A model generated the notes under the pieces. That model saw only the letters and a program-made list of their open reading frames with translations. It searched no databases and was not told where the DNA came from. Positions 1 to 64,000 of a stretch of 64,000 nucleotides of DNA are shown here, piece by piece. Source of the DNA: Geothrix sp. 21YS21S-4 (GTDB lineage Bacteria; Acidobacteriota; Holophagae; Holophagales; Holophagaceae); NCBI RefSeq assembly GCF_030845995.1, contig NZ_CP132719.1, positions 930,001-994,000 of the forward strand, written 5' to 3'. Made by a program: the position numbers and the translations under genes. Numbering within the stretch: position 1 is the stretch's first letter; each line of letters starts with the position of its first letter.

Positions 1-615
1 AGCGTGGCGCTGCTGTCCGCCTGGCGTTGTCCCGGCGCGGAGGTGCACACCGTCGAGGCCCAGGAGGCGAGCTTCCGGCTGGCGGGCAAAAGCATCCGCT
101 ACAACGGCCAGGCGCACCGGATCTTCCCCCGGCTGGGCGACCTGCGGGATCCAGCCCTGTTCGAGGATCAAGCGCCCTTCGACCTGGTGACGGGAACGCC
201 GCCCTACTGGCCGGAGGGCCAGCGGCTGCCCGCCGCCCATCCCCAGTCCGTTCCCGCCCGGTTGGAGGTGCGCGGGAGCATCGCCGACTACGCGGCCGCG
301 GCCGCGCGGATCCTGGCGCCCGGGGGAATCTTCGCCTGCGTCTTCCCCAACGACCAGCGGGAGCGCGCCCTGGCGGCGCTGGGCGACGCCGGCCTGCTCT
401 GCCTCCATCGCCGGGAGATCGTGTTCAAGGAGGGCGAGCCCTACGGCCTGGACGTCTTCGCCGCCGGCCGCCGGGGCGACTATCCGGCGGACTTCGAGAT
501 CCGGGCCGCGTGCCCCGAGGTCGAGGCCCCCATCCTCATCCGCCGCGCGGACGGCAGCGTGGATCCCGGGATCGCGAGGGTGAGGCTCGCGGTGGGATTC
601 CCGCCGGGGCTGTGA
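1..615 (+). CDS. Class I SAM-dependent methyltransferase, TrmN6/COG4123-like (5' truncated by window edge)
   Basis: The reading frame is open to the first base of the window, so the true start and the SAM-binding glycine loop lie upstream. The visible part has an acidic strand-end (HTVEAQ) as in Rossmann methyltransferases and a GTPPYW segment at the place of the (N/D)PPY catalytic motif of adenine-N6 methyltransferases. It is followed by a typical C-terminal half (ILAPGG, then a substrate strand). In the COG4123 family this fold modifies A37 of tRNA-Val, but the N-to-G change before PPY makes the substrate uncertain. No operon partner is visible; a dispersed repeat follows the stop. The methyltransferase fold is well supported, the tRNA role is inference. 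Confidence 0.72.
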   Translation, partial: SVALLSAWRCPGAEVHTVEAQEASFRLAGKSIRYNGQAHRIFPRLGDLRDPALFEDQAPFDLVTGTPPYWPEGQRLPAAHPQSVPARLEVRGSIADYAAAAARILAPGGIFACVFPNDQRERALAALGDAGLLCLHRREIVFKEGEPYGLDVFAAGRRGDYPADFEIRAACPEVEAPILIRRADGSVDPGIARVRLAVGFPPGL

Positions 616-640
616 GGCGGAGTCGGATCCGAAAAATAAA

Positions 641-702
641 AGATCACCACCAAGGCACCAAGAAAAGCCGGGATCGATTTCCAGGCCGTTCTTGGGGGTG
701 AG
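641..702. repeat. Dispersed CACCAAG-type intergenic repeat, copy 1
   Basis: An imperfect palindrome lies between the stops of two convergent genes. The left arm reads gatcaccaccaaggcacc-aagaaaagcc and the right arm ends in cttgggggtgag. The same left-arm wording recurs near 18.50, 42.66 and (inverted) 62.06 kb. A short GGGGC-TTT-GCCCC hairpin (705-717) follows, touching the stop codon of the leftward gene. It could act as a bidirectional transcript end; that is inference. Confidence 0.7.
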
Positions 703-717
703 ACGGGGCTTTGCCCC

Positions 718-2175
718 TCAGCCTTTCAGCGCCGCCAGGAGGTCGTCCAGGGAGACGCTGGCGATGGTGGTGACGCGGTCGCTCATGGCGAAAGGGAGGA
801 TCAACTCCCGGCCGTGGACCAGTCCGCCGCAGCTGTAGACGACGTTGGGCACGTAGCCTTCCCGCGTGGTCCCCTCGGGCTCGATGAGGGGCTCGCGGAG
901 GCGCCCGATGACCTTGGTGGGATCGTGCAGATCCAGGAGGGCGGCTCCGATGCAGTACTTCCGCAGGGGGCCCACGCCGTGGGTGAGCACCAGCCAGCCG
1001 GCTTCGGTCTCGATGGGCGACCCGCAGTTCCCGATCTTCACGGACTCCCACATTTCGGCCGGGCGCAGGATGACCTGGGAGTCGGACCAGTAATGCGGAT
1101 TGTCCGAGAACATGAGGAAGAGGTTCTCGTCGTCCTGGCGGGACAGCATCGCGTAGGTGCCGTCGATGCGGCGGGGGAAGAGGGCCATGCCCTTGTTCTG
1201 GATGCCCGCGCCGCTCAGGGTCAGCACCCGGAAGTGGAGGAAGTCCTGGGTCTCGATCATCTGCGGGAGGATCGCCTGGCCGTTGTAGGCGGTGTAGGTG
1301 GCGTAGTACATCGACGACCCGTCGTCCTCCACCACCCGGACGAAGCGGGCGTCCTCGATGCCGTTGCTCTCGTTGGTGGAGACCGGGAAGATGATCCGCT
1401 CGCTCATGGCCAGGCTGGCCGGGAAGGTCATCTCGTAGTTCGAGTCCGCCAGCCACTGGATGCCGCGCAGCGCGTTGTTGAGGTCCGCCGTGACGGGCCG
1501 GACCTCCCGGCGGACGCGCAGCATGCTCCGGCTGAGGGCGCTGCGGCTGAAGCTCTCGCCCAGGGGCGCCATCACGGAGGTCGTGTGGCCGTTGTCGAAG
1601 CCCATCTCGTGCAGCTTGACCAGGAATCCAGTCTTCCGGTACGTGGGGTCGGCGTTCAGTTCGGGAAGGGTCACGAAGGGGGAGACGGGATCCAGGCGCA
1701 CCTCCCCCTGGGGATCGATGAGGCCCGTCCGGAACTCGATGGAGGAGATGTGGCCTTCCCCCGTGGCGCGGAGGCTCATGATGAACCGCAGGCCGCCTTC
1801 GGGGACGCCCTCCTGGTCCGGGTGGGGCACCAGCGAGGGGTTGAACAGGGCGGCCGATTCCAGGGAGTACTCCCCGGAAAAGAGCGCGCCGATCAGCAGC
1901 TTCCGTTCCCGGGAGAGGGGACGCTGGGTGAACACGTGGGGCAGCACGCGCTCGTAGTTCCCCATCAGCGCGGCTTCGAGGCCCAGGTGGCCGGGGGAGA
2001 ACTCCGCGAGCATGGCCTTGAGGGTGCGCGCGGTCTCCTCCTCGCTCAGCGCCAGGGCCCGCCCGATGATGGCGATGAGGCGGTGGGTGCTGGAGGGGAT
2101 GAAGGGGCGGACGATGACCCGTCCGCTCTGGGGGACGAGCAGGATGTCGTGGCGACGGATGCGGATGGCGCTCAT
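718..2175 (-). CDS. Glycoside hydrolase family 130 protein (beta-mannoside phosphorylase type)
   Basis: 485 residues. GH130 enzymes phosphorolyse beta-mannosidic bonds to give mannose-1-phosphate (some members hydrolyse). The five-bladed propeller signature is visible: NPSLV early, the GIEDARF segment with adjacent acidic residues, NKGMALF, and GVGPLRKYCIGAALLD in the last third. There is no signal peptide, so it is cytoplasmic. The ATG at 2175 overlaps the stop of the upstream glycosyltransferase gene as ATGA; an upstream in-frame extension would run deep into that gene, so 2175 is preferred. The length matches the longer GH130 subfamilies rather than the ~300-residue ones. The exact linkage and acceptor cannot be read from sequence. 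Coupling to a glycosyltransferase suggests turnover of a glycan made by that enzyme. Confidence 0.85.
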   Translation of the reverse strand: MSAIRIRRHDILLVPQSGRVIVRPFIPSSTHRLIAIIGRALALSEEETARTLKAMLAEFSPGHLGLEAALMGNYERVLPHVFTQRPLSRERKLLIGALFSGEYSLESAALFNPSLVPHPDQEGVPEGGLRFIMSLRATGEGHISSIEFRTGLIDPQGEVRLDPVSPFVTLPELNADPTYRKTGFLVKLHEMGFDNGHTTSVMAPLGESFSRSALSRSMLRVRREVRPVTADLNNALRGIQWLADSNYEMTFPASLAMSERIIFPVSTNESNGIEDARFVRVVEDDGSSMYYATYTAYNGQAILPQMIETQDFLHFRVLTLSGAGIQNKGMALFPRRIDGTYAMLSRQDDENLFLMFSDNPHYWSDSQVILRPAEMWESVKIGNCGSPIETEAGWLVLTHGVGPLRKYCIGAALLDLHDPTKVIGRLREPLIEPEGTTREGYVPNVVYSCGGLVHGRELILPFAMSDRVTTIASVSLDDLLAALKG

Positions 2176-4454
2176 GGGGCCCTGTCGGGAAGGACGCCGG
2201 TCAGGTGGCCGGCGAAGGTCATCTCCGCGCGGGAGAGGTGGAAGGCGAGGGTGGATTCCGCGCCCTGGTTCTCGTTGGCCCGGTCCGGGTGCAGGCCGTC
2301 GCTGCATCCGCCGCTGCCCGAGTCGTAGACAGTGATGCCGAGGTCATTGCGGCCCAGGAACCACTCGAACGCCCGCTTCGCCTCGCGCAGCCACAGGGTG
2401 TCGTGGGTGGCCCGGTAGGCTTCCAGGCACGCGGAGATCATGGCCTGGGCCTCCACGGGCTGCTGGTCGAAGTAGGCGTGGGCGCCTCCCCTTTCGTAGA
2501 AGCCGCGGTTGCCGATGGGGCGGAAGTGGCCCGCCTGGGTCTTCTGGATCGAGGCCAGCCAACGGAGGGACTGGAGCCCGATCTCCATGGCCTCGGTGTG
2601 CAGGGGGCCCTGCCCGCCCAGGAACAGGGCCTGGCACAGCCGCGCGTTCTCGTAGGTGGCGGCGGGCTCGAACCAGGGCCAGTCCTCGGAGGCGCAGCCC
2701 TTCCACAGGGCGATGAGGCGGCGCGTCAGGAGGTCGCGGGGGCCTTCCAGGTCCGTGCGCTCGGGGTGGAGGCGGAGAAGTTCGTGGATTCCCAGGAGGG
2801 TGAAGGCCCAGGCCCGTGGGGAGGTGAACCCTTCCACCGCGCCCAGCCCCGCCTCGAAGAGCTGCGCGGACAGTTTCCGGTGCCCCTCGCTGCGGGAGCG
2901 GCAGGCCCCGGTGGCGGTGGCCCACAGCGCGCGTCCGTGGCAGTCCTCGCTTCCCACCTCCTCCATCCACTGCCGGCCGTGGCTCATGAAATTGCGGAAG
3001 CGCCCGGTCTTGCGGTCCAGGGCGGCCGACAGGAAGGCGAGGTAAGTGGTGGCGAGGCGGGGCAGGTTCTCCAGCGAGGACCGTCCGCCCAGTTCGTCCA
3101 GCAGGATACACAGGAGGAACGCGCGGGCGTTGTCGTCGGTGCAGTAGCCCTCGTGGAAGTTCGGCACGTTGAAGGTGGCGTGCTGCAGGATGCCGGTGGA
3201 ATCCGTCATGTCCACGATGTGGTCGAACCGGAGCGGCGGCAGGTCGTAGGGCCGGCTGGCGAGCGTCCACGCCGCGAACGCGGAGCGGGACTTGGCCTTC
3301 CGGTCGATCCGCGCCCGCCGGAACGACTCCAGGTAGCGCTCGGCCACCGCGGACCAGATCATCTCGCGCCCCCGCCGGTGGGCCGCCTCGCCGGTCTTCT
3401 GCAGCCGGACGGGATCGTCGAGGTAGGCGCACACGCCCTCCGCGATGGCGGTGGAATCGCGGAAGGGGACCAAGATCCCCCGCCCGTCGGCCAGCAGTTC
3501 CTGGGCGTGCCAGTAGGGCGTGGACACGACGGCCTTGCCCGCGCCGAACACGTAGGACAGGGTGCCGGAGGTGATCTGGGCCTCGTTGAGGTAGGGCGTC
3601 AGGTAGATGTCCGTTGCCCCGATGAATTCCTTGAGGTCGTCCAGCGATACGAACCGGTCGTAGAAGATGACGTGTTCCTTCACCCCGCAGTCCTCCGCGA
3701 GCCGCTCCAGGCGGAGGCGGTAGCTCTCGCCGTCGCGGGCCACCAGGTGGGGGTGGGTCGCGCCCAGGATGAGGTAGACCACGTTGGGGTGGCGCTTGAC
3801 GATGGTGGGCAGCGCCTCGATGGCGTATTCGATGCCCTTTCCGGGCCCCAGCAGCCCGAAGGTGAGCAGGACCGTGCGGCCCTCCACCCCGAACTGCGAC
3901 TTGTAGAAGCTGGAGTCCGTGAAGGGCATGTCGGGGATGCCGTGGGGGATGATGTCCAGCTTGCCCTCGGGCACGTCGTAGACCTCCCGCAGGATCTCCG
4001 CGCCCTTCTGGGCCATGACGATCAGCCGGTCGCTGCGCTGGATCAGCTCGTCCATCACCCGGCGCTGCGCGGGATTGGGATCCCGCAGGATGGTGTGCAG
4101 CGTCGTCACCACCGGCATCCGGATCTCCCGCAGGAGGGTGAGGAGGTGGCTCCCGGCCGGTCCACCGTAGATTCCGAACTCGTGCTGGATGCACAGCACG
4201 TCCGCGTTGTTGAAGTTCAGGAAGTCGGCGGCCCGGCGATAGGAATCCAGGTCCTTCTCCTCCACCTCGAAGCGGACCCGCGGCGGATAGCGGTAGGGAT
4301 CGGGCTGGTCGTTCATCGCCCCGGCGAAGCACAGGGACGACGGCGCCGCCGCGGCCACCGCTTCGCACAGGTCGTGGGTGAAGGTGGCGATGCCGCACAG
4401 CCGGGGGAGATAGCCTCCGAGAAAGGCGATTCGTTCGGGCGGAGTGGAATTCAT
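2172..4454 (-). CDS. GT4-family glycosyltransferase with C-terminal alpha/alpha-barrel-like domain
   Basis: 760 residues. The N-terminal ~380 residues form a GT-B glycosyltransferase of family 4: FLGGYLPRLCGIATF at the start, IQHEFGIYGG, then the donor-binding half with LTFGLLGPGKGIEYAI and a GTLSYVFGAGKAVVSTPYW segment. The C-terminal ~370 residues are alpha-helical with Trp/His-rich turns (CTDDNARAFLLC, CHGRALWATA) resembling the (alpha/alpha)6 toroids of glycosidases and epimerases. The ATG at 4454 has a GAGAGG ribosome site ten bases upstream; a TTG one codon earlier is less likely. It overlaps the GH130 gene by ATGA. Family knowledge suggests a mannosyltransferase-like role beside GH130; substrate and product are unknown. 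Confidence 0.82.
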   Translation of the reverse strand: MNSTPPERIAFLGGYLPRLCGIATFTHDLCEAVAAAAPSSLCFAGAMNDQPDPYRYPPRVRFEVEEKDLDSYRRAADFLNFNNADVLCIQHEFGIYGGPAGSHLLTLLREIRMPVVTTLHTILRDPNPAQRRVMDELIQRSDRLIVMAQKGAEILREVYDVPEGKLDIIPHGIPDMPFTDSSFYKSQFGVEGRTVLLTFGLLGPGKGIEYAIEALPTIVKRHPNVVYLILGATHPHLVARDGESYRLRLERLAEDCGVKEHVIFYDRFVSLDDLKEFIGATDIYLTPYLNEAQITSGTLSYVFGAGKAVVSTPYWHAQELLADGRGILVPFRDSTAIAEGVCAYLDDPVRLQKTGEAAHRRGREMIWSAVAERYLESFRRARIDRKAKSRSAFAAWTLASRPYDLPPLRFDHIVDMTDSTGILQHATFNVPNFHEGYCTDDNARAFLLCILLDELGGRSSLENLPRLATTYLAFLSAALDRKTGRFRNFMSHGRQWMEEVGSEDCHGRALWATATGACRSRSEGHRKLSAQLFEAGLGAVEGFTSPRAWAFTLLGIHELLRLHPERTDLEGPRDLLTRRLIALWKGCASEDWPWFEPAATYENARLCQALFLGGQGPLHTEAMEIGLQSLRWLASIQKTQAGHFRPIGNRGFYERGGAHAYFDQQPVEAQAMISACLEAYRATHDTLWLREAKRAFEWFLGRNDLGITVYDSGSGGCSDGLHPDRANENQGAESTLAFHLSRAEMTFAGHLTGVLPDRAP

Positions 4455-4499
4455 CAAGCCGTTCCTCTCGTTCGATGCAGGGCCGCACGACGCGCAAAT

Positions 4500-4527
4500 T
4501 GTATAAAAAAGATGCTATCACATTCAA
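4500..4527 (-). promoter_or_regulatory. Predicted sigma70-type promoter for the glycosyltransferase-GH130 operon
   Basis: Reading leftward, TTGAAT (4527-4522) is followed after 16 bases by TATACA (4505-4500), inside an AT-rich island in otherwise GC-rich DNA. The ATG at 4454 lies about 45 bases downstream. The match is by eye only. Confidence 0.5.
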
Positions 4528-4598
4528 GGGGCGCGGTCGGGGAGCAAAGTTGGGCCGGGTCGGGGCCCCGTCCGATAAGCTCAGCCAGAGGCTGATCC

Positions 4599-5366
4599 AT
4601 GGATCGAGGGAGTTTCCTGGGAGTGTTGCTGGGGGTGACGCTGCTGGCGGTGGCCATCGGCATCGGCCCGAATCCCCGCATCTTCTTTCATCCCGCCAGC
4701 ACCATCGTGGTGGTGGGGGGCGTGATCGCCGCCACCCTGATCCGCTTCCCGCTGGAGCACGTGAGCTACGCGTTCTCCATCGCCAGCCGCGCCTTCTTCA
4801 CCCGGGCGCCGGAGACCCAGGCCCTGGTGAACCAGATCGTGGGCCTTTCGCAGCGGGCGCGCCGGGAAGGGCTGCTGAACATGGAAAAGGCCATGGACGT
4901 GGAGGGCTTCCTGGCGAAGGGCCTGCGGATGGTGGTGGACCGCGCCGAGCGGACGCACATCCACGCCGTCCTGGCGCAGGAGCTGCGCGCCACGCAGGAC
5001 CGCCACCACCAGGGGCAGGAGATCTTCCGGTTCATCGCCCTCAGCGCGCCCTCCTTCGGGATGGTGGGCACCCTCATCGGGATGGTGCAGCTGTTCGCCA
5101 GCATCAAGGACCCCTCCAGCATCGGCGGGGCCATGGCCCTGTCCCTCCTGTCCACCCTCTACGGGGCGGTGATCGCCTACCTTCTGGCCATCCCCATCGC
5201 GGGAAAGCTGGAACTGCGCAGCAAGGAGGAACTCCAGCTCAAGCAGATCATGCTGGAAGGCGTGATGGGCATCGAGGCCGAGATCCATCCCTCCGCCCTG
5301 GAGGCGCAGCTGTCGGCCTTCCTGGCCCCCAAGGAGCGGGGCGCGGATCGGCGGATGCGTGGGTAA
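4599..5366 (+). CDS. motA: Flagellar motor stator protein MotA
   Basis: 255 residues, the usual MotA length. MotA with MotB forms the ion-conducting stator that drives flagellar rotation. Four membrane segments are visible: near residues 3-22 and 30-48, and a pair near 148-168 and 180-200. Between the pairs lies the charged cytoplasmic loop (EGLLNMEKAMDVEGFLAKGLRMVVDR). The conserved proline of the third helix is in APSFGMVGTLIGM. The ATG has an AGAGG site seven bases upstream. The end overlaps motB by eight bases, implying coupled synthesis. No other flagellar gene is in the window. MotA/TolQ/ExbB share a fold, but the paired MotB-type partner supports MotA. Confidence 0.9.
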   Translation: MDRGSFLGVLLGVTLLAVAIGIGPNPRIFFHPASTIVVVGGVIAATLIRFPLEHVSYAFSIASRAFFTRAPETQALVNQIVGLSQRARREGLLNMEKAMDVEGFLAKGLRMVVDRAERTHIHAVLAQELRATQDRHHQGQEIFRFIALSAPSFGMVGTLIGMVQLFASIKDPSSIGGAMALSLLSTLYGAVIAYLLAIPIAGKLELRSKEELQLKQIMLEGVMGIEAEIHPSALEAQLSAFLAPKERGADRRMRG

Positions 5367-6033
5367 CCAGGCCCCCGTCCGGTTCGCCCGCCGGAAAGCG
5401 GATCTCGAATCCCTCTGGCTGGTGACCTTCGCGGATCTGATGGTCCAGCTGATGGCCTTCTTCGCGCTGCTGTACTCCTTCTCCGTATCCGATCAGGCCA
5501 AGCTCCAGCAGGCTCTCCAGTCCGTGCAGAAGGCCCTGGGGGTGAAGCCCGTGGCGGGGGACGGAATCCTCCCCGGCTCCACGGGACTCGATCCGGCCCG
5601 GGCCGCCGACCTGGAGAAACTCCTCAACGACGCCCAGGCCGTGGACGGTCCCGAGGTGGGCACGCGCCTCCGCTTCGTCAGCTTCCGCGGCGCGCTGATC
5701 TTCGGAGAGGGCAGCGGCGTCCTGGCGCCGGGCAGCGACGTGCTCCTGGTCCGCCTGTCGGAACTGGCGAACCGCTACCAGGGCTTCACCCTCGTGTGCG
5801 AAGGCCACGCCGCTCCGGGAGAGCGGAGGCACGGGGGCGGGGATGCCCTCGACCTCAGCGTCCAGCGGGCCCTGGCGGCCCAGCGCTACCTGGTGGATCT
5901 GGGGGTTCCGGCGGCCCGGGTGACGTCCGAAGCCCGGGGCGACAGCCAGCCCGAGGGGGACGGCAGCACGCCGGAGGGCCGCGCCCTCCAGCGGCGCGTC
6001 ATGTTCCGGTTCCAGCGCGTGGCCGAGCGGTAG
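5359..6033 (+). CDS. motB: Flagellar motor stator protein MotB
   Basis: 224 residues. One N-terminal membrane helix carries the ion-binding aspartate (Asp26 in TFADLMVQLMAFFALLYSF). A short plug/linker follows, then a periplasmic OmpA/MotB peptidoglycan-binding domain. Peptidoglycan-binding landmarks are the CEGHA loop, the LSVQRALAAQRYL helix and the final RRVMFRF strand. The start is GTG at 5359, inside the last codons of motA, which explains the lack of an independent promoter. The domain order and partner make MotB much more likely than a general OmpA protein. Confidence 0.9.
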   Translation: MGNQAPVRFARRKADLESLWLVTFADLMVQLMAFFALLYSFSVSDQAKLQQALQSVQKALGVKPVAGDGILPGSTGLDPARAADLEKLLNDAQAVDGPEVGTRLRFVSFRGALIFGEGSGVLAPGSDVLLVRLSELANRYQGFTLVCEGHAAPGERRHGGGDALDLSVQRALAAQRYLVDLGVPAARVTSEARGDSQPEGDGSTPEGRALQRRVMFRFQRVAER

Positions 6034-6155
6034 GCCTCTCCCGAGGCGCCGCGTTCTTATGGACCCAGCTAGGTTCTCGGCCTAAAGTGGCTTAAACCGT
6101 TCGTCGCATGTTTTCCGGAGCCCATCCGAAATCCCCTGCTGTGTGGAGGCCCCCG

Positions 6156-9100
6156 ATGCTCAATCGCAGGTTTTTCTATTCTCTCGCCGTGACGGCAGTG
6201 GGCATCGTCGGAATGGGTTGCGGCGGAGGCGGCAAGGGCGGCGCCACGCCTGGCTCCGGCCAAGTGCAGAACAACGCCCCGACGGTCAGCGGGTTCACCT
6301 GCGCTCCCGCCGACGCGACCCTGAACCCCTACATCAATTATTCGTTCACGGCCAGCGCCTCGGATCCGGACATCGGCGACAGCGTGGCCGTCTACACCTG
6401 GGATTTCGGCGACGGCTCCGCCCAGGTCACCAGCGCTTCCGCCACGGTGGCTCACGCCTTCAACAAGGGCACCCTGGATCCCGCCGTCGGCGGCTCCGTG
6501 GCCGTGAAGGTCCGGGCCACGGACACGCGGGGATTGAGCGGCGACTGGGTCACGAGGCCTTTCATCGTGACGGGCCAGACGTCTCCGGTGACCGTCACGT
6601 TCCTGTCGCCCGCTTCCGCCGTGTCGCTCCAGGTGGCGAACACGGGAACGGTCTCCCAGGCCTTCCAGATCCAGGTGACCGACACCGCCGGCGGCACCGT
6701 CAGCGCGTCCGGCATCGCCTTCCAGGTGGGTGATCCCGTGGCCGGGGCCTCGATCGTCAGCACCACCGACGACGGCGGCGGGAAGTTCACCATCACCGCC
6801 CAGTATCAGCCCGGCGTCGTGGGAACGAGCCGGACCGCCACGCCCAGCGTGGTGGTGACGGACTCCAACGGACTGTCGAGCCCCTCCGTGACCGGCCCGG
6901 TCGTCACCCTGGCGACCACCGGCCCCAACACCGTGCCCACGGTGGCCGTGACCGCCCCCGTTTCGCCCACCACGGCCGTCTATTCCAGCGTCAAGGCGGC
7001 CCTGAGCTTCACCCTCACGGACCTGGACGGCGATCCCGTTTCCTATTCCGTGAACTGGGGAGATGGGACCACGGCGGACGCGGGCACCGCCACCACGGGA
7101 ACCGCCGCCGGCGCCCCCATCAATTTGACCCACGCCTATCCCGACACTTTCACGGCCACCACCCGGAACGCGGTGGTCACCATCGCCGCCCAGGACAACC
7201 GGGGCGGCGCCGCGACCTCCCAGACCCGCACCTTCGCGGTGACCTACAACACCTATCCTGTCGCCATCGTGTCGTCGCCCCAGGCCAGCGGCACCTTGCC
7301 GAGCCAGACGGAGTTGCCCAGCAACGCCTCCACGGGTCTTTATAACCCCGCCACCAGCACCAGCCCTGACTTGGTGGTGATCCCCGCCGGCGGCAGCCTG
7401 GCCTTCAGCGGCTCCGCGACGACTCCGGCCAGCGGCGGAACGATCAGCTACCAGTGGAGCTTCCCCGGCGGCGTGCCCTCCAGCTCCACGCTGGCGACCC
7501 CGACCGAGGTGGTGTATCCCGGCGTCGCCGGCCAGATCACGCCCTACCTCGCGACCCTGACCGTCACCGACGACCTCAGCCGCGCGTCCTCCGCGGGATC
7601 CCCCGCCAACCTGGCTCCCCCGACCCCCAAGAGCTATCAGAAGTGGGTGATCGTGGACGGGTCGCATACCCAGAACTTCAACCTGAGCTTCCTTTATCGC
7701 CAGCGGGTGGAGACGGGATCGGACGTCTTCGCGCCGGCCACCCTCGCCGCCAACGGCTACGGCGCCACCGTGCAGATCTTCCAGGACGGCCAGTTCACCT
7801 CCGTCGCCGTCAAGGACCAGACCAGCCACGCCGTGGTCCAGATCCCCGTCCGCTCGAACCTGCCCTTCTACGTCAAGGTGCCCGCCTTCGGTTCCGACAC
7901 CCACGGCTACCTCGTGCGGATCCCCAACGCCCCCACCGGCCCCTACGCCGATGCCTCCCTCGGCACCACCCTGGGTTCGGGCTCGACCTTTGGCTTCGGC
8001 GACGCCGGATCCACCAGCGGACCGTGGAATCCCACGCTGCGGGTGGTGACGGCGCAGGGATTTGGGACGGAAGTCTCGGCCGTGGGGCAGCGGCGGATGC
8101 AGGGCAGTGTCCAAGGAGGAGGGCCATTCGCCTTTAATCTGCTCGGGGCCCCGGGCCCGGTGGCACCCAATGTCCGCTGGATGGACCGCCTCTCCATTTC
8201 CGGCAGTGACGCCACCGGGGCCACCCAGTGGGTCCAAAACTCCAACAACGCTGGCGCCTTCAGCGGAATCCCGGCCTACCAGGAATTTAGCGAGTGGACC
8301 CTCTTCCCCAAGACGTGGACGGACGCGTCGGTGGCGCCCAAGCTCCAGAATTTCGACACCACCCCCGGCACGCCGACGGACATGGGCTTCATCGTCGACT
8401 ACCCCACCTATTCCGCCACCACGAAGACGTCCGATGCCTATTCGGTCACGGCATTGCAGGCCTTCCGCGTCCCTGCAAGTACCTCCGACCCCTATGACTT
8501 CAATGCCGGTGCCAATCCATTCAGCGATCGGAGCCATGAAGTGGGAGATCCGGACGGGCCTCCGACGGGGGGCCTGACCGTGGGCTTGAATGCGACCGAC
8601 TACACCACGGTGGGTGCAGGGGCGGTTCCCTCCTTCCTGAATGCCATCGTCCATGGCTTTCAGGGCACCGTGCCCCTCGGGGGCGGCATTCAAGGATTTG
8701 TGGTTCCCTTCGATGCCAATGATCCGAACCGATTACCGGACAAGAGCTTGGTGGGGAGCTTCAATAACATCATCAGTGTTTTCTCCTACGCGGACTACCT
8801 CTGGTCCCGGGTGTGGGCGCGGCCTTTCCCCTTGAACCGCGCTTCTCTCAACGCTTCGGCCACCTATTCCGGGATGGCCGGATTCAGTGGCTTCCTCTAC
8901 GCCAATCCGCGGGATCCGAATGGCGATCCGATATGGCCGAAGAGCCTTACGGCTATCAGTCCCGACAACAGCAGGATCGACCTCACCGCGAACGGCTACA
9001 CGACCTTCGACGCCTCTCAGGCGCCGGTGGGGATCGGGGGCACGACACCTTCTTCCGCGGGTGTGGGCCATTTCTACTGGACGGCGTACACGCCCTTCTA

Positions 9101-9797
9101 CTCCGCAGCCGCTGGCTCCGTCATCAGCCGCACATGGCTGGCGGACGGAAATGGCTTGTTCCCTACCGCCTTCGCGGGCGCTTCCACCAACGGGGATGCG
9201 CTGAGCGCCTGGGGCTTCACACCGCCCATCAACCTGGTGGTGGACAAGCGGGGCCGCGATGCCACGGGCGCCCTGAGCGGCCAGTCCTCCGGCGGCTACC
9301 GCATCACCTGGTTCAACCCCACCAAGGACGCGGGCGGGAACGTGGTGCCGCCCGACTTCTGGGTGGTGGACATCCAGGCCAACGGCGCCACCCAGGACTT
9401 CATGCTGCCCGCCAACTACCCCACCACCCAGCTCGTGAGCAACTCGGTGCTGACGGACGCCCGGACCTTCCTGCCGTCCGGCGCCGCCACCTATCAGAGC
9501 GGCGATACGGCGGGCCCCGGCTACTGCTGGTTCGACCTGCCTGTTGAGCTCCGGCCGACCAGCGGAACCGCCGTTATCACGGTCTTCGCGGTGAAATCCC
9601 TCCACACCAATGCCAGCGTCAACTCCGCCCAGCGCGCGCTCAACCGGACCGACTGGATCGAGGCGGTGAAGACTGCCACGCCCAACGTGAAGGTCCTGAC
9701 GCTCTCCGGCGACGTGTCCTTCGGCCACAAGATCGTCTTCAACTATCCCTGGGACATCGTGGTCGCGAACAGCGCCCAGACCTTCGTCGCGCCCTGA
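6156..9797 (+). CDS. Large PKD/Ig-like domain lipoprotein of unknown function
   Basis: 1213 residues. The ATG at 6156 has a GGAGG site (6145-6149) six bases upstream; an earlier in-frame ATG at 6108 lacks one and would spoil the signal peptide. The signal peptide ends in a lipobox-like VGMGC, then Gly-rich spacer, so the protein is predicted to be lipidated. PKD-type domains are visible from about residue 30 (YTWDFGDGSAQV) and again near 290 (VNWGDGTTAD). Residues ~490-1213 match no family I can name. Bases ~8040-9190 use more A/T-ending codons than the flanks. It precedes a barrel gene by 39 bases, suggesting one transcript and a shared surface role. Confidence 0.75.
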   Translation: MLNRRFFYSLAVTAVGIVGMGCGGGGKGGATPGSGQVQNNAPTVSGFTCAPADATLNPYINYSFTASASDPDIGDSVAVYTWDFGDGSAQVTSASATVAHAFNKGTLDPAVGGSVAVKVRATDTRGLSGDWVTRPFIVTGQTSPVTVTFLSPASAVSLQVANTGTVSQAFQIQVTDTAGGTVSASGIAFQVGDPVAGASIVSTTDDGGGKFTITAQYQPGVVGTSRTATPSVVVTDSNGLSSPSVTGPVVTLATTGPNTVPTVAVTAPVSPTTAVYSSVKAALSFTLTDLDGDPVSYSVNWGDGTTADAGTATTGTAAGAPINLTHAYPDTFTATTRNAVVTIAAQDNRGGAATSQTRTFAVTYNTYPVAIVSSPQASGTLPSQTELPSNASTGLYNPATSTSPDLVVIPAGGSLAFSGSATTPASGGTISYQWSFPGGVPSSSTLATPTEVVYPGVAGQITPYLATLTVTDDLSRASSAGSPANLAPPTPKSYQKWVIVDGSHTQNFNLSFLYRQRVETGSDVFAPATLAANGYGATVQIFQDGQFTSVAVKDQTSHAVVQIPVRSNLPFYVKVPAFGSDTHGYLVRIPNAPTGPYADASLGTTLGSGSTFGFGDAGSTSGPWNPTLRVVTAQGFGTEVSAVGQRRMQGSVQGGGPFAFNLLGAPGPVAPNVRWMDRLSISGSDATGATQWVQNSNNAGAFSGIPAYQEFSEWTLFPKTWTDASVAPKLQNFDTTPGTPTDMGFIVDYPTYSATTKTSDAYSVTALQAFRVPASTSDPYDFNAGANPFSDRSHEVGDPDGPPTGGLTVGLNATDYTTVGAGAVPSFLNAIVHGFQGTVPLGGGIQGFVVPFDANDPNRLPDKSLVGSFNNIISVFSYADYLWSRVWARPFPLNRASLNASATYSGMAGFSGFLYANPRDPNGDPIWPKSLTAISPDNSRIDLTANGYTTFDASQAPVGIGGTTPSSAGVGHFYWTAYTPFYSAAAGSVISRTWLADGNGLFPTAFAGASTNGDALSAWGFTPPINLVVDKRGRDATGALSGQSSGGYRITWFNPTKDAGGNVVPPDFWVVDIQANGATQDFMLPANYPTTQLVSNSVLTDARTFLPSGAATYQSGDTAGPGYCWFDLPVELRPTSGTAVITVFAVKSLHTNASVNSAQRALNRTDWIEAVKTATPNVKVLTLSGDVSFGHKIVFNYPWDIVVANSAQTFVAP

Positions 9798-9836
9798 TTC
9801 CATCCCATTTTTCTTCCACCGTCCAACGGAGGATCC

Positions 9837-10535
9837 GTGAATCATTCGAAGTTGCTCGCCTGCCTGTTTGCTGCCGGGGTCCTGTCCGCCCAGACGCCGG
9901 GGGAGGAGATGGGGAAGATCCAGGTGTTCGTCGATTCGACGTCGTTCCAGGCCTATGACCTCGCCAGCGTGGGCGGCTACACCTTCTCCGACAAGGCGAA
10001 GGAGCAGGTCGGCGTGGGGCTGCGCCTGATCATGCCCTTCCCGGAGGCTCCCAACTGGGATCTCGAACTGGGCGGGCGCTTTCCGGAGAAGTCCAAGTTC
10101 CAGCTCAACGCCACCGGCGGCGGGGCCTCCGTGAATAACACCAGCACGGATCTGCACTATTCCTGGTGGGGCGTGGGCGTGGGCTATTCCCTTCGTCCCT
10201 CGGCGGCCTTTGAGGTGGGCTTCCATCTGGAAGGTCGGGGCGAGAATCTGAAGGTGGCCGGCACGACCTACGCCACCAACGCGGGAATCCCATCGACCTA
10301 CCCCGCTGCGCAGAGCGTGACCTTCTGGCGGCCCTGGGCCCGGATCAGCGCGGAATTCGCAATACCTACGCAGAAGACCTGGACGCCCTACTTCGGAGCC
10401 GATGTCTCGGGCGCCCTCAAGAAGACCGACCAGAAGGGCATCCAGCTCCTCACCGACAGCATCCACGACGACACGACCCTCAAGTCCATGGCGCCGCGCT
10501 GGAACGCCTCCGTCTACGCCGGCCTGCGGTTCTAG
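9837..10535 (+). CDS. Predicted outer-membrane beta-barrel protein
   Basis: 232 residues. An N-terminal signal peptide ends at LSAQ. The rest has alternating polar/hydrophobic strands and ends in a phenylalanine (YAGLRF), the usual C-terminal signal for outer-membrane insertion. The start is GTG at 9837, with GGAGG four bases upstream (9828-9832). Repeated Tyr/Trp-rich strands (YSWWGVGVGYSL, WRPWARISAEF, WTPYFGADV) fit an eight-stranded small barrel. It follows the large lipoprotein gene closely and is closed by a strong terminator, so the two are probably co-transcribed. Its specific function is unknown. Confidence 0.72.
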   Translation: MNHSKLLACLFAAGVLSAQTPGEEMGKIQVFVDSTSFQAYDLASVGGYTFSDKAKEQVGVGLRLIMPFPEAPNWDLELGGRFPEKSKFQLNATGGGASVNNTSTDLHYSWWGVGVGYSLRPSAAFEVGFHLEGRGENLKVAGTTYATNAGIPSTYPAAQSVTFWRPWARISAEFAIPTQKTWTPYFGADVSGALKKTDQKGIQLLTDSIHDDTTLKSMAPRWNASVYAGLRF

Positions 10536-10554
10536 AAGCAAAGCTCTTTTTGTG

Positions 10555-10588
10555 GAAACGAAGGCCTCCGTTCGGAGGCCTTCGTTTC
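10555..10588. terminator. Bidirectional Rho-independent terminator
   Basis: A perfect 15-base-pair stem (10555-10569 with 10574-10588) closes on a GTTC loop. It lies between two convergent genes and its last base is the first base of the leftward stop codon. The outer stem is GAAACGAAGG/CCTTCGTTTC, so both strands end the hairpin in a T-rich arm. This is the clearest terminator in the window. Confidence 0.88.
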
Positions 10589-11958
10589 TATTGGAACCTG
10601 ACGTTCGATTGGGCCAGGGCGTAGGCGAAGGCCGCCAGGGCGGCGGCGTTGTGCGCCAGGTCGTCCTTGTCCACTTTGTCCAGCGTGTCGGCGCGGCTGT
10701 GGTGGATGTCGAAGTAGTGGGCGGCGGCGTGGCCCACGCCGATCCCGGGGACGCCTTCGGCCACCATGGGGCTGATGTCGGCGCCGGATCCGCCCAGGCG
10801 GAACTCGATGGGGCCGAAGGATTCGAGAGCCGCTCCGACGCCTTTGAGGGACTCCAGCGCGGCCTGCTTGGCTTCGGGCGTGGCTTTCCGCAGTTCCAGG
10901 CTGAAGGATTTGATCCGCTCGCTGCCGGAATCGGTTTCGAAGGCGGCGACGATGTTTCCCAGCTCCGCCCGGTGGGCGTCGCGATAGGCCTTGCCGCCGC
11001 GGAGGCCGTTCTCTTCGTTGGTCCACAGCACCACGCGGAGGGTGCGGCGGGGCTGGAGGCCGAGGGTTCGGAGGAGCCGGGCGGCTTCCATCACCATCAC
11101 CGTTCCGGCGCCGTCGTCCTGGGCGCCCTGGCCCACGTCCCAGCTGTCCAGGTGGCCGCTGAGGATCACCACTTCCTCGGGCTTCTCCGTTCCCCGGATC
11201 TCGCCGACCACGTTGGCGGAGGGCGCGTCGGGAAGGGTCTTCGCGCCCATCTCCAAGTGGAGGGAGATCCGCTCCCCGCGGGCCTGCATCCGCCGCATCT
11301 GGGTCGCGGCTTCCAGGGTGACGGACGCGGTGGGGATCTTGGGGAAGGCCGGATCGTAGTCCATGGCGCCGGTGTGGGGCGTGTCCAGGCTGACGGGCCC
11401 CACGGATCGCACCAGGGCCGCGACGGCCCCGTGCTTGGCCGCCCGGGCCGCGCCGTCGTGCCGGTAGACCACCGTGCGGCCGTAGCCCTGGTAGGGCACG
11501 TCGAAGAGGACGATCTTCCCCTTCACTGCGGCCCCCAGGCGGTCCAGGTCGTCGAAGGAATCCACCACCACCACGTCCGCCGTGAGCCCGCCCTCCGGCG
11601 TTCCCACGCTGCCCCCCAGGCCCAGGATGTTGAGCGGCTGGGGCAGGGGGGAAAGCATCCGGGCGGATTCCTCCCCCCGCACCCAGTGGGGCACCATCGC
11701 CGGCTCGGCATGGACGTTCGACAGGCCGGCGGCTTTCATCCGGTCCTGGGCCCAGGCGATGGCTTTGTCCAGCTGGGATGAACCAGACAGGCGATGTCCA
11801 ATGTGATCGCACAGCCACGTCAGGTCCTCGTGGGCGCCATGGGTGCGGAACGCCTCCGTCCGCAGCCGCTCTGCGGTGGCTCGACCCGCGTCCGGTGCGG
11901 GCTGGGCGCCGAGGGTGACCGCGGCGAGACAAAAGAAGAGGCGGTGGGAAAAGTTCAT
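10588..11958 (-). CDS. M28-family zinc aminopeptidase/carboxypeptidase, secreted
   Basis: 456 residues. A signal peptide (to about LGAQ, residue 18) predicts export. The order is peptidase start, a protease-associated (PA) insert around residues 120-230, then the M28 catalytic core. Co-catalytic zinc ligands are visible: His/Asp in SGHLDSWD, Asp in AQDDGAG, the Glu pair in TNEENG, Asp in FETDSGS and His in DIHHSRAD. The arrangement resembles plasma carboxypeptidase Q and bacterial M28 dipeptidases, which trim peptides in the periplasm or medium. It starts eight bases after the M6-like gene's stop and is likely the last gene of a three-gene operon. Exact peptide specificity cannot be assigned. 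Confidence 0.88.
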   Translation of the reverse strand: MNFSHRLFFCLAAVTLGAQPAPDAGRATAERLRTEAFRTHGAHEDLTWLCDHIGHRLSGSSQLDKAIAWAQDRMKAAGLSNVHAEPAMVPHWVRGEESARMLSPLPQPLNILGLGGSVGTPEGGLTADVVVVDSFDDLDRLGAAVKGKIVLFDVPYQGYGRTVVYRHDGAARAAKHGAVAALVRSVGPVSLDTPHTGAMDYDPAFPKIPTASVTLEAATQMRRMQARGERISLHLEMGAKTLPDAPSANVVGEIRGTEKPEEVVILSGHLDSWDVGQGAQDDGAGTVMVMEAARLLRTLGLQPRRTLRVVLWTNEENGLRGGKAYRDAHRAELGNIVAAFETDSGSERIKSFSLELRKATPEAKQAALESLKGVGAALESFGPIEFRLGGSGADISPMVAEGVPGIGVGHAAAHYFDIHHSRADTLDKVDKDDLAHNAAALAAFAYALAQSNVRFQ

Positions 11959-11966
11959 GCCTCATC

Positions 11967-13478
11967 TTACTTGGTAGTTCGTTCCTTTCCCACCAACTGT
12001 AGCTTCACCCGCATGCGGCCGCGGGCGTCGGTCTCCAGGACTTCCCACGCCAGGGGTCCGCTGCGCCCTTTGGGATTCTCGCCGGGGCCGAGGTTGAAGG
12101 CCGCGTCGTCGAGCTGCCACAGGCCCAGCGGAAAGCGCGGCTTGGGCGGTTCCGGGGTTCCAGGGTGGGCATCCACCACCCGCATGGGGCCTCGCGGCAC
12201 GTCGGGGCTGAGAAGAGCGGGGTCGACCAGCGCCACCAATAGCCCTTCGTAGCCGGGACCGAAGCGCCCGCCCACGCGACCCCGCTCGAAGCCCCAGGGC
12301 CGGCGGACCTCCAGGCTGAAGAAGCGGCCCTTCTTCCGAGGGTCGGGCACCGTCACCCACTGCGGATCCGCGCCCGGCGCGCGGGAAGCGGGAGCGATCC
12401 AGCCCTCCCAGACGCGTCCCTTCAGCGTGACGTGGGGAACGGTGCCGCGGAAGCGGCCGCGGTACCACAGGTCCGACCGCACCCAGGCCGTGGGATGCGA
12501 AGGGCTGTAGCCCGTGTCCTCCACCCAGGGCCCTTCGGCGGGATGGGAGCGGTCCCAGCCGCGGTACTGCCCCGCGTCCATCAGGTCCCAGATCCCGGCG
12601 GTGAGGGGGCCGCCGTCCTCCAGGTAGAGGTCGTCCACGCGATGCTCGCCCATGGCGTGGAAGGCCTCGTGGACGATATTGCCCAGGGGCACTTCCTCGG
12701 TCATGAACAGCAGCGGCCAGCGCCGCATGCGCGCCCAGGGCAGGGGAAGGAGGAGGCTGCCGGCCTTGAGGTGGGCGTCCTCCGCGGTGATCGACTGGGG
12801 CGCACCGGGCGTGATGATCCACAGGTGGTCGGGCTTGCCGTCGGGTTTCTCCGCCCCCGTGCGGTTGTCGAGGCGGTCGCAGGCGCCCAGGGCCTCGCCC
12901 CGCAGCCGCTCCAGGACCCACTCGGCCATGGCCGCTTTCCGAGCGTTCGTCCGGGGGCCCGGGAAGTCCGCGCTGCGCAGCTTGAGCAAGCGGCCCTCCA
13001 CCAGCGAAAGGGCGCCCTTGCTCACTTCGTAGAGGTAGTTCGCGGCGCTGGCGACGCCTGGCCGGCGGGAGAAGAGCAGTTCCCGGAGGGCGCCGTCCGG
13101 CAGCTTCGAGGGCTCGTCGGGGAAATCGAGGCGCACTAGGAGGACGGCCTCCTCCCGGTGGTCGGGCCGCGGCTGCAGAACGATGTCTTCGCCCCACTCC
13201 GCCGCGGGAACGAGGTCGCGCGTCCAGCCGTCCTTCTCCACCACCAGCACGCCGTCCCCGGGATCCAGATCGAGGCGGAAGCGCCCGTCCGGGCCACTGA
13301 GGGCCACGGGGAGATCCCCCGCGGGCGAGATCCGGGGCTGGCGATCCGGGTAGATGCGGACGTCCGCCAGACCCCGATGCCCGTCGGTGATGCGGCCCTC
13401 GCGGACGGCGGCCTGCGCGACCGTTCCCCAACCCGCGGCGAGGAGCCCGAAGGCGGCCGCCCGCAGGGCGCGGTTCAT
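11967..13478 (-). CDS. M6-like secreted zinc metallopeptidase with N-terminal carboxypeptidase-regulatory-like domain
   Basis: 503 residues. A signal peptide ends near AQA (residue 23). A carboxypeptidase-regulatory/Ig-like domain (residues ~25-100, GLADVRIYPD, LSGPDGRFRLDL) precedes the peptidase. The zinc motif HEAFH is near residue 267 with MGEHRVDD behind it. The M6-type signature follows: GIWDLMDAG, then WDRSHPAEG and HPTAWVRSDLWYRG. This family includes immune inhibitor A and other secreted endopeptidases. The ATG overlaps the stop of the response-regulator gene upstream (ATGA), so synthesis is probably coupled to it. The M6 assignment is from the spacing of HExxH and DLM and is good but not certain. 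Confidence 0.75.
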   Translation of the reverse strand: MNRALRAAAFGLLAAGWGTVAQAAVREGRITDGHRGLADVRIYPDRQPRISPAGDLPVALSGPDGRFRLDLDPGDGVLVVEKDGWTRDLVPAAEWGEDIVLQPRPDHREEAVLLVRLDFPDEPSKLPDGALRELLFSRRPGVASAANYLYEVSKGALSLVEGRLLKLRSADFPGPRTNARKAAMAEWVLERLRGEALGACDRLDNRTGAEKPDGKPDHLWIITPGAPQSITAEDAHLKAGSLLLPLPWARMRRWPLLFMTEEVPLGNIVHEAFHAMGEHRVDDLYLEDGGPLTAGIWDLMDAGQYRGWDRSHPAEGPWVEDTGYSPSHPTAWVRSDLWYRGRFRGTVPHVTLKGRVWEGWIAPASRAPGADPQWVTVPDPRKKGRFFSLEVRRPWGFERGRVGGRFGPGYEGLLVALVDPALLSPDVPRGPMRVVDAHPGTPEPPKPRFPLGLWQLDDAAFNLGPGENPKGRSGPLAWEVLETDARGRMRVKLQLVGKERTTK

Positions 13479-14287
13479 GCTCCGCCGGCGAGCTGCTGGA
13501 GGTGGGCGAGCTTCGCCAGGAGGCCGACGCGGCGGCGGGTCTCCGGCGCGGCCAGGGGCTTCTCCAGGGCATCGGCCAGGGGTGCCTCGGCGCGGGCCCA
13601 GGTCTCCAGTTCGCCGGGGCTGTGGAGGAGCAGGATGGGAATGTCGCGCAGGTCCTCGGCTTCGTGCATGGCGACCGCCAGGGCCTCGGCGCTGCCCTCA
13701 AGCAGGTCCGTGTCCAGGACGAGGACGTCCGGCCGGTGGGCCAGGATCTGGGCGCGGGCCTGGCTTTCGCCCTGGGCCTCCAGGAACGCGGCCAGATCCT
13801 TCCCGAAGTGGTTCTGGACCTGGGAGCGGACGAGGGCGCTGGTGGAGACCACCAGGACCTTGGCCTTGGCCGGAGGAAGCGGCGCGGCGAAGCTCCGCGA
13901 CAGGCCGCGGATCCGGAGGTGGGTCTGGACCCGCACCTGGAGCAGGAGCGTGTTGGCGGGCTTGCGGAGGAAATCGTCGGCGCCCGCCGCGTAGCTGCGG
14001 TCCTTGGCGTCGCGGCTGAGGGCCGTGAGCACGATGACGGGAATGTCGGCGGTCGCCGGGTCGGCCTTGATCAGCTCGCAGGCCTTGAACCCATCCATGG
14101 AAGGCATCACCGCGTCCATGATCACCAGGTCGTAGTCGCCTTCGCGCAGGCGGTCCAACGCCTCCTGGCCGTTGGCCGCGGCCTCCAGCCGGTGCCCGAG
14201 GGGCTGCAGCTGGGCCTCGATCTGGCGGCGCTGAAGGGCGTTGTCCTCCACCATCAGGATGGTCATGGGGGACGCGAACTGGGACAA
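13475..14287 (-). CDS. Response regulator with two receiver domains
   Basis: 270 residues. The first receiver is canonical: VEDNALQRR acidic pocket, phospho-acceptor in IMDAVMPSMDG, Thr in VLTALS and Lys in LRKPANT. The second (residues ~145-255) is degenerate: the acidic pair is replaced by VVSTSA, a candidate Asp is in VLVLDTDLLEG, and the last lysine is in LEKPLAA. There is no DNA-binding domain. The start is TTG at 14287 with AAGGAG six bases upstream; the ATG seven codons later has no ribosome site. The stop overlaps the M6 peptidase gene. It may act by protein contact, perhaps controlling peptidase secretion or motility; that is inference. Confidence 0.82.
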   Translation of the reverse strand: MSQFASPMTILMVEDNALQRRQIEAQLQPLGHRLEAAANGQEALDRLREGDYDLVIMDAVMPSMDGFKACELIKADPATADIPVIVLTALSRDAKDRSYAAGADDFLRKPANTLLLQVRVQTHLRIRGLSRSFAAPLPPAKAKVLVVSTSALVRSQVQNHFGKDLAAFLEAQGESQARAQILAHRPDVLVLDTDLLEGSAEALAVAMHEAEDLRDIPILLLHSPGELETWARAEAPLADALEKPLAAPETRRRVGLLAKLAHLQQLAGGA

Positions 14288-14427
14288 GCTGGCTCCTTGT
14301 TCTCGTGACCTTCGAGGGTAAAGGACGCCGGGGTTGGGAGCAACCGCCGCCTGGGCCGAGATGCCGGGAAAACCCCGAAGACAGCGGGACTTCTCAACGG
14401 TAGGATGGAGGGTTCGAGGTTGCCCTA

Positions 14428-16245
14428 GTGTCCGATCCAGCGCTCATCCGCAATTTTTCCATCGTCGCCCACATCGATCACGGCAAGTCCACGCTGGCGG
14501 ATCGCCTGCTGGAGTTGACCAAGACCGTGGCCCACCGCGACATGCAGGCCCAGATCCTGGACGACATGGATCTGGAGCGGGAGCGCGGGATCACCATCAA
14601 GGCCCACGCGGTGACCTTGAAGTACCTGGCCCAGGATGGAAAGACCTACACCCTGAACCTGATCGACACGCCGGGCCACGTGGATTTCACCTACGAGGTG
14701 AGCCGCAGCCTCGCCGCCTGCGAGGGAGCGATCCTGGTGGTGGACGCCACCCAGGGCGTGGAGGCCCAGACCCTGGCGAACACCTACCTGGCCCTGGAGA
14801 ACGGGCTGGAGGTCTTCCCGGTGCTGAACAAGACCGACCTGCCCAGCGCCGACCCCGAGCGCGTCCTGGAGCAGATCGACACCGTGATCGGGCTGGTGGA
14901 CACGGCCCACGCCGTCAACGTCAGCGCCAAGACCGGCGCGAACTGCGAGCAGGTGCTCGAGCAGATCGTGAAGTGCGTTCCGCCGCCCCAGGGTGATCCG
15001 GCCGCGCCGCTCCAGGCCCTGGTCTTCGACTGCTACTACGATTCCTACCGCGGGGTGGTGAACCTCATCCGGGTGGTCAACGGCACCCTGAAGGCCGGGG
15101 ACCAGATCCGCTTCATGTCCACGGGCAGCGAGCACCGGGTGGACGAGATCGGGATCTTCGATCCGAAGATGGACAAGCAGGATTCCCTGTCCGTGGGCGA
15201 GGTCGGCTACCTGGTGGCCAACATCCGGCAGCTCGCCGACGTGAAGGTCGGCGACACCGTGACCCACGCTGTGACCCTCACGACCAAGCCGGCCACCGAG
15301 ATGCTGAAGGGGTTCAAGGAGATCCAGCCCGTGGTGTTCGCGGGGATCTTCCCCACCTCCAGCGACGACTTCGAGAACCTGCGCAACGCCATGGACAAGT
15401 TGCGGCTGAACGACAGCAGCTTCACCTACGAGCCCGAGACCTCCACGGCGCTCGGCTTCGGCTTCCGGTGCGGCTTCCTGGGCCTGCTCCACATGGAGAT
15501 CGTGCAGGAGCGGCTGGAGCGGGAATTCGACCTGGATCTCATCACCACGGCCCCCAGCGTGCGGTACCACGTCCACTTGACCGACGGCACCGAGACTTCC
15601 GTGGACAATCCCTCCAAGCTGCCCCCGCTCCAGAAGATCGCGAAGATCGACGAGCCCATCATCGAGGCCACGATCCTCACCCGCACGGATTTCGTGGGCG
15701 GCCTGATCAAGCTGTGCGAGGAGCGGCGCGGCATCCAGCAGAAGCTGGAATACGTGAGCCAGGATCGCGTGATGCTGGTCTACGAGCTGCCCCTCAACGA
15801 GGTGGTGCTGGACTTCTACGACAAGCTCAAGTCCATCTCCAAGGGCTACGCCAGCTTCGACTACCACATGAAGCACTACACGGAGTCCGACCTGGTGAAG
15901 ATGGACGTCCTGGTGAACGGCGAGGCCGTGGACGCGCTGTCCATCCTCGTCCACCGCACCAAGAGCCAGTCCCTGGGCCTCGCCCTCTGCCAGAAGATGA
16001 AGGAAGTGATCCACCAGCAGATGTTCGACGTCGCCATCCAGGCGGCCATCGGCAGCAAGATCATCGCCCGCACCAACGTGAAGGCCCGCCGCAAGGACGT
16101 GCTTGCCAAGTGCTACGGCGGCGACATCAGCCGTAAGAAGAAGCTCCTCAACAAGCAGAAAGAGGGCAAGAAGCGCATGAAGTCCATCGGCAGCGTGGAG
16201 ATCCCCCAGGAGGCCTTCCTGGCGATCCTCAAGGTGGACAGCTAG
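14428..16245 (+). CDS. lepA: Elongation factor 4 (LepA), ribosomal back-translocating GTPase
   Basis: 605 residues, normal for LepA. It is a translational GTPase that acts on stalled ribosomes under stress. G1 is AHIDHGKST, the switch II region is [13 protein letters not shown]4 is NKTDLP and G5 lies in VSAKTG. The family-specific C-terminal domain ends with the basic [19 protein letters not shown] stretch. The start is GTG at 14428, with GAGG about ten bases upstream; the N-terminus lines up with known LepA proteins. It diverges from the regulator-peptidase operon, with about 140 bases between that contain no further gene. A kinase gene follows 67 bases downstream. Confidence 0.97.
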
Positions 16246-16312
16246 GAGCCGACCGGTCCCGGAAGCCGCCTTCCGAACTGGACTGACGCCGCTTTTCGGC
16301 CGATAGGGATCC

Positions 16313-18469
16313 ATGCGGGAACGACTGGGGAAATTCCACGTGGTGCGCCTTCTGGGGAAGGGGACCATGGGCGAGGTGTACCTGGGCCGGGATCCCAAGC
16401 TGGGGCGGGAAGTGGCCCTGAAGATCATCTCGAGCGGAACCGCTTTCGGGGAAGAAGCCCAGGCTCGGTTCGAGCGCGAGGCCCAGGCCGCGGCGATGCT
16501 GAACCATCCGCACATCGTCACCGTCCATGAATTCGGCGAGGACGAGGGCCTCCACTACCTGGTCATGGAATACATCGCGGGGGAGGACCTCGACGCCCTC
16601 ATCCGGCAGGGGCAGGTCTCCAAAGCGGAACTGCTGGAGGCATTGGCCCAGGTCTGCGAGGGCCTGGGCTACGCCCACGCCCAGGGCGTGGTCCACCGGG
16701 ACATCAAGCCGGCCAACATCATGGTGGCGCGGCATGGGAAGCGGTTGCAGGCCAAGCTGATGGACTTCGGCGTGGCCCGCATGGGGCCGTCGGGCCTGAC
16801 CCAGGCGGGCACCTGGATGGGAACCGCCAGCTACATGGCGCCGGAGTACCTGGATTCGGGAGCCGCCTCCGCGGAATCGGACCTATTCGCCCTGGGCGTG
16901 GTCCTCTACGAGATCCTCGCGGGCGGACGGAAGCCCTTCGAGGGCGAGACGCCCACGGCGGTCCTGAACCGGATCCTGCTCCATCCCCCCGATCCCCTCC
17001 AGCCGTCGGACCTGCTGGGCCTTCCCGAAACCCTCGCCGAGGTGGCGGAGCGGGCCCTGGCCAAGAGTCCGGCGGCCCGCTACGAGGGGGCCGAAGCGCT
17101 GGGGGCGGCCATCCGCCGCGCCCTCGCCACCCATTCACCCGCTCCGCCCAGCACTGGATCCGAGACCCCCGCTCCGGTTCCCCGGCCGGAGAGCAGCGGC
17201 CCGGGGCTTCGGGTGGGCAAGGCGGGGCAGGGGCAGTGCCTCAGCTTGAAGGTGGCGCTTCGCCAGGTCCCGCCCGGCGGCGAGATCCAGATCCTCCCGG
17301 GGGTCTATCGCGAATCCGTGGTGGTGGACAAGGCCGTGACCCTCGCCTCCCTGGGCGGTCCCGGGGAAGTGGTGCTGGAGGGCCATGGCGGCCCGGCGGT
17401 CCGGATCCAGGCGCCGGACGTGGTCCTGAAGGGCCTGACGCTCCGGGCCCCGGAGGGCGAGGCGGCGGTGCGGCTCACAGGAGGAACCTCAGCCCTGGAG
17501 CACTGCGTCCTCGAAGGAGGAGGGGCGGGTGTGGAGATGGAGGGGCCGGGGACGTCAGCCGTCTTCCGGGAATGCGCCTTCACGTCGGGCGCGCGGGGAC
17601 TGGCGATCGGCGAGGGCGCCCAAGCCCGCGTCGAAGGGGGGAGCTTCTCGGGATTCCGGGAAGTCGGGCTCCTGGTGGGTTCCGGCGCCCAGCTTGCCGC
17701 GGCGGGGGTGGACGTGGGCTCCGACGATGGCGTGGCCGTCCGGGTCCAGGCCCGGGGCCGCGCCGCGCTGGAGGCGTGCGGGTTGTCCGCGCCCGCGGGC
17801 TCCGTGGAGGTGGAGCCGGAAGGCGACGTCCAGTTGACCCGTTGCCGGCTGATGGGCAGCCGGTTCGCGGGCCTGCTGGCCCTGGAGCGGAGCCATGCGG
17901 TTCTGGAGGATTGCGATTTGGGGAACCACGCCTGCGCCGGGGGCCACGTCCTGGCGGGGGCCAACGTGGTCTTTCGCGGGTGCCGGTTGGCGGAGAACGC
18001 CGGCTTCGGGCTGTCGGTGATGGATCGGGGCCTGGCCACGCTGGAGGGCTGCGCCGTCCGCGCCAATGGGGGCGCGGGCCTGCTCATCCACCACGGGGCC
18101 ACGGTCCAGGCGCGCGGATGTTCGTTCTCGGAGGGCCAGTCCCTGGGGGTGGACTGCGCGGAAGGCGGCCAGGGTGTGTTGGACGGGTGCGAGATCCTGG
18201 GGAACGCCGGCGCGGGCGTCCAGGTGGAATCCGGCGGCAGCCTGCTCCTGGCCCGCTGCACGCTGAAGGACGGGCGGGACACGGGCCTCCTCCTCCTGGA
18301 GGATTCCCAGGTCACCCTGGAGGAGTGCGTGGTCCATCGCAACGCCCGGGGCGGCGTCCTGCTGGCCAAGGACGCGGCGGATCCCGTGATGCGGGGCGCC
18401 AACCGGATCGAGGACGGCTTCCAGCGGGTGGACGCCCAGGGGCAGGTCGTGAAAGTCGCGCCCCTCTGA
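16313..18469 (+). CDS. Hanks-type Ser/Thr protein kinase fused to a right-handed beta-helix domain
   Basis: 718 residues. The kinase fills residues 1-275: glycine loop LGKGTMGEVYLG, VALKI lysine, catalytic HRDIKPAN near 128, DFGVAR, then GTASYMAPE. A Pro-rich linker (~275-300) leads to about 400 residues of short G/C/V-rich coils (ALEHCVLEGG, AVLEDCDLG, LLLARCTL) typical of NosD/pectate-lyase parallel beta-helices. No membrane helix is visible, unlike most bacterial kinases with extracellular sensor domains, so both halves appear cytoplasmic. The beta-helix could be a scaffold or ligand sensor. The ATG at 16313 lies behind AGGGATCC. The kinase call is firm; the role is unknown. Confidence 0.9.
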   Translation: MRERLGKFHVVRLLGKGTMGEVYLGRDPKLGREVALKIISSGTAFGEEAQARFEREAQAAAMLNHPHIVTVHEFGEDEGLHYLVMEYIAGEDLDALIRQGQVSKAELLEALAQVCEGLGYAHAQGVVHRDIKPANIMVARHGKRLQAKLMDFGVARMGPSGLTQAGTWMGTASYMAPEYLDSGAASAESDLFALGVVLYEILAGGRKPFEGETPTAVLNRILLHPPDPLQPSDLLGLPETLAEVAERALAKSPAARYEGAEALGAAIRRALATHSPAPPSTGSETPAPVPRPESSGPGLRVGKAGQGQCLSLKVALRQVPPGGEIQILPGVYRESVVVDKAVTLASLGGPGEVVLEGHGGPAVRIQAPDVVLKGLTLRAPEGEAAVRLTGGTSALEHCVLEGGGAGVEMEGPGTSAVFRECAFTSGARGLAIGEGAQARVEGGSFSGFREVGLLVGSGAQLAAAGVDVGSDDGVAVRVQARGRAALEACGLSAPAGSVEVEPEGDVQLTRCRLMGSRFAGLLALERSHAVLEDCDLGNHACAGGHVLAGANVVFRGCRLAENAGFGLSVMDRGLATLEGCAVRANGGAGLLIHHGATVQARGCSFSEGQSLGVDCAEGGQGVLDGCEILGNAGAGVQVESGGSLLLARCTLKDGRDTGLLLLEDSQVTLEECVVHRNARGGVLLAKDAADPVMRGANRIEDGFQRVDAQGQVVKVAPL

Positions 18470-18485
18470 TTACCCCGCGGCTCTC

Positions 18486-18592
18486 AAGAGCTAAAGCACC
18501 TGCTCACCACCAAGACACCAAGGGCTCCAAGAAAAGCTGTCGGGACCCGACGCTGCTCTTGGGGCCTGGGTGGTGATCTTTGCCTTTTGAGG
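18486..18592. repeat. Dispersed CACCAAG-type intergenic repeat, copy 2
   Basis: Left arm: aagagctaaag, then a ctcaccaccaagacacc / aagggctccaagaaaagc segment. Right arm (18554-18582): gctcttggggcctgggtggtgatc. The arms are imperfect inverted complements separated by about 17 bases, so the RNA would fold into one long hairpin. It fills the gap between two convergent genes (18470-18617), which holds no other feature. Confidence 0.78.
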
Positions 18593-18617
18593 GCAGACCC
18601 CTCGGAGCACACCGACC

Positions 18618-19814
18618 TCACCGCCCGAAGGTGTCGCTCCAGCGCCGCGCCATTTCTCCCAGGCCGATGGAATCCAGGTAGAGCTCGTCCATCTTGGCGG
18701 TGCCGAACAGGGCGTGGTACGCGTGGCCCCCGGAAAAGCTGTCCGCCAGGTGGACGGCCACCGTGGGGGTGAAGATCCGGGAGCTCTCGAAATTGGGGAG
18801 GTGATGCCACACCACGGGGCGGATGACCTCGTCGGGCAGGCCCCACATGCTGAGGAGGTAGGCCCCCACTTCCCCGTGCGACACGCCGAAGACCTCGTAC
18901 TCGGCGCTGGAGAGCAGCAGCCCTTCATCCTGGATCAGCGCGCTCACCCGCTGGTATTCCTCGGGGAAGCGAGAGCCCATCACCAGGATTCCCGCGTCGT
19001 GCAGCAGCCCTCCCGTGAAGGCGGCCTCCTGCACTTCCCGCGGGGCGCCCGCGAGGACGGACAGCTGGCGGGCGGTCTGGGCCACGTGGATCGTGTGGGC
19101 CCACATGTGGTTCACGTTGAAAGGAGTGGATTCGAAGCGGCCCAGCCCCTGGAAGAGGCCGGTCTGGAGGAGCAGCCCCTTGAGGGCCTCGGTCCCCAGG
19201 TGCATGACGGCGTCCGGGATTCCCACCACCTTCTTCCGCAGGCCGAAATAGGAGGAATTGACGACCTTGAGGATGGCCGAGGCCATTCCCGGGTCCTTCT
19301 CCACCAGCCGCCCCAGTTCCTCGGGACCCGCGTCCCCATCCTCCAGGCGGGCGCACACGTCCCGGTACAGCGGCGGGAGGGCGGGCAGGTGGTCGATGCC
19401 CGCGGCGAACTCGGCGACGGCCTGATTGGCAAGGGCGTCCCCCAGGGTGCTGGTTTGGATCAGGACGTGCTTCAGGAAGTCGGGGTTGCAGGGCTTGGCG
19501 ATGAACTGATGGCTCACCCCGACGCATCGGAGGGCCGAGCTGTGGTCCAGGTTGCCGGAGAGGACCAGCCGCACCGTCCCGGGATGGTGCTCCATGACCC
19601 ACTTCAGGAATTCGGGTCCCTCCATCTCCTCCATCCGGATATCCGTCATCACCACGTCGAAGGGCTCGCGCTCCATCCGCGCCATGGCCTCGCGGGGGGT
19701 GGAGACGAACTCCATCTCCCACTGGTGGCGCAGGCCGCGGAGTGCCCGCTGGAGTCCCTGGAGGGTCAGGGGCTCGTCATCCACGATCAGGAATCGCCTT
19801 TTCCGGATGGTCAT
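18618..19814 (-). CDS. Response regulator with HDOD output domain
   Basis: 398 residues. Residues 1-125 are a receiver domain: IVDDEPLTLQG pocket, phospho-acceptor in VVMTDIRMEEM, Ser in VLSGN and Lys in IAKPCN. Residues ~140-340 are an HDOD domain, a metal-free or degenerate relative of HD phosphohydrolases (LPALPPLYRDVC, SAILKVVNSSYFGL, LLHDAGILVM). HDOD regulators in other bacteria act in chemotaxis, motility and c-di-GMP responses. The ATG at 19814 has AGCAGGG upstream; a much longer open frame upstream would overlap the PilZ gene end and starts with unlike sequence. Gene position next to a PilZ protein gene fits a surface-behaviour role, by inference. Confidence 0.88.
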   Translation of the reverse strand: MTIRKRRFLIVDDEPLTLQGLQRALRGLRHQWEMEFVSTPREAMARMEREPFDVVMTDIRMEEMEGPEFLKWVMEHHPGTVRLVLSGNLDHSSALRCVGVSHQFIAKPCNPDFLKHVLIQTSTLGDALANQAVAEFAAGIDHLPALPPLYRDVCARLEDGDAGPEELGRLVEKDPGMASAILKVVNSSYFGLRKKVVGIPDAVMHLGTEALKGLLLQTGLFQGLGRFESTPFNVNHMWAHTIHVAQTARQLSVLAGAPREVQEAAFTGGLLHDAGILVMGSRFPEEYQRVSALIQDEGLLLSSAEYEVFGVSHGEVGAYLLSMWGLPDEVIRPVVWHHLPNFESSRIFTPTVAVHLADSFSGGHAYHALFGTAKMDELYLDSIGLGEMARRWSDTFGR

Positions 19815-19896
19815 ATCCCTGCTTATCGGTAATAGCCGGGTTTGCCAACCCCCCAAATCGCTTTTGACATCCTTCATGCCTGAAAAAGCGGTCCGT

Positions 19897-21132
19897 TCAG
19901 AACCCCGCGAGCTCATCCAGCACGAGCAGCCAGGCGGTTTCGGCGGCGGCGGGCCACTCCACGGGGCGAAGGAAGGGCTCCGCCGTTTCCGGCAGGGGAG
20001 CCTCGCGATGAAGGAGCGCGATGCCCAGATCCCCGCGGTCCCCCAGCAGCGCACGCAGCTCCTCGAGGGGCGGTGCGCCTTCCGCCGCTTCCACGAGCAA
20101 AAGCCGGCCCGGAGCACCCTGGTTGGCCCGGAGCAGGTCCCGGGCCGCATCGAGGGAGGCCGCGACCTCCAGCCGGAGGTAGCCGGCCCCGGCCAGGACT
20201 GCCAGGAGGCCTTCTCGGTCTGTGCCCGGCCGCAGGGCGAGGATGACGGGCGCGCTCCGCCGTCGCAGGCGGAGGAGCGCGTCGGGCGTGAGGGCGCCCG
20301 CGGGATCCATGCGGGTGGCGGGCCCCTGGGCCACCTCCGCCTTCGCTCCCGGGCGCGGCGCCGGCGCGGAGGGCCCGGAGACGCTGGAGGCCTTCTGCAT
20401 CTGCTCGCGGATGGTGATCACGTCCTGGAGCAGCCGCAGTTCCGAATCCTTCAGGTCCATGAACTGGACGCCCACCGTGATCTCTCCGTCCCGTTCCCAG
20501 GCGTTGGCCACTCGGCCTCGCCCCTCGAACAGGGGGTGCTTGGGAAGGTCCCGGATCTTCAACTGGGGCAGTTCCTTCCCGCGCTCGAAGAAGCCCGTGC
20601 CCGGCGTCACCCGCAGGTGGTCGTCCAGCCGCAGGATCCGGTCCACGCGGAAGGCCAGGCCGCCCAGGGAGAGATTCACGAGGGGCCCCGCCAGCCCGTA
20701 GCCCGGCCAGCCCGCGTCCTGGGCCGTGACGTAGGCCTTCTCCCGGGGGCGGAAGGGGTAGCGCTTGTGGGCGCGCCGGTCCGACTGGACCATCTGGGTG
20801 GGCAGCGTGAAGCGGTACAGCAGGTAGGATTCCCGGCCCATGAACGTGATGGGGGCCTCGAACCGCTGGTCCCCCAGGGCGAACAGCATCTCGAAGGGCG
20901 CCCCGGCCGCCATTTCATGGGGCAGGGGCCGGATGAGCCGAAGGTGGAGCAGCCCATTTTCCTGATCCAGGTGCTTGACGGACGCGGTGTAGGGGAGGGT
21001 ATGGGTGCCCTCCACCTTGATGGGGAACTCCGCCTCGGCCTGCAGAAGATCGAGCAGAGCCTTGCGGATCTGTGCGGGGTCATCCACGGGGGATCCCCGC
21101 CGGGCCTCACCGCTCGATTTGGGCTGATTCAT
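19897..21132 (-). CDS. PilZ-domain protein with YcgR-like N-terminus and receiver-like C-terminus
   Basis: 411 residues. Residues ~20-125 form a beta-rich YcgR-N-like domain (LPYTASVKHLD). The PilZ domain follows, with the c-di-GMP-binding arginines in DRRAHKRYPFR and the NLSLGGLAF motif, both intact. After a Pro/Ala linker (~265-300), residues ~310-411 resemble a degenerate receiver domain (VILALRPGTDREGLLAVL, LLLVEAAEG) without a clear phospho-acceptor pocket. It is predicted to change activity on c-di-GMP binding, possibly at the flagellar motor or pili. It lies 82 bases upstream of the REC-HDOD gene on the same strand, so the pair may share a transcript. Confidence 0.85.
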   Translation of the reverse strand: MNQPKSSGEARRGSPVDDPAQIRKALLDLLQAEAEFPIKVEGTHTLPYTASVKHLDQENGLLHLRLIRPLPHEMAAGAPFEMLFALGDQRFEAPITFMGRESYLLYRFTLPTQMVQSDRRAHKRYPFRPREKAYVTAQDAGWPGYGLAGPLVNLSLGGLAFRVDRILRLDDHLRVTPGTGFFERGKELPQLKIRDLPKHPLFEGRGRVANAWERDGEITVGVQFMDLKDSELRLLQDVITIREQMQKASSVSGPSAPAPRPGAKAEVAQGPATRMDPAGALTPDALLRLRRRSAPVILALRPGTDREGLLAVLAGAGYLRLEVAASLDAARDLLRANQGAPGRLLLVEAAEGAPPLEELRALLGDRGDLGIALLHREAPLPETAEPFLRPVEWPAAAETAWLLVLDELAGF

Positions 21133-21184
21133 CGATTCCTACCCGCTTTCCAAGAGATCGGGTGCGGGAGAGGGCGGAATGAGT

Positions 21185-22285
21185 TCAGACGTTGAACAGG
21201 AAGTGCATCACGTCGCCGTCCTTCACGACATATTCCTTTCCCTCGGTCCGCATCTTTCCTGCGTCCTTGGCGCCCTGCTCCCCCCGGGCCTGGATGAAAT
21301 CGTCGTAGGCGATGACCTGGGCCCGGATGAAGCCCTTCTCGAAGTCCGTGTGGATGACGCCCGCGGCCTGGGGGGCCGTGTCGCCCTTGCGGATGGTCCA
21401 CGCGCGAACCTCCTTCACGCCGGCGGTGAAGTAGGTCTGGAGTCCCAGGAGGTCGTAGCTGGCGTGGATCAGGACGTTGAGGCCCGGCTCCGACAGCCCG
21501 GCTTCCTCCAGGAAGAGGGGACGGTCCTCTTCCGGAAGATCCTGGATCTCGGCTTCCAGCTTGGAGCAGATGGGGATGCAGGGGGCGTGGCGCGCGGCGG
21601 CCAGTTCCTGGAGCTTCCGGTAGTGGGCATTGCCTTCGGGGTTCCGGATGTCCTCTTCCCCGATGTTCCCCACGAACAGGGTGGGCTTGAGGGTGAGCAG
21701 GCCGTAGGACTTCACGAGGGCGCGGTCCTCCGCGGAGAGGCCCGCGGTGCTGGCCCAGTTCCCGTCGTTCAGCGCGGCGTAGAGGCGCTCCAGGACGACC
21801 ACCAGCGCCTGGGATTCCTTGTTGCCGGTTTTGGCCACCTTGCGATGCCGCTCCAGGCCCTTCTCCACGCCATCGAGATCCTTGATCACCAGCTCGGTTT
21901 CGATGATCCCCAGGTCCCGCTCGGGGTTTACGCCGCCCTCCACGTGGGTGACGTTTCCGTCCTCGAAGCAGCGCACCACCTGCACGATGGCGTCCGTCTC
22001 CCGGATGTGGCCCAGGAAGGCGTTCCCCAGCCCCTCGCCCTTGCTGGCGCCCCGCACCAGGCCCGCGATGTCCACGAATTCCTGGGCCGCGGGCAGGATG
22101 CGCTGGGGCTTCACGATGTCGGCGAGGGCCGCCAGGCGCGGATCCGGCACGTCCACGACGCCGGTGTTGGGCTCGATGGTGCAGAAGGGATAGTTGGCCG
22201 ACGCCGCGCCCGCGCGGGTGAGGGCATTGAAAAGGGTGGACTTTCCCACGTTGGGTAGACCCACGATGCCACAGGCGACAGCCAT
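21185..22285 (-). CDS. ychF: Ribosome-binding ATPase/GTPase YchF (Obg-like)
   Basis: 366 residues, the usual length. YchF is a universally conserved P-loop NTPase that prefers ATP and binds ribosomes. The P-loop is [15 protein letters not shown] at the N-terminus. The switch region is [19 protein letters not shown], followed by the coiled hairpin domain and a C-terminal TGS domain ([28 protein letters not shown]) ending in [11 protein letters not shown]. The ATG at 22285 has GGAGGAAGGC directly upstream and gives the family N-terminus; longer frames upstream add unrelated residues. Confidence 0.97.
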
Positions 22286-22414
22286 GCCTTCCTCCAAGCC
22301 CTCCAGTATCCCAGAGAGCAGATGTGACGAAAAGAACGGGTTCCAACCCTTGCGCCGGGCGCGGGGCCGCCATACTCTCCCGGCCAAGGTCGCGGCAAGG
22401 CGGAAGGGGGCAGC

Positions 22415-22651
22415 ATGATCGTGCGGGCGGAATGGCCGGGGTATGTGGTGGACGTTCTCGTCCGGCCCGGCCAGGAAGTGGAGGAGGACGAGCCCCTGAT
22501 GATCCTGGAGGGGACGGACGTCTCCCGGACCTCCTTCTACATCAACGCTCCCGAGGGCGGAAGGGTGCGGGAAGTCCTCATCGAAGAGGGGGATTTCGCC
22601 TACGAGGATGACGATCTGGTGGTGATCGGCGACTCCGACAAGGACGAATAG
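22415..22651 (+). CDS. Biotinyl/lipoyl-domain-like protein lacking the attachment lysine
   Basis: 78 residues, one biotinyl-type barrel. The two halves are recognisable ([20 protein letters not shown], then [18 protein letters not shown]). At the hairpin where biotin carriers have (A/S)MKM this protein has EGTDVSRTS, with no lysine, so it should not be biotinylated. It is followed by a true carrier 38 bases downstream. It could be a non-modified structural or decoy domain, or an unrelated hammerhead barrel. The start codon at 22415 is supported by GGAAGGGGGC upstream. Confidence 0.65.
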
Positions 22652-22689
22652 CGGGCTAGACTGGGCCATCGTCTGCGAAGAGGTGACCG

Positions 22690-22902
22690 ATGGCCGTGGT
22701 GCGAGCCGAAATGGCGGGCAAAGTCCTGGAAGTCTGCGTCGCGCAAGGCGATGCCGTGTCCGAGGACCAGGATCTGGTGATCATCGAGTCCATGAAAATG
22801 CAGATTCCGGTGGGCAGTCCCCAGGATGGAACGGTCCAGAAGGTCTTCGTGGCCGCCGACCAGTTCCTGAATGAAGGGGATCCCATCGTCGAACTTTCGT
22901 GA
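22690..22902 (+). CDS. Biotin carboxyl carrier protein (single biotinyl domain)
   Basis: 70 residues, only the biotinyl domain. The attachment motif [12 protein letters not shown] places the biotinylated lysine at residue 36, midway between two symmetric half-barrels ([16 protein letters not shown] and [19 protein letters not shown]). Such stand-alone carriers serve acyl-CoA carboxylases such as propionyl-, methylcrotonyl- or acetyl-CoA carboxylase. A carboxyltransferase gene is 16 kb away; no biotin carboxylase is in the window. AGAGG lies just before the start. A truncated second copy follows at once. Confidence 0.88.
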
Positions 22903-22919
22903 GGCTTTTCGTGCGCGGA

Positions 22920-23042
22920 ATGCTGGATGCCGAGAAGATGCGGATCCCCGTGGGCAGCCCCCAGGAGGGAACGGTCCAGAAGGTCTCCGTGAAGGCCGAC
23001 CAGTTCCTGAACGAGGGGGATCCCATCGTCGAGCTTTCGTGA
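22920..23042 (+). pseudogene. Truncated duplicate of the biotin carrier C-terminal half
   Basis: A 40-residue frame repeats residues ~35-70 of the preceding carrier: EKMRIPVGSPQEGTVQKV then [16 protein letters not shown]. The DNA is also nearly identical over about 110 bases. The first half of the barrel is missing, so it cannot fold as a carrier although one lysine (K6) is kept. Its stop overlaps the crotonase start as TGATG (23040-23044), so if translated it would couple to that gene. A possible GTG start at 22911 would add three residues. Confidence 0.82.
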
Positions 23043-23827
23043 TGGAAATCCGGGTCGAAGCCCTGGCGGGAGCCGACGCGGGGATCGTTCTTCTGGGCCT
23101 CGACCGTCCGGCGGCGAAGAACGCGCTGGGCCGCCAGCTCCTGGCCGAATTCCGGCAGGCCCTCGCGGGCTTTCGCGCGGATCCCGCTGTCCGGATCGTT
23201 CTCGCCCATAGCCTGGTTTCCGGCGTCTTCTGCGCGGGGGCGGATCTCAAGGAGCGAGCGGAGATGTCCCCGGAAGAGGCCGCGGCCTTCGTCCAAGGCC
23301 TGCGCGACGCCTTCACGGAGCTGGAAGACCTGCCCATGCCCGTGATCGCCGCCCTGGAAGGCGCCGCTTTCGGCGGGGGATTGGAACTGGCGCTGGCGGC
23401 GGATCTGCGGGTGGCGGGTTCGGCCGCGAAGTTGGGACTGGTGGAAACCTCGCTCGCCATCATCCCGGGAGCGGGCGGCACCCAGCGTCTCCCGCGGCTG
23501 ATCGGCGCCGCGCGCGCCAAGGAGCTGATCTTCACCGCCCGGCGCCTGGATGCCGAGGCTGCGGGTCGGTTGGGCATCGTAGACCGCGTCGTGCCCGCGG
23601 GCGAGGCCCTGGCCGCGGCGCTGGAATTGGCGCGGGAGATCCTTCCCAATGGTCCTGTGGCCCTGCGGATGGCCAAGCGGGCCGTGGACCGCGGGATGGA
23701 CCTGGACCGCGACGCCGCCCTGGCCTGGGAGCGGGAATGCTACGCCCAGGTGCTGCCGACGCGGGACCGGCTCGAGGGGCTGGCCGCGTTCCGGGAAAAG
23801 CGGAAGCCCCACTACCGCGGGGAATGA
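23042..23827 (+). CDS. Enoyl-CoA hydratase/isomerase (crotonase) family, methylglutaconyl-CoA hydratase-like
   Basis: 261 residues. Crotonases add water to or isomerise acyl-CoA thioesters in fatty-acid and branched-chain degradation. Oxyanion-hole segments are CAGADLKE and AAFGGGLELALAADLR. Both catalytic glutamates of hydratases are present, in GGGLELA and in VETSLAIIPGAGGTQRLPRL. The wording IPGAGGTQRLPRLIG is close to AUH-type methylglutaconyl-CoA hydratases of leucine breakdown, but also to other hydratases. Its ATG overlaps the stop of the truncated carrier. Standing behind biotin-carrier genes is consistent with an acyl-CoA carboxylase pathway; the exact substrate is inference. Confidence 0.9.
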   Translation: MEIRVEALAGADAGIVLLGLDRPAAKNALGRQLLAEFRQALAGFRADPAVRIVLAHSLVSGVFCAGADLKERAEMSPEEAAAFVQGLRDAFTELEDLPMPVIAALEGAAFGGGLELALAADLRVAGSAAKLGLVETSLAIIPGAGGTQRLPRLIGAARAKELIFTARRLDAEAAGRLGIVDRVVPAGEALAAALELAREILPNGPVALRMAKRAVDRGMDLDRDAALAWERECYAQVLPTRDRLEGLAAFREKRKPHYRGE

Positions 23828-23839
23828 GTTCCTAAACGG

Positions 23840-23863
23840 CCGGGGCGGCTCGCGCCGCCCCGG
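23840..23863. terminator. Hairpin between convergent genes
   Basis: A perfect 10-base-pair stem CCGGGGCGGC/GCCGCCCCGG with a TCGC loop sits between the crotonase stop and the stop of the leftward SPFH gene. There is no U-tract, so it may act as a Rho-assisted transcript end or mRNA protector rather than a full intrinsic terminator. Confidence 0.6.
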
Positions 23864-23885
23864 AACCGAGTGGAATTGGGGGTCT

Positions 23886-24926
23886 TCAACCCATTCCGTG
23901 CTTCTTGAGAACCGCCGTCCGCTGGGTGTCGTACTCGGCCTGGCTGATGAGCTGCCCGTCGAACAGCTCCTTGAGGTCCGTCAGTTCCTCCTTGAGGGAC
24001 TTTGCGGGTGCCGCCGCCGCGGTCGAGCTTCCGGCGGGGAAGGTCTGCTGCCCCATCTGCTGCTGGGCGCCGGCCATCTGCTGGCCCATCATGTTCCCCA
24101 TTCCGAAGCCCACGCCCATGCCCATTCCCAGGCCGGCGACGCCGCCGGGGTTCTGGGCGGCGAGGGGGATGCTGTCGGCCACCTGCATCTGGGTGTAGGC
24201 GCCCATGACGGGAGCCATCATCCCCACGCCGGTGCGCTTGTCCATCATGGCTTCGACTTCTTCGGGGAGGCTGACGTTCTCCACGAAGAACTTGGACAGC
24301 TCCAGGCCCATGGTTTTGAACTCGTCCTGGAGCCGCTGGCGCACCAGGTCCGAGATCTCGTCGTACTTGGCCGCCAGGTCGAGGGCGGGAATCTTGGCCT
24401 CGCCCAGGGCATCGGTGAAGCGGCTCATGATGGTCTTGCGGAGCTGCTCGGAGATGTCGGGCACCGTGTAGACGCCGTTGGTGCCCACCAGCTGGCGGAT
24501 GAAGGTGGCGCTGTCCACCACCTTGATGGAGTAGATCCCGAAGGCCCGGATGCGCAGCATCCCGAAATCGGCGTCCCGCATCATGATGGGATTGGACGTG
24601 CCCCACTTCAGGTCGTTGTAGAGCTTCGTCGAGATGAAGTAGACGTCGCTCTTGAAGGGGCTCTCAAAGCCGTACTTCCAGCCCTTGAGGGTGGCGAGGA
24701 CGGGCAGGTTCTGGGTGGTGAGCCGGTGGGTGCCGGGCTTGAACACGTCCGCGAGCTGGCCTTCGTTGACGAAGACGGCCTCCTGGCCCTCCCGCACCAC
24801 GAGCTGGCCGCCGTTCTGGATCTCCTGCCCCCGCATGGGGAAGCGCCACGCGAGCGTGTCGTTGGAGTCGTCCAGCCATTCGAGAATGTCGAGGAATTGG
24901 GCTTTGCCCCAGTCCATCAGACCCAT
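23886..24926 (-). CDS. SPFH-domain protein with C-terminal SHOCT motif (YdjI/virion-core-like)
   Basis: 346 residues. Residues ~1-240 form an SPFH/Band-7-like domain: WRFPMRGQEIQNGGQLVVREGQEAVF at the start, LRIRAFGIYSIKVVD, then the helical FKTMGLELSKFFVENVSLP. A Gly/Met/Gln-rich flexible segment (~265-305) follows. The last ~40 residues are a SHOCT motif (LKEELTDLKELFDGQLISQAEYD). There is no signal peptide or strong membrane helix. Relatives in Bacillus (YdjI) act in membrane-stress responses with partner phage-shock-type proteins, none of which are visible here. The ATG at 24926 has AGGGAGA upstream and is preferred over longer frames. Confidence 0.85.
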   Translation of the reverse strand: MGLMDWGKAQFLDILEWLDDSNDTLAWRFPMRGQEIQNGGQLVVREGQEAVFVNEGQLADVFKPGTHRLTTQNLPVLATLKGWKYGFESPFKSDVYFISTKLYNDLKWGTSNPIMMRDADFGMLRIRAFGIYSIKVVDSATFIRQLVGTNGVYTVPDISEQLRKTIMSRFTDALGEAKIPALDLAAKYDEISDLVRQRLQDEFKTMGLELSKFFVENVSLPEEVEAMMDKRTGVGMMAPVMGAYTQMQVADSIPLAAQNPGGVAGLGMGMGVGFGMGNMMGQQMAGAQQQMGQQTFPAGSSTAAAAPAKSLKEELTDLKELFDGQLISQAEYDTQRTAVLKKHGMG

Positions 24927-25036
24927 GTGTGGTTCTCCCTGTGGCATCGGCCACATGTACGATTCTAGGGGGCCCTTCAAGGGGCGCAGGGGCCCGATGC
25001 GGAAAAACCGGCGAACGGCCCGCGGGGATCGGCGGT

Positions 25037-25390
25037 CTACCGGGTTCCCCGGAGCGACCGGATCGGACTTTCTTCCCGGCTTCCGCCCGGCTGGTCGATC
25101 CGCGTCTTGCTGTGGACCATCCGGGTATCCGAGTCGAGGACGCACCGCCAGCCGCGCGTTTCGCCCGGGACGCGGAGATCCACCTCCCAGCCGCCGGAGG
25201 CCCCATTCAGCGGAATTCGGCGGGCCGTGACCGCCCGGCCCCCGGTCTCACGCTCGGCGATGGCCTTGGCTTCCTTGGCGCTCCGGATGGTGCCGGTGTT
25301 CTTTTTGGGGGATTTGGCGGTGCCGGCGCACAGGATAAGGGAAGGGACCGACGCCAGGAGGACGCCGAGGGCCAGGGAACGGGATCGCAT
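25037..25390 (-). CDS. Small secreted PepSY-like protein
   Basis: 117 residues. A signal peptide ends near CAGTA (residue 24). The mature part has a single PepSY-type unit: helix SAKEAKAIAERETGG, then two strands (WEVDLRVPG, WRCVLDSDTRMVHSK). PepSY domains often inhibit or modulate extracellular peptidases or sit in respiratory membrane proteins. No peptidase is adjacent. The ATG at 25390 is preceded by GGAG. The upstream GGDEF gene ends 44 bases away on the same strand. Confidence 0.68.
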   Translation of the reverse strand: MRSRSLALGVLLASVPSLILCAGTAKSPKKNTGTIRSAKEAKAIAERETGGRAVTARRIPLNGASGGWEVDLRVPGETRGWRCVLDSDTRMVHSKTRIDQPGGSREESPIRSLRGTR

Positions 25391-25434
25391 GAGGAGCTCC
25401 GGGGATTTGGGAGCATGGTACGGCGGATTTCGTC

Positions 25435-26612
25435 CTATTCGGCGAAGGAAAAGGTCTGCGTTCCCATCACCTGGTTCCGGCCTTCGGCCTTGGCGCGGTA
25501 CAGGGCCTGGTCCGCCGCGGCGAGGAGGGTGGGATAGTCCGCGGGGCCGTGACCCTCGTAGACGGCCACTCCGAGGCTGACCGTGAGGGGAATGGCCGCC
25601 CCATTCCACGCCACCGGTTGCCGCGCGAGCAGCTCCCGCAGCCGTTCGCCGGCGACGAGCGCCGTGGACTCGTCGGCTCCCGGCAGAAGGATGCAGAACC
25701 CTCCCCCCCGTAGCGGCCGAACAGGTCCGAAGGGCGCAATTGACTGCCGGCGAGGGCGGCGAAGTGGCGGAGCGCGGCGTCTCCGCCGCCATGGCCGTGG
25801 GCGTCGTTGAAGTCCTTGAAGTGATCCAGGTCGGCCATCAGGATGCCGCAGGGAATGCCCTGTCGTCGGCAGGTCCGCAGCAGCTTCTCCGCTTCGGCGT
25901 CGAGGGTCCGCCGGGTGAGAAGCCCCGTGAGGCCGTCCGTCCGCGCCGTCCGGCGGAGCTCCTCCACCAGGCGGTGGCTGAGGAGGATCGCCAGCCCCAG
26001 GGACTCGAAGGGCCCGAGCATCAGGGCGACGAAATACTGGGCGATGTGCATGCCGTGGAGCAGACTTTCGTGCCCCGGCCTCGCGGCCATCAGCCCGGCG
26101 GCGAAGAAGCCCGCTCCCAGGCAGGCGTCCGCCAGGAACAGGATGGACACCAGCCGCGTGCTGGCGGCCAGTCCCTTGGGCGCGTGGCGGTGGAGGGTCC
26201 AGGCCGTGGCGAGGCTCCAGAGGCTGCAGGTCACGATGACGTTGAGGGTGCGGATTTCGATGGATGGCCAGCCCCACAGAAAGAGGGCCTGGATGCCGAG
26301 AAACACGGCGAGAATCCCCGCCACGGAGACTCGGCGGCGCCCCGGGCGGCCGCAGAACTCCCGGACGCCGAGCCACGTGAACGCGTTGCCGAGGCACACC
26401 AGCCCGTTGCCCGCCACGACGGGCACGGCGTCCAGCACCGCGCCGCGCAGGCCGAGGAGGACGGTGGCGCCGGCGAGGAGCCACAGCGCCTGGATCCACT
26501 TCCGGAGGCCCGGTTGATCCCCCAGGAAGGCGCCCATGGCCGTGAACGCCAGGACGAGGGCCACGCTCACCGTGAAAGCGGCTGCCGCCAGGGTTTCCAG
26601 ATGGAAGGTCAT
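25435..26612 (-). pseudogene. Membrane GGDEF diguanylate cyclase with frameshift at the active-site motif
   Basis: The first frame runs from ATG 26612: about six membrane helices (LAAAAFTVSVALVLAFTAM onward), then a GGDEF domain (RTDGLTGLLTRRTLDAEAE, ADLDHFKDFNDAHGHGGGD). The product-inhibition site RPSD is five residues before the signature, as in active enzymes. At RYGG-E the frame breaks: the downstream part (FCILLPGADESTALVAGERL to the stop at 25435) is in the next frame. Adding one base after GGGGGGGAGG (minus strand, near 25700) restores GGEEF. Either the gene is dead, or this is a sequencing error beside a 7-base homopolymer. The intact protein would be about 391 residues and make c-di-GMP. 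Confidence 0.85.
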
Positions 26613-26620
26613 GCCGGGAC

Positions 26621-27676
26621 TCAGGCGCGGTAGAGCGCCGCGCCCCAGTGGAGGCCGGAGCCCAGGGCCGTGAATGCCACCAGCATTCCCGGCCGGATCT
26701 TTCCCTCTTCCCTGCACTCGTGGAACAGGATGGGCAGCGTCGCGGCGGTGGTGTTGCCGTAGCGCTCGATGTTGTGCGGGACCTTTTCGGGCGGAAGGCC
26801 CAGGGCTTTCTGGACGCCTTCGATGATCCGGAGGTTGGCTTGGTGGACCAGGACCAGGTCTAGCTCCTCCACGGCCACGCCCGCCTCCGCGCAGACCGCC
26901 CGCACCGCCTGGGGCATGAGGGTGACCGCGGACTTGAACACGTCCTTCCCGGCCATGAAGGGGAGGGTCTCCCCCGCCGCGATCTGCTCGGGCGTGACGA
27001 AGGGCCGCCGCTTGAAGCTGGCGCCCGTCATGGTGAGGACGCCCGCTCCCGTGCCGTCCGTGAAGAGGCGGGTCTTGAGAAGGCCGGTGCCTTCCTCCCG
27101 GGTTTCGATCACCACGGCCCCCGCTCCGTCCCCGAACAGGACCGTCCGGTCCCGGCTCAGCGTGTTCTCGGCGCGTTCGGCGTCGGTGATCTCGCGCGGG
27201 GAGCGGCCGATGAGCGTGTCCCATCCCAGGTGCCAGGGCATGAAGGGCGAATGCACCTCCGCGCCCACCAGCAGGATCCGGCGGTACCGACCGCTCTGGA
27301 GGAGCACGTCCGCCAGCTCCAGTCCGTAGAGGAATCCGCTGCACTGCTGGCGGAGGTCGAAGGTGGGGATGTTCGGGAGCCCGAGGGCTGCCTGGAGCAG
27401 AGGACCGTTGCCGGGAAGGAGGTAATCCGGCGTCATGGTGGCGAAGATGACCGCGTCGATGTCCTCGGGCCGGAGGCCGGCATCGGCCAGGGCTTGGCTG
27501 GCGGCGAGGACGCCCAGATCCGTCGAGCCCTGGCCGGGGTCGGCATAGCGCCGCTCCTCGATGCCGCTGCGGACGCGAATCCACTCATCCGAGGTATCCA
27601 TCAGTCGGGACAGGGCCTCATTGGTGACGACGTGCGGAGGCAGGCCGATCCCCGTTCCTGTGATGACGCTTCCCAT
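26621..27676 (-). CDS. fabH: 3-oxoacyl-ACP synthase III (FabH/KAS III)
   Basis: 351 residues. KAS III condenses an acyl-CoA with malonyl-ACP to start fatty-acid synthesis. The thiolase-fold catalytic triad is present: Cys in RQQCSGFLYGL, His in VLVHQANLRI and Asn in ERYGNTTAATLP. The N-terminal GTGIGLPPHVVTNEAL and the C-terminal GSGLHWGAALYR segments are typical. No acp, fabD or plsX genes adjoin it, so it may serve as a second, specialised KAS III. The insertion around WHLGWDTLIGRSPREITDAE is longer than in E. coli FabH and resembles BioZ/DpsC-like or alkane/olefin-type relatives; I cannot choose. It is co-directional with the GGDEF gene (eight-base gap). Confidence 0.88.
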   Translation of the reverse strand: MGSVITGTGIGLPPHVVTNEALSRLMDTSDEWIRVRSGIEERRYADPGQGSTDLGVLAASQALADAGLRPEDIDAVIFATMTPDYLLPGNGPLLQAALGLPNIPTFDLRQQCSGFLYGLELADVLLQSGRYRRILLVGAEVHSPFMPWHLGWDTLIGRSPREITDAERAENTLSRDRTVLFGDGAGAVVIETREEGTGLLKTRLFTDGTGAGVLTMTGASFKRRPFVTPEQIAAGETLPFMAGKDVFKSAVTLMPQAVRAVCAEAGVAVEELDLVLVHQANLRIIEGVQKALGLPPEKVPHNIERYGNTTAATLPILFHECREEGKIRPGMLVAFTALGSGLHWGAALYRA

Positions 27677-27741
27677 GCGGGCTCCTGGCGTGAGGCAAGA
27701 GCCCAGGATAACGGAAAGGGAAAGGCCGCCTGGCTGGGGCG

Positions 27742-28518
27742 CTATCGGGCGGTTTCGCAGGCTTCCGGAACTTCCCCGACGAAGGCATAGCCTTGGCCGT
27801 GCCGGGCCTGGATCGGAAGGGGGACGTCGGGGCTGGCCTTCCGGACTTTGGCGCGGAGGCGACTGAGCATGGTTTCCATCCGGCGCATGGCGTACATGTC
27901 CGGAACCTGCTCCAGCGCCCGGGACAGCCGCTCCCGCGGGATGACGGTTCCCGGTTCCTGGAAGAGAGGGGCCAGAAAGCGGAGTTCGTTGTCGGTGAGC
28001 GCCACGCTGGCTCCCGAAGGCGTCCGCAGGGCGGATCGCAGGACGTCGAGCTGCCAGTCGGCAGAGGCCGGGGCCGATCGATTCAATCGGAGCCGCCGCT
28101 GGAGGCCCCCCATGGCCGAGACCAGTTCGCGCAGGTCCACCGGCTTGGTAAAGTAGAGATCGGCGCCGCAGTCCAGGCCCTGGATCCGGTCGTCCATCTG
28201 GTCCCGGGCGGTGAGCATCACGATCCCGAGATGAGGGCGCTCCCGATGGAGGCGGGCCGCGATGGAATAGCCGTCTTCGCCGGGAAGGCCGATGTCCAGG
28301 ATGAGGATGTCGGGGTCGTGCGAGGCCAGATAGGCCGTGAGCGCCGCGCCATCGGGCACGCCGTGGACCCGGATGCGATAGGTCCCCAGTCCCGCCACCA
28401 GGTGATGGCGGGTGAGGGCGTGGTCCTCGCAGACCACCACGGACAGCTCCTGGTCCGGAGTGGGGCGGGAGATATCGGGTTGAGGTTCGCGGGAGGTCAT
28501 CATGGCCGGCTCTTCCAT
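27742..28518 (-). CDS. OmpR/PhoB-type response regulator
   Basis: 258 residues. The receiver domain (residues ~28-140) has an acidic pocket VVVCEDHAL, phospho-acceptor in ILILDIGLPGEDG, Thr in VMLTARD and Lys in YFTKPVDL. The C-terminal winged helix (~155-250) ends with the usual RHGQGYAFVG strand pair. No histidine kinase gene adjoins it. Starts at 28518, 28503 and 28500 are all possible; the longest is listed. It is transcribed away from the giant repeat lipoprotein, with a 255-base AT-rich intergenic region between, so it could control that gene; that is inference. Confidence 0.87.
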   Translation of the reverse strand: MEEPAMMTSREPQPDISRPTPDQELSVVVCEDHALTRHHLVAGLGTYRIRVHGVPDGAALTAYLASHDPDILILDIGLPGEDGYSIAARLHRERPHLGIVMLTARDQMDDRIQGLDCGADLYFTKPVDLRELVSAMGGLQRRLRLNRSAPASADWQLDVLRSALRTPSGASVALTDNELRFLAPLFQEPGTVIPRERLSRALEQVPDMYAMRRMETMLSRLRAKVRKASPDVPLPIQARHGQGYAFVGEVPEACETAR

Positions 28519-28773
28519 CGCTGGGCCTGGTCCGGGCCGTTCTGAAGTGTACCAATCTCTCTCTTATTCGGGCGGGAGGGCCTGCGGGGCATCACGGTAT
28601 TTTACCGTTTTCTATCCTGACTCTTACCTCTTCAGTATAAACGCAGTAAACGCGAAGATTGGCGTTCTGCCTGTGAGAAAGTGTGAGGAAAAGGTGATCC
28701 CGAATTACCCAAACTAAAAAAGTCCTACGGCCTTTCCGATCGAGATGCATTGCGCTACGTCCAGGAGCACCCC
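28519..28773. other. AT-rich divergent intergenic region with candidate regulatory elements
   Basis: This gap has no gene. By eye it is much richer in A/T than the coding DNA. It holds a small palindrome ACGGTA-TTT-TACCGT followed by TTTTC (28594-28612), and a near-direct repeat CAGTATAAACGC / CAGTAAACGC (about 28636-28657). An A-rich stretch follows (AAACTAAAAAAG, about 28713). An AGGAG site lies before the 28774 start. No c-di-GMP riboswitch core could be recognised. It is a plausible target for the divergently encoded regulator. Confidence 0.5.
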
Positions 28774-31700
28774 ATGCGTTTTCCCGCCAAACCCCTGCAG
28801 CTGACTCTCGCTTTGGCCCTTTCCGCTTCGGTGGTGGGATCCCTCGGCTGCACGAGCAGCTCGTGGTGCGCCGACTGCGACAAGGCGACCCCCATCATGG
28901 GGCTGAATTATCAGCCCACCAATACCTACGGAACGGGCACGGCCATCGCCGTGAATCCGCCCAATCCCTCCGGGGGAACGCCGGCGCTCTATGAAGTGGT
29001 GTCGGGAACCCTTCCCCCCGGTCTGACGCTGGACCCGGCCACGGGCCGGATCACCGGCACCCCGACCGCGCCCGGCGTCTACGCCATCACCATCCGGGCG
29101 ACCAACGGTGCCAACGTCGCCACCCAGACCATCGAGATCGTCGTCGCGTCTTCGCTGCCGCTGGTCGTGGAATATCCCACGCCCCAGACCTTCCCCGCCG
29201 CAGCGGCGATCGATCCCCAGGCCCCGATCCTGGTGGAGGGGACGCCTGGCATCAGCACGTCCTACGCCGTGACGGGGGGGACCCTGCCCGCGGGTCTCAT
29301 GCTGAACGCGGATGGCAGCATCACGGGAACGCCCACCGCTCCCGGCATCTATTCCTTCACTGTGACAGCCACCAACGGGGCCCGCACGGCTTCGGAGACG
29401 CTCGCCTATACCATTACCCCCGCCGGCAGCCTGGGTCTCGCCTATGGGACGCCCCGCACCTTCCTCGTGGGGACCGCGGTGCCCACCCAGCCCGCCACCC
29501 TGATCAATCAGACTCCCGGGATCACCAGCAGCTATGCCGTCACTTCGGGCAGCTTCCCGGCGGGACTCACGCTCAACCCCTCCACCGGCGACATCACCGG
29601 AACGCCCAGCGCCATCGGCTCCTATACCTTCGTGGTGACGGCGACCAACGGCAGCCGCTCCATCCAGTCGAGCGTCACCTACATCGTGACTCCGACCGTC
29701 GCCGTCACGCTGAGCTATCCCACTCCGCGGACCTTCATCGCCGCCACGGCCATCTCCGCCCAGGCGCCGACCCTCACCAACCTCACCCCGGGTGTCGTCA
29801 CCACCTTCGTGGTATCGGGCGGCACCTTGCCCGCTGGACTGACGCTGAATGCCGACGGCACCATCAGCGGCACGCCGACCACGCCGGGCGTGTCCACCTT
29901 CAGCGTGACCGCCACCAACGGGGCCCGGACTGCGGTTTCCAGCCAGACCTACATCGTGACCTCCGCATCCGCGATGACCGTGAGCTATCCCTCGCCCCAG
30001 ACCTTCGTCGCCGGGACGGCCATTTCCGGTCAGGCGCCCACCCTGGGCAATGTCACCCCCGGACTCACCACCACGTATGCATTGACCTCCGGCACGCTGC
30101 CTGCGGGCCTGACGCTCAATGCCGACGGCACCATCACCGGCACGCCCACCACTTCCGGCGTCTACAGCTTCACCGTGACCGCCACGAACGGCGCCCGGAC
30201 GGCCGCCATCACTCCGAGTTACATCGTCACTCCCGCCGCGCCTCTGACGGTGGACTACGGCACCCCTGGCCCCTTCACGGCCGGCGGACCCATCAGCCTC
30301 CCAGCGCCCGCCGTGACCAACCCCACTCCCGGACTGACCACGACCTACGCCGTGACCTCGGGCACCCTGCCTCCGGGAGTTACGCTGAACGCCGACGGCA
30401 CCCTCACCGGAACGCCCACCACCCCCGGCGTCTACAACTTCACCGTGACCGCCACCAATGGAGGCCGAACGGCGACTTCGACGCTGAGCTTCGTGGTGCC
30501 TCCTGCGGCGGCTCTGACGGTGGGCTACACCACGCCCCAGACCTTCACGGCCGGAACCCCCATCACCGCCCAGAGCCCCAGCGTCGCCAATGAGACGCCG
30601 GGAGTGACCACCACGTATGCAGTGACCTCCGGGGCTCTGCCGGCCGGGTTGACGCTCAACGCCGATGGCACCCTCACGGGAACCGCGACGGCAGCCGGCG
30701 TCTACGCCTTTACCATCATGGCGACCAACGGGACCCGCACCGCCACCGCCAGCCCCACCTATATCGTGACCCCTGCAGCGGCTCTTGCTGCAAGTTATTC
30801 CACGCCTCAGACCTTCACGGCGGGAACGCTCATCACGGGGCAGATTCCCAGCGTCGCCAATGAAACTCCCGGCCTGACCACCACCTATGCGCTGACTGGC
30901 GGGGCTCTGCCCGCAGGGCTGACGCTGAATGCCGACGGGAGCATCACGGGGACGCCCACGGTTCCCGGCGTCTACAGCTTCGCCGTGACCGCCACCAATG
31001 GCGCTCGGACAGCCCTCGCTTCCTCGAGCTACACCGTCACGCCCGCCGCGGCATTGACGGTCAGCTACACCACGCCCCAGACCTTCCCCGCCAACACCAT
31101 GATCGCCGCCCAGTCGCCCACCATCGGCAACGCCACACCCGGCGTCAGCACCACCTATGCGGTGACCAGCGGTACCCTCCCGACCGGCCTGACCCTGAAT
31201 GCCGACGGCACCATCACGGGGATCCCCACTGCGCCGGGTACCTACGCTTTCACTGTGACCGCGACCAACGGAACGCGCACGGCGACGGGCAATGCGAGCT
31301 ACACCATCAATGTGGCGGCTCCCACCTCCGTGAATTACGCCACTCCCGTCACGTATACCTCCGGATTCGCCATTCCGCAGAATTCCCCTTCGCCTTCGGG
31401 CGGAACGCCCAGCAGCTATACGGTGGGGGGCGGCAGTCTTCCGCCGGGGTTGACCCTCGATCCCAATACGGGCGTCATCAGCGGGACTCCCACGGCGTCG
31501 GGTTCCTTCTCGGTCACCATCAATGCCACCAATACGGCCGGCGGCGTGAACCAGACCTTGTCCATCACCGTGCTCCAGGCGATGTCGGCTTCGTTCTCCG
31601 CGAACCCCTCCCTCGTGTCGGTGGGCCAGTCCTCCTCCCTCACGCCGCTTTTCTCCGGCGGAACCGGGACGGTGGATCAGAGCATCGGTGCAGTCACGTC

Positions 31701-33891
31701 CGGCGGTGGTATTCCCACCGGCGTCTATTCCGGCACCGGCACCTACACCTACACGCTGACGGTGGTGAATTCCGCGGGCGCCACGCTGACCCGCACGGCC
31801 GTCGTCACGGTGGTGAACGCTCCAGTGAATTCCGTCGACATCAACGTCCCCAGTGGGGGAACCACTACCACCGTCAACAACCCCAGTGATCCTCTCAATG
31901 GCCTCACCGTGACCGTGCCCAACCAGGGCTCGGCGGTATGCAATCCCACCACCCTCACCGTCACCCGCGAGGTCGGCCAGTCGCTTCCCGGGTCGCTCGC
32001 CACGGGCGTGATCGCCGTGTCCGATCCCTGGACCTTCAGCAGCACGGTCGGCTATCCCTTCCGGATTCCCATCACCGTCACGCTGCCCTACGACAACAGC
32101 TCCCTTTCGGGCAGCGACCTCCCCGTGCCCTTCTATTGGGACCCTGCCTACGCCAAGTGGGTGTCCACGGGCTTCAAGTCCATCGATACCACCAACCACC
32201 TCGTGACTTTCACGACCCTCCTGCCCGGTCAGTACGCGGTTCTCGCCATTCCCGGCCTCAGCGGTGCCCTCTCCACCCAGAGCCTCGGCTTCGCCAACGG
32301 GACGGACAGCTGGTTCCAGCCCAACCAGGGTGTCTTTGACATCCCCGGCAGCGCGGGCCTTGGCATGAGCTCCTTCGCCTCCTGGTATTTCAACTTCAAG
32401 AAGAGCTCCAACGGGAACGCCGGACTCTTCTCGCAGTTCCTCCAGGGCGTTGCGAATTCCGCGGCGGACGACGTCAACGCCCGCGCCCTCATCAGCCGCC
32501 TGGGCAATGGCACCCTGGAGAGTTGGAACCAGCTCTGGACGCAGGGCGCCTATTCCCTCACCAACGTCCAGACCGGCCTGGCGCTCATCACCGGCCTGCG
32601 GGTCACCGGTCAGCCCCAGATCTTCTTCATGAGCGAAGCCCGTCCCGCGACGGACAACGCCATGGCCACCCTCATCACCGGTTATGACCTTTCCACGAAC
32701 AAGTTCGGGGTGCTCGATCCCAACTATCCCGGAATGCCCCTCACCATCACCTGGAACAGCGGCACGGGAGCCTTCACTTCCTACGATCGCGCCGCCGGTT
32801 ACGTGCCCACCTTCACTCAGTACGCTTTCGATGGCCAGACCAGCATCCACCGCCTGTCCGACTATGAGCGGGTGTTCAACGGCACCAACGAAGGCTGGAC
32901 GAACCCGCCCTACGCCACCATCGCCGTCGCGGACGTCTCCGCGGTGACGACGCCCACCAGCGGTACCTACAGTGTTCCGAGTGCCTCCAACGTGACGGTC
33001 AGCGGTTCGGTCACCAACGGGGACATTAACGCGAGCCACATCTACTGGAGCCAGAACGGCGGCGCCAAGACTCCGGTCGCACTTTCCTCCGGGGCCTTCA
33101 GCTTCACGATTCCCGCATTGGCGGATCCCTACGGCACCCGCATCTCCCTGGAGACCACGGCCAATCCCTGCGATCCCACCTTCGCGTCGACGGGCTATAC
33201 GGAGTTCAATGCGAAGGAGACGGGACGGACGCCCTGGTTCCCCAACATCTGCTTTGAATCAGGATCCACCAATCCCTGGACTCTTCAGCAGGGTGGGAAC
33301 TCTGGTATAGGCTATCCCGCTTCGGTGTCGTGGAATCCTTCCGGCGATCTCAACAACTATGCGATCAGTTGGACTGGTGGCAGCGTCGATAGCGCCATTG
33401 TGAACGTAGGCAATGACGCCAATGTGCCCTCCATCTCGCAGGTCTACGACGGCACCAGTGCGTTCCGTGTGAACAACGCGGCGACGGGGGCCCACATCAG
33501 CCGCCTCTATCAGACGATCACCGTGCCCATGGACGTGAGTTGGCCCAAGCTCAGCTTCTTCTGGGCCGCCGTCATGCAGAATGCGGGACACAGTGCCGAC
33601 CAGCAGCCCTTCGTGGACATCCTGGTGGAGGACATGAGTGTCACCAGTGGGGGCATTCCTGAAGTGGTCTACTACAAGCACTTCTATGCCAATGATCCCA
33701 GCTATCCGGGATGGATTCCCGGGAACGGTGCCGGCGCCACGCAGTGGTATGGCATCAACTGGCAGCAAGTCACCCTGGCCAACCTCATCGCTCGGAAGGG
33801 ACACAACCTCCGAATTCTCATCATGGCGGCTGACTGCAACCAGGGCGGCCACGGCGGCTATGCCTACCTCGACGGCGTGAGCTGCAACTGA
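28774..33891 (+). CDS. Giant Ig-like (He_PIG) repeat lipoprotein with degenerate papain-like C-terminal domain
   Basis: 1705 residues. The ATG at 28774 has AGGAG eight bases upstream; a TTG at 28750 is in frame but weaker. The signal peptide ends at SLGC, a lipobox-like site. Ten He_PIG putative-Ig domains follow (LPAGLTLNADGTITGTPT-type cores), of which eight are near-identical 90-residue units. Next come two less regular beta domains (~910-1120). Then a region (~1165-1380) looks like a cysteine-peptidase fold (GMSSFASWYF, LITGYDLSTNKFGVLDP), but with the expected Cys and His replaced by Leu and Asn. The last ~250 residues are a beta-sandwich. It is predicted to be surface-exposed, perhaps adhesive. 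An OmpA-family gene follows 40 bases later. Confidence 0.82.
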   Translation: MRFPAKPLQLTLALALSASVVGSLGCTSSSWCADCDKATPIMGLNYQPTNTYGTGTAIAVNPPNPSGGTPALYEVVSGTLPPGLTLDPATGRITGTPTAPGVYAITIRATNGANVATQTIEIVVASSLPLVVEYPTPQTFPAAAAIDPQAPILVEGTPGISTSYAVTGGTLPAGLMLNADGSITGTPTAPGIYSFTVTATNGARTASETLAYTITPAGSLGLAYGTPRTFLVGTAVPTQPATLINQTPGITSSYAVTSGSFPAGLTLNPSTGDITGTPSAIGSYTFVVTATNGSRSIQSSVTYIVTPTVAVTLSYPTPRTFIAATAISAQAPTLTNLTPGVVTTFVVSGGTLPAGLTLNADGTISGTPTTPGVSTFSVTATNGARTAVSSQTYIVTSASAMTVSYPSPQTFVAGTAISGQAPTLGNVTPGLTTTYALTSGTLPAGLTLNADGTITGTPTTSGVYSFTVTATNGARTAAITPSYIVTPAAPLTVDYGTPGPFTAGGPISLPAPAVTNPTPGLTTTYAVTSGTLPPGVTLNADGTLTGTPTTPGVYNFTVTATNGGRTATSTLSFVVPPAAALTVGYTTPQTFTAGTPITAQSPSVANETPGVTTTYAVTSGALPAGLTLNADGTLTGTATAAGVYAFTIMATNGTRTATASPTYIVTPAAALAASYSTPQTFTAGTLITGQIPSVANETPGLTTTYALTGGALPAGLTLNADGSITGTPTVPGVYSFAVTATNGARTALASSSYTVTPAAALTVSYTTPQTFPANTMIAAQSPTIGNATPGVSTTYAVTSGTLPTGLTLNADGTITGIPTAPGTYAFTVTATNGTRTATGNASYTINVAAPTSVNYATPVTYTSGFAIPQNSPSPSGGTPSSYTVGGGSLPPGLTLDPNTGVISGTPTASGSFSVTINATNTAGGVNQTLSITVLQAMSASFSANPSLVSVGQSSSLTPLFSGGTGTVDQSIGAVTSGGGIPTGVYSGTGTYTYTLTVVNSAGATLTRTAVVTVVNAPVNSVDINVPSGGTTTTVNNPSDPLNGLTVTVPNQGSAVCNPTTLTVTREVGQSLPGSLATGVIAVSDPWTFSSTVGYPFRIPITVTLPYDNSSLSGSDLPVPFYWDPAYAKWVSTGFKSIDTTNHLVTFTTLLPGQYAVLAIPGLSGALSTQSLGFANGTDSWFQPNQGVFDIPGSAGLGMSSFASWYFNFKKSSNGNAGLFSQFLQGVANSAADDVNARALISRLGNGTLESWNQLWTQGAYSLTNVQTGLALITGLRVTGQPQIFFMSEARPATDNAMATLITGYDLSTNKFGVLDPNYPGMPLTITWNSGTGAFTSYDRAAGYVPTFTQYAFDGQTSIHRLSDYERVFNGTNEGWTNPPYATIAVADVSAVTTPTSGTYSVPSASNVTVSGSVTNGDINASHIYWSQNGGAKTPVALSSGAFSFTIPALADPYGTRISLETTANPCDPTFASTGYTEFNAKETGRTPWFPNICFESGSTNPWTLQQGGNSGIGYPASVSWNPSGDLNNYAISWTGGSVDSAIVNVGNDANVPSISQVYDGTSAFRVNNAATGAHISRLYQTITVPMDVSWPKLSFFWAAVMQNAGHSADQQPFVDILVEDMSVTSGGIPEVVYYKHFYANDPSYPGWIPGNGAGATQWYGINWQQVTLANLIARKGHNLRILIMAADCNQGGHGGYAYLDGVSCN
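29161..31323 (+). repeat. Eight tandem 270-bp coding repeats (90 aa each)
   Basis: Units begin at 29161, 29431, 29704, 29974, 30244, 30514, 30784 and 31054, ending at 31323. The period is 270 bases, except one of 273. Each encodes one He_PIG domain with shared words TPQTF, TTYAVTSGTLPAGLTLNADG and VTATNGARTA. A more divergent domain lies on each side. Constant length with drifted sequence indicates old tandem duplication kept in register. Confidence 0.92.
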
Positions 33892-33931
33892 TCCTTCCGA
33901 CGGACCACTCTTTCGATTCCCAGGAATTCCC

Positions 33932-35044
33932 ATGAAGAACCTGATTGTCCTGTCCTGTCTCGCCGCTCTGCCGCTGTCGGCGGACCCGGCCCCGCCGCTG
34001 GAGCGCTTCGGCTGGGCACAGGTCCAGGGGGCCTTCCTCTCCCAGGAGAACTCGGCCTGCGTCAAGGACGCCACTGGCTTCGGCCTCGGCATCGGCCACT
34101 GGGTCTCTCCCCGCTGGGGATGGGAACTCAGCTACCTGAACGCCCGGCTGGAGCGGGAAGGCAACCTGTGGAAGGCCAAGGAGGATCACCTCGACGCCAC
34201 GGCCCTCTTCCGGCCCTTCCTGGCGACGGGTCGCTGGATTCCCTTCCTGCGGGCGGGGGCCGGTGCTTCCCGCTTGGAAAGTCCTCTGTCCCTGACGGAT
34301 CGTGCCACCACCCGGCTGAACCTGATGGCCGGCGTGGGGACCCAGGTCCTGTTCGGCTCCCAGGGACTCGGCAGCCTCGAAGTGCGCGCCGTGACGGTGG
34401 AGACTTCCACCCGCCGCCAGGAATTCCAGGCACTGGTGGGATTCGGCGTGCGGTGGGGCGCCCCCGTTGCCGTGGCGGCTGCGGTGGTGCCTGCGGCTCC
34501 GCCCACTCCTGAGCCCGCTCCGGCCCCCGCGCCGGAACCGGTCGTGGCTCCCGCGCCTCCGCCGGCTCCCGAGCCCGCTCCCGTGGTGCCTGCCCCTGCG
34601 CTGGTGGTCGCCCCCGAACCCGCGCCCCTGCCCGCGAAGATCATCCTCGGGGACGCGGTGCTCCACTTCCCCAACAACGGCGATGCCCTGGGAGTGGAAG
34701 CCGAGGGCGCCATCCAGGCGGTGGCGAAGCAGCTCAAAGCCTATCCCGGCGACTACACCCTGGTAGTGACGGGCCACACGTCCAGCCTGGGGAGCAAGGC
34801 CCACAACAAGACTCTCTCCCTCCGCCGCGCCAAGTCCGTGGCCAAGATTCTGGTGGCGTCGGGCATCCCCGCCGCGAAGATCACCACCGAGGGCGTGGGC
34901 CCCGACCAGCCGGTGGCGGACAACGCCACGCGCGAAGGTCAGAGCCGCAATCGCCGCGTGGAGATCGAGGTCAAGACGCCCCAGCCCGTGGAGAAGATCC
35001 GCCTGGAAACGGGCGTGGTCGATGCCCCCGCAGCCCGTCCCTGA
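33932..35044 (+). CDS. OmpA-family outer-membrane protein with Pro/Ala linker
   Basis: 370 residues. The signal peptide ends near LSAD. Residues ~25-180 form an eight-stranded-type barrel (WVSPRWGWELSYLNA, LMAGVGTQVLFG). A linker of repeated P-A-P-E-P units (~190-235) would span periplasm or peptidoglycan. Residues ~240-355 are an OmpA C-terminal peptidoglycan-binding domain: VVTGHTSSLGS, the LSLRRAKSVAKIL helix and RNRRVEIEV. The gene lies directly behind the giant lipoprotein gene and is ended by a terminator, so the two are probably one transcript. It may anchor or help display the lipoprotein, by inference. Confidence 0.87.
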   Translation: MKNLIVLSCLAALPLSADPAPPLERFGWAQVQGAFLSQENSACVKDATGFGLGIGHWVSPRWGWELSYLNARLEREGNLWKAKEDHLDATALFRPFLATGRWIPFLRAGAGASRLESPLSLTDRATTRLNLMAGVGTQVLFGSQGLGSLEVRAVTVETSTRRQEFQALVGFGVRWGAPVAVAAAVVPAAPPTPEPAPAPAPEPVVAPAPPPAPEPAPVVPAPALVVAPEPAPLPAKIILGDAVLHFPNNGDALGVEAEGAIQAVAKQLKAYPGDYTLVVTGHTSSLGSKAHNKTLSLRRAKSVAKILVASGIPAAKITTEGVGPDQPVADNATREGQSRNRRVEIEVKTPQPVEKIRLETGVVDAPAARP

Positions 35045-35061
35045 TTCCTGCGGGCTCCATG

Positions 35062-35104
35062 CGAACGCCAGCTCCGGTTTCCCCGGGCTGGCGTTCGACG
35101 TTTA
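35062..35104. terminator. Rho-independent-type terminator between convergent genes
   Basis: An 11-base-pair stem CGAACGCCAGC (35062-35072) / GCTGGCGTTCG (35087-35097) is followed by ACGTTT. It lies between the OmpA-family stop and the stop of the leftward formyltransferase gene and could serve both strands. Confidence 0.75.
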
Positions 35105-36022
35105 GGCCTCCGGAAGCCTGAGGTTCCGCAGAATCGCGACGTGCTCGCTCGGGCGATCCGTCCTCACGCCGTCGGCCCGGAGGGCGTGGAGCCTGAGGGC
35201 GCCGTCGGAGAAGCCCACCAGCACGCCCTCGCCATCGCTTCGGAAATGGCCGGAGGGGCAGGACGCAACGGCGGGCAGGGCCCAGGCGATCCGGACGGTG
35301 CCGTCGGGGGTCTCCAGGAAGGCATTAGGCCAAGGATCGGCCACGGCCCGGATCTGGTCGAAGGCCTCCTGGACGGTCATGGCGAAGTCGAGCCGGGAAT
35401 CCGCGGGCTTCCGCCCTCCGAAATAGCTGGAGGGGCCGAGGGTCCTCTGGTCGACGAGAGACGTGGAGCCGTCCACCAGGCCCGGAAGGGCCTCGCGCAC
35501 CAGCTTTCGGCCGGCTTCCGCGGCTTTCAGGGTGAGGCTGAGGGCCGTTTCGTCCCACTCGATGGGCAGGTGGGCCTGGGCGACGATGTGGCCGTCGTCG
35601 GGCTTGGGCGTCATGGCGTGGAGCGTGACGCCGGTTTCGGCCTCCCCTTTCACCAGCACCCAGTTCAAGGGAGCCCGCCCCCGGTAGCGGGGAAGCAGGC
35701 TGCCGTGCAGGTTGTAGGCGCCCAGTCGCGGCACGTCCAGGAACCGGGCCTGGATCATCTCCCGGAAGTAGAAGCTGAACAGGAAGTCGGGCCGCAGCCC
35801 GCGGATGGCCTGGAAGACGGCCTCCTCATTGAAGGAGGGCGCCATGTGGATGGGGATGCCGTGGGCTTCGGCCACCGCGGCGGGGGGCGTGAACCACTGT
35901 TCGTCGGGTCCCTGGGCATAGGTATAGAGGGCCTTCACGTCGACGCCGGCCTCCAGCAGGCCCTCGAGCGCGGCGGTCCCGACGCTGGAATAGGCGCAGA
36001 CGACGGCGGTTGGCTTCGGCAT
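35102..36022 (-). CDS. Formyltransferase of the ArnA/Fmt family
   Basis: 306 residues. These enzymes move a formyl group from N10-formyl-tetrahydrofolate to an amino sugar or Met-tRNA. The signature is close to the ArnA N-terminal domain: NLHGSLLPRYRGRAPLNWVLVKGE, TGVTLHAM and DDGHIVAQAHL, with the catalytic Asn/His/Asp set visible. The C-terminal OB-like part (GTVRIAWALP, LHALRADG) is present but the ArnA decarboxylase half is absent. Initiator tRNA formyltransferase usually has an SWxN... loop that I do not see, so a sugar formyltransferase is favoured. It may modify a surface glycan; no glycan cluster adjoins it. Confidence 0.82.
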   Translation of the reverse strand: MPKPTAVVCAYSSVGTAALEGLLEAGVDVKALYTYAQGPDEQWFTPPAAVAEAHGIPIHMAPSFNEEAVFQAIRGLRPDFLFSFYFREMIQARFLDVPRLGAYNLHGSLLPRYRGRAPLNWVLVKGEAETGVTLHAMTPKPDDGHIVAQAHLPIEWDETALSLTLKAAEAGRKLVREALPGLVDGSTSLVDQRTLGPSSYFGGRKPADSRLDFAMTVQEAFDQIRAVADPWPNAFLETPDGTVRIAWALPAVASCPSGHFRSDGEGVLVGFSDGALRLHALRADGVRTDRPSEHVAILRNLRLPEA

Positions 36023-36099
36023 GGTTCCCTCCTTTCCCAGGATCGCATAAGCCGTTGAATTCCCTGTCCGTAGGCCTATCGTGGTCCCGGGGGTGGTCC

Positions 36100-37158
36100 G
36101 TGCTCCGTCGCGTCCTTCCTTTCCTCCTCGGCGCCGTCCTGCTGGCGGGGGCGGAAGATCCCTTCGAGCCGCCGCCCGAGCTGGCGGCCTACACCCGCCA
36201 GCGGACCTTGGGGCAGCAGGGGAACGCCGGGAAAGTCGCGGTCCTGCTGCGGTCCTTCTTCGCCCCGAAGGAAGAAGGCGGACTGGGCATCGAATACGAC
36301 AACGCCTATACCCGCACGCCGCGGGAGACCTGGCGGGACCGCAAGGCCAACTGCCTCAGCCTGACGGCCCTTTACGTGGCGGCCTGCCGGTCCATCGGGC
36401 TGGAGGCCCGCTACGGCGAGTCCCTGCGGATCAGTCGTTGGCGCCGGGTCGGAAGCACCGTCCGCTACGAGCGCCACGTGGTCGCCGTCGTGGCGGGGGG
36501 CACCATCGGGCAGGAGCTGGTGGCGGATTTCCTGCCGGAGGTGCGGAAAGGGGCGCAGCTCATCGCGTACCTGGAGCCCAGGCGCGTGGAGGCGCTCTTC
36601 TACAGCAACCGCGCAGTGGAGCTCCTGGCGGAGAGCAAGCCCGAGGAGGCCCTTCAGGCGGCGCATCGGTCCATCGAGGTGGATCCCGGGCTGGGAGTGG
36701 GCTGGAACATCCTGGGCGTGGTCCAGCGCACCCAGGGGACCGATGCCGAAGCCGAAGCCTCCTTCCGGAAGGCGCTGGAGGCCGATCCCCGGGATGGCGC
36801 TCCCTGCGGGAATCTGGAGAGCCTGATGCGGGCCCAGGGGCGGGATGCGGAGGCGCAGACCTTCCGGGAGCAGGGACTGGAGATCCGCAAGCGCGATCCC
36901 TTCTTCAATGCCTTCCTGGCCGAGGAAGCGCTGGGGGACGAACACTGGGCCGAGGCCGACAAGCGCATCCGGCAGGCCATCCGCCTGCTTCCGCAGGAGC
37001 CCGAGTTCTACCTGGTCCAGGCCCGGATCCACCTGGCCCAGGGCCAGACCAAGGACGCCATCAAGGCCCTGGAGAAGGCGCGGAAGTGGTCGCTGCCGGA
37101 CATGCAGTCCCGCTTCGACAGCAAGCTGGCGTTGCTCAAGAACCTGAAGCCGGCCTAA
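36100..37158 (+). CDS. Secreted transglutaminase-like protein with TPR repeats
   Basis: 352 residues. The start is GTG at 36100 because it gives a clean signal peptide (LRRVLPFLLGAVLLAGAE); a longer frame from 36010 puts polar residues in front. Residues ~75-165 form a transglutaminase-like domain with Cys in KANCLSLTALYVAACR, His in YERHVVAVV and Asp in LVADFLPE. Residues ~175-345 are TPR helices (ALFYSNRAVELLAESKPEEALQAA and similar). Such proteins are usually periplasmic or surface peptidase-like scaffolds. It diverges from the formyltransferase gene and converges with the hydrolase gene with three bases between stops. Confidence 0.8.
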   Translation: MLRRVLPFLLGAVLLAGAEDPFEPPPELAAYTRQRTLGQQGNAGKVAVLLRSFFAPKEEGGLGIEYDNAYTRTPRETWRDRKANCLSLTALYVAACRSIGLEARYGESLRISRWRRVGSTVRYERHVVAVVAGGTIGQELVADFLPEVRKGAQLIAYLEPRRVEALFYSNRAVELLAESKPEEALQAAHRSIEVDPGLGVGWNILGVVQRTQGTDAEAEASFRKALEADPRDGAPCGNLESLMRAQGRDAEAQTFREQGLEIRKRDPFFNAFLAEEALGDEHWAEADKRIRQAIRLLPQEPEFYLVQARIHLAQGQTKDAIKALEKARKWSLPDMQSRFDSKLALLKNLKPA

Positions 37159-37161
37159 GGA

Positions 37162-37974
37162 TCAGCGTCCCAGCCCCGCCTCGAAGGCCCTGAGAGCCGT
37201 CAGGAAGGATTCGGGCGCATCCCACATGATCCAGTGCCTGGCAGAGGGGACATGGATCGCCCGGAAGGTTGGCAGGCCCTTGAATCCATATTGGGCGAGG
37301 GTTTCCGCCTCTTTGGCCGGATCGGCCTCCCGGGGGCCCGCCGCCAGGTGGAGCACGGGCAAGCGCAGCTGGGCTTGGCGCGAGGCGAGGGGATCCCGGG
37401 TCATGGCCCGCAGGTAGGCCTGGAGGGCCGGCGTGGGCACCAGCTGGGCCTCGGCCACGAGGCGCTGGGTCTGGGCGGGACCGGCGGTCATGCGGCCGAA
37501 GAAGGCCGTCAGGGCCGGGGCGGGATCCTTCGCCAGCGCCACGGCGAGCGGTTCCATGTAGGCCTCCGGGACGGCGCCGAGGAAGCTATCCACCAGCAGC
37601 ACGCCGCGGAAGGCGCTGGGATCGTCGAGGGCGGCGCGGGCCGCGAGGGGGCCTCCCATGGAGTGCCCCACCACCAGGCACGGCACGAGCCCTTTCTTGC
37701 GGACCAGGGCGGCCAGGTCCTTCGCGATCGCCCCCATGTCCGCGCGACCGTCCGTCACTGCGGGTCCGGGCGTTCCGCCGCTTCCCGGAAGGTCGACGCT
37801 CAGAACCGTGTGATCCCGAGCCAACTCGCCGGTCACCCCCGCCCAGACCTCCTTGTTCCCTCCGAAGCCGTGGATCAGCAGGACACCGGGACCCTGGCCG
37901 ACCTTTCGGAACGACGGGACGGCGGCATCCAGGCACAGAGCGGTGCAGCACAGCACAAGCGCACGGAACAGCAC
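37162..37974 (-). CDS. Secreted alpha/beta hydrolase
   Basis: 270 residues. The start is GTG at 37974, with GGAGG five bases upstream, giving a signal peptide (FRALVLCCTALCLDA). The alpha/beta-hydrolase fold shows LLIHGFGGNKEVW (oxyanion region), nucleophile elbow VVGHSMGG, a candidate acid in LHLAAGPREAD and His in PSARHWIMWD. The family includes esterases, lactonases and haloalkane-type enzymes. The substrate cannot be told. The DinB-like gene lies just upstream on the same strand (56-base gap). Confidence 0.85.
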   Translation of the reverse strand: MLFRALVLCCTALCLDAAVPSFRKVGQGPGVLLIHGFGGNKEVWAGVTGELARDHTVLSVDLPGSGGTPGPAVTDGRADMGAIAKDLAALVRKKGLVPCLVVGHSMGGPLAARAALDDPSAFRGVLLVDSFLGAVPEAYMEPLAVALAKDPAPALTAFFGRMTAGPAQTQRLVAEAQLVPTPALQAYLRAMTRDPLASRQAQLRLPVLHLAAGPREADPAKEAETLAQYGFKGLPTFRAIHVPSARHWIMWDAPESFLTALRAFEAGLGR

Positions 37975-38030
37975 GGGAGCCTCCGACAGACGATCCAAGA
38001 ATGGTTTCGGTGGGCTTCTGGACCCGGGGA

Positions 38031-38549
38031 TCAGACCCGCGGAGCCTCCATCCCGAATCCGGCCCAATCCTCCTTGGCGGGGCCGTAGAGGCCCGGCACG
38101 CGGAGGCCCGCCTGCCGCATCAGGACGGTCATCTGGCCGCGGTGGTGGGTCTGGTGGGTGACGAGGACGAACAGCGCGAAGGCCCCGGTCCAGGTTTCGC
38201 CGTAGAGGGTGAAGTTCCGCCCCAGTTCGGTGTTGCTCCAGCTTCCCAGATGATCGAGCAGGGAATCGCTCACCGCGCGGTAGGCTGCGATGATCTCGGC
38301 CATGGTCGGCGGAGGCGGGGCGATGAACCCGTCAGAACCCAGTTCCACGGGACCCTTGACCTTGAGTCCCAGGTTTTGCGGAAGTTCCAGGACCGTCTCC
38401 ACCAGGTGCCACGCCATCCGCCGCAGGTCGCGGTGCTGGGGATCCACTGCCTGGTGGGCGGCGGCGTCGGGAATGGCCGCGAAAACCGCCAGGGTCTTGT
38501 CGGCCTCCTGCTGCCAGATGGTCTTGAAGTCGTCCACGCGACGGAACAT
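38031..38549 (-). CDS. DinB-family putative metal-dependent hydrolase/thiol transferase
   Basis: 172 residues, the usual size for this four-helix-bundle family. The three metal-binding histidines can be placed in RMAWHLVET and in THQTHHRGQM. DinB proteins bind Ni/Zn/Mn and include bacillithiol- or mycothiol-dependent transferases and DNA-damage-induced members. The ATG at 38549 has GGAGACCCC upstream. There is no membrane or export signal. The specific reaction is unknown. Confidence 0.85.
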   Translation of the reverse strand: MFRRVDDFKTIWQQEADKTLAVFAAIPDAAAHQAVDPQHRDLRRMAWHLVETVLELPQNLGLKVKGPVELGSDGFIAPPPPTMAEIIAAYRAVSDSLLDHLGSWSNTELGRNFTLYGETWTGAFALFVLVTHQTHHRGQMTVLMRQAGLRVPGLYGPAKEDWAGFGMEAPRV

Positions 38550-38596
38550 GGGGTCTCCTGGGGGGTGCGAAAAGAATAGCGCGCCCGAGGCGGGCT

Positions 38597-40120
38597 TCAG
38601 ACGGGTGTGACGCTCCGCCGCTTGAGCGGCCATGGATCGCGGCGGCGGGCGCGGGCGAGGCGGGCGGCGAGTTCGGCGCGGAGGCCCGCGGGGTCCACGA
38701 TGGCGTCCACGTGCAGCTCGGCGCCCAGCTTCTTCAGGTCGATGTCCTCGTTGTATTCGTCCCGGAGCTGCTGGACGTAGGCGGCGCGCTCGTCTTCGGG
38801 CTTCTCGGCGATCTTGTTGGCGAAAACGGCGTTCACGGCGGCCTCGGCGCCCATGACGGCGATGCTGGCGGTGGGCAGGGCGAGGGTGGCGTCAGGATCG
38901 AAGCCGGGTCCGCTCATGGCGTAGAGGCCCGCGCCGTAGGCCTTGCGGACGACCACGCAGAAGCGCGGGGTGCTGCATCCGGCCATGGCGCTGATCATCT
39001 TGGCGCCGTGGCGGATGATGCCCTGTTTCTCGACGGCGCTCCCGATCATGAAGCCGGGCACGTCGCTGAGGAACACCAGGGGGATCCCGAAGGCGTCGCA
39101 CAGCGTCATGAACCGCGTGGCCTTGTCCGCGCTGTCCACGAACAGGACGCCGCCCTTGACCCGCGGCTGGTTAGCGAGGATGCCCACGGGCCGGCCGTCC
39201 AGCCGCGCCAGGCCGGTGATGATCTCGCCGGCGAACAGCTTCTTCACTTCCAGGAAGCTGCCTTCGTCCACCAGGCCTTCGATGAAGTCCTTCATCTGGA
39301 AGGGCGAGTTGATGTCGCGGGGCACGAGGTCGCCGAGGGGCTTGGCCTTCGGCGATACGGCTTTCGGATCGGCCAGGGGCAGCGCGGCTTCGCAGTGTGC
39401 GGGGAAATAGGCCAGGTACCGCCGGCACAGGTCGATGGCCTCCTGTTCGGTCTTGCACAGGAAGTCGCCGCAGCCGCTGACGGAGCAGTGCATCTTCGCG
39501 CCGCCCAGGTCCTCCAGGCTGATCTTCTCGCCGATGACCATCTCGGCCATGCGGGGCGAGCCCAGGTACATGCTGGCGTTGCCCTCCACCATCACCACCA
39601 CGTCGCAGAAGGCGGGAATGTAGGCGCCGCCGGCGGCGGACGGTCCGAACAGCAGGCAGACCTGGGGCACGAGGCCCGACAGGGCCACTTCCATGTGGAA
39701 GATGGTCCCGGCGTGGCGGCGGCCCGGGAACATGTCGAGCTGGTCCGTGATCCGCGCCCCCGCGCTGTCCACGAGGTAGAGCATGGGGACCTTCATCCGG
39801 AGGGCCGTCTCCTGGATGCGGATAATCTTCTCCACGGTGCGGGCGCCCCAACTGCCCGCCTTGATGGTGCTGTCGTTGGCCATCAGCGCCACGGGCCGGC
39901 CGCCGACCAGCGCCGTGCCCGTGATCACGCCGTCCGCCGGAAGATCCTTCTGGAGCGCGTTGGCGAACAGCCCGTCCTCCACAAAGCTGCCCTCGTCCAC
40001 CAGCAGGCGGATGCGCTCCCGGGCGAAGAGCTTGCCGGCCTCGGCATTCTTCTCGTGGGCCTTGGCGGAGCCACCTTTCCGGATGCGCTCGGCCTCGGAA
40101 TGGAACTGTTCCATCTGCAT
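38597..40120 (-). CDS. Acyl-CoA carboxylase carboxyltransferase (beta) subunit
   Basis: 507 residues, like propionyl-CoA and methylcrotonyl-CoA carboxylase beta subunits. It moves CO2 from biotin to an acyl-CoA. The two crotonase-like halves are visible. The N half has RERIRLLVDEGSFVEDG and DSAGARITDQ, with GPSAAGGAYIPAF forming the acyl-CoA oxyanion region. The C half has FVDSADKATRFMTLCDAFGIPLVFLSDVPGFM, with AYGAGLYAMSGPGFDPD as the biotin-side loop. The ATG at 40120 follows GAGG. No biotin carboxylase subunit is in this window; the stand-alone carrier at 22.7 kb could be the partner. Methylcrotonyl-CoA is favoured by the AYIPAFCD wording and the distant crotonase, with moderate confidence. 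Confidence 0.9.
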   Translation of the reverse strand: MQMEQFHSEAERIRKGGSAKAHEKNAEAGKLFARERIRLLVDEGSFVEDGLFANALQKDLPADGVITGTALVGGRPVALMANDSTIKAGSWGARTVEKIIRIQETALRMKVPMLYLVDSAGARITDQLDMFPGRRHAGTIFHMEVALSGLVPQVCLLFGPSAAGGAYIPAFCDVVVMVEGNASMYLGSPRMAEMVIGEKISLEDLGGAKMHCSVSGCGDFLCKTEQEAIDLCRRYLAYFPAHCEAALPLADPKAVSPKAKPLGDLVPRDINSPFQMKDFIEGLVDEGSFLEVKKLFAGEIITGLARLDGRPVGILANQPRVKGGVLFVDSADKATRFMTLCDAFGIPLVFLSDVPGFMIGSAVEKQGIIRHGAKMISAMAGCSTPRFCVVVRKAYGAGLYAMSGPGFDPDATLALPTASIAVMGAEAAVNAVFANKIAEKPEDERAAYVQQLRDEYNEDIDLKKLGAELHVDAIVDPAGLRAELAARLARARRRDPWPLKRRSVTPV

Positions 40121-40192
40121 GCGGACCTCGAAGGAAGGGGATCCCCAGGATAGCGAGGGCGCCGCGCGCCGACGGCGTGCGATCCTGGGAAG

Positions 40193-41389
40193 GTGCATGA
40201 CGCGGGCGAATCGGAGCGGGCCGGGTTCCTGACGGGGGCTTTTCTCGTGGTCTGCGCGTTCTACTTTCTGGTGTTCGCCGCGGGCTACCAGCTCTTTCCC
40301 GTGGTGCCCCTGCGCCTGCGAGAGTTCGGCGCCAGCTTGGCGGAGAGCGGGCGCTTCCAGACCGCGTTCATGCTGGGCTCGGGGTTCGGCGCCCTCGTGA
40401 CGGGGCCCCTGGCCGATCGTTTGGGCCCGCGGCGGGTACTGCGGACGGCGTCCCTGGCGGTGGTGGGCATCCTGGTGGCCTACGCGTTCCTGGACGTGCG
40501 GTGGATGTTCTACGTCCTGGCGCCCCTCCACGGCCTGCTGTGGTCGGCGCTGCGGACCGCTTCCGTCGCCAAGGTCGGCGGGATCCTTCTGCTGAAGCAC
40601 CGCGCCCAGGGGCTGTCGCTGTTCGGATTGACCGGTCCCGCAGGGGTGGCGGTGGGGCCGCTGGCGGGGCTGTGGCTCATGCCGCGCGTGGGCTTCTCCT
40701 GGATGTTGATCCTGCTGGCGGGCGTCTTCCTGTCGCTGCACCTGCTGATCGGCGTGCTTCCGGCCGAGGCGCCGCGCGAGATCGAGGCCCCGCGCCTGTT
40801 CCAGCGGCCCGATCCCCACGTGTGGGGGCCGGTCGCCGGAATGATGCTGCTGGGCCTGGGCTTCGGGCCGCTTCCGCCGTACAGCGCCCAGGAGGCGAAG
40901 GTCCTCGCGCTGGCCTGGCCCTCGGCTTTCCTTACCTGCTTCGCCCTGGGGATGATGGCCATCCGCGGCCTGCTCGCGCTGACGGGCATGGGCCGGCGCC
41001 CCGTGGCGCTGCTTCCCGCCATGGCGGCCCTCGCCGCCGGGGGCTACGGGCTGCTGGCCTTCCTGCCTGGGGACCTGGGCCGGCACGTGGCGGCGGGCCT
41101 GGTCTACGGCGCCGGCTACGGGATGGTGCACACCCTGATGCTCACCCACCTGATGGAGACCACGCCGCCCCACCGCCGGGGGGCGGCCACCGGCGCCTTC
41201 TTCTTCGCCTTCGACGCCGCCACGGCGCTGGGGGCGCTCGGGCTCGGCTGGATCATGGAGCACGGCGGGTTCCGCAGGGGCTGGGCGGTCGGCGCGGGGG
41301 TGATGCTCCTGGCCGTGCCCGTGGCCCGCCGCATCGCGCAGACCGGCGGGGCGACCGCGCCGGAGCCCTCTGCCATCTTGGAAGGATGA
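40193..41389 (+). CDS. MFS transporter, paralogue 1
   Basis: 398 residues, about twelve membrane helices. MFS marks are the loop-2/3 motif GPLADRLGPRR and an acidic/aromatic first helix (FYFLVFAAGYQLFPVVPLRL). The start is GTG at 40193; an ATG four bases later is out of frame. It is closely similar in plan to the second MFS gene at 41.5 kb (FP.VPLRLRE.GASLAESGRF, YGAGY.M.HTL), so they are tandem paralogues. A short remnant of a third copy lies between them. The substrate is unknown. Confidence 0.85.
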   Translation: MHDAGESERAGFLTGAFLVVCAFYFLVFAAGYQLFPVVPLRLREFGASLAESGRFQTAFMLGSGFGALVTGPLADRLGPRRVLRTASLAVVGILVAYAFLDVRWMFYVLAPLHGLLWSALRTASVAKVGGILLLKHRAQGLSLFGLTGPAGVAVGPLAGLWLMPRVGFSWMLILLAGVFLSLHLLIGVLPAEAPREIEAPRLFQRPDPHVWGPVAGMMLLGLGFGPLPPYSAQEAKVLALAWPSAFLTCFALGMMAIRGLLALTGMGRRPVALLPAMAALAAGGYGLLAFLPGDLGRHVAAGLVYGAGYGMVHTLMLTHLMETTPPHRRGAATGAFFFAFDAATALGALGLGWIMEHGGFRRGWAVGAGVMLLAVPVARRIAQTGGATAPEPSAILEG

Positions 41390-41493
41390 AGGATCTTTCC
41401 CAGACCCGACCTCGCCTTCTCACTCGCAGCTTCGTGCTCGTCTGGGCCCTGACGTTCGTGACGTTTTTCTTCGCCCTCCGGGCTCAGAGCTGA
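41386..41493 (+). pseudogene. Remnant of a third MFS gene N-terminus
   Basis: A 35-residue frame repeats the beginning of the next gene: RPRLLTR-x-F and LVWALTFVTFF are shared with its first ~25 residues, and the DNA is about 90% identical over roughly 70 bases. It then ends after FALRAQS. Its ATG overlaps the stop of the first MFS gene (ATGA). The next gene starts seven bases after its stop. Too short to act as a transporter; it may be the scar of a tandem duplication or a short coupling peptide. Confidence 0.8.
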
Positions 41494-41500
41494 ATCGCCC

Positions 41501-42631
41501 ATGTCCCGACCCCGCCTCCTCACTCGCGGTTTCCTGCTCGTCTGGGCTCTGACGTTCGTGACGTTTTTTGCGGCGTTCCAGCTCTTTCCCACGGTGCCGC
41601 TGCGGCTGCGCGAACTGGGGGCGAGCCTCGCGGAAAGCGGCCGGTTCATGAGTCTCTTCACCGCGGGAAGCGCCCTGGGGGCCCTGTTCACGGGAGCCCT
41701 GGGCGATCGTCTGGGCCACCGCCGCCTCGTGGTGGTCTCGGCGCTGCTGTTCGCCCTGTTCCTGGGGGCCTACGGAGGATTGTCCGTGCGCTGGGGCTTC
41801 TACGTCCTGGCTTTCCCCCACGGCATCGTGTGGTCCGGACTTCTCACGGCCACCATGGCCTCGCTGTCCCAGGTGCTGCCGGAGGATCGGCGGGCGGACG
41901 GCCTCAGCCTCTACGGTCTGGCCAGCCCCGGCGGCGTCATCGTGGGTCCCGTCCTGGGACTGTGGATCCAGCAGCGGTGGGGCTTCGCGCCCATCGGATG
42001 GTATCTGGCGGCCCTGTTCGTTCTGCTCGGTGCGCTGGGCAGCGTTCTTCCCAAGGATCATCCCCACGGCCGGGCGAAGGGCTTCCAGTGGCCCGGGAAG
42101 GCCGTGCTGATTCCCAGCCTGGTGTTCTTCTGCGTGGCCCTCGGCTACGGCGCGCTCGGGAGCTACACGGCGCAGGAGGGGCTGGCCCTGGGACTGCCGC
42201 TGCCTTCGGCTTTCCTCTCCTGCATGGCGCTGGGCATGGTGCTCATGCGGGTGATCATGCTGCGCCGGGGCTTCGGGACGCGTCCCATCCGCCTGCTTCC
42301 AGCGATGCTGAGCACCGCGCTGGGGGGCCTGGTGCTGCTGGCGCTTCTTCCCGGCGGGACGCTACGGCACGTCGCCTCCGCCCTGGTCTACGGCGCAGGC
42401 TACAGCATGATCCACACCCTCATCAACGCGAAGCTCCTGGAATCGGCCGATCCCCAGCGCCGCGGCTCGGCGTTCGGCGCGCTGCTGTTCGCGTTCGATT
42501 CCGGCATCGGCCTCGGCAGCTTCGCCCTGGGCTGGGTCATCGGCCACTCGGGCTATCGGGCGGGGTGGGCCCTCGGGGCCCTCGCGGTGGCCGCGTCCCT
42601 GCCTTTGGCGCGGCGGCTGAGCCGGAGCTGA
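41501..42631 (+). CDS. MFS transporter, paralogue 2
   Basis: 376 residues, about twelve membrane helices (LVWALTFVTFFAAFQLFPTVPL as the first). The loop motif GALGDRLGHRRLV and the conserved start ELGASLAESGRF match paralogue 1. A C-terminal LGSFALGWVIGHSGYRAGW matches the family. No export signal is needed. The ATG at 41501 starts the frame shared with the remnant just upstream. A dispersed repeat follows the stop. Substrate unknown; no regulator adjoins it. Confidence 0.86.
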   Translation: MSRPRLLTRGFLLVWALTFVTFFAAFQLFPTVPLRLRELGASLAESGRFMSLFTAGSALGALFTGALGDRLGHRRLVVVSALLFALFLGAYGGLSVRWGFYVLAFPHGIVWSGLLTATMASLSQVLPEDRRADGLSLYGLASPGGVIVGPVLGLWIQQRWGFAPIGWYLAALFVLLGALGSVLPKDHPHGRAKGFQWPGKAVLIPSLVFFCVALGYGALGSYTAQEGLALGLPLPSAFLSCMALGMVLMRVIMLRRGFGTRPIRLLPAMLSTALGGLVLLALLPGGTLRHVASALVYGAGYSMIHTLINAKLLESADPQRRGSAFGALLFAFDSGIGLGSFALGWVIGHSGYRAGWALGALAVAASLPLARRLSRS

Positions 42632-42649
42632 TGAGGCGGGAAACCGCGA

Positions 42650-42760
42650 AAGAGCTAAAGATCACCACCAAGACACCAAGACACCAAGGGCGCCAAGAAA
42701 GGCCAGGTCAGGTTTCGACGAGGCTCCTGGTGCTCTTCGTGTCTTGATGGCGAGAATGCG
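42650..42760. repeat. Dispersed CACCAAG-type intergenic repeat, copy 3
   Basis: Left arm: agagctaaagatcaccacc / aagacaccaagacaccaagg / cgccaagaaagg. The right arm ends in gctcttcgtgtcttgatggcgag. It begins with the same AGAGCTAAAG as copy 2. The CACCAAGA unit is itself doubled. It occupies the gap between two convergent genes (42632-42786), with nothing else visible there. Confidence 0.78.
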
Positions 42761-42786
42761 TTTTGGGTGCCTGATCGCCGCCGATC

Positions 42787-43554
42787 TCAGGCGCGGCGGT
42801 GCACCTTCTGGGCGGAGGCCTGGTCCACGCACTTGACCAGCATCTGGTCGATGTTCACGTGATCGGGGAGCATCAGGCACCAGCGCACGCACTCGGCCAC
42901 GTCGTGGGCGCTGAGGGGCTTCACGCCCTTGTAGACGGCCTCGGCCTTGTTGTCGTCCTTGAGGCGGACGGTGGAGAACTCGGTCTCCGCCATCCCGGGA
43001 TCCACGGACGTGACGCGGATCTGCTCGCCGTTCACTTCGAGGCGCAGGCTCTGGGCCATGGCCTTCACGGCGAACTTGGTGCCGCAGTAGACGCTGCCGC
43101 CCTCGTAGGGCTGGTGGCCGGCCACGGAGCCGATGAAGAAGACGTGGCCCCAGCCCGCTTTGCGGAGGTGCGGCAGGCCGGCGCGGACGGTCTTCACCAC
43201 ACCCTCGATGTTGGTGCGGACCATGGCTTCCAGGTCCGCGTCGGGGGTCTCCCACATCTTGAAGGTGCCGCTGGCGAGGCCGGCGTTGGCGATGAGGACG
43301 TGGATGCCGCCCAGGGCCTGGGCCGCGCCCGCCGTGAAGGCGTCCACGCTGGCGCTGTCCTGGACATCCACAGCGGCGGCGTAGGTCTTCACCCCGTGGG
43401 CCTCCGCCAGTTCCTCCGCCAGGGCCTGGACGCGGTCCAGGCGGCGGGCGCCCAGGGCGAGGTGGAAGCCTTCGGCGGCGAGCGCGCGGGCCATGGCTTC
43501 ACCGAAGCCGCTGGACGCGCCGGTGATCAGGACGACGGGATGTTCGGGGCGCAT
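42787..43554 (-). CDS. Short-chain dehydrogenase/reductase (YdfG-like)
   Basis: 255 residues. The NAD(P)-binding motif is TGASSGFGEAMA, NAG is in LIANAGLASG, and the catalytic Ser and YxxxK are in FFIGSVAGH and VYCGTKFAV. ALGARRLDRV (Arg after the second strand) favours NADP. The arrangement is close to YdfG/serine-3-dehydrogenase-type enzymes that oxidise beta-hydroxy acids or reduce malonic semialdehyde; the substrate is inference. The ATG at 43554 has AGGAG five to six bases upstream; the ATG at 43572 is less likely. It lies 32 bases behind the aminotransferase gene on the same strand. Confidence 0.9.
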   Translation of the reverse strand: MRPEHPVVLITGASSGFGEAMARALAAEGFHLALGARRLDRVQALAEELAEAHGVKTYAAAVDVQDSASVDAFTAGAAQALGGIHVLIANAGLASGTFKMWETPDADLEAMVRTNIEGVVKTVRAGLPHLRKAGWGHVFFIGSVAGHQPYEGGSVYCGTKFAVKAMAQSLRLEVNGEQIRVTSVDPGMAETEFSTVRLKDDNKAEAVYKGVKPLSAHDVAECVRWCLMLPDHVNIDQMLVKCVDQASAQKVHRRA

Positions 43555-43586
43555 GGGAACTCCTAAAGGCATTGAGCGAGTGTAGG

Positions 43587-44942
43587 TCAGCGGTAGTTCC
43601 GATGGAATTCGGCCAGGGCGTCCACGACTTTCCGGATCTTCTCCGTGGGCGGCAGGATGGTGGTCCGGAAGTGGGCGGTGCCTTCCGCCTGGCCGAAGCC
43701 CGAGCCGGGCACCACGCAGATGCCCGTCGCTTCCAGCAGGGCCATGGCGTACTCGGAATCGGTGCGGCCGGCAGGGAGCTCGACGCTGGGAAAGGCATAC
43801 ATCGCGCCCGCGATGACGTTGCACCGGATGCCGTCGATCCGGTTCAGGCCCTCGGCGAGAAGGGTGGCCCGCTGCCGGAGGGCGTCCAGAATGGCGGCCT
43901 TCTCCGCCGCGTACTGGGGGTGCGACGGCGTGCCCGACTTGGGGGGGCGCACCATGGCGTAGGTGGCGGCCTGGCCCGCGAGGTTGGCGCACAGGCTCAC
44001 GCTCTGCAGCTTGAGGATCTGGGCCATCACGTCGTCGGGCACGTTCCGGCACTCGAAGTAGCCGCCGCGGACGCCGCACTCGCCCAGGAAGCCCTTGGAG
44101 CAGGAATGAAAGCTGAACAGCGACACGTCCTTCGCGCCGCGCTGGTGGAGGACTTTGGCGAAGGAGGTGAACGCGTCGCCGGGGAGGTAGACGTTCTCCT
44201 GGTAGACCTCGTCGGCCAGGATGGACAGGCCGTGGGCCTTCGCGAAGTCGACGATCATCGCGATGTTGGCTTCGTCCAGGACCGCGCCCGTCGGATTGCC
44301 GGGGTTGATGACGCAGATGGCCTTCACCCGCGTTCCCTCCGCTTCCGCCTGGGCGAAGGCCGCTTCGAGCAGCGGGCGGCTCAGCTTCCACCCCTCCGCT
44401 TCGTCCAGGTAGTAGGGCACCATCCGGCCCTCGTACAGGGTGATGGTCGCCGAGTAGAGGGGGTACTGGGGAATCGGCACCATGATCCCGTCGGCGGGCC
44501 CGCCGATCAGGAGGCGGAGGATGGTCTGCACGCCCTTGCTGGCGCCGTCCGTGAGGAAGATGGCGTCGGGATCCGCGTCGATGCCGTCGCGCTCGCGGAT
44601 GAACTCGGCCACGGCCTCACGGATGAAGCGCACCCCGCGGCTCTCGCTGTACGCGCCGAGCCCGTACCGGGTCCCGGCGAGGATGGCCTGGGCCGCCGCC
44701 ACCACGTCCGCGGGGAACGCGTCCGGCGCCAGCTCCGCCAGGGCGGGGTATTCGCAGAGGGCGAGGATCTGGCGGTTCCAGCTGAGGGCCTTCTGGCCCA
44801 GGGACTGGGGGTTCCCGATGTTGCAGTAGACGATCTCGCGGCCCTGGCGCTCCAGCTCGGCGGCCCGCGCGACGATGGGTCCGCGCACCGCGTATTCGGT
44901 CTCGAGGACGGCGGTGCCCAGGTCAGCCAAGCGGATGGTCAT
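43587..44942 (-). CDS. Class I aminotransferase, alanine aminotransferase-like
   Basis: 451 residues. PLP-dependent transaminase. Motifs: GNPQSLGQKALSWNRQILAL at the N-terminus, YSESRGVRFIREAVAEFI, NPGNPTGAVL and the PLP lysine in FHSCSKGFLGECGVRGGYF. This HSxSKGxxGExGxRGGY wording is typical of eukaryotic-type alanine/glutamate:glyoxylate aminotransferases rather than AspC. It would interconvert pyruvate and alanine using glutamate. The ATG at 44942 has GGAGAT upstream. It is probably transcribed with the SDR gene. Confidence 0.9.
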   Translation of the reverse strand: MTIRLADLGTAVLETEYAVRGPIVARAAELERQGREIVYCNIGNPQSLGQKALSWNRQILALCEYPALAELAPDAFPADVVAAAQAILAGTRYGLGAYSESRGVRFIREAVAEFIRERDGIDADPDAIFLTDGASKGVQTILRLLIGGPADGIMVPIPQYPLYSATITLYEGRMVPYYLDEAEGWKLSRPLLEAAFAQAEAEGTRVKAICVINPGNPTGAVLDEANIAMIVDFAKAHGLSILADEVYQENVYLPGDAFTSFAKVLHQRGAKDVSLFSFHSCSKGFLGECGVRGGYFECRNVPDDVMAQILKLQSVSLCANLAGQAATYAMVRPPKSGTPSHPQYAAEKAAILDALRQRATLLAEGLNRIDGIRCNVIAGAMYAFPSVELPAGRTDSEYAMALLEATGICVVPGSGFGQAEGTAHFRTTILPPTEKIRKVVDALAEFHRNYR

Positions 44943-45084
44943 GTCAAATCTCCCGCTCCGCAGTGTACCCGCCGGTCCCCTGTGACCTCGATCATCCTGA
45001 CTTTGCGTCAAGGTGCGCGGCCTTCCGGCCCGGCGATAGACTGGACCTTCCGTTCCCATTCCCAACACCTTCCGCGAGGCGTCC

Positions 45085-46230
45085 ATGCTCGGTTTTTCGC
45101 TTTTTCCCGAACAACTGGCCGAAAAAGAGCGGGCCCACACCTTCGCGGAGAAGGTGATGCGCCCCGTGGCCCGCAAGTACGACGAGACGGGGGAGTGGGC
45201 CGTGGACGTCTACAAGACGGCCTTCGACTACGGCTACCTCCAGGCCCTGGTGCCCGAGGATTGCGGCGGGCCCGGGGCCTCCCAGATGGAGGAGGCCATC
45301 GTGTGCGAGGAACTCGCCTGGGGCTGCGGCGGGCTCTACACGTCCATCATGGCCAACGGCCTGGCGATGACGCCCCTGCTCGTCGCGGCCAGCCCCGAGC
45401 AGAAGAAGAAGTGGCTGGGGATGATCGCGGAGGAACCCAAGTTCGCGGCGTTCTCGCTGTCCGAGCCCAACGCGGGGTCCGACGCCGGCGGCATGAGCTG
45501 CCGCGCGGAGAAGCGCGGCGACAAGTACATCATCAACGGCACCAAGTGCTACTGCACCAACGGCGGCTACGCCGACTGGTACTCGCTCTTCTGCAGCACC
45601 GATCCCACCAAGGGCGCCCGCGGCACCAGCTGCATCGTCGTGCCCCGCGACACGCCGGGCCTGGTGGTGGGCAAGGCCATGGACAAGATGGGCCAGCGCG
45701 CCAGCAACCAGGTGGAGCTGTACTTCAACGACGCGGAAGTGCCGGTGGAGAACCTGCTGGGCAAGGAGGGCATGGGCTTCGTGATCGCCATGAAGACCCT
45801 CGACCAGACCCGCGCCGCCGTGGCCGCCGGGGGCGTCGGCGTGGCCCGTGCCGCCTACGAGATCGCCCTCCAGTACGCCAAGACCCGCATCCAGTTCGGC
45901 CAGCCCATCTTCGCCAACCAGGCCATCAGCTTCATGCTGGCGGACATGGCCAAGAAGATCGAAGCCAGCCGCCTGCTCACCTGGCAGGCCGCGTGGATGA
46001 CCGACAACGGCATCAAGAACTCCAAGCAGAGCGCCATCGCCAAGACCTTCGCCACCGACACCGCCATGGAAGTCAGCACCGACGCCGTCCAGATCCTCGG
46101 CGGCAACGGCTACAGCCGCGAGTACCTGGTGGAGAAGTGCATGCGGGACGCCAAGCTCCTGCAGATCTATGAAGGGACGAACCAGATCCAGCGCCTGGTG
46201 ATCGCCAAGGAAATCCAGCAGGGGAACTAG
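45085..46230 (+). CDS. Acyl-CoA dehydrogenase (short/medium-chain type)
   Basis: 381 residues, the usual length. It oxidises acyl-CoA to enoyl-CoA with FAD and passes electrons to ETF. Landmarks: AFSLSEPNAGSDAGG (flavin and acyl contacts), KCYCTNGGYADW, RIQFGQPI, and the C-terminal catalytic base Glu in QIYEGTNQIQRLVIAKEI. The DAVQILGGNGYSREY helix is standard. Catalytic Glu in YEGTNQ is the short/medium-chain position. It stands alone on this strand; the last 17 codons and the following ~70 bases are duplicated two and a half times downstream. Confidence 0.95.
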   Translation: MLGFSLFPEQLAEKERAHTFAEKVMRPVARKYDETGEWAVDVYKTAFDYGYLQALVPEDCGGPGASQMEEAIVCEELAWGCGGLYTSIMANGLAMTPLLVAASPEQKKKWLGMIAEEPKFAAFSLSEPNAGSDAGGMSCRAEKRGDKYIINGTKCYCTNGGYADWYSLFCSTDPTKGARGTSCIVVPRDTPGLVVGKAMDKMGQRASNQVELYFNDAEVPVENLLGKEGMGFVIAMKTLDQTRAAVAAGGVGVARAAYEIALQYAKTRIQFGQPIFANQAISFMLADMAKKIEASRLLTWQAAWMTDNGIKNSKQSAIAKTFATDTAMEVSTDAVQILGGNGYSREYLVEKCMRDAKLLQIYEGTNQIQRLVIAKEIQQGN

Positions 46231-46558
46231 GCGCTGGATCGTCCGGGTCGCGAGCGGACGGCGCGGGGCGCCGTTCCGAGCGGGGCCCCGGCGTTCGTCC
46301 ATAACCAGATCCAGCGCCTGGTGATCGCCAAGGAAATCCAGTAGGGGAACTAGGCGCGGGATCGTCCGGGTCGCGAGCGGACGGCGCGGGGCGCCGTTCC
46401 GAGCGGGGCCCCGGCGTTCGTCCATAACCAGATCCAGCGCCTCGTGATCGCCAAGGAGATCCAGCAGGGAAACTAGGCGCGGGATCGTCCGGGTCGCGGA
46501 CGGCGCGGGGCGCCGTGCCGAGCGGGGCCCCGGCGTTCGTCCATGACCAGATCCAGCA
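46180..46558 (+). repeat. Tandem 123-bp repeat built from the acyl-CoA dehydrogenase 3' end
   Basis: Copy 1 (46180-46302) holds the last 17 codons and stop of the dehydrogenase plus the following GC-rich tail. Copies 2 (46303-46425) and 3 (46426-46544, four bases shorter) repeat both parts, and copy 4 breaks off after about 14 bases. The period is a multiple of three, so each copy reads NQIQRLVIAKEIQ in the same frame followed by a stop. No start codon or ribosome site serves copies 2-3. It fills most of the gap to the next gene. Confidence 0.93.
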
Positions 46559-46593
46559 GGGGGATGGACCGTCTCCTGGGATAAGGTTTTCTT

Positions 46594-46622
46594 CGAGGAA
46601 GCGGCCTGGGGCCGCTTCCTCG
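46594..46622 (+). promoter_or_regulatory. Strong hairpin directly upstream of gdx
   Basis: A perfect 13-base-pair stem CGAGGAAGCGGCC/GGCCGCTTCCTCG with a TGG loop ends 14 bases before the next start codon, just ahead of the AGGAG ribosome site. There is no U-tract. It could end transcripts from the dehydrogenase, or act as an attenuator or translation regulator of gdx. Confidence 0.6.
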
Positions 46623-46636
46623 CATCAGGAGCGCCC

Positions 46637-46960
46637 ATGCGCAGCTGGAGTCTGCTGGTCATCGCGGGATTGCTGGAAACGGCCTGGGCCGTCGGCCTGA
46701 AGTACACGCAGGGCTTCACGCGGCCGGTGGCCTCCCTCCTGACGGGCATCGCCCTGGTTGGGAGCATGGCGCTACTGGGGCTCGCGACCAAGGACCTGCC
46801 CATCGGAACGGCCTATCCGGTGTGGGTGGGCATCGGCGCTTTCGGGGCCGCCGTTCTGGGCATGGTTCTTTTCAAGGAGCCGGTCACCTTATCCAGGATC
46901 TTTTTCCTAATCCTGCTCATGGTGGCCGTGGCTGGACTGAAGGTCTCCTCGGGGGCATGA
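46637..46960 (+). CDS. gdx: SMR-family guanidinium exporter Gdx/SugE
   Basis: 107 residues, four membrane helices. The proton-coupling glutamate is in GLLETAWAVGLKYT, the same wording as SugE/Gdx proteins rather than EmrE-type drug pumps. KDLPIGTAYPVWVGIGAFG and the final GLKVSSG also match. Family members export guanidinium in exchange for protons. The ATG has AGGAG six bases upstream. A strong hairpin precedes it, but no guanidine-II type ACGR-loop pair is present. Confidence 0.92.
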   Translation: MRSWSLLVIAGLLETAWAVGLKYTQGFTRPVASLLTGIALVGSMALLGLATKDLPIGTAYPVWVGIGAFGAAVLGMVLFKEPVTLSRIFFLILLMVAVAGLKVSSGA

Positions 46961-47163
46961 CGCCATTTTGGGTCTTGATGGACGCAATACCGGACCTTAA
47001 AATCGTTTCAGCACCCCTTCTTTACCAGCTCAAACCATCGTGAAAGCGGATTTCCCTGCGGAACCCGGTTTCCTCCGGGCGCAAGCCCCCGCGGTCCGCA
47101 CGCCTGGTGCGTGTCGCGCGATCAACCTCCAGGCGCGAGGGGCCCGTCCCCGGGAAGAAAGTC

Positions 47164-47367
47164 ATGTCCGAAGGCACCGTGAAGTGGTTCAACGCCGAAA
47201 AGGGTTTCGGCTTCATCACGCCTGACGAAGGGGGAGGCGACGTTTTCGTCCACTATTCCGCCGTGCAGGCCAAGGGATTCCGCACTTTGGAAGAGAAGCA
47301 GCGGGTGAGCTTCGAGGTGGTGCAGGGCCCCAAAGGCCCGCAGGCCGCCAACGTCAGCAAACTCTAG
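47164..47367 (+). CDS. Cold-shock protein (CspA family)
   Basis: 67 residues, single cold-shock domain. RNP1 KGFGFIT and RNP2 VFVHYSAV are intact. [12 protein letters not shown] opens the protein as usual. Function: single-stranded RNA/DNA binding, RNA chaperone. The 203-base gap upstream (46961-47163) holds no gene. It has TTGATG/AATACC-like promoter words near 46976 and GC-rich palindromes, and could be a long structured leader as in other csp genes. Its first part also resembles the right arm of the dispersed repeats. Confidence 0.95.
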
Positions 47368-47385
47368 TTTGAACCGTTTTTTTCT

Positions 47386-47409
47386 GGGCCCCGGTTTTGT
47401 CCGGGGCCC
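47386..47409. terminator. Hairpin after the cold-shock gene
   Basis: A perfect 9-base-pair stem GGGCCCCGG/CCGGGGCCC closes on TTTTGT. A run of seven Ts precedes rather than follows the stem on the + strand, so it is not a textbook intrinsic terminator, but the position 18 bases after the stop codon suggests a transcript end. Confidence 0.55.
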
Positions 47410-47430
47410 GTCGCGTTCCATACTGGCTCC

Positions 47431-49116
47431 ATGACGAAGGTCCTGCCGAACCTGCGCCCGCTTTGGATCCTCCTGCTGGTCCTTCTGGCCGTGTTCTTTT
47501 CGATGGAAGGCTTCCGGCAGGAGCCCCGCTTCGGGTGGATCCTGGCGGCCACCCTGGCGGCGGGGACCTGGGCGGGTTGGGCCGTCCGGCAGGCGTGGGT
47601 CTATCCCGCCCTGCTGGAGAAGGCGGAGGCTCTCTGGAGCCGCGGAGGACCGGCCTCCGCCGTGGCGGAATCCCTGGCGCGGGCGCCGCTGGCCACCGGC
47701 GAATTGGGCTACCGGATTCTCCTCCTGCGCGGGGCCGCGCACCACGCCCTGGGCTACCGCGACCGCGCCTGGCTCGATCTCCTGGAGGCCCAACTGGCCC
47801 GCCTTCCGCTGTGGAAGCGGCTGCTGGCGGGATACGCTTTCCGGCGCCTGCCGAAGGTTCCGTCGGCGCGGCGCGTGGCCTGGGGCGAGCGCCTGATCCG
47901 CCTGGTGCCCCGCATGGCGCGGCTCCGGCACCTCCAGGGCATCCTCGTCCTGCGGGCCGCCAAGCCCGATTCGCTGACGGAGGCGTGGGCCCACTTCGAG
48001 GCCGCCCTTCCCCTGGCCTGGGACGATCCGCTGCTGCTGGAGGACCTGATGCTCGCGGGCTTTCAGCACGGTCGGGAGGACGTGGCCGAGCAGGCCCTGA
48101 CGGTGCTCATGGCGCGCCACGGGGATCCGCGGCTTCCCTGGGACCGGGGCGCCGCCGCCATGCACCTTCTCCGGAAAGGCCGCCCGGCCGAAGCCCTGGC
48201 CCTCATCGGAGGATTGCCGCCCGAACGGCGCGGCCAGCCGCTGCTGTGGTTGGCCGACAGCGTCGCCCGCCGCCGGCTGGGGGATCTGGAGGGCGCGTGG
48301 CGGGTGGTGGAAGCCGCCGTGGAGGCCCATCCGAAGGTGTTCCGCCTGTGGATGGAGCGGTACCAGATCGCGCTGGAGCTCCAGCGGGAGGGAGAGGCCC
48401 TCAGCAGCCTGGAGCGTGCCTGGAAGGCCGTTCCCGAGGGCACCGAAGGGGAATCCGAGCGGCAGGAGTGGCATCTCCGTCGCGCGGAGTTCGCCTTCTG
48501 GTGGGAGGATCTGCCGGGCTTCGCGAAGGAACTGCTGGAGAAGATCCCCGCCAACCAGCGGGGGGAGCACCATCCACCGCTCCTCCTCCAGGTGCGGGCC
48601 GCCGTCGGCGAGTACGAGGCGGCCTACGCCGAGGTGACGGAGCTGCTGAAGGCGGCGCCGGACGATGTGGATCTGCTGCTTCTCCAGGCGGACTGTCTGG
48701 CGGGGCTGGAAGCCTGGGAGGCGCTCCTGCCCTTTCTCGACGGCCTGGGAGAGGGCTGCCGCGTCCAGTCGGCGTTCTGGCACCTGCGCGGGCTCGCCCA
48801 GGCGAACCTGGGCAACCATCTGCCCGCGCGGCTGGACTTGGAGCGCGCCGTGCGGATGGATCCCCGCCGGCCCCGCTACCTGCTGGACGCCGGCCACGGA
48901 TGCGCGGAGCTGGGCGACTGGGACCGCGCCGAGAGCCACTGGCGCCAGGTCCTCCAGGTGGACGGACATTCCGAGGAGGCCCTCATCCACTTGGCCGAAG
49001 CGCGGCGCGAGCTGGAGGACACCGACGGCGCCCGCCGCTACCTCCGCGAGTGCCTGCTGCACCATCCCGACAGCGAGGACGCCCAGGTGCGCCTGGCCGA
49101 ACTGGAGGCCAACTAG
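47431..49116 (+). CDS. Membrane-anchored TPR-repeat protein
   Basis: 561 residues. Two hydrophobic helices at residues ~9-26 and ~35-52 anchor the N-terminus. The rest is alpha-helical with TPR-like pairs throughout (LGDLEGAWRVVEAAVEAHPK, LGNHLPARLDLERAVRMDPRRP, GDWDRAESHWRQVLQVDGH). It is likely a protein-interaction scaffold in the envelope. It may serve pili or secretion, given the MshEN gene convergent with it, but that is speculative. The ATG at 47431 gives the first membrane helix intact. Confidence 0.8.
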   Translation: MTKVLPNLRPLWILLLVLLAVFFSMEGFRQEPRFGWILAATLAAGTWAGWAVRQAWVYPALLEKAEALWSRGGPASAVAESLARAPLATGELGYRILLLRGAAHHALGYRDRAWLDLLEAQLARLPLWKRLLAGYAFRRLPKVPSARRVAWGERLIRLVPRMARLRHLQGILVLRAAKPDSLTEAWAHFEAALPLAWDDPLLLEDLMLAGFQHGREDVAEQALTVLMARHGDPRLPWDRGAAAMHLLRKGRPAEALALIGGLPPERRGQPLLWLADSVARRRLGDLEGAWRVVEAAVEAHPKVFRLWMERYQIALELQREGEALSSLERAWKAVPEGTEGESERQEWHLRRAEFAFWWEDLPGFAKELLEKIPANQRGEHHPPLLLQVRAAVGEYEAAYAEVTELLKAAPDDVDLLLLQADCLAGLEAWEALLPFLDGLGEGCRVQSAFWHLRGLAQANLGNHLPARLDLERAVRMDPRRPRYLLDAGHGCAELGDWDRAESHWRQVLQVDGHSEEALIHLAEARRELEDTDGARRYLRECLLHHPDSEDAQVRLAELEAN

Positions 49117-49124
49117 GCCGCGCC

Positions 49125-50006
49125 TCAGCCGATGTGGTCGTCGTCCCTCAGTTCGCCGGATTCGATCAGGTTGGACAGGAGGCGCTGGAGTTCGTCCTGC
49201 CCGATGACGCCGCGGCGCTGGAACAGCTTGATGAGGCCCATCACCAGGGTGCGGGTGTGGTAGGTCTCCAGGCGCGGCACGGTGTCGCGCAGGGTGCGGC
49301 TGTGGATGAGCTCCGGCGGCACCGCGGGGATGGCGGGCGGGGGCGGCGGCGCGGGCGAGGCGCCCTCGAACAGGCCGAAGGGATCGATGTTCACCGGCTG
49401 AGTGGGCATCCGGTCGCCGCTGAAGAAGGGATCCGGAGAAAAGCCCGATTCCGCGGGAGCGGAAGGCACCGGTAGGGGCTGGAGGCTGAAGGTCACGGGC
49501 AGCGCGTCGTCCACCGGAGGATGGGAGTTCACTTCCACGGTGAGGGCTCCGCCCGTCGAAGGGCCGTCCACGCGGCGGTAGAGCTCTCCGATCGCTTTCC
49601 GAAGGGCGCTGTGGGAGGCCACCACGGGCTGGATGTGCAGGCCGGAGGCGAACCGGGCGCTGTCGATGGCGTTCAGGTCCGAGGGATCCGACATGGCCAG
49701 CACCAGGGCCTTGGGTTCCTTCACCGCCACCGGCAGGACCGTGAACTGGTCCGCCAGGCGGTGGGGCACGAGCTTGAGCACCTGGGGCGGAACGTCGAGG
49801 TTGCGGACGTCCATCTGGGGGACGCCCGCCTGGCGGCTGAGGAAGTCCATCAGCACTTCCTCGCTGATGTAGCCCAGGGCCACGAGGTTGCTGCCCAGGC
49901 GCCCCCGGGCGATCTTCTGGTGGGTGATCGCGCTCTGGAGCTGCGCCGGGGAGATGAGGCCCGCTTCCACGAGCAGTTCACCCAATCGCTTGATCGTTTG
50001 CTGCAT
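49125..50006 (-). CDS. MshEN-domain (c-di-GMP-binding) protein without the pilus ATPase domain
   Basis: 293 residues. Residues ~5-65 carry two copies of the MshEN motif: RLG-x2-LV-x2-GLI-x4-L-x5-Q (RLGELLVEAGLI, then AQLQSAITHQ), and five residues later RLG-x2-LV-x2-GYI-x4-L-x5-Q (RLGSNLVALGYI, then LMDFLSRQ). In MshE and relatives each motif clasps c-di-GMP. The T2SSE-N fold continues to ~145. Unlike PilB/GspE/MshE, no Walker boxes follow; instead there is a Pro-rich region (~190-240) and a helical tail (~250-293). It may be a stand-alone c-di-GMP receptor that acts on pili or secretion. The ATG at 50006 begins the first motif helix. Confidence 0.87.
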   Translation of the reverse strand: MQQTIKRLGELLVEAGLISPAQLQSAITHQKIARGRLGSNLVALGYISEEVLMDFLSRQAGVPQMDVRNLDVPPQVLKLVPHRLADQFTVLPVAVKEPKALVLAMSDPSDLNAIDSARFASGLHIQPVVASHSALRKAIGELYRRVDGPSTGGALTVEVNSHPPVDDALPVTFSLQPLPVPSAPAESGFSPDPFFSGDRMPTQPVNIDPFGLFEGASPAPPPPPAIPAVPPELIHSRTLRDTVPRLETYHTRTLVMGLIKLFQRRGVIGQDELQRLLSNLIESGELRDDDHIG

Positions 50007-50087
50007 GGTGGATCCTGAGGGAGTGGTGCACAGAAGGTCATCTCCAAGGTAACTTCTTTCAAGGCTTTTTGCTCGGCCGGAGGGGGC

Positions 50088-50711
50088 ATGGACACCGAGG
50101 AGCTGTGGCGGGCGGCCTTGCACGACTTCAACAACCTCATGGCGGGGCTCCAGGGCGTCCTGGACCTCAGCGATCCCGGCCTTCCGCTGGATTCCCGGAA
50201 CCGGCTGCGGCTGGGCTCCATCCTCGAGGACGGCAAGACGTTGGTGGCCATGGCCCGTGCCCTCGCGCTGAGCCGCATCCCCGACGCCGGGCTGGCCGCC
50301 TGGGGGGAGTGGGAAGCGGGTCTCCGCCATCGCCTGGTGCCCGTGGCCGACCTGTTCCGCTGTCCGGTGGACCTGGTGGATGCGGGGGCGGCCACCTATC
50401 CCTGGCCCGCGCCCCTGTTTCAGGACTGGGCCCTGGCCTTCACCCGCCAGCTCCTCCCGTGGGCCGTGCCGGGTCCCCTGCGGCTGGAAGCGGAAGTGGG
50501 GGAGAACGGATGGGAGCTGCGGTGGATCACCGACGCGCCGCTGCCCTCGGCCCTCCAGTTGTCGCCGCCCGCGGACGCCCTGCGGAACCTTCCCTCCTTC
50601 TGGCTGCGAAGCATGGCTGACCAGCTGCGCCTGACGGTGAAAGCCGAAGGCGGAGCCATCCGGATCCGAATGCCCCTCCCGGTGGTGGACGGCCAGATCC
50701 GGGTGTCCTGA
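50088..50711 (+). CDS. ChpT-like histidine phosphotransferase (DHp plus degenerate kinase domain)
   Basis: 207 residues. The N-terminal helices resemble a histidine-kinase dimerisation domain with the phospho-histidine motif in LHDFNNLMAGLQG (His12). The remainder (~95-205) has the size of a kinase catalytic domain but no N, G1 or G2 boxes, so it should not bind ATP. This matches the plan of ChpT, the dimeric phosphotransferase between CckA and CtrA in Caulobacter. There is no membrane helix. The stop overlaps the next gene's ATG as TGATG, so it is made together with the response regulator, its likely partner. An alternative is a pseudokinase or Spo0B-like protein. Confidence 0.68.
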   Translation: MDTEELWRAALHDFNNLMAGLQGVLDLSDPGLPLDSRNRLRLGSILEDGKTLVAMARALALSRIPDAGLAAWGEWEAGLRHRLVPVADLFRCPVDLVDAGAATYPWPAPLFQDWALAFTRQLLPWAVPGPLRLEAEVGENGWELRWITDAPLPSALQLSPPADALRNLPSFWLRSMADQLRLTVKAEGGAIRIRMPLPVVDGQIRVS

Positions 50712-51412
50712 TGCCGGAGGTTCCCCCACTTCGGATCCTGGTGGTGGAATCCGCGCTTTCCGAGGCCGGTGAGGTCCGCGAGGGCCTCGAAAGGATGGGC
50801 CTCGGCGTCCACTGGGCCGACAGCGGCGCGGAAGCGCTCGCGCTGTGCGGAAGCGAACCCTTCGACGCCGCGGTGCTGGATGCGGCGCTCCCCGACATGT
50901 CCGGCGTGGTGTGGGTGCGGCGCCTGCGGGAGTCCGGCGATCCCCTGCCGGTGATCTTCCTCTCCGCCCAGGCCGACCTGGACGATCGCCTCCGGGGCCT
51001 GGAAGCCGGGGCGGACGATTACCTGGCGCGGCCCTGCGGCCTTCCGGAGATCGCGGCCCGGGTGCGGGCCGTGGCGCGGCGCGGGCGGGGAAGGGCCCCC
51101 CAGGGGCTCGTCCATCTGGCGGACCTGGTGTGGGACGCGCGGCGCCGGCACATCAGCCGGGCCGGACGGCGCATCGATCTCACCCTGAAGGAATACGCCC
51201 TTCTGGCCCTCCTGCTGGAGCACGTGGGCCGCGTGGTATCCCGCCAGGAGGTGGCGGAGGTGGTCTGGGGAGCCCAGGTGGTGGACGGCAACGCCATCGA
51301 CGTCCAGATCGCGCGCCTCCGGCGGAAGGTGGACCATGCGCACCCCGTCAAGCTGATCCACACGCGCCGGGGCATCGGCCTCGTCCTGGAAGTCCACCCC
51401 GCCTTCGCCTGA
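50711..51412 (+). CDS. OmpR-type response regulator with Lys-to-Arg change
   Basis: 233 residues. Receiver domain residues ~7-120, with the phospho-acceptor Asp57 in AAVLDAALPD, Ser in VIFLSAQ and an acidic pocket reduced to VVES. The conserved lysine that normally precedes Pro near residue 107 is Arg (YLARPCG). This may alter phosphorylation or output. The winged helix (~130-228) has IDLTLKEYALLALLLEH, VVWG and HTRRGIGLVLE, as in OmpR/PhoB/CtrA. It is translationally coupled to the ChpT-like gene. The pair could form a phosphorelay end. Confidence 0.87.
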   Translation: MPEVPPLRILVVESALSEAGEVREGLERMGLGVHWADSGAEALALCGSEPFDAAVLDAALPDMSGVVWVRRLRESGDPLPVIFLSAQADLDDRLRGLEAGADDYLARPCGLPEIAARVRAVARRGRGRAPQGLVHLADLVWDARRRHISRAGRRIDLTLKEYALLALLLEHVGRVVSRQEVAEVVWGAQVVDGNAIDVQIARLRRKVDHAHPVKLIHTRRGIGLVLEVHPAFA

Positions 51413-51467
51413 TGCGGGAAGGCGCTTCCGGAGGCTTGCCGGTACAATTGGAGGTTTGGATGAGGCT

Positions 51468-51617
51468 ATGAAGTTCCACATCGAGACCTGGGGCTGCCAG
51501 AACGGGGCCCCCTCCGCGGGCCGGCGCAGCCGGGGCGCGGGAGCGTCGTGCGGGGCACGGCGCGATCGGGGGGTGGTCCCCTTCATCCAGCGGCGCCAGG
51601 TTCGAGGCCTCTCATGA
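51468..51617 (+). pseudogene. Duplicated miaB start in a 49-residue leader frame
   Basis: The first 11 residues, KFHIETWGCQ after the Met, are identical to MiaB's N-terminus; 29 of 33 bases match. The frame then runs through GC-rich unlike sequence to a TGA that overlaps the true miaB ATG (ATGA at 51614-51617). It has its own good ribosome site (TTGGAGG at 51449). So it could be translated as a leader coupled to miaB, or be the scar of a partial duplication with inserted filler. Confidence 0.78.
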
Positions 51618-52918
51618 AATTTCACATCGAAACCTGGGGCTGCCAGATGAACGACCACGACGGCGAGAAGCTGTCGGGGCTGCTGTCGGCGGAGGGCTTC
51701 GAGGCCGTGGATTCGGCGGAGGAAGCGGAGCTGGTGCTGCTCAACACCTGTTCCATCCGCGAGAAGGCGGTCCACAAGGTCTATTCGGAACTGGGCCGGC
51801 TGCGCGAGGAGAAGCAGCGGCGGCCCCTGCTGGTGGGCGTGACCGGATGCCTGGCCCAGCAGGAGCAGGCGGCCCTGTTCAAGCGAGCGCCCCACGTGGA
51901 TTTCGTCCTGGGGACCATGGCCCTCAAGCAGCTGCCGTGGCTGGTGGCCGAGGCCCGCGCCGGCAAGGCCCGGGTGATGGACGCGGGCGAGTATCCGGAC
52001 AACCACCTCTTCCCCGCGTCGGTGGCGCGGCGGCGGGACACGGCCAAGGCGCTCGTCACCATCACCGAGGGCTGCGATCACGCCTGCACCTACTGCATCG
52101 TGCCCACCACCCGCGGCGCCGAGCGCCACCGGCCCTTCCAGGACGTCCTCGCCGAAGTGCGCGGCCTGGTGGAACGGGGCTATCGGGAAGTGGAACTCCT
52201 GGGGCAGAACGTCAACAGCTACGCCGGCGGATGCACCTTCGCGGACCTGCTGGACCGCGTCTCGGAAGTGGACGGCCTGGAGTGGATCCGCTTCACCACC
52301 AGCCATCCCATGAACTTCACCCGGGACCTGGCGCAGGTCCTGGCGACCAATCCCAAGATCGCGCCCTTCCTCCACCTGCCCCTGCAGAGCGGGAGCGACC
52401 GGGTGCTGCGGCGGATGCGGCGCGAGTACACCATCGCCGAATACCTGGAGCGCCTGGGCTACCTGGGGGATCACCGCGCGCGCATCGCCCTCAGCACCGA
52501 TCTCATCGTGGGCTTTCCTGGCGAGACGGACGAGGACTTCGAGGCGACGATGCGCGTGGTGGATGAGGTGGCCTTCGACACCTCCTTCAGCTTCGTCTAT
52601 TCCCCGCGGCCAGGCACCGCCTCCCTCCGCCTCAAGGACGACCTGCCTCCGGCGGTGAAATCGGAGCGCCTGGCGCGGCTCCAGCGGCGGCAGGCGGAAC
52701 TGACCCTGGCCAGCAACCGCCGGTTCGTGGGGCGGGAGATTCCCGTGCGGATCGAGACCCACGGTCCCACCGAACACGGGTGGTGGCTGGCCCGCAGCGG
52801 CGATTGGAAGACCATCCACCTGGCGGCCGGACCGGGCCGCGAGCTGCCGTTCGGGGAATTGGTGACGGTCCGGATCGTCCAGGCCAGCCCGCACTTCCTC
52901 GGCGCCGAGCTGGTCTAG
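51614..52918 (+). CDS. miaB: tRNA-2-methylthio-N6-dimethylallyladenosine synthase MiaB
   Basis: 434 residues. Radical-SAM methylthiotransferase modifying A37 of tRNAs. Three cysteines of the auxiliary cluster are at KFHIETWGCQMN, LNTCSIREKA and GVTGCLAQ. The radical-SAM motif is CDHACTYCIVP. The TRAM domain is the C-terminal ~65 residues (RFVGREIPVRIE, VTVRIVQASPHFLGAEL). The ATG at 51614 is chosen because it starts the family N-terminus; a GTG at 51548 would add about 22 unrelated residues. Its stop overlaps that of the convergent mutarotase gene by three bases. Confidence 0.96.
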   Translation: MKFHIETWGCQMNDHDGEKLSGLLSAEGFEAVDSAEEAELVLLNTCSIREKAVHKVYSELGRLREEKQRRPLLVGVTGCLAQQEQAALFKRAPHVDFVLGTMALKQLPWLVAEARAGKARVMDAGEYPDNHLFPASVARRRDTAKALVTITEGCDHACTYCIVPTTRGAERHRPFQDVLAEVRGLVERGYREVELLGQNVNSYAGGCTFADLLDRVSEVDGLEWIRFTTSHPMNFTRDLAQVLATNPKIAPFLHLPLQSGSDRVLRRMRREYTIAEYLERLGYLGDHRARIALSTDLIVGFPGETDEDFEATMRVVDEVAFDTSFSFVYSPRPGTASLRLKDDLPPAVKSERLARLQRRQAELTLASNRRFVGREIPVRIETHGPTEHGWWLARSGDWKTIHLAAGPGRELPFGELVTVRIVQASPHFLGAELV

Positions 52919-53787
52919 GCTCCAGCTGAAATCGTGAGCGACCAGCGGCGGACGGCGCCGGCGGGAAGGATGAAACCGCCGGGCTTGTCGGCGAATTCGC
53001 CTTCCCAGTCCGCGGGGTCCGCGTAGCCGTCCCAGGGTTCGATGCACAGGAAGGCGGGATCGGGATCCGGCTTGGACCACAGGCCCAGTTGGGAGAAGCC
53101 CTCCCAGCGCAGCTCCAGCACGGATCCGCCTTCCGCCTCGAAGCGGAGGGCGCGGCTGCGGAGCTGGTCGAAGATCAGGGCGTCGTCCGCGAACAGGCTT
53201 TCGTCGAGGGGCAGCGCCCGCCCTCGAACCGGACTGGGCCGCGGCGCGGGATCCAGCAGGCCCTCCGGGGTGAGCCGGTGGACGAGTGCGGGCTCCTCCG
53301 CCTCGAAAACCAGGCGGTGGGCGGCTTTGGGCGTGTCGGGGGCGAGGGGCCAGCGGAAGGCCGGATGCAGGCCGAGACTGGCCGGAAGCGGATCCGACCC
53401 CGGGTTGTGGAGGACGATGTCCATTCGGAGAGCGCGTTCCTCCAGCGTCCAATCCACTCCGAGGGCGAAGGCAAAGGGGTAGGCGGCCCGCGTTTCCTCG
53501 TCGTCCCGCAGCTCCAGCCCGCAGGCGGCATCCTCGCGGCGGATCCAGGCGAAGGTCCGGTCCCGGGCGAAGCCGTGGCGGGGGAGGGAATAGTCGCGGC
53601 CTCCGTGCCGGAAGGCGTTTCCCTTCACCTGGCCCACGATGGGAAAGAGCAGGGGGGCGCACCGGGGCCACAGGGGGCCGCCGTCCCACAGCAGTTCCCG
53701 GCCGCCCAGGCGGAGGGAGCGCAATTCGGCGCCCTCGGCGGCGACGGTGGCCGCGGCGGATCCCGCGTGCAATTGGTGGATGTCCAT
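52915..53787 (-). CDS. Aldose 1-epimerase family protein (galactose mutarotase-like, LacX type)
   Basis: 290 residues. It has the beta-sandwich of aldose epimerases. Motifs: LFPIVGQVKGNAF and YSLPRHGFARD with the catalytic His, LGLHPAFRWPL with a second His, and the late Glu in FLCIEPWDGYAD. Members interconvert sugar anomers; LacX/YeaD types can act on hexose-6-phosphates. There is no signal peptide. It stands alone on this strand; its 3' end overlaps miaB's stop by three bases. Confidence 0.88.
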   Translation of the reverse strand: MDIHQLHAGSAAATVAAEGAELRSLRLGGRELLWDGGPLWPRCAPLLFPIVGQVKGNAFRHGGRDYSLPRHGFARDRTFAWIRREDAACGLELRDDEETRAAYPFAFALGVDWTLEERALRMDIVLHNPGSDPLPASLGLHPAFRWPLAPDTPKAAHRLVFEAEEPALVHRLTPEGLLDPAPRPSPVRGRALPLDESLFADDALIFDQLRSRALRFEAEGGSVLELRWEGFSQLGLWSKPDPDPAFLCIEPWDGYADPADWEGEFADKPGGFILPAGAVRRWSLTISAGA

Positions 53788-53842
53788 GGGGTCAGGTTAT
53801 CGGACCGTGGTAGATTTGGCCCCCTAGCCTCCGGGAGCAGAC

Positions 53843-54385
53843 ATGCCTTTCACGGCGGACGTCATCGCGGCGACCCTTCACGCGCCTCTCGCGAATGTGG
53901 AGCAGCACTGGCCGCTGGTGACGGAGGCGCTGAAAGCCCTCCAGATCCTCGATTCGGGGACGGAAGTGGCGGCCATCGCGCTCATCGGGACGGAGAGCTA
54001 CCTGTTCGCTCCGGAGCGCCAGGCGGGCAGCGAGGCCTATTTCCGCCGGATGTACGAGTTCAAGCGGGCCCTGGGGAACTCGGAGCCCGGCGACGGGGCG
54101 CGGTTCGCGGCCCGGGGATTCATCCCCCTCCGCGGCCGGACGGAGTACGCCCGCTTCGGGAAGCTGGTGGGCGTGGATCTCGTCGCGGATCCCGAGCAGG
54201 CGCTGGACCCGGCCGTGGCGGCGCGGATCCTGGCCTACGATTTCATGCTCAAGGGCGTGCCTCCCGCGGCGGCGGACGGCGACTGGGTGAAGGTCCATCG
54301 GCTGGTGCGCGGCGACCTTTCCGGGTGGAAGCGCTTCAACGGGATCCTGATCCCCCTGCTGAAGCTCCAGGCGGAGCAGGACTGA
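53843..54385 (+). CDS. GH19-like (chitinase/endolysin-type) protein
   Basis: 180 residues. The middle part matches GH19-type lysozyme/chitinase wording: GTESYLFAP with a candidate catalytic Glu, FRRMYEFKRALGNSEPGDGARFAARGFIPLRGRTEYARFG, then GVDLVADPEQALDP. In phage endolysins this fold cleaves peptidoglycan. There is no signal peptide and no holin, so export or a phage origin is not shown. The C-terminal region (WVKVHRLVRGDLSGWKRFN) is like the wall-binding tail of such proteins. The ATG at 53843 stands behind CGGGAGC. Confidence 0.72.
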   Translation: MPFTADVIAATLHAPLANVEQHWPLVTEALKALQILDSGTEVAAIALIGTESYLFAPERQAGSEAYFRRMYEFKRALGNSEPGDGARFAARGFIPLRGRTEYARFGKLVGVDLVADPEQALDPAVAARILAYDFMLKGVPPAAADGDWVKVHRLVRGDLSGWKRFNGILIPLLKLQAEQD

Positions 54386-54389
54386 AAGC

Positions 54390-54473
54390 TGGTGCGCCCG
54401 GAGGGACTCGAACCCTCACGCCTTGCGGCAAGCGATTTTAAGTCGCTGGCGTCTGCCATTCCGCCACGGGCGC
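54390..54473 (-). tRNA. tRNA-Leu (anticodon UAA)
   Basis: On the minus strand a full cloverleaf runs from acceptor GCGCCCG to CGGGCGC plus discriminator A and encoded CCA. The anticodon stem AGCGA/TCGCT encloses CTTAAAA, giving anticodon TAA. The T-arm is GAGGG-TTCGAGT-CCCTC. A variable arm (TGCCGCAAGGCG) makes it class II, as required for leucine. Confidence 0.97.
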
Positions 54474-54520
54474 GCCTTTCCAGCCTAACGGGGCGCGGGA
54501 GGCCGTGGTAGCGTTCGCCC

Positions 54521-54916
54521 ATGCGTCTTCTTTCCGCCGCGCTGCTGCTCGCGCTCCTGCCCCTCCGCCTGGACGCCCAGGGGCGGGATCTCAGGGCCTT
54601 CTACGGCGAGCGGTGCGCCGTCTGCCACGGCGCGGACGGGTCGGGGAAAGGCCCCGGCGGAACGAAGCTGGGCGGCCGCAACCTGGCGGATCCCCGGTGG
54701 CTGGCGCGCCAGGAGGACGGCGCCCTGGTGGCTTCCATCCTCAAGGGACGCGGCGCCATGCCCGGCTTCAGCCGCCAGCTCGCGGAGCCCGAGGCGCGGC
54801 GCCTGCTGGCGGAAGTGGTCCGGCCCTTCGCCTTGAAGAAGAAGCCCGAGCGCCCCGCCCGTGAGCGGGCCGAAGGGGAGAAACCCCGCGCCGCGGAACC
54901 GGAGGCGGGCCGATAG
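54521..54916 (+). CDS. Periplasmic class I cytochrome c
   Basis: 131 residues. A signal peptide ends near LDAQ. One haem site CAVCH is at residues ~33-37 and the axial methionine is probably in GAMPGF. The C-terminal ~30 residues are Lys/Arg/Glu-rich and low-complexity. It resembles small c6/c555-type electron carriers in periplasmic respiration. It lies ten bases before the helicase gene; no oxidase or reductase genes adjoin it. Confidence 0.86.
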   Translation: MRLLSAALLLALLPLRLDAQGRDLRAFYGERCAVCHGADGSGKGPGGTKLGGRNLADPRWLARQEDGALVASILKGRGAMPGFSRQLAEPEARRLLAEVVRPFALKKKPERPARERAEGEKPRAAEPEAGR

Positions 54917-54925
54917 GATGAAGGG

Positions 54926-57220
54926 ATGCTCGACGCCTCCCCCGACCGCTCCGCCCATCCCCTGCTCCACAACCTGAACGAGCCCCAGCGGGAGGCCGTG
55001 CAGCACGCCCGGGGACCGCTTCTGCTGCTGGCGGGCGCGGGCTCGGGCAAGACCACGGTGATCACGCGGCGCATCGCCTGGCTGATCGAGGAGGAGGGCG
55101 TGTCCCCCGGGTCCATCCTGGCCATGACCTTCACCAACAAGGCCGCGGAGGAGATGCGCGAGCGCGTCCAGCGGCTGGTCTCCGTCCCCGCCTCGCAGAT
55201 GTGGGTGAGCACCTTCCACAGCTTCTGCACCCGGATCCTGCGGCGCGAAGGCGACCGCACGCCCGTGGGGCGGGATTTCGTCATCTTCGATCCGGCCGAC
55301 CAGAAGAGCCTGATGAAGCAGGTCCTGGCGGAGCTGAAACTCCCGGAGAAGCAGTTCCATCCCCGCCGGGTGCTGGAGCTGATCTCCGACTTCAAGAACC
55401 GCTGCCTGCTGCCGGAAGAGGCGCGGGAAGAGGCCCTGGACCCCTGGACGCGCAAGGCGCTGGAGGCCTATGACCTCTACCAGAAGGGGCTGAAGAACCA
55501 TCGCGCCTGCGACTTCGACGACCTGCTGCTCCACACGGAGCGCCTGTTCCGCGATCCCGCGATGCAGGCCGTCTACGGCGACCGCTTCCAGTTCATCCTC
55601 GTGGACGAATACCAGGACACCAACCGCGCCCAGTACCTCCTGGTGCAGCACCTGGCCCGCCGCCACCACAACCTGTGCGTGGTGGGCGACGAGGATCAGT
55701 CGATCTACGGATGGCGCGGCGCCGACATCCGCAACATCCTCGACTTCCAGCGGGACTTCCCTGAGGCCCTCCGCATCGAGCTGCTGCAGAACTATCGCTC
55801 CACGAAGAAGATCCTGGACGCAGCGTCGGGCGTGATCTCCAACAATTCCCAGCGCGTGGAGGGCAAAGGTTCGCTCAAGACGGATCTGGGGGAGGGCGAG
55901 TCCATTCAGTTCAAGCTGACGGAGGAGGGGCGGCTGGAGGCCGAGTGGGTGGCCCAGCGCATCCAGGAATTGCGCTACCGGGAGCCCGAGGCCAAGGTGG
56001 CCGTCCTCTACCGCGCCAACTGGCAGTCCCGGCAGATGGAAGAGGCCCTGCGCGCCCAGAACATGGCCTACCGCCTGGTGGGCGGCGTGAAGTTCTACGA
56101 GCGGCAGGAAGTGAAGGACCTGATCTCCTACCTGCGGCTGGTGTCGAACCCCTTCGATCTGGTGAGCTTCCGCCGCTGTGTGAACGCCCCCACCCGCGGC
56201 GTGGGGCCCACCACTCTGGGGAAGATCGAGGCGGCCATTCCCGAGGGCGGGACGCCCCTGGAGGGCCTGGGGCTCCTGCTGCGGTCGGGCGACCTGAAGG
56301 GCCGCGCCCAGCGCGAGCTGGGCAAGTTCCTCGACTTGTTCCGCCGGGCCGAAAGCGAGCGGGAAGTCCTGGGCCTGGCGGGCATCGTGAAGTGGGTGCT
56401 CCAGGAGAGCGGCTACCTGCAGAGCCTGGAGGACGAAGCGACGCTGGAGGCCGAGGGTCGCATCCGCAACCTGGAGGAATTCCTCAGCGCCGCCGCCGAA
56501 TCCGAATCCCTGGGCCTCCGCCTGTCGGAATTCCTGGACCGCATCACCCTGGCGGCGGACGCGGATCAGTTGGAGGAGGCCGCGCATCTCAGCCTGATGA
56601 CCATCCACTGCGCCAAGGGGCTGGAGTTCCCCTTCGTGTTCGTCATCGGCATGGAGGAGGACGTCTTCCCCAACCGCAACGCCCGCGAGACCCCGGAGGG
56701 CCTCGAGGAGGAGCGGCGGCTGTTCTACGTGGCCATCACCCGCGCCCAGCGCCGCCTGACCCTGAGCGCCGCGCGCCGCCGCCGCGTGATGGGCACCGAG
56801 ATGCTGGCCATGCCCAGCCGATTCCTGCGGGAACTCCCCCCGGAGGCCCTCACCACGCCCATCCGATGGGGCACCGAGATCTACCAGGCCGGCGAGGGCG
56901 TGCGGCCCGGCAGCTCCTTCAGCCGCGGATCCGGCGGCGTCTCCGTCGCCACCGAACTCCAGCGCATCCGCAGTTTCTTCGACCGGGTGAAGGAGCCGTC
57001 CCCCGCCGCCGCTTCCGATGACCCGGCGCCGGTGGAGGTCTCCGAGCCCCAGGATCCCAGCGCCTTTTCGCCGGGCACCCGCGTCCGCAGTCCGCGATTC
57101 GGCGAGGGTACGATCCTCGCGACCACGGGGCGGGGCGATGGGCTGACCTACACCGTCCGCTTCGACCAGGGCGGCGACAAGCGGATCATGGCCCGGTTCG
57201 GAGGGCTGGAGCGGGCCTGA
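54926..57220 (+). CDS. pcrA: ATP-dependent DNA helicase, UvrD/PcrA family
   Basis: 764 residues, near the usual length. SF1A 3'-5' helicase acting in repair and removal of proteins from DNA. Motifs: Q-motif LNEPQREAV, Walker A AGAGSGKTT, TFTNKAAEEM (Ia), VDEYQDTN (II), GDEDQSIYGWRGAD (III), NYRST (IV), TIHCAKGLEF (V) and YVAITRAQRRL (VI). The C-terminal ~50 residues (GTRVRSPRFGEGTILATTGRG) are the Tudor-like PcrA/UvrD tail that can bind RNA polymerase. It is transcribed after the cytochrome gene. Confidence 0.94.
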   Translation: MLDASPDRSAHPLLHNLNEPQREAVQHARGPLLLLAGAGSGKTTVITRRIAWLIEEEGVSPGSILAMTFTNKAAEEMRERVQRLVSVPASQMWVSTFHSFCTRILRREGDRTPVGRDFVIFDPADQKSLMKQVLAELKLPEKQFHPRRVLELISDFKNRCLLPEEAREEALDPWTRKALEAYDLYQKGLKNHRACDFDDLLLHTERLFRDPAMQAVYGDRFQFILVDEYQDTNRAQYLLVQHLARRHHNLCVVGDEDQSIYGWRGADIRNILDFQRDFPEALRIELLQNYRSTKKILDAASGVISNNSQRVEGKGSLKTDLGEGESIQFKLTEEGRLEAEWVAQRIQELRYREPEAKVAVLYRANWQSRQMEEALRAQNMAYRLVGGVKFYERQEVKDLISYLRLVSNPFDLVSFRRCVNAPTRGVGPTTLGKIEAAIPEGGTPLEGLGLLLRSGDLKGRAQRELGKFLDLFRRAESEREVLGLAGIVKWVLQESGYLQSLEDEATLEAEGRIRNLEEFLSAAAESESLGLRLSEFLDRITLAADADQLEEAAHLSLMTIHCAKGLEFPFVFVIGMEEDVFPNRNARETPEGLEEERRLFYVAITRAQRRLTLSAARRRRVMGTEMLAMPSRFLRELPPEALTTPIRWGTEIYQAGEGVRPGSSFSRGSGGVSVATELQRIRSFFDRVKEPSPAAASDDPAPVEVSEPQDPSAFSPGTRVRSPRFGEGTILATTGRGDGLTYTVRFDQGGDKRIMARFGGLERA

Positions 57221-57229
57221 GTTCCGGGA

Positions 57230-58147
57230 TCAGAGGAGATCCTCCAGGGCCGAGAGGGCCGTGGGGAAGCGGAACCGGAAGCCCTGGGCCAGGGCCCGGG
57301 AGGGAACCGCGAAGACCCCCCGCAGCAGGAGCTCATCGGCCCTCTCGCCCAGCGCCACCCGGAGGAGCGCAGCGCTGATCGTGCCGGGCACAGGCAGCAG
57401 AGGGCGATGGAGGCTCCGGGCGAGGAGGCGCATGAAAGCCGCCTGGGCGAGGGGCTGAGGCGCGACGGCGTTGAAGGCGCCCCGCCAGCCGGGATTGCGC
57501 GCGGCCTCCAGCAACAGCGCCACCAGATCATTCCGGTGGATCCAACTGAACCCCTGCTGTCCCGATCCCAAGCGGCAGCCCTGGAACCAGCGCACTGCCC
57601 CGGCCATCTTCGGCAGGGCTCCTCCTTCCTCAGCCAGGACCACGCCCAGCCGCATCCGCACCACGCGGATGCCGAGGGCTTCGGCGCCCCGGGCTTCCTC
57701 CTCCCAGGCCGCGCAGGTTTCGGCCAGGAAGCCGGTGCCGGCCGGCGTCTCCTCATCCGCGGGGGCCGCGTCGCGGGAGCCGTAGTAGCCCACGGCGGAG
57801 GCGTTCACCAGGACAGGAGGCGGGAGGGCGCATTCCGCCAGGGCGGCCACCAGCCGCCGCGTGGGGAGGCTGCGGCTGTCCCGGAGCGCGGCCTTCCGGG
57901 TGGGGGTCCACCGTCGGTCCGCGATGCCCTCCCCGGCCAGATTGAAGACCGCATCGGCCCCGCGAAGGACGGCCGGCAGGTCCTCCCAATCCCGGGCTGC
58001 GGCTCCGGGTGGAAGGGAAACGCTTTCCGGTCTTCGCGACAGGACCGTGACACGGGCGCCGTGGTCGAGGAGCGCCGTCACCAGAAGCCGGCCCACCAGC
58101 CCCGACCCGCCGGCCACCACCGCGCCCTTCAGGCTTGCGGATTCCAT
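57230..58147 (-). CDS. TIGR01777/YfcH-type NAD(P)-binding epimerase-like protein
   Basis: 305 residues. Extended SDR: AGGSGLVGRLLVTALL with NADP-favouring Arg (LSRRPESV), FNLAGEGIADRRWT signature of the YfcH/SulA group, then ASAVGYYGSRD and FSWIHRNDLVALLLEA. The C-terminal DUF1731-like segment (ALLRVALGERADELLLRGVFAVPSRAL) is present. The enzyme activity is not known for the group; a role in cell division or nucleotide sugar metabolism has been suggested but not established. It converges with the helicase gene. Confidence 0.92.
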   Translation of the reverse strand: MESASLKGAVVAGGSGLVGRLLVTALLDHGARVTVLSRRPESVSLPPGAAARDWEDLPAVLRGADAVFNLAGEGIADRRWTPTRKAALRDSRSLPTRRLVAALAECALPPPVLVNASAVGYYGSRDAAPADEETPAGTGFLAETCAAWEEEARGAEALGIRVVRMRLGVVLAEEGGALPKMAGAVRWFQGCRLGSGQQGFSWIHRNDLVALLLEAARNPGWRGAFNAVAPQPLAQAAFMRLLARSLHRPLLPVPGTISAALLRVALGERADELLLRGVFAVPSRALAQGFRFRFPTALSALEDLL

Positions 58148-58177
58148 GGGACGCTCCGGGAAGGATTGTCACAGGAA

Positions 58178-58208
58178 TAAAAAAACGGCGCGGGAAAACC
58201 CGCGCCGT
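58178..58208 (-). terminator. Rho-independent terminator of the dihaem cytochrome gene
   Basis: Reading leftward: stem ACGGCGCGGG / CCCGCGCCGT (58208-58199 with 58194-58185), loop TTTT, followed by a run of seven Ts and ATTCC. It is about 20 bases behind the stop of the cytochrome gene at 58228. This is a textbook intrinsic terminator for the minus strand. Confidence 0.9.
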
Positions 58209-58227
58209 CTCGATTCACCGGGAAGAA

Positions 58228-58455
58228 CTACTTCTTGGTGGTGGTCAGCTTGCCGTCGGCGTAGCCGTGGCAATCCTTGCACTGGTTTTCCTTGTACTTC
58301 GCGACCATCTTGGCGGCGGCGGGGATGAACTTCTTGTCCTTGGGCGCGCCCTCGTGGCAGACGGTGCACTTGGCGCCCTTCACGGTGGTGGGCTTGGCCA
58401 AGACGGGGACGGCGCAGATGAGCGCGGCGGCGAAGAAGGAAAGCGAACGGCGCAT
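58228..58455 (-). CDS. Small dihaem c-type cytochrome
   Basis: 75 residues. Signal peptide to about VLAKP (residue 20). Two haem-binding sites, CTVCH and CKDCH, are about 30 residues apart. Many Lys residues (PKDKKFIPAAAKMVAKYKENQ) surround them. Histidines beyond the CxxCH are not seen, so the axial ligands are uncertain. Such small cytochromes carry electrons in the periplasm. The ATG at 58455 has GGAGACCCC upstream; a longer frame to 58503 is not needed. A strong terminator follows. Confidence 0.85.
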   Translation of the reverse strand: MRRSLSFFAAALICAVPVLAKPTTVKGAKCTVCHEGAPKDKKFIPAAAKMVAKYKENQCKDCHGYADGKLTTTKK

Positions 58456-58631
58456 GGGGTCTCCTGAGTGCTTCGAGCCAGAGTTGGAAGGCACGGAAGT
58501 CATCGAACTGGAACCACTCTAACCCGATTGTCACGGGTTTGTATCGAAGAGATTCCGTCTCGATTTGGAGGTGCCGGAGTACGCTGGAGGCCTGGCTTTG
58601 GGTCCCGGCGACCCCTTCCGCCGAGGCGACC

Positions 58632-60275
58632 ATGCGCTACCTGCTCTCCAACCTGATGCTCAACCTGGGGGAGGAAGCGCTGGACTTGGCGCAGCCCCTC
58701 GCGCACGCCCTGGGCGGCGCGGCGCGGGACTACCGCGCCGTGGTCCTGGAGCGCCGCAGCCTGGATGCCCGTCACAAGGGCGCCATCCGCTTCCTGGTGG
58801 CCCTCAGCTTCGATTCGGATCGACCGTTGGAACCGGGTGCCTTCCCCGGGGGACTCAAGCTGGATCTCGCGCCGACGGCCGCTCCCTACGCGGTGGCGCC
58901 GCCGCCGCGCAGGCCCCGCGTGGTGGTGGTGGGCAGCGGTCCCGCCGGGACTTTCTGCGCCCTGCGCCTCCTGGATTACGGGATCGAGCCCGTGGTGCTG
59001 GAGCGCGGGCCCGCCATGGGCGAGCGGGTGAAGGCGGTGGCGGGCCTGTGGACCGACGCGATCCTGGATCCCGAGGCCAACGCCCAGTTCGGCGAAGGCG
59101 GGGCCGGAACCTTCAGCGACGGCAAGCTCACCACCCGCATCGGCCATCCCGCGACCCGCTACGTCCTGGAGGCCTTCGTCCGCTTCGGGGCGAACCCGCG
59201 CATCCTCTACCTCGCGAAGCCTCACGTGGGCACGGACGTGATCCGCCGCTGCGCGGTCCTCATCCGCAAGGAAGCCGAGGCCCGCGGCGCCCAGTACCGC
59301 TTTCGCGCGCGCCTGGCGGACATCCGGTTCGATGCGGAAGGCCGCGTCCAGGCCGCGGTTCTGGAGAGCGGGGAGGAGCTCCTGTGCGAGGCCCTGGTCC
59401 TGGCGCCGGGCCACAGCGCGCGGGACACCTTCGAGATGCTGCACCGCCACGGCGTGGCCATGCGCCAGAAGGCCTTCGCCATGGGCGTGCGCGTGGAGCA
59501 TCCCCAGGATCTGATCGATCGCGCCCAGTACGGCCCCAGCAGCGGCCATCCGTCGCTTCCTGCGGCGGACTACAAGCTGGTGTGCAACTTCGGGGTGAAC
59601 CGCGCCGCCTACAGCTTCTGCATGTGCCCCGGCGGCGAGGTGATCCAGTGCAGCAGCGAGGCCGGCGGCGTGGTCGTGAACGGGATGAGCAACGAGAAGC
59701 GCGATTCCGGCTTCGCCAATTCGGGGCTGGTGGCGAAGGTGAACACCGCGGATTTTGGGAGCGACCACCCGCTGGCCGGGATGCGCTTCCAGCGAACCTG
59801 GGAGCAGGCCGCCTTCCGCGCGGCGGGAGAGACCTACGGCGCCCCGGCCATGGCGGTCCAGGATTTCCTGAAGGGCCGCGCCACGGGCCGCCTCCCGCGG
59901 ACCAGCTTCCGGCCTTTCGCGGTGGCGGCCGACCTGCGGACCTGCCTGCCGGAGTTCGTGCGGGAGCAGCTGGCCGGCGCGCTGCCCGTCTTCGACCGGA
60001 AGATCCACGGATTCACCAGCCGCGACGCCGTGCTGCTCGCCATCGAAAGCCGCACCAGCAGCCCGCTCCAGCTCCTCCGGAACGAGGACGGCCAGTCCGC
60101 GTCGCATCCGGGCCTGTACCCCTGCGGCGAGGGCGCGGGCTTCGCGGGCGGGATCACTTCCGCCGCCGTGGATGGGATCCGCGTGGCCGAATGGATCGCC
60201 CAGTCCGCCGGAGCTCCGCCGTTCGCGCCCTTTGAGAAGCAGGTGCGCGCAGGGGACCTGGCCAACGAATATTGA
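58632..60275 (+). CDS. FAD-dependent oxidoreductase (COG2509 family)
   Basis: 547 residues. Uncharacterised dehydrogenase family. An N-terminal ~95-residue domain (LDLAQPLAHALGG, YRAVVLERRSLDARHKG) precedes the Rossmann motif VVVGSGPAGTFCALRLLDYG. Family words NAQFGEGGAGTFSDGKLTTRIG, YSFCMCPGGEVIQCSSE and GEGAGFAGGITSAAVDG are all present. The family is thought to reduce hydrophobic substrates; no true substrate is known. The ATG at 58632 begins the family N-terminus; an extension to 58539 adds unlike residues. It shares no operon with the cytochrome gene, which is divergent. Confidence 0.93.
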   Translation: MRYLLSNLMLNLGEEALDLAQPLAHALGGAARDYRAVVLERRSLDARHKGAIRFLVALSFDSDRPLEPGAFPGGLKLDLAPTAAPYAVAPPPRRPRVVVVGSGPAGTFCALRLLDYGIEPVVLERGPAMGERVKAVAGLWTDAILDPEANAQFGEGGAGTFSDGKLTTRIGHPATRYVLEAFVRFGANPRILYLAKPHVGTDVIRRCAVLIRKEAEARGAQYRFRARLADIRFDAEGRVQAAVLESGEELLCEALVLAPGHSARDTFEMLHRHGVAMRQKAFAMGVRVEHPQDLIDRAQYGPSSGHPSLPAADYKLVCNFGVNRAAYSFCMCPGGEVIQCSSEAGGVVVNGMSNEKRDSGFANSGLVAKVNTADFGSDHPLAGMRFQRTWEQAAFRAAGETYGAPAMAVQDFLKGRATGRLPRTSFRPFAVAADLRTCLPEFVREQLAGALPVFDRKIHGFTSRDAVLLAIESRTSSPLQLLRNEDGQSASHPGLYPCGEGAGFAGGITSAAVDGIRVAEWIAQSAGAPPFAPFEKQVRAGDLANEY

Positions 60276-60360
60276 ACCCGCGACTCCCGGGGTTCGGCCC
60301 GCACGGAATCCGCTATCGTGGCTTCCAAGCGCAGGCCCGGCACTCCCATCCGGAGGAACC

Positions 60361-61833
60361 ATGTTCGAATCCGCGGAACTCGGCCATAGGATCGACAAGG
60401 AGGTCTGGGACCGAGAGGTTCCCGCGCTTCGCGAGGCGCTGCTGAACGCCCAGTTCGAGCTGGCGTCCGCCGGGTTTCCGGTGATCCTTTTGGTGGCGGG
60501 CGTAGACGGCGCCGGGAAGAGCGAGACGGTCAACACCCTCAACGAATGGATGGACCCCCGCCACATCGAGACCCACGGCCTGGATGCACCCTCCGAGGAG
60601 GAGCTGGAGCGGCCCCACATGTGGCGCTACTGGCGCCTGCTGCCGCCCAAGGGGAAGATCGGGATCTTCGACGGCTCCTGGTACACGTGGCCCATCCGGG
60701 AGCGGGCCCACGGCCGCACCAAGACCTCGGAACTGGATCAGGACCTGGCGCGGATCGCCCGGTTCGAGCAGATGCTCATCCAGGAGGGCGCCCTGGTCCT
60801 GAAGTTCTGGATGCACCTCAGCAAGGACGCCCAGCGGAAGCGGCTGAAGAGCCTGGAGAAGGACCCGCGGACGCGCTGGCGCGTGACCTCCCGGGACTGG
60901 AAGCACTTCGAGATGTACGACGCCTTCCGGGGCGTGGCCGAACGGGCCCTCCGGGCCACCAGCACCGGCGAGGCGCCGTGGATCGTGGTGGAGGCCACCC
61001 AGGCGCGCTATCAGCGGCTGACCGTGGGGAAGATCCTTCTGGAGCGCCTCCGGGCCCGGCTCGACCAGCCGGCTCCCCCCGTGATCCAGCCCGCGGCGCA
61101 TCCGCCCGCCCGGCCCGTGGACACGGTCAATGAGCTTCGCGCCCTCGACCTCACGAAGCGCCTGGAGCCGAAGGAATACGAGGACGAACTCCTGACCCTC
61201 CAGGGTCGGCTGAACGTCCTGGTCCGGCGGCCGGCCTTCCGCAAGCGCGCGGCGGTCCTGGTGTTCGAAGGCATGGACGCCGCGGGGAAGGGCGGCAGCA
61301 TCCGGAGGATCACCCAGGCCCTGGACGCCCGGACCTACCGCATCCATCCCATCGCCGCGCCCACGGAAGAGGAACGTGCCCAGCCCTACCTGTGGCGCTT
61401 CTGGCGGCAGCTCCCCCGCTGGGGCCGGCTCGCCATCTTCGACCGGAGCTGGTACGGCCGCGTCCTGGTGGAGCGGGTGGAGGGGTTCTGCTCCGAAGCG
61501 GACTGGCGCCGGGCCTACGGCGAGATCAACGATTTCGAGGATCAGCTCGCCCGCAGCGGCGACGTGGTGGTCAAGTTCTGGCTCTCCATCAGCCAGGAGG
61601 AGCAGCTCCGCCGGTTCGAGGCGCGGCAGGCGACGGCCTTCAAGCACTTCAAGATCACCGACGAGGACTGGCGGAACCGGGAGAAGTGGCCCGCCTACGA
61701 AGCCGCCGTCTGCGACATGCTGGACCGCACCAGCACGGAAATCGCGCCGTGGACGCTCGTGGAAAGCGAAGACAAGCGCTACGGCCGCATCAAGATCCTG
61801 AAGACGCTGGTCGCGCGGCTGGAGGCGCTGTAA
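60361..61833 (+). CDS. pap: Polyphosphate:AMP phosphotransferase (two PPK2 domains)
   Basis: 490 residues. Two PPK2-type P-loop kinase domains in tandem. Domain 1 (residues ~15-235): LLVAGVDGAGKSETVNTLNEWMDPRH, GIFDGSWYTWPI. Domain 2 (~255-490): VLVFEGMDAAGKGGSIRRIT, AIFDRSWYGRVLVERV. Class II PPK2 enzymes with this double layout phosphorylate AMP to ADP with polyphosphate. The GGAGG site lies six bases ahead of the ATG. Domain 1 has Ser-Glu where domain 2 has Gly-Gly-Ser after the P-loop, as expected when only one half is fully active. No ppk gene adjoins it. Confidence 0.93.
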   Translation: MFESAELGHRIDKEVWDREVPALREALLNAQFELASAGFPVILLVAGVDGAGKSETVNTLNEWMDPRHIETHGLDAPSEEELERPHMWRYWRLLPPKGKIGIFDGSWYTWPIRERAHGRTKTSELDQDLARIARFEQMLIQEGALVLKFWMHLSKDAQRKRLKSLEKDPRTRWRVTSRDWKHFEMYDAFRGVAERALRATSTGEAPWIVVEATQARYQRLTVGKILLERLRARLDQPAPPVIQPAAHPPARPVDTVNELRALDLTKRLEPKEYEDELLTLQGRLNVLVRRPAFRKRAAVLVFEGMDAAGKGGSIRRITQALDARTYRIHPIAAPTEEERAQPYLWRFWRQLPRWGRLAIFDRSWYGRVLVERVEGFCSEADWRRAYGEINDFEDQLARSGDVVVKFWLSISQEEQLRRFEARQATAFKHFKITDEDWRNREKWPAYEAAVCDMLDRTSTEIAPWTLVESEDKRYGRIKILKTLVARLEAL

Positions 61834-61878
61834 TACGAATGCATGTAAATCCGAATCTCCAGGAAAAGCCACATCCAA

Positions 61879-61944
61879 AGCGGAGGAGAACGGAGTGCCA
61901 GAGGAAAGCAGAGATGTTTCTCTCCGCTCTTCTCCGTCCTTCCG
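61879..61944. repeat. Imperfect inverted repeat in intergenic DNA
   Basis: AGCGGAGGAGAACGGAG (61879-61895) is mirrored by CTCCGCTCTTCTCCGTC / CTTCCG (61922-61944), with an inner AGAGA-TGTT-TCTCT-type hairpin at the tip. The whole gap 61834-62108 has no gene; besides this hairpin it contains the CACCAAG-type repeat copy 4. It may be another member of a dispersed repeat family. Confidence 0.65.
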
Positions 61945-62002
61945 TTTACGTGTCTTGGCGGCGCGGATCCTCAACGCTCCATGACAGGGCGATTTACAGG
62001 CT

Positions 62003-62090
62003 GGACGTCAAGGACACCCATAACCGCGTCAGCGGGAAGAGCCCTTTTCTTGGTGTCTTCGCGTCTTGGTGGTGATTCTTATCTTTTGAA
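62003..62090. repeat. Dispersed CACCAAG-type intergenic repeat, copy 4 (inverted)
   Basis: In inverse orientation: CTTTTCTTGGTGTCTTCGCG / TCTTGGTGGTGATTCTTATC (62044-62084) is the complement of the left arm of the other copies. The opposite arm GGACGTCAAGGACACCC lies at 62003-62019. It ends shortly before the stop codon of the leftward PSRP gene, again between two convergent genes. Confidence 0.75.
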
Positions 62091-62108
62091 CGCCAAGCGG
62101 CATAAGGT

Positions 62109-62936
62109 CTAGACGGCGCGTTCCTTCCCGAACACGCGGTCCAGCACGAGGCCGGCGGTCTCCTCGATGCTGCGGCCGGTCACGTCGAGGACGGGCCAGC
62201 GGCGATGCAGGCGGAACACCCCGTCGGCGTAGGCGAGTTCTTCCAGGATGCGGCCCAGATCGCTGTAGTTGTCGGCGCTGCCCGTGGCGCCCAGGCGCTT
62301 GAGCCGGTAGGCGCGGATCTCCTGCAGGCGGTCGGCCTGGATGGTGAGGCCTACGATCCGGCCCTGGGGGATGTGCTCCAGTTCCGCGGGAAGGGGGATG
62401 CCGGGGACCAGGGGCACGTTCATCACCTTGTAGCCCTCCATGGCGAGATACATGGAGAGGGGCGTCTTGCTGGTGCGGCTGATCCCCACCAGCACGATGT
62501 CGGCGTCCGCGAGGCCGCCCATGTCGATCCCGTCGTCGTACTTCTGGGCGTATTCGATGGCTTCGATCCGGCGGAAGTACTTGTCGCCCACCGCGTGGAA
62601 GCTGCCGGGCCGTTCCTCGGGCCGCTCGCGGAGGTAGAGAGCCAGGGTGTCCAGCAGGTTGCCGAACAGGTCCACCTGGGTGAGGCGCAGCTCCGCGCAC
62701 CGGTCCGCCAGGTAGACGCGCATCTCCCGCGACACCGTGGTGTGGATGATCACGGCGCGCTTTTCGCCGGCCATCTGGACCACCCGATCCACATCCTCCC
62801 GGGACCGCACGTTCTGGAAGCGCCGCACCAGGGCCGAGCTCTCGCCCTTGGAGAACTGGGTCAGGGCCGCCTGCACCATCCGGTAGGCGGTCTCCCCGGA
62901 GCCGCCGGACACCACGTAGATGGGCTGTCTGTCCAT
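62109..62936 (-). CDS. Pyruvate, water dikinase / PPDK regulatory protein (PSRP, DUF299)
   Basis: 275 residues. Bifunctional ADP-dependent kinase / Pi-dependent phosphorylase that inactivates and reactivates PEP synthase or pyruvate phosphate dikinase. Family marks: VVSGGSGETAYRMVQAAL at the N-terminus, IIHTTVSREMR, the P-loop-like VGISRTSKTPLSMYLAMEGYKVMNVPL and GLTIQADRLQEIRAYRL. No ppsA/ppdK is in the window. The start may be 62936 or an in-frame ATG at 62948. It is head-to-head with the kinase gene, with 23 bases or fewer between the start codons, so promoters must overlap coding DNA. Confidence 0.94.
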   Translation of the reverse strand: MDRQPIYVVSGGSGETAYRMVQAALTQFSKGESSALVRRFQNVRSREDVDRVVQMAGEKRAVIIHTTVSREMRVYLADRCAELRLTQVDLFGNLLDTLALYLRERPEERPGSFHAVGDKYFRRIEAIEYAQKYDDGIDMGGLADADIVLVGISRTSKTPLSMYLAMEGYKVMNVPLVPGIPLPAELEHIPQGRIVGLTIQADRLQEIRAYRLKRLGATGSADNYSDLGRILEELAYADGVFRLHRRWPVLDVTGRSIEETAGLVLDRVFGKERAV

Positions 62937-62959
62937 GGGATTCAGCATACCCTGGGGCC

Positions 62960-64000
62960 ATGGCCCCGCTTTCCCACGTCCTGGCCTGGCTGGCGCTGGT
63001 CCTGCCGTTCGCGGCGGTGCTCGCCGCCTTCGTCCTCCTCCTGGTCCGCTGGAGCCGCCTCCGGCGGGCGGCGGATCCCGAATCCCTGCTGCTGACGGCG
63101 GTCTCGGGAAGCCTGCGCGAGCGCGGCGAACTGGCGGCATCCCTGGGCGAGCTGCGCACGGTCCACGAGCGGATCCTGGACGCGCTGCCGACCGGCCTCC
63201 TGTGGGTGGACCAGCGCCAGCGGGTGGCGGCCCTCAACCGCCACGGACGGGATCTCCTGGGCGTGACGCCCGGCGTGGCGGGCCTGGAGGCGGGCTTCGT
63301 CCTGGAGCCCTTTCCGTGGCTGCGCGAAGCGCTTCTGCAGGATCCGGGTCCGCCCCTGCGGCTGGAGGCTGGCGGGCGCCGCTGGCGGGTCCAGCGCATT
63401 GAGGCCCCGGATCGCGTGGGAGCGCTCCTCCAGTTCGAGGACATCACCGAGGCGGAGCAGGAGGAGCGCCGGCGGCAGCTGCGGGAGCGGTTCGCGGAAC
63501 TGGGCGAGATGACCGCCGGCGTGGCCCATCAGTTGAAGAACGGCTTGGCCGTGCTCAAGGGACAGGGCCAGCTCCTCCAGCGGGAAGGACACGGAGCCGC
63601 CGAGGTGCTGCTGGAGGAGACGGCCGATCTGGAGCGGCTGGTCCAGCGCTTCCTCCAGTGGGCCAAGCCTCTGGAGTCGGCGGCGGAGCCCCTCCGCCTG
63701 GAGGAAGCCGCCGCCCAGGTCGTGGCGGAAATGAAGCGCCGCCCGGTAAGCCAAGGAAGGCAGTTGCTGGTCCAGGGCGAGGGCGGAGCGGTGGGCGATC
63801 CGGTGTTGTTGCACCAGGCGCTGGTGAATCTGCTGGAGAACGCCTGCCAGGCGACGCCCGTGGGGGGCCGGATCACGGTGGCCGTCGCCGAAGGCCGGCT
63901 GGACATCCTCGACGAGGGGGCAGGACTGGGCGAGGAGACCGCCGTGCGGATGCTCCGCCCCTTCGAGAGCGGACGGCCCGACGGGACGGGGCTGGGCCTG
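62960..64000 (+). CDS. Sensor histidine kinase, NtrB/AtoS-like (3' truncated by window edge)
   Basis: The frame is open from ATG 62960 to the last base (347 codons), so the end is missing. One membrane helix at residues ~6-30. A PAS-like domain fills ~70-165 (ILDALPTGLLWVDQRQRVAALNRHG). The phospho-acceptor His is in GEMTAGVAHQLKNGLAVLKG. The ATP-binding domain shows the N-box VNLLENACQATP and G1 LDILDEGAGLGEE, with G2 GTGLGL at the edge. H-box GEMTAGVAHxLKN is typical of NtrB-class kinases, so a sigma54 activator-type regulator may follow. No ribosome site is strong. Confidence 0.9.
   Translation, partial: MAPLSHVLAWLALVLPFAAVLAAFVLLLVRWSRLRRAADPESLLLTAVSGSLRERGELAASLGELRTVHERILDALPTGLLWVDQRQRVAALNRHGRDLLGVTPGVAGLEAGFVLEPFPWLREALLQDPGPPLRLEAGGRRWRVQRIEAPDRVGALLQFEDITEAEQEERRRQLRERFAELGEMTAGVAHQLKNGLAVLKGQGQLLQREGHGAAEVLLEETADLERLVQRFLQWAKPLESAAEPLRLEEAAAQVVAEMKRRPVSQGRQLLVQGEGGAVGDPVLLHQALVNLLENACQATPVGGRITVAVAEGRLDILDEGAGLGEETAVRMLRPFESGRPDGTGLGL

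Follow-up and report, generated by a model that had tools for sequence, protein, structure and literature searches.

Few lineages are known to have histidine phosphotransferases derived from histidine kinases (Spo0B, ChpT, and PhyT). Two coupled genes in a 64,000-nucleotide stretch of DNA (hereafter the window) from a Geothrix species of the Holophagaceae, in the phylum Acidobacteriota, raise the question of whether a counterpart of the CckA-ChpT-CtrA relay exists outside Alphaproteobacteria. In that relay ChpT, which does not phosphorylate itself, carries phosphate from a CckA-like receiver to CtrA. The initial annotation, made from the sequence of the window, had proposed that the first gene encodes a ChpT-like phosphotransferase and the second a coupled CtrA/OmpR-type regulator. 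Both reading frames are present where that annotation placed them and share a one-base overlap (TGATG; Table 1). The host genome is complete and comprises 3.08 Mb. None of the ten papers listed by a literature search describes a counterpart of ChpT in Acidobacteria or in Geothrix.

Table 1. Features of the locus. Positions are those of the window, except in the last row, where the loci of relatives are named.
Feature	Position	Strand	Remarks
Kinase-fold histidine phosphotransferase-like gene	50088..50711	+	ATG, 207 aa; DHp hairpin residues 3-61, degenerate CA domain 68-196
OmpR/CusR-type regulator gene	50711..51412	+	ATG, 233 aa; predicted pseudo-receiver with E13-S14, D57, S85, R107
H12-D-F-N-N16 codons (predicted phosphoacceptor His and HDxxN motif)	50121..50135	+	Pattern match and alignment
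MshEN-domain gene, putative c-di-GMP-receptor type, divergent	49125..50006	-	293 aa; PF05157 E 4e-19
Conserved site CCAAGGTAACTTCTTTCAAGG in the shared divergent promoter	50044..50064	no strand	Alignment of intergenic regions
Short spacer where relatives with the regulator have the sensor kinase, usually with a TonB-dependent receptor	51413..51613	+	
TonB-dependent receptors in relatives	L100:4591-6675; L106:4627-6660; L112:6658-8619		

Domains, conservation, and fold of the 207-residue protein

The product of the first gene gives a weak, sub-threshold match to HisKA in Pfam (E 0.0059, residues 5-64), and neither it nor any of its 36 orthologues matches HATPase_c. A confident AlphaFold model (pLDDT 89, pTM 0.84) contains a HisKA-type helical hairpin and, C-terminal to it, an alpha/beta kinase-like domain, which agrees with the kinase dimerization domain and the catalytic-domain-sized region recognized in the initial annotation. 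The absence of ATP boxes from that region is likewise borne out by alignment, as the N, G1, F, and G2 boxes are missing from all orthologues. With proline and other residues at the ATP-box positions, the protein does not qualify as a functional histidine kinase. When these positions are assigned from the register of helices and strands in the model, R120 and P124 would occupy the N-box Asn positions of kinases, and D-A-P-L-P would stand in place of the D-x-G-x-G of the G1 box. The would-be lid/F-box/G2-box stretch is short compared with that of the hybrid kinases from the same genome and holds neither box.

Orthologues are present in 33 of 37 Geothrix genomes, the other four being fragmented assemblies, and a profile search yields matches that cover all or nearly all of the protein in four other Holophagaceae genera. 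Elsewhere in Acidobacteriota the profile matches large kinases at the histidine box only, besides one weak C-terminal match, and the protein was found only in Geothrix and these four genera. Residues H12, D13, N16, R120, P124, and P153 are invariant in 24 aligned sequences from five genera. For close pairs of species the gene has dN/dS values of 0.05-0.25, with or without the regulator alike, which together with its wide occurrence in Geothrix indicates a real conserved gene under purifying selection.

Comparison of the model with known structures reveals the ChpT-type architecture of a DHp hairpin with its His and a CA-like domain devoid of ATP boxes. Foldseek ranked the AdeS kinase first (7.6e-8) and ChpT second, third, and fifth (E about 4e-7), with structures 4fmt and 4fpp among the top matches, and a second structure aligner gave Z scores of 13.9 for DivL, 13.8 for HK853, and 12.3 for ChpT. 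These scores, obtained with a predicted structure, lie close together within the kinase fold and indicate that fold rather than membership in ChpT. Spo0B is not among the 50 fold matches listed, which is no evidence against a kinship of fold. Neither a detectable ATP box nor a fold unlike that of a histidine phosphotransferase was found, in keeping with the initial annotation.

The profile search against the ChpT and Spo0B families that the same annotation had suggested gave no match to either. The protein does not match PF10090 (HPTransfase) at E <= 5, nor do its 36 orthologues at E <= 1, and the Spo0B Pfam family is not among its matches at E <= 5. A profile search of the PDB with the protein family returned nothing credible, and the polyubiquitin hits of a PDB sequence search with the single protein were dismissed as repeated short, sub-threshold matches. 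Matches to PF10090 in the same genome are located in long ORFs of kinase size (548-1465 aa) and not in the 207-residue protein.

ChpT has a Bergerat-like domain in which the lid is replaced, and bound ATP was not seen in its crystals (PMC3433190). The Geothrix protein resembles ChpT of Caulobacter in size and in the combination of a DHp hairpin with a Bergerat-like domain that lacks the ATP boxes and lid. However, there is no detectable sequence similarity between them, the host is not a member of Alphaproteobacteria, the histidine box is of the HDFNN type, and the constant neighbour is an MshEN gene, with no CtrA or CckA orthologue identified here. The evidence supports a sequence family separate from ChpT. 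PhyT has been proposed to be a decayed kinase with Spo0B and ChpT as precedents, and phosphatase or phosphotransferase roles have been suggested for the degenerate kinases PhyT and PhyP (PMC5898713). These proteins, Spo0B, and the Geothrix protein share a presumed origin as histidine kinases whose catalytic domain decayed (PMC5898713), but PhyP and PhyT are membrane-anchored and carry an HRxxN motif, and the sequence of Spo0B is unmatched to the 207-residue protein.

The adjacent regulator and its sensor kinase

The product of the second gene belongs to the OmpR/PhoB class, with Pfam matches to Response_reg (PF00072, 5.8e-21) and Trans_reg_C (PF00486, 5.3e-20). It is nearer to CzcR/CopR (TIGR01387, 182 bits) than to CtrA, scoring 114 bits with the CtrA equivalog NF045991, whose cut-off is 350. 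The reported retention of the Asp and replacement of the invariant Lys by Arg are confirmed by alignment (D57 and R107), and S85 is also kept. A further change, absent from the earlier account, is E13-S14 in place of the E-D acidic pair, which leaves an incomplete phosphorylation active site with Ser in place of the second metal-binding acid and Arg in place of the Lys. Among 19 syntenic orthologues, which are canonical at the residues present, all 19 have the Lys and all 18 that are complete for the acidic pair have E-D, so the window species alone combines E-S with Arg. Pseudo-receivers often lack the second acid (DD2) and often have Arg at the Lys position (PMC12632262), and the window regulator is predicted to carry a pseudo-receiver that would be inactive. 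Identity between the window species and its relatives is 50% in the receiver and 64% in the DNA-binding domain, compared to 72% and 81% among the relatives. Both values are lowered, and therefore both parts of the regulator have drifted.

Each of the 19 other Geothrix genomes that carry the regulator (52-58% identity) also encodes, next downstream, the regulator's own membrane histidine kinase, which has HAMP, HisKA, and HATPase_c domains (HATPase_c 1e-22 to 1e-27), and a TonB-dependent receptor usually joins the pair. Geothrix rubra is one of the relatives with the intact kinase. With the kinase directly behind the regulator at locus L094 as the query, orthologues (64-100% identical) were found in exactly these 19 genomes and in none without the regulator. 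The window species has the regulator without the kinase: its genome contains no orthologue at E <= 1e-30, and no kinase remnant was seen in the translated spacer downstream. To judge from the sequences, the regulator is what remains in this species of a separate two-component system; the sensor kinase was lost, presumably before the receiver changed. Regulator presence changes at least eight times on a quick tree of the phosphotransferase-like protein, which is weak in places, indicating that gain or loss is frequent. In many relatives, a TonB-dependent receptor gene lies downstream of the phosphotransferase or kinase gene and is missing beside it in the window, which suggests an older operon that lost this gene too.

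A comparable case is CosR of Campylobacter, an OmpR-type regulator with an altered receiver whose adjoining kinase gene is missing (PMC3938529). In the CosR/CosS system, as in the Geothrix one, the kinase lies beside the regulator in certain species only, and the species without it have a changed receiver active site. The Asp is lost in CosR, whereas here it is kept and the second acid and Lys are changed.

About half of Geothrix, Geothrix fermentans DSM 14018 among them, keep the phosphotransferase-like gene without the regulator. Wherever the regulator is present, the two genes lie close together or overlap, and some co-function of their products is conceivable. The hairpin residues expected to contact a receiver were chosen according to the HK853 specificity mutants A268, A271, and T275 relative to His260 (PDB titles). 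At H+8, H+11, and H+15, nearly all of the phosphotransferase-like sequences have Gly/Gly/Leu with or without the regulator, in contrast to Asn/Ser/Asn in the true kinase of the regulator. The interface thus neither resembles that of the kinase nor tracks the regulator, which favours partners in trans. The reading of the regulator as a dedicated CtrA-like target is not supported, given its own kinase and normal receiver in 19 of 19 relatives, the species that lack the regulator, and this unchanged interface. The CtrA-like coupling is a species-specific remnant, and a ChpT-to-CtrA-like relay at this locus is not supported. What survives of the proposed counterpart outside Alphaproteobacteria is the DHp hairpin with a degenerate CA domain.

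Origin, partners, and competing explanations

The hairpin aligns with HDFNN kinases in hhalign (probability 89.5%, E 2e-6), a match that extends no further than the beginning of the domain after the hairpin. No sequence match of the CA domain to hybrid kinases was detectable by hhalign, and its kinship with them rests on fold. A pattern search revealed nine other HDFNN proteins in the genome, of which eight are PAS or GAF-HisKA-HATPase-receiver hybrids and one has a receiver at the front. CckA is also of the HDFNN type. These hybrids of CckA architecture share the histidine box and hairpin with the 207-residue protein but differ in having full HATPase_c and receiver domains, neither of which it contains. 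Decay of an HDFNN-type hybrid kinase is the parsimonious reading of its origin, and the protein seems to be a histidine phosphotransferase or phosphatase that arose independently. Six canonical Hpt domain matches exist in the genome, which rule it out as the sole phosphotransferase and mean that it is not needed to explain hybrid-kinase signalling.

At all 49 loci examined, some of which represent the same genome taken from two collections, a divergent MshEN gene starts roughly 75-125 bp upstream of the phosphotransferase-like gene. The far flanks vary: one side has lepA or feoB, and the opposite side has miaB, the regulator, or a TonB receptor. The MshEN gene is the stable partner gene, although synteny does not prove interaction. 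Besides matching PF05157, its product carries the two 24-residue motifs of MshEN proteins, spaced by 5, in the published relaxed form (residues 7 and 36); the strict published motif is not matched. MshEN is a c-di-GMP-binding domain (PMC5013675), and the protein is predicted to be a receptor for this compound. With such a stable partner, the output of the phosphotransferase may be tied to c-di-GMP signalling.

We assign a probability of roughly 60% to the explanation that the locus combines a kinase-derived histidine phosphotransferase of the Holophagaceae with a separate, orphaned regulator whose receiver has degenerated. The 207-residue protein would probably form a dimer in which His12 on the DHp hairpins is the phosphoacceptor, and the CA domain, having lost ATP binding, would serve as structure or as a docking surface. 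Phosphate would probably be accepted in trans from a receiver, with the C-terminal receivers of the eight hybrid kinases as candidate donors, and then be passed to, or removed from, other receivers. The regulator would be the response-regulator half of a kinase pair that lost its kinase, with subsequent degeneration of the receiver, and is probably phosphorylation-independent or decaying. A more specific proposal, to which we give a low probability, is that a dimeric phosphotransferase arose in Holophagaceae, independently of ChpT, from a CckA-type (HDFNN) hybrid and connects the phosphorelays of hybrid kinases with c-di-GMP by way of the MshEN protein.

A phosphatase or a scaffold fits the predicted fold as well as a phosphotransferase does. 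In HisKA kinases, dephosphorylation uses the acid and the Asn/Thr position of the histidine box, and HDxxN keeps both. A protein acting mainly as a phosphatase or phosphate sink for receivers would have a precedent in the roles proposed for PhyT/PhyP (PMC5898713), and the 19 species in which it occurs with a complete kinase-regulator pair would have no need of a second donor. Nevertheless, its interface residues are unlike those of the adjacent kinase, and the present evidence does not distinguish this role from forward transfer; we consider a predominantly phosphatase function unlikely. Phosphate flow from a hybrid kinase through His12 to D57 of the adjacent regulator would account for the overlapping genes, the ChpT-like fold, the retained Asp, the CckA-architecture kinases in the genome, and the lack of another kinase for the regulator at the locus. 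Such a relay is improbable given that every relative with the regulator also has a kinase of its own for it, that the phosphotransferase-like gene often occurs without it, that the receiver in this species lacks the second metal-binding acid and the Lys, and that the interface does not follow the regulator. Least probable is a DivL-like pseudokinase scaffold, which would bind the MshEN protein or receivers and take no part in phosphate chemistry. The highest structural Z score belongs to DivL (tied with other kinases), and the CA domain is kept despite the loss of its ATP boxes, but a pure scaffold would not need the invariant His12, Asp13, and Asn16. Furthermore, DivL has Tyr instead of His.

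If the kinase-derived phosphotransferase explanation is true, the decay of kinases to phosphotransferases has recurred, in this case in Acidobacteriota without sequence kinship to ChpT, and the protein provides a natural comparison for the role of a dead CA domain. The regulator represents a clean natural case of receiver decay and cognate kinase loss, with 19 intact relatives as controls.

Several smaller features were seen around these genes. Positions 51468-51613 carry a 33-base near-copy of the miaB start (ATGAAGTTCCACATC...) upstream of the true start at 51614. The translation of the spacer beside it resembles the spacer at the same place in the relative's locus L089, and there is no other good copy of the spacer in the genome; the near-copy and spacer look like an old insertion or duplication. 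In the alignment of the intergenic region (50007-50087 in the window), Geothrix species that have the regulator and those that lack it share the core CCAAGGTAACTTnATTCAAGG of the promoter site, and the site as a whole is strongly conserved across the genus irrespective of regulator presence. The C-terminal segment of the MshEN protein (LVLGLIRLFQRRGIIGQDELQRLLANLIESGE; 49125-49290), which follows a Pro-rich linker, is also conserved.
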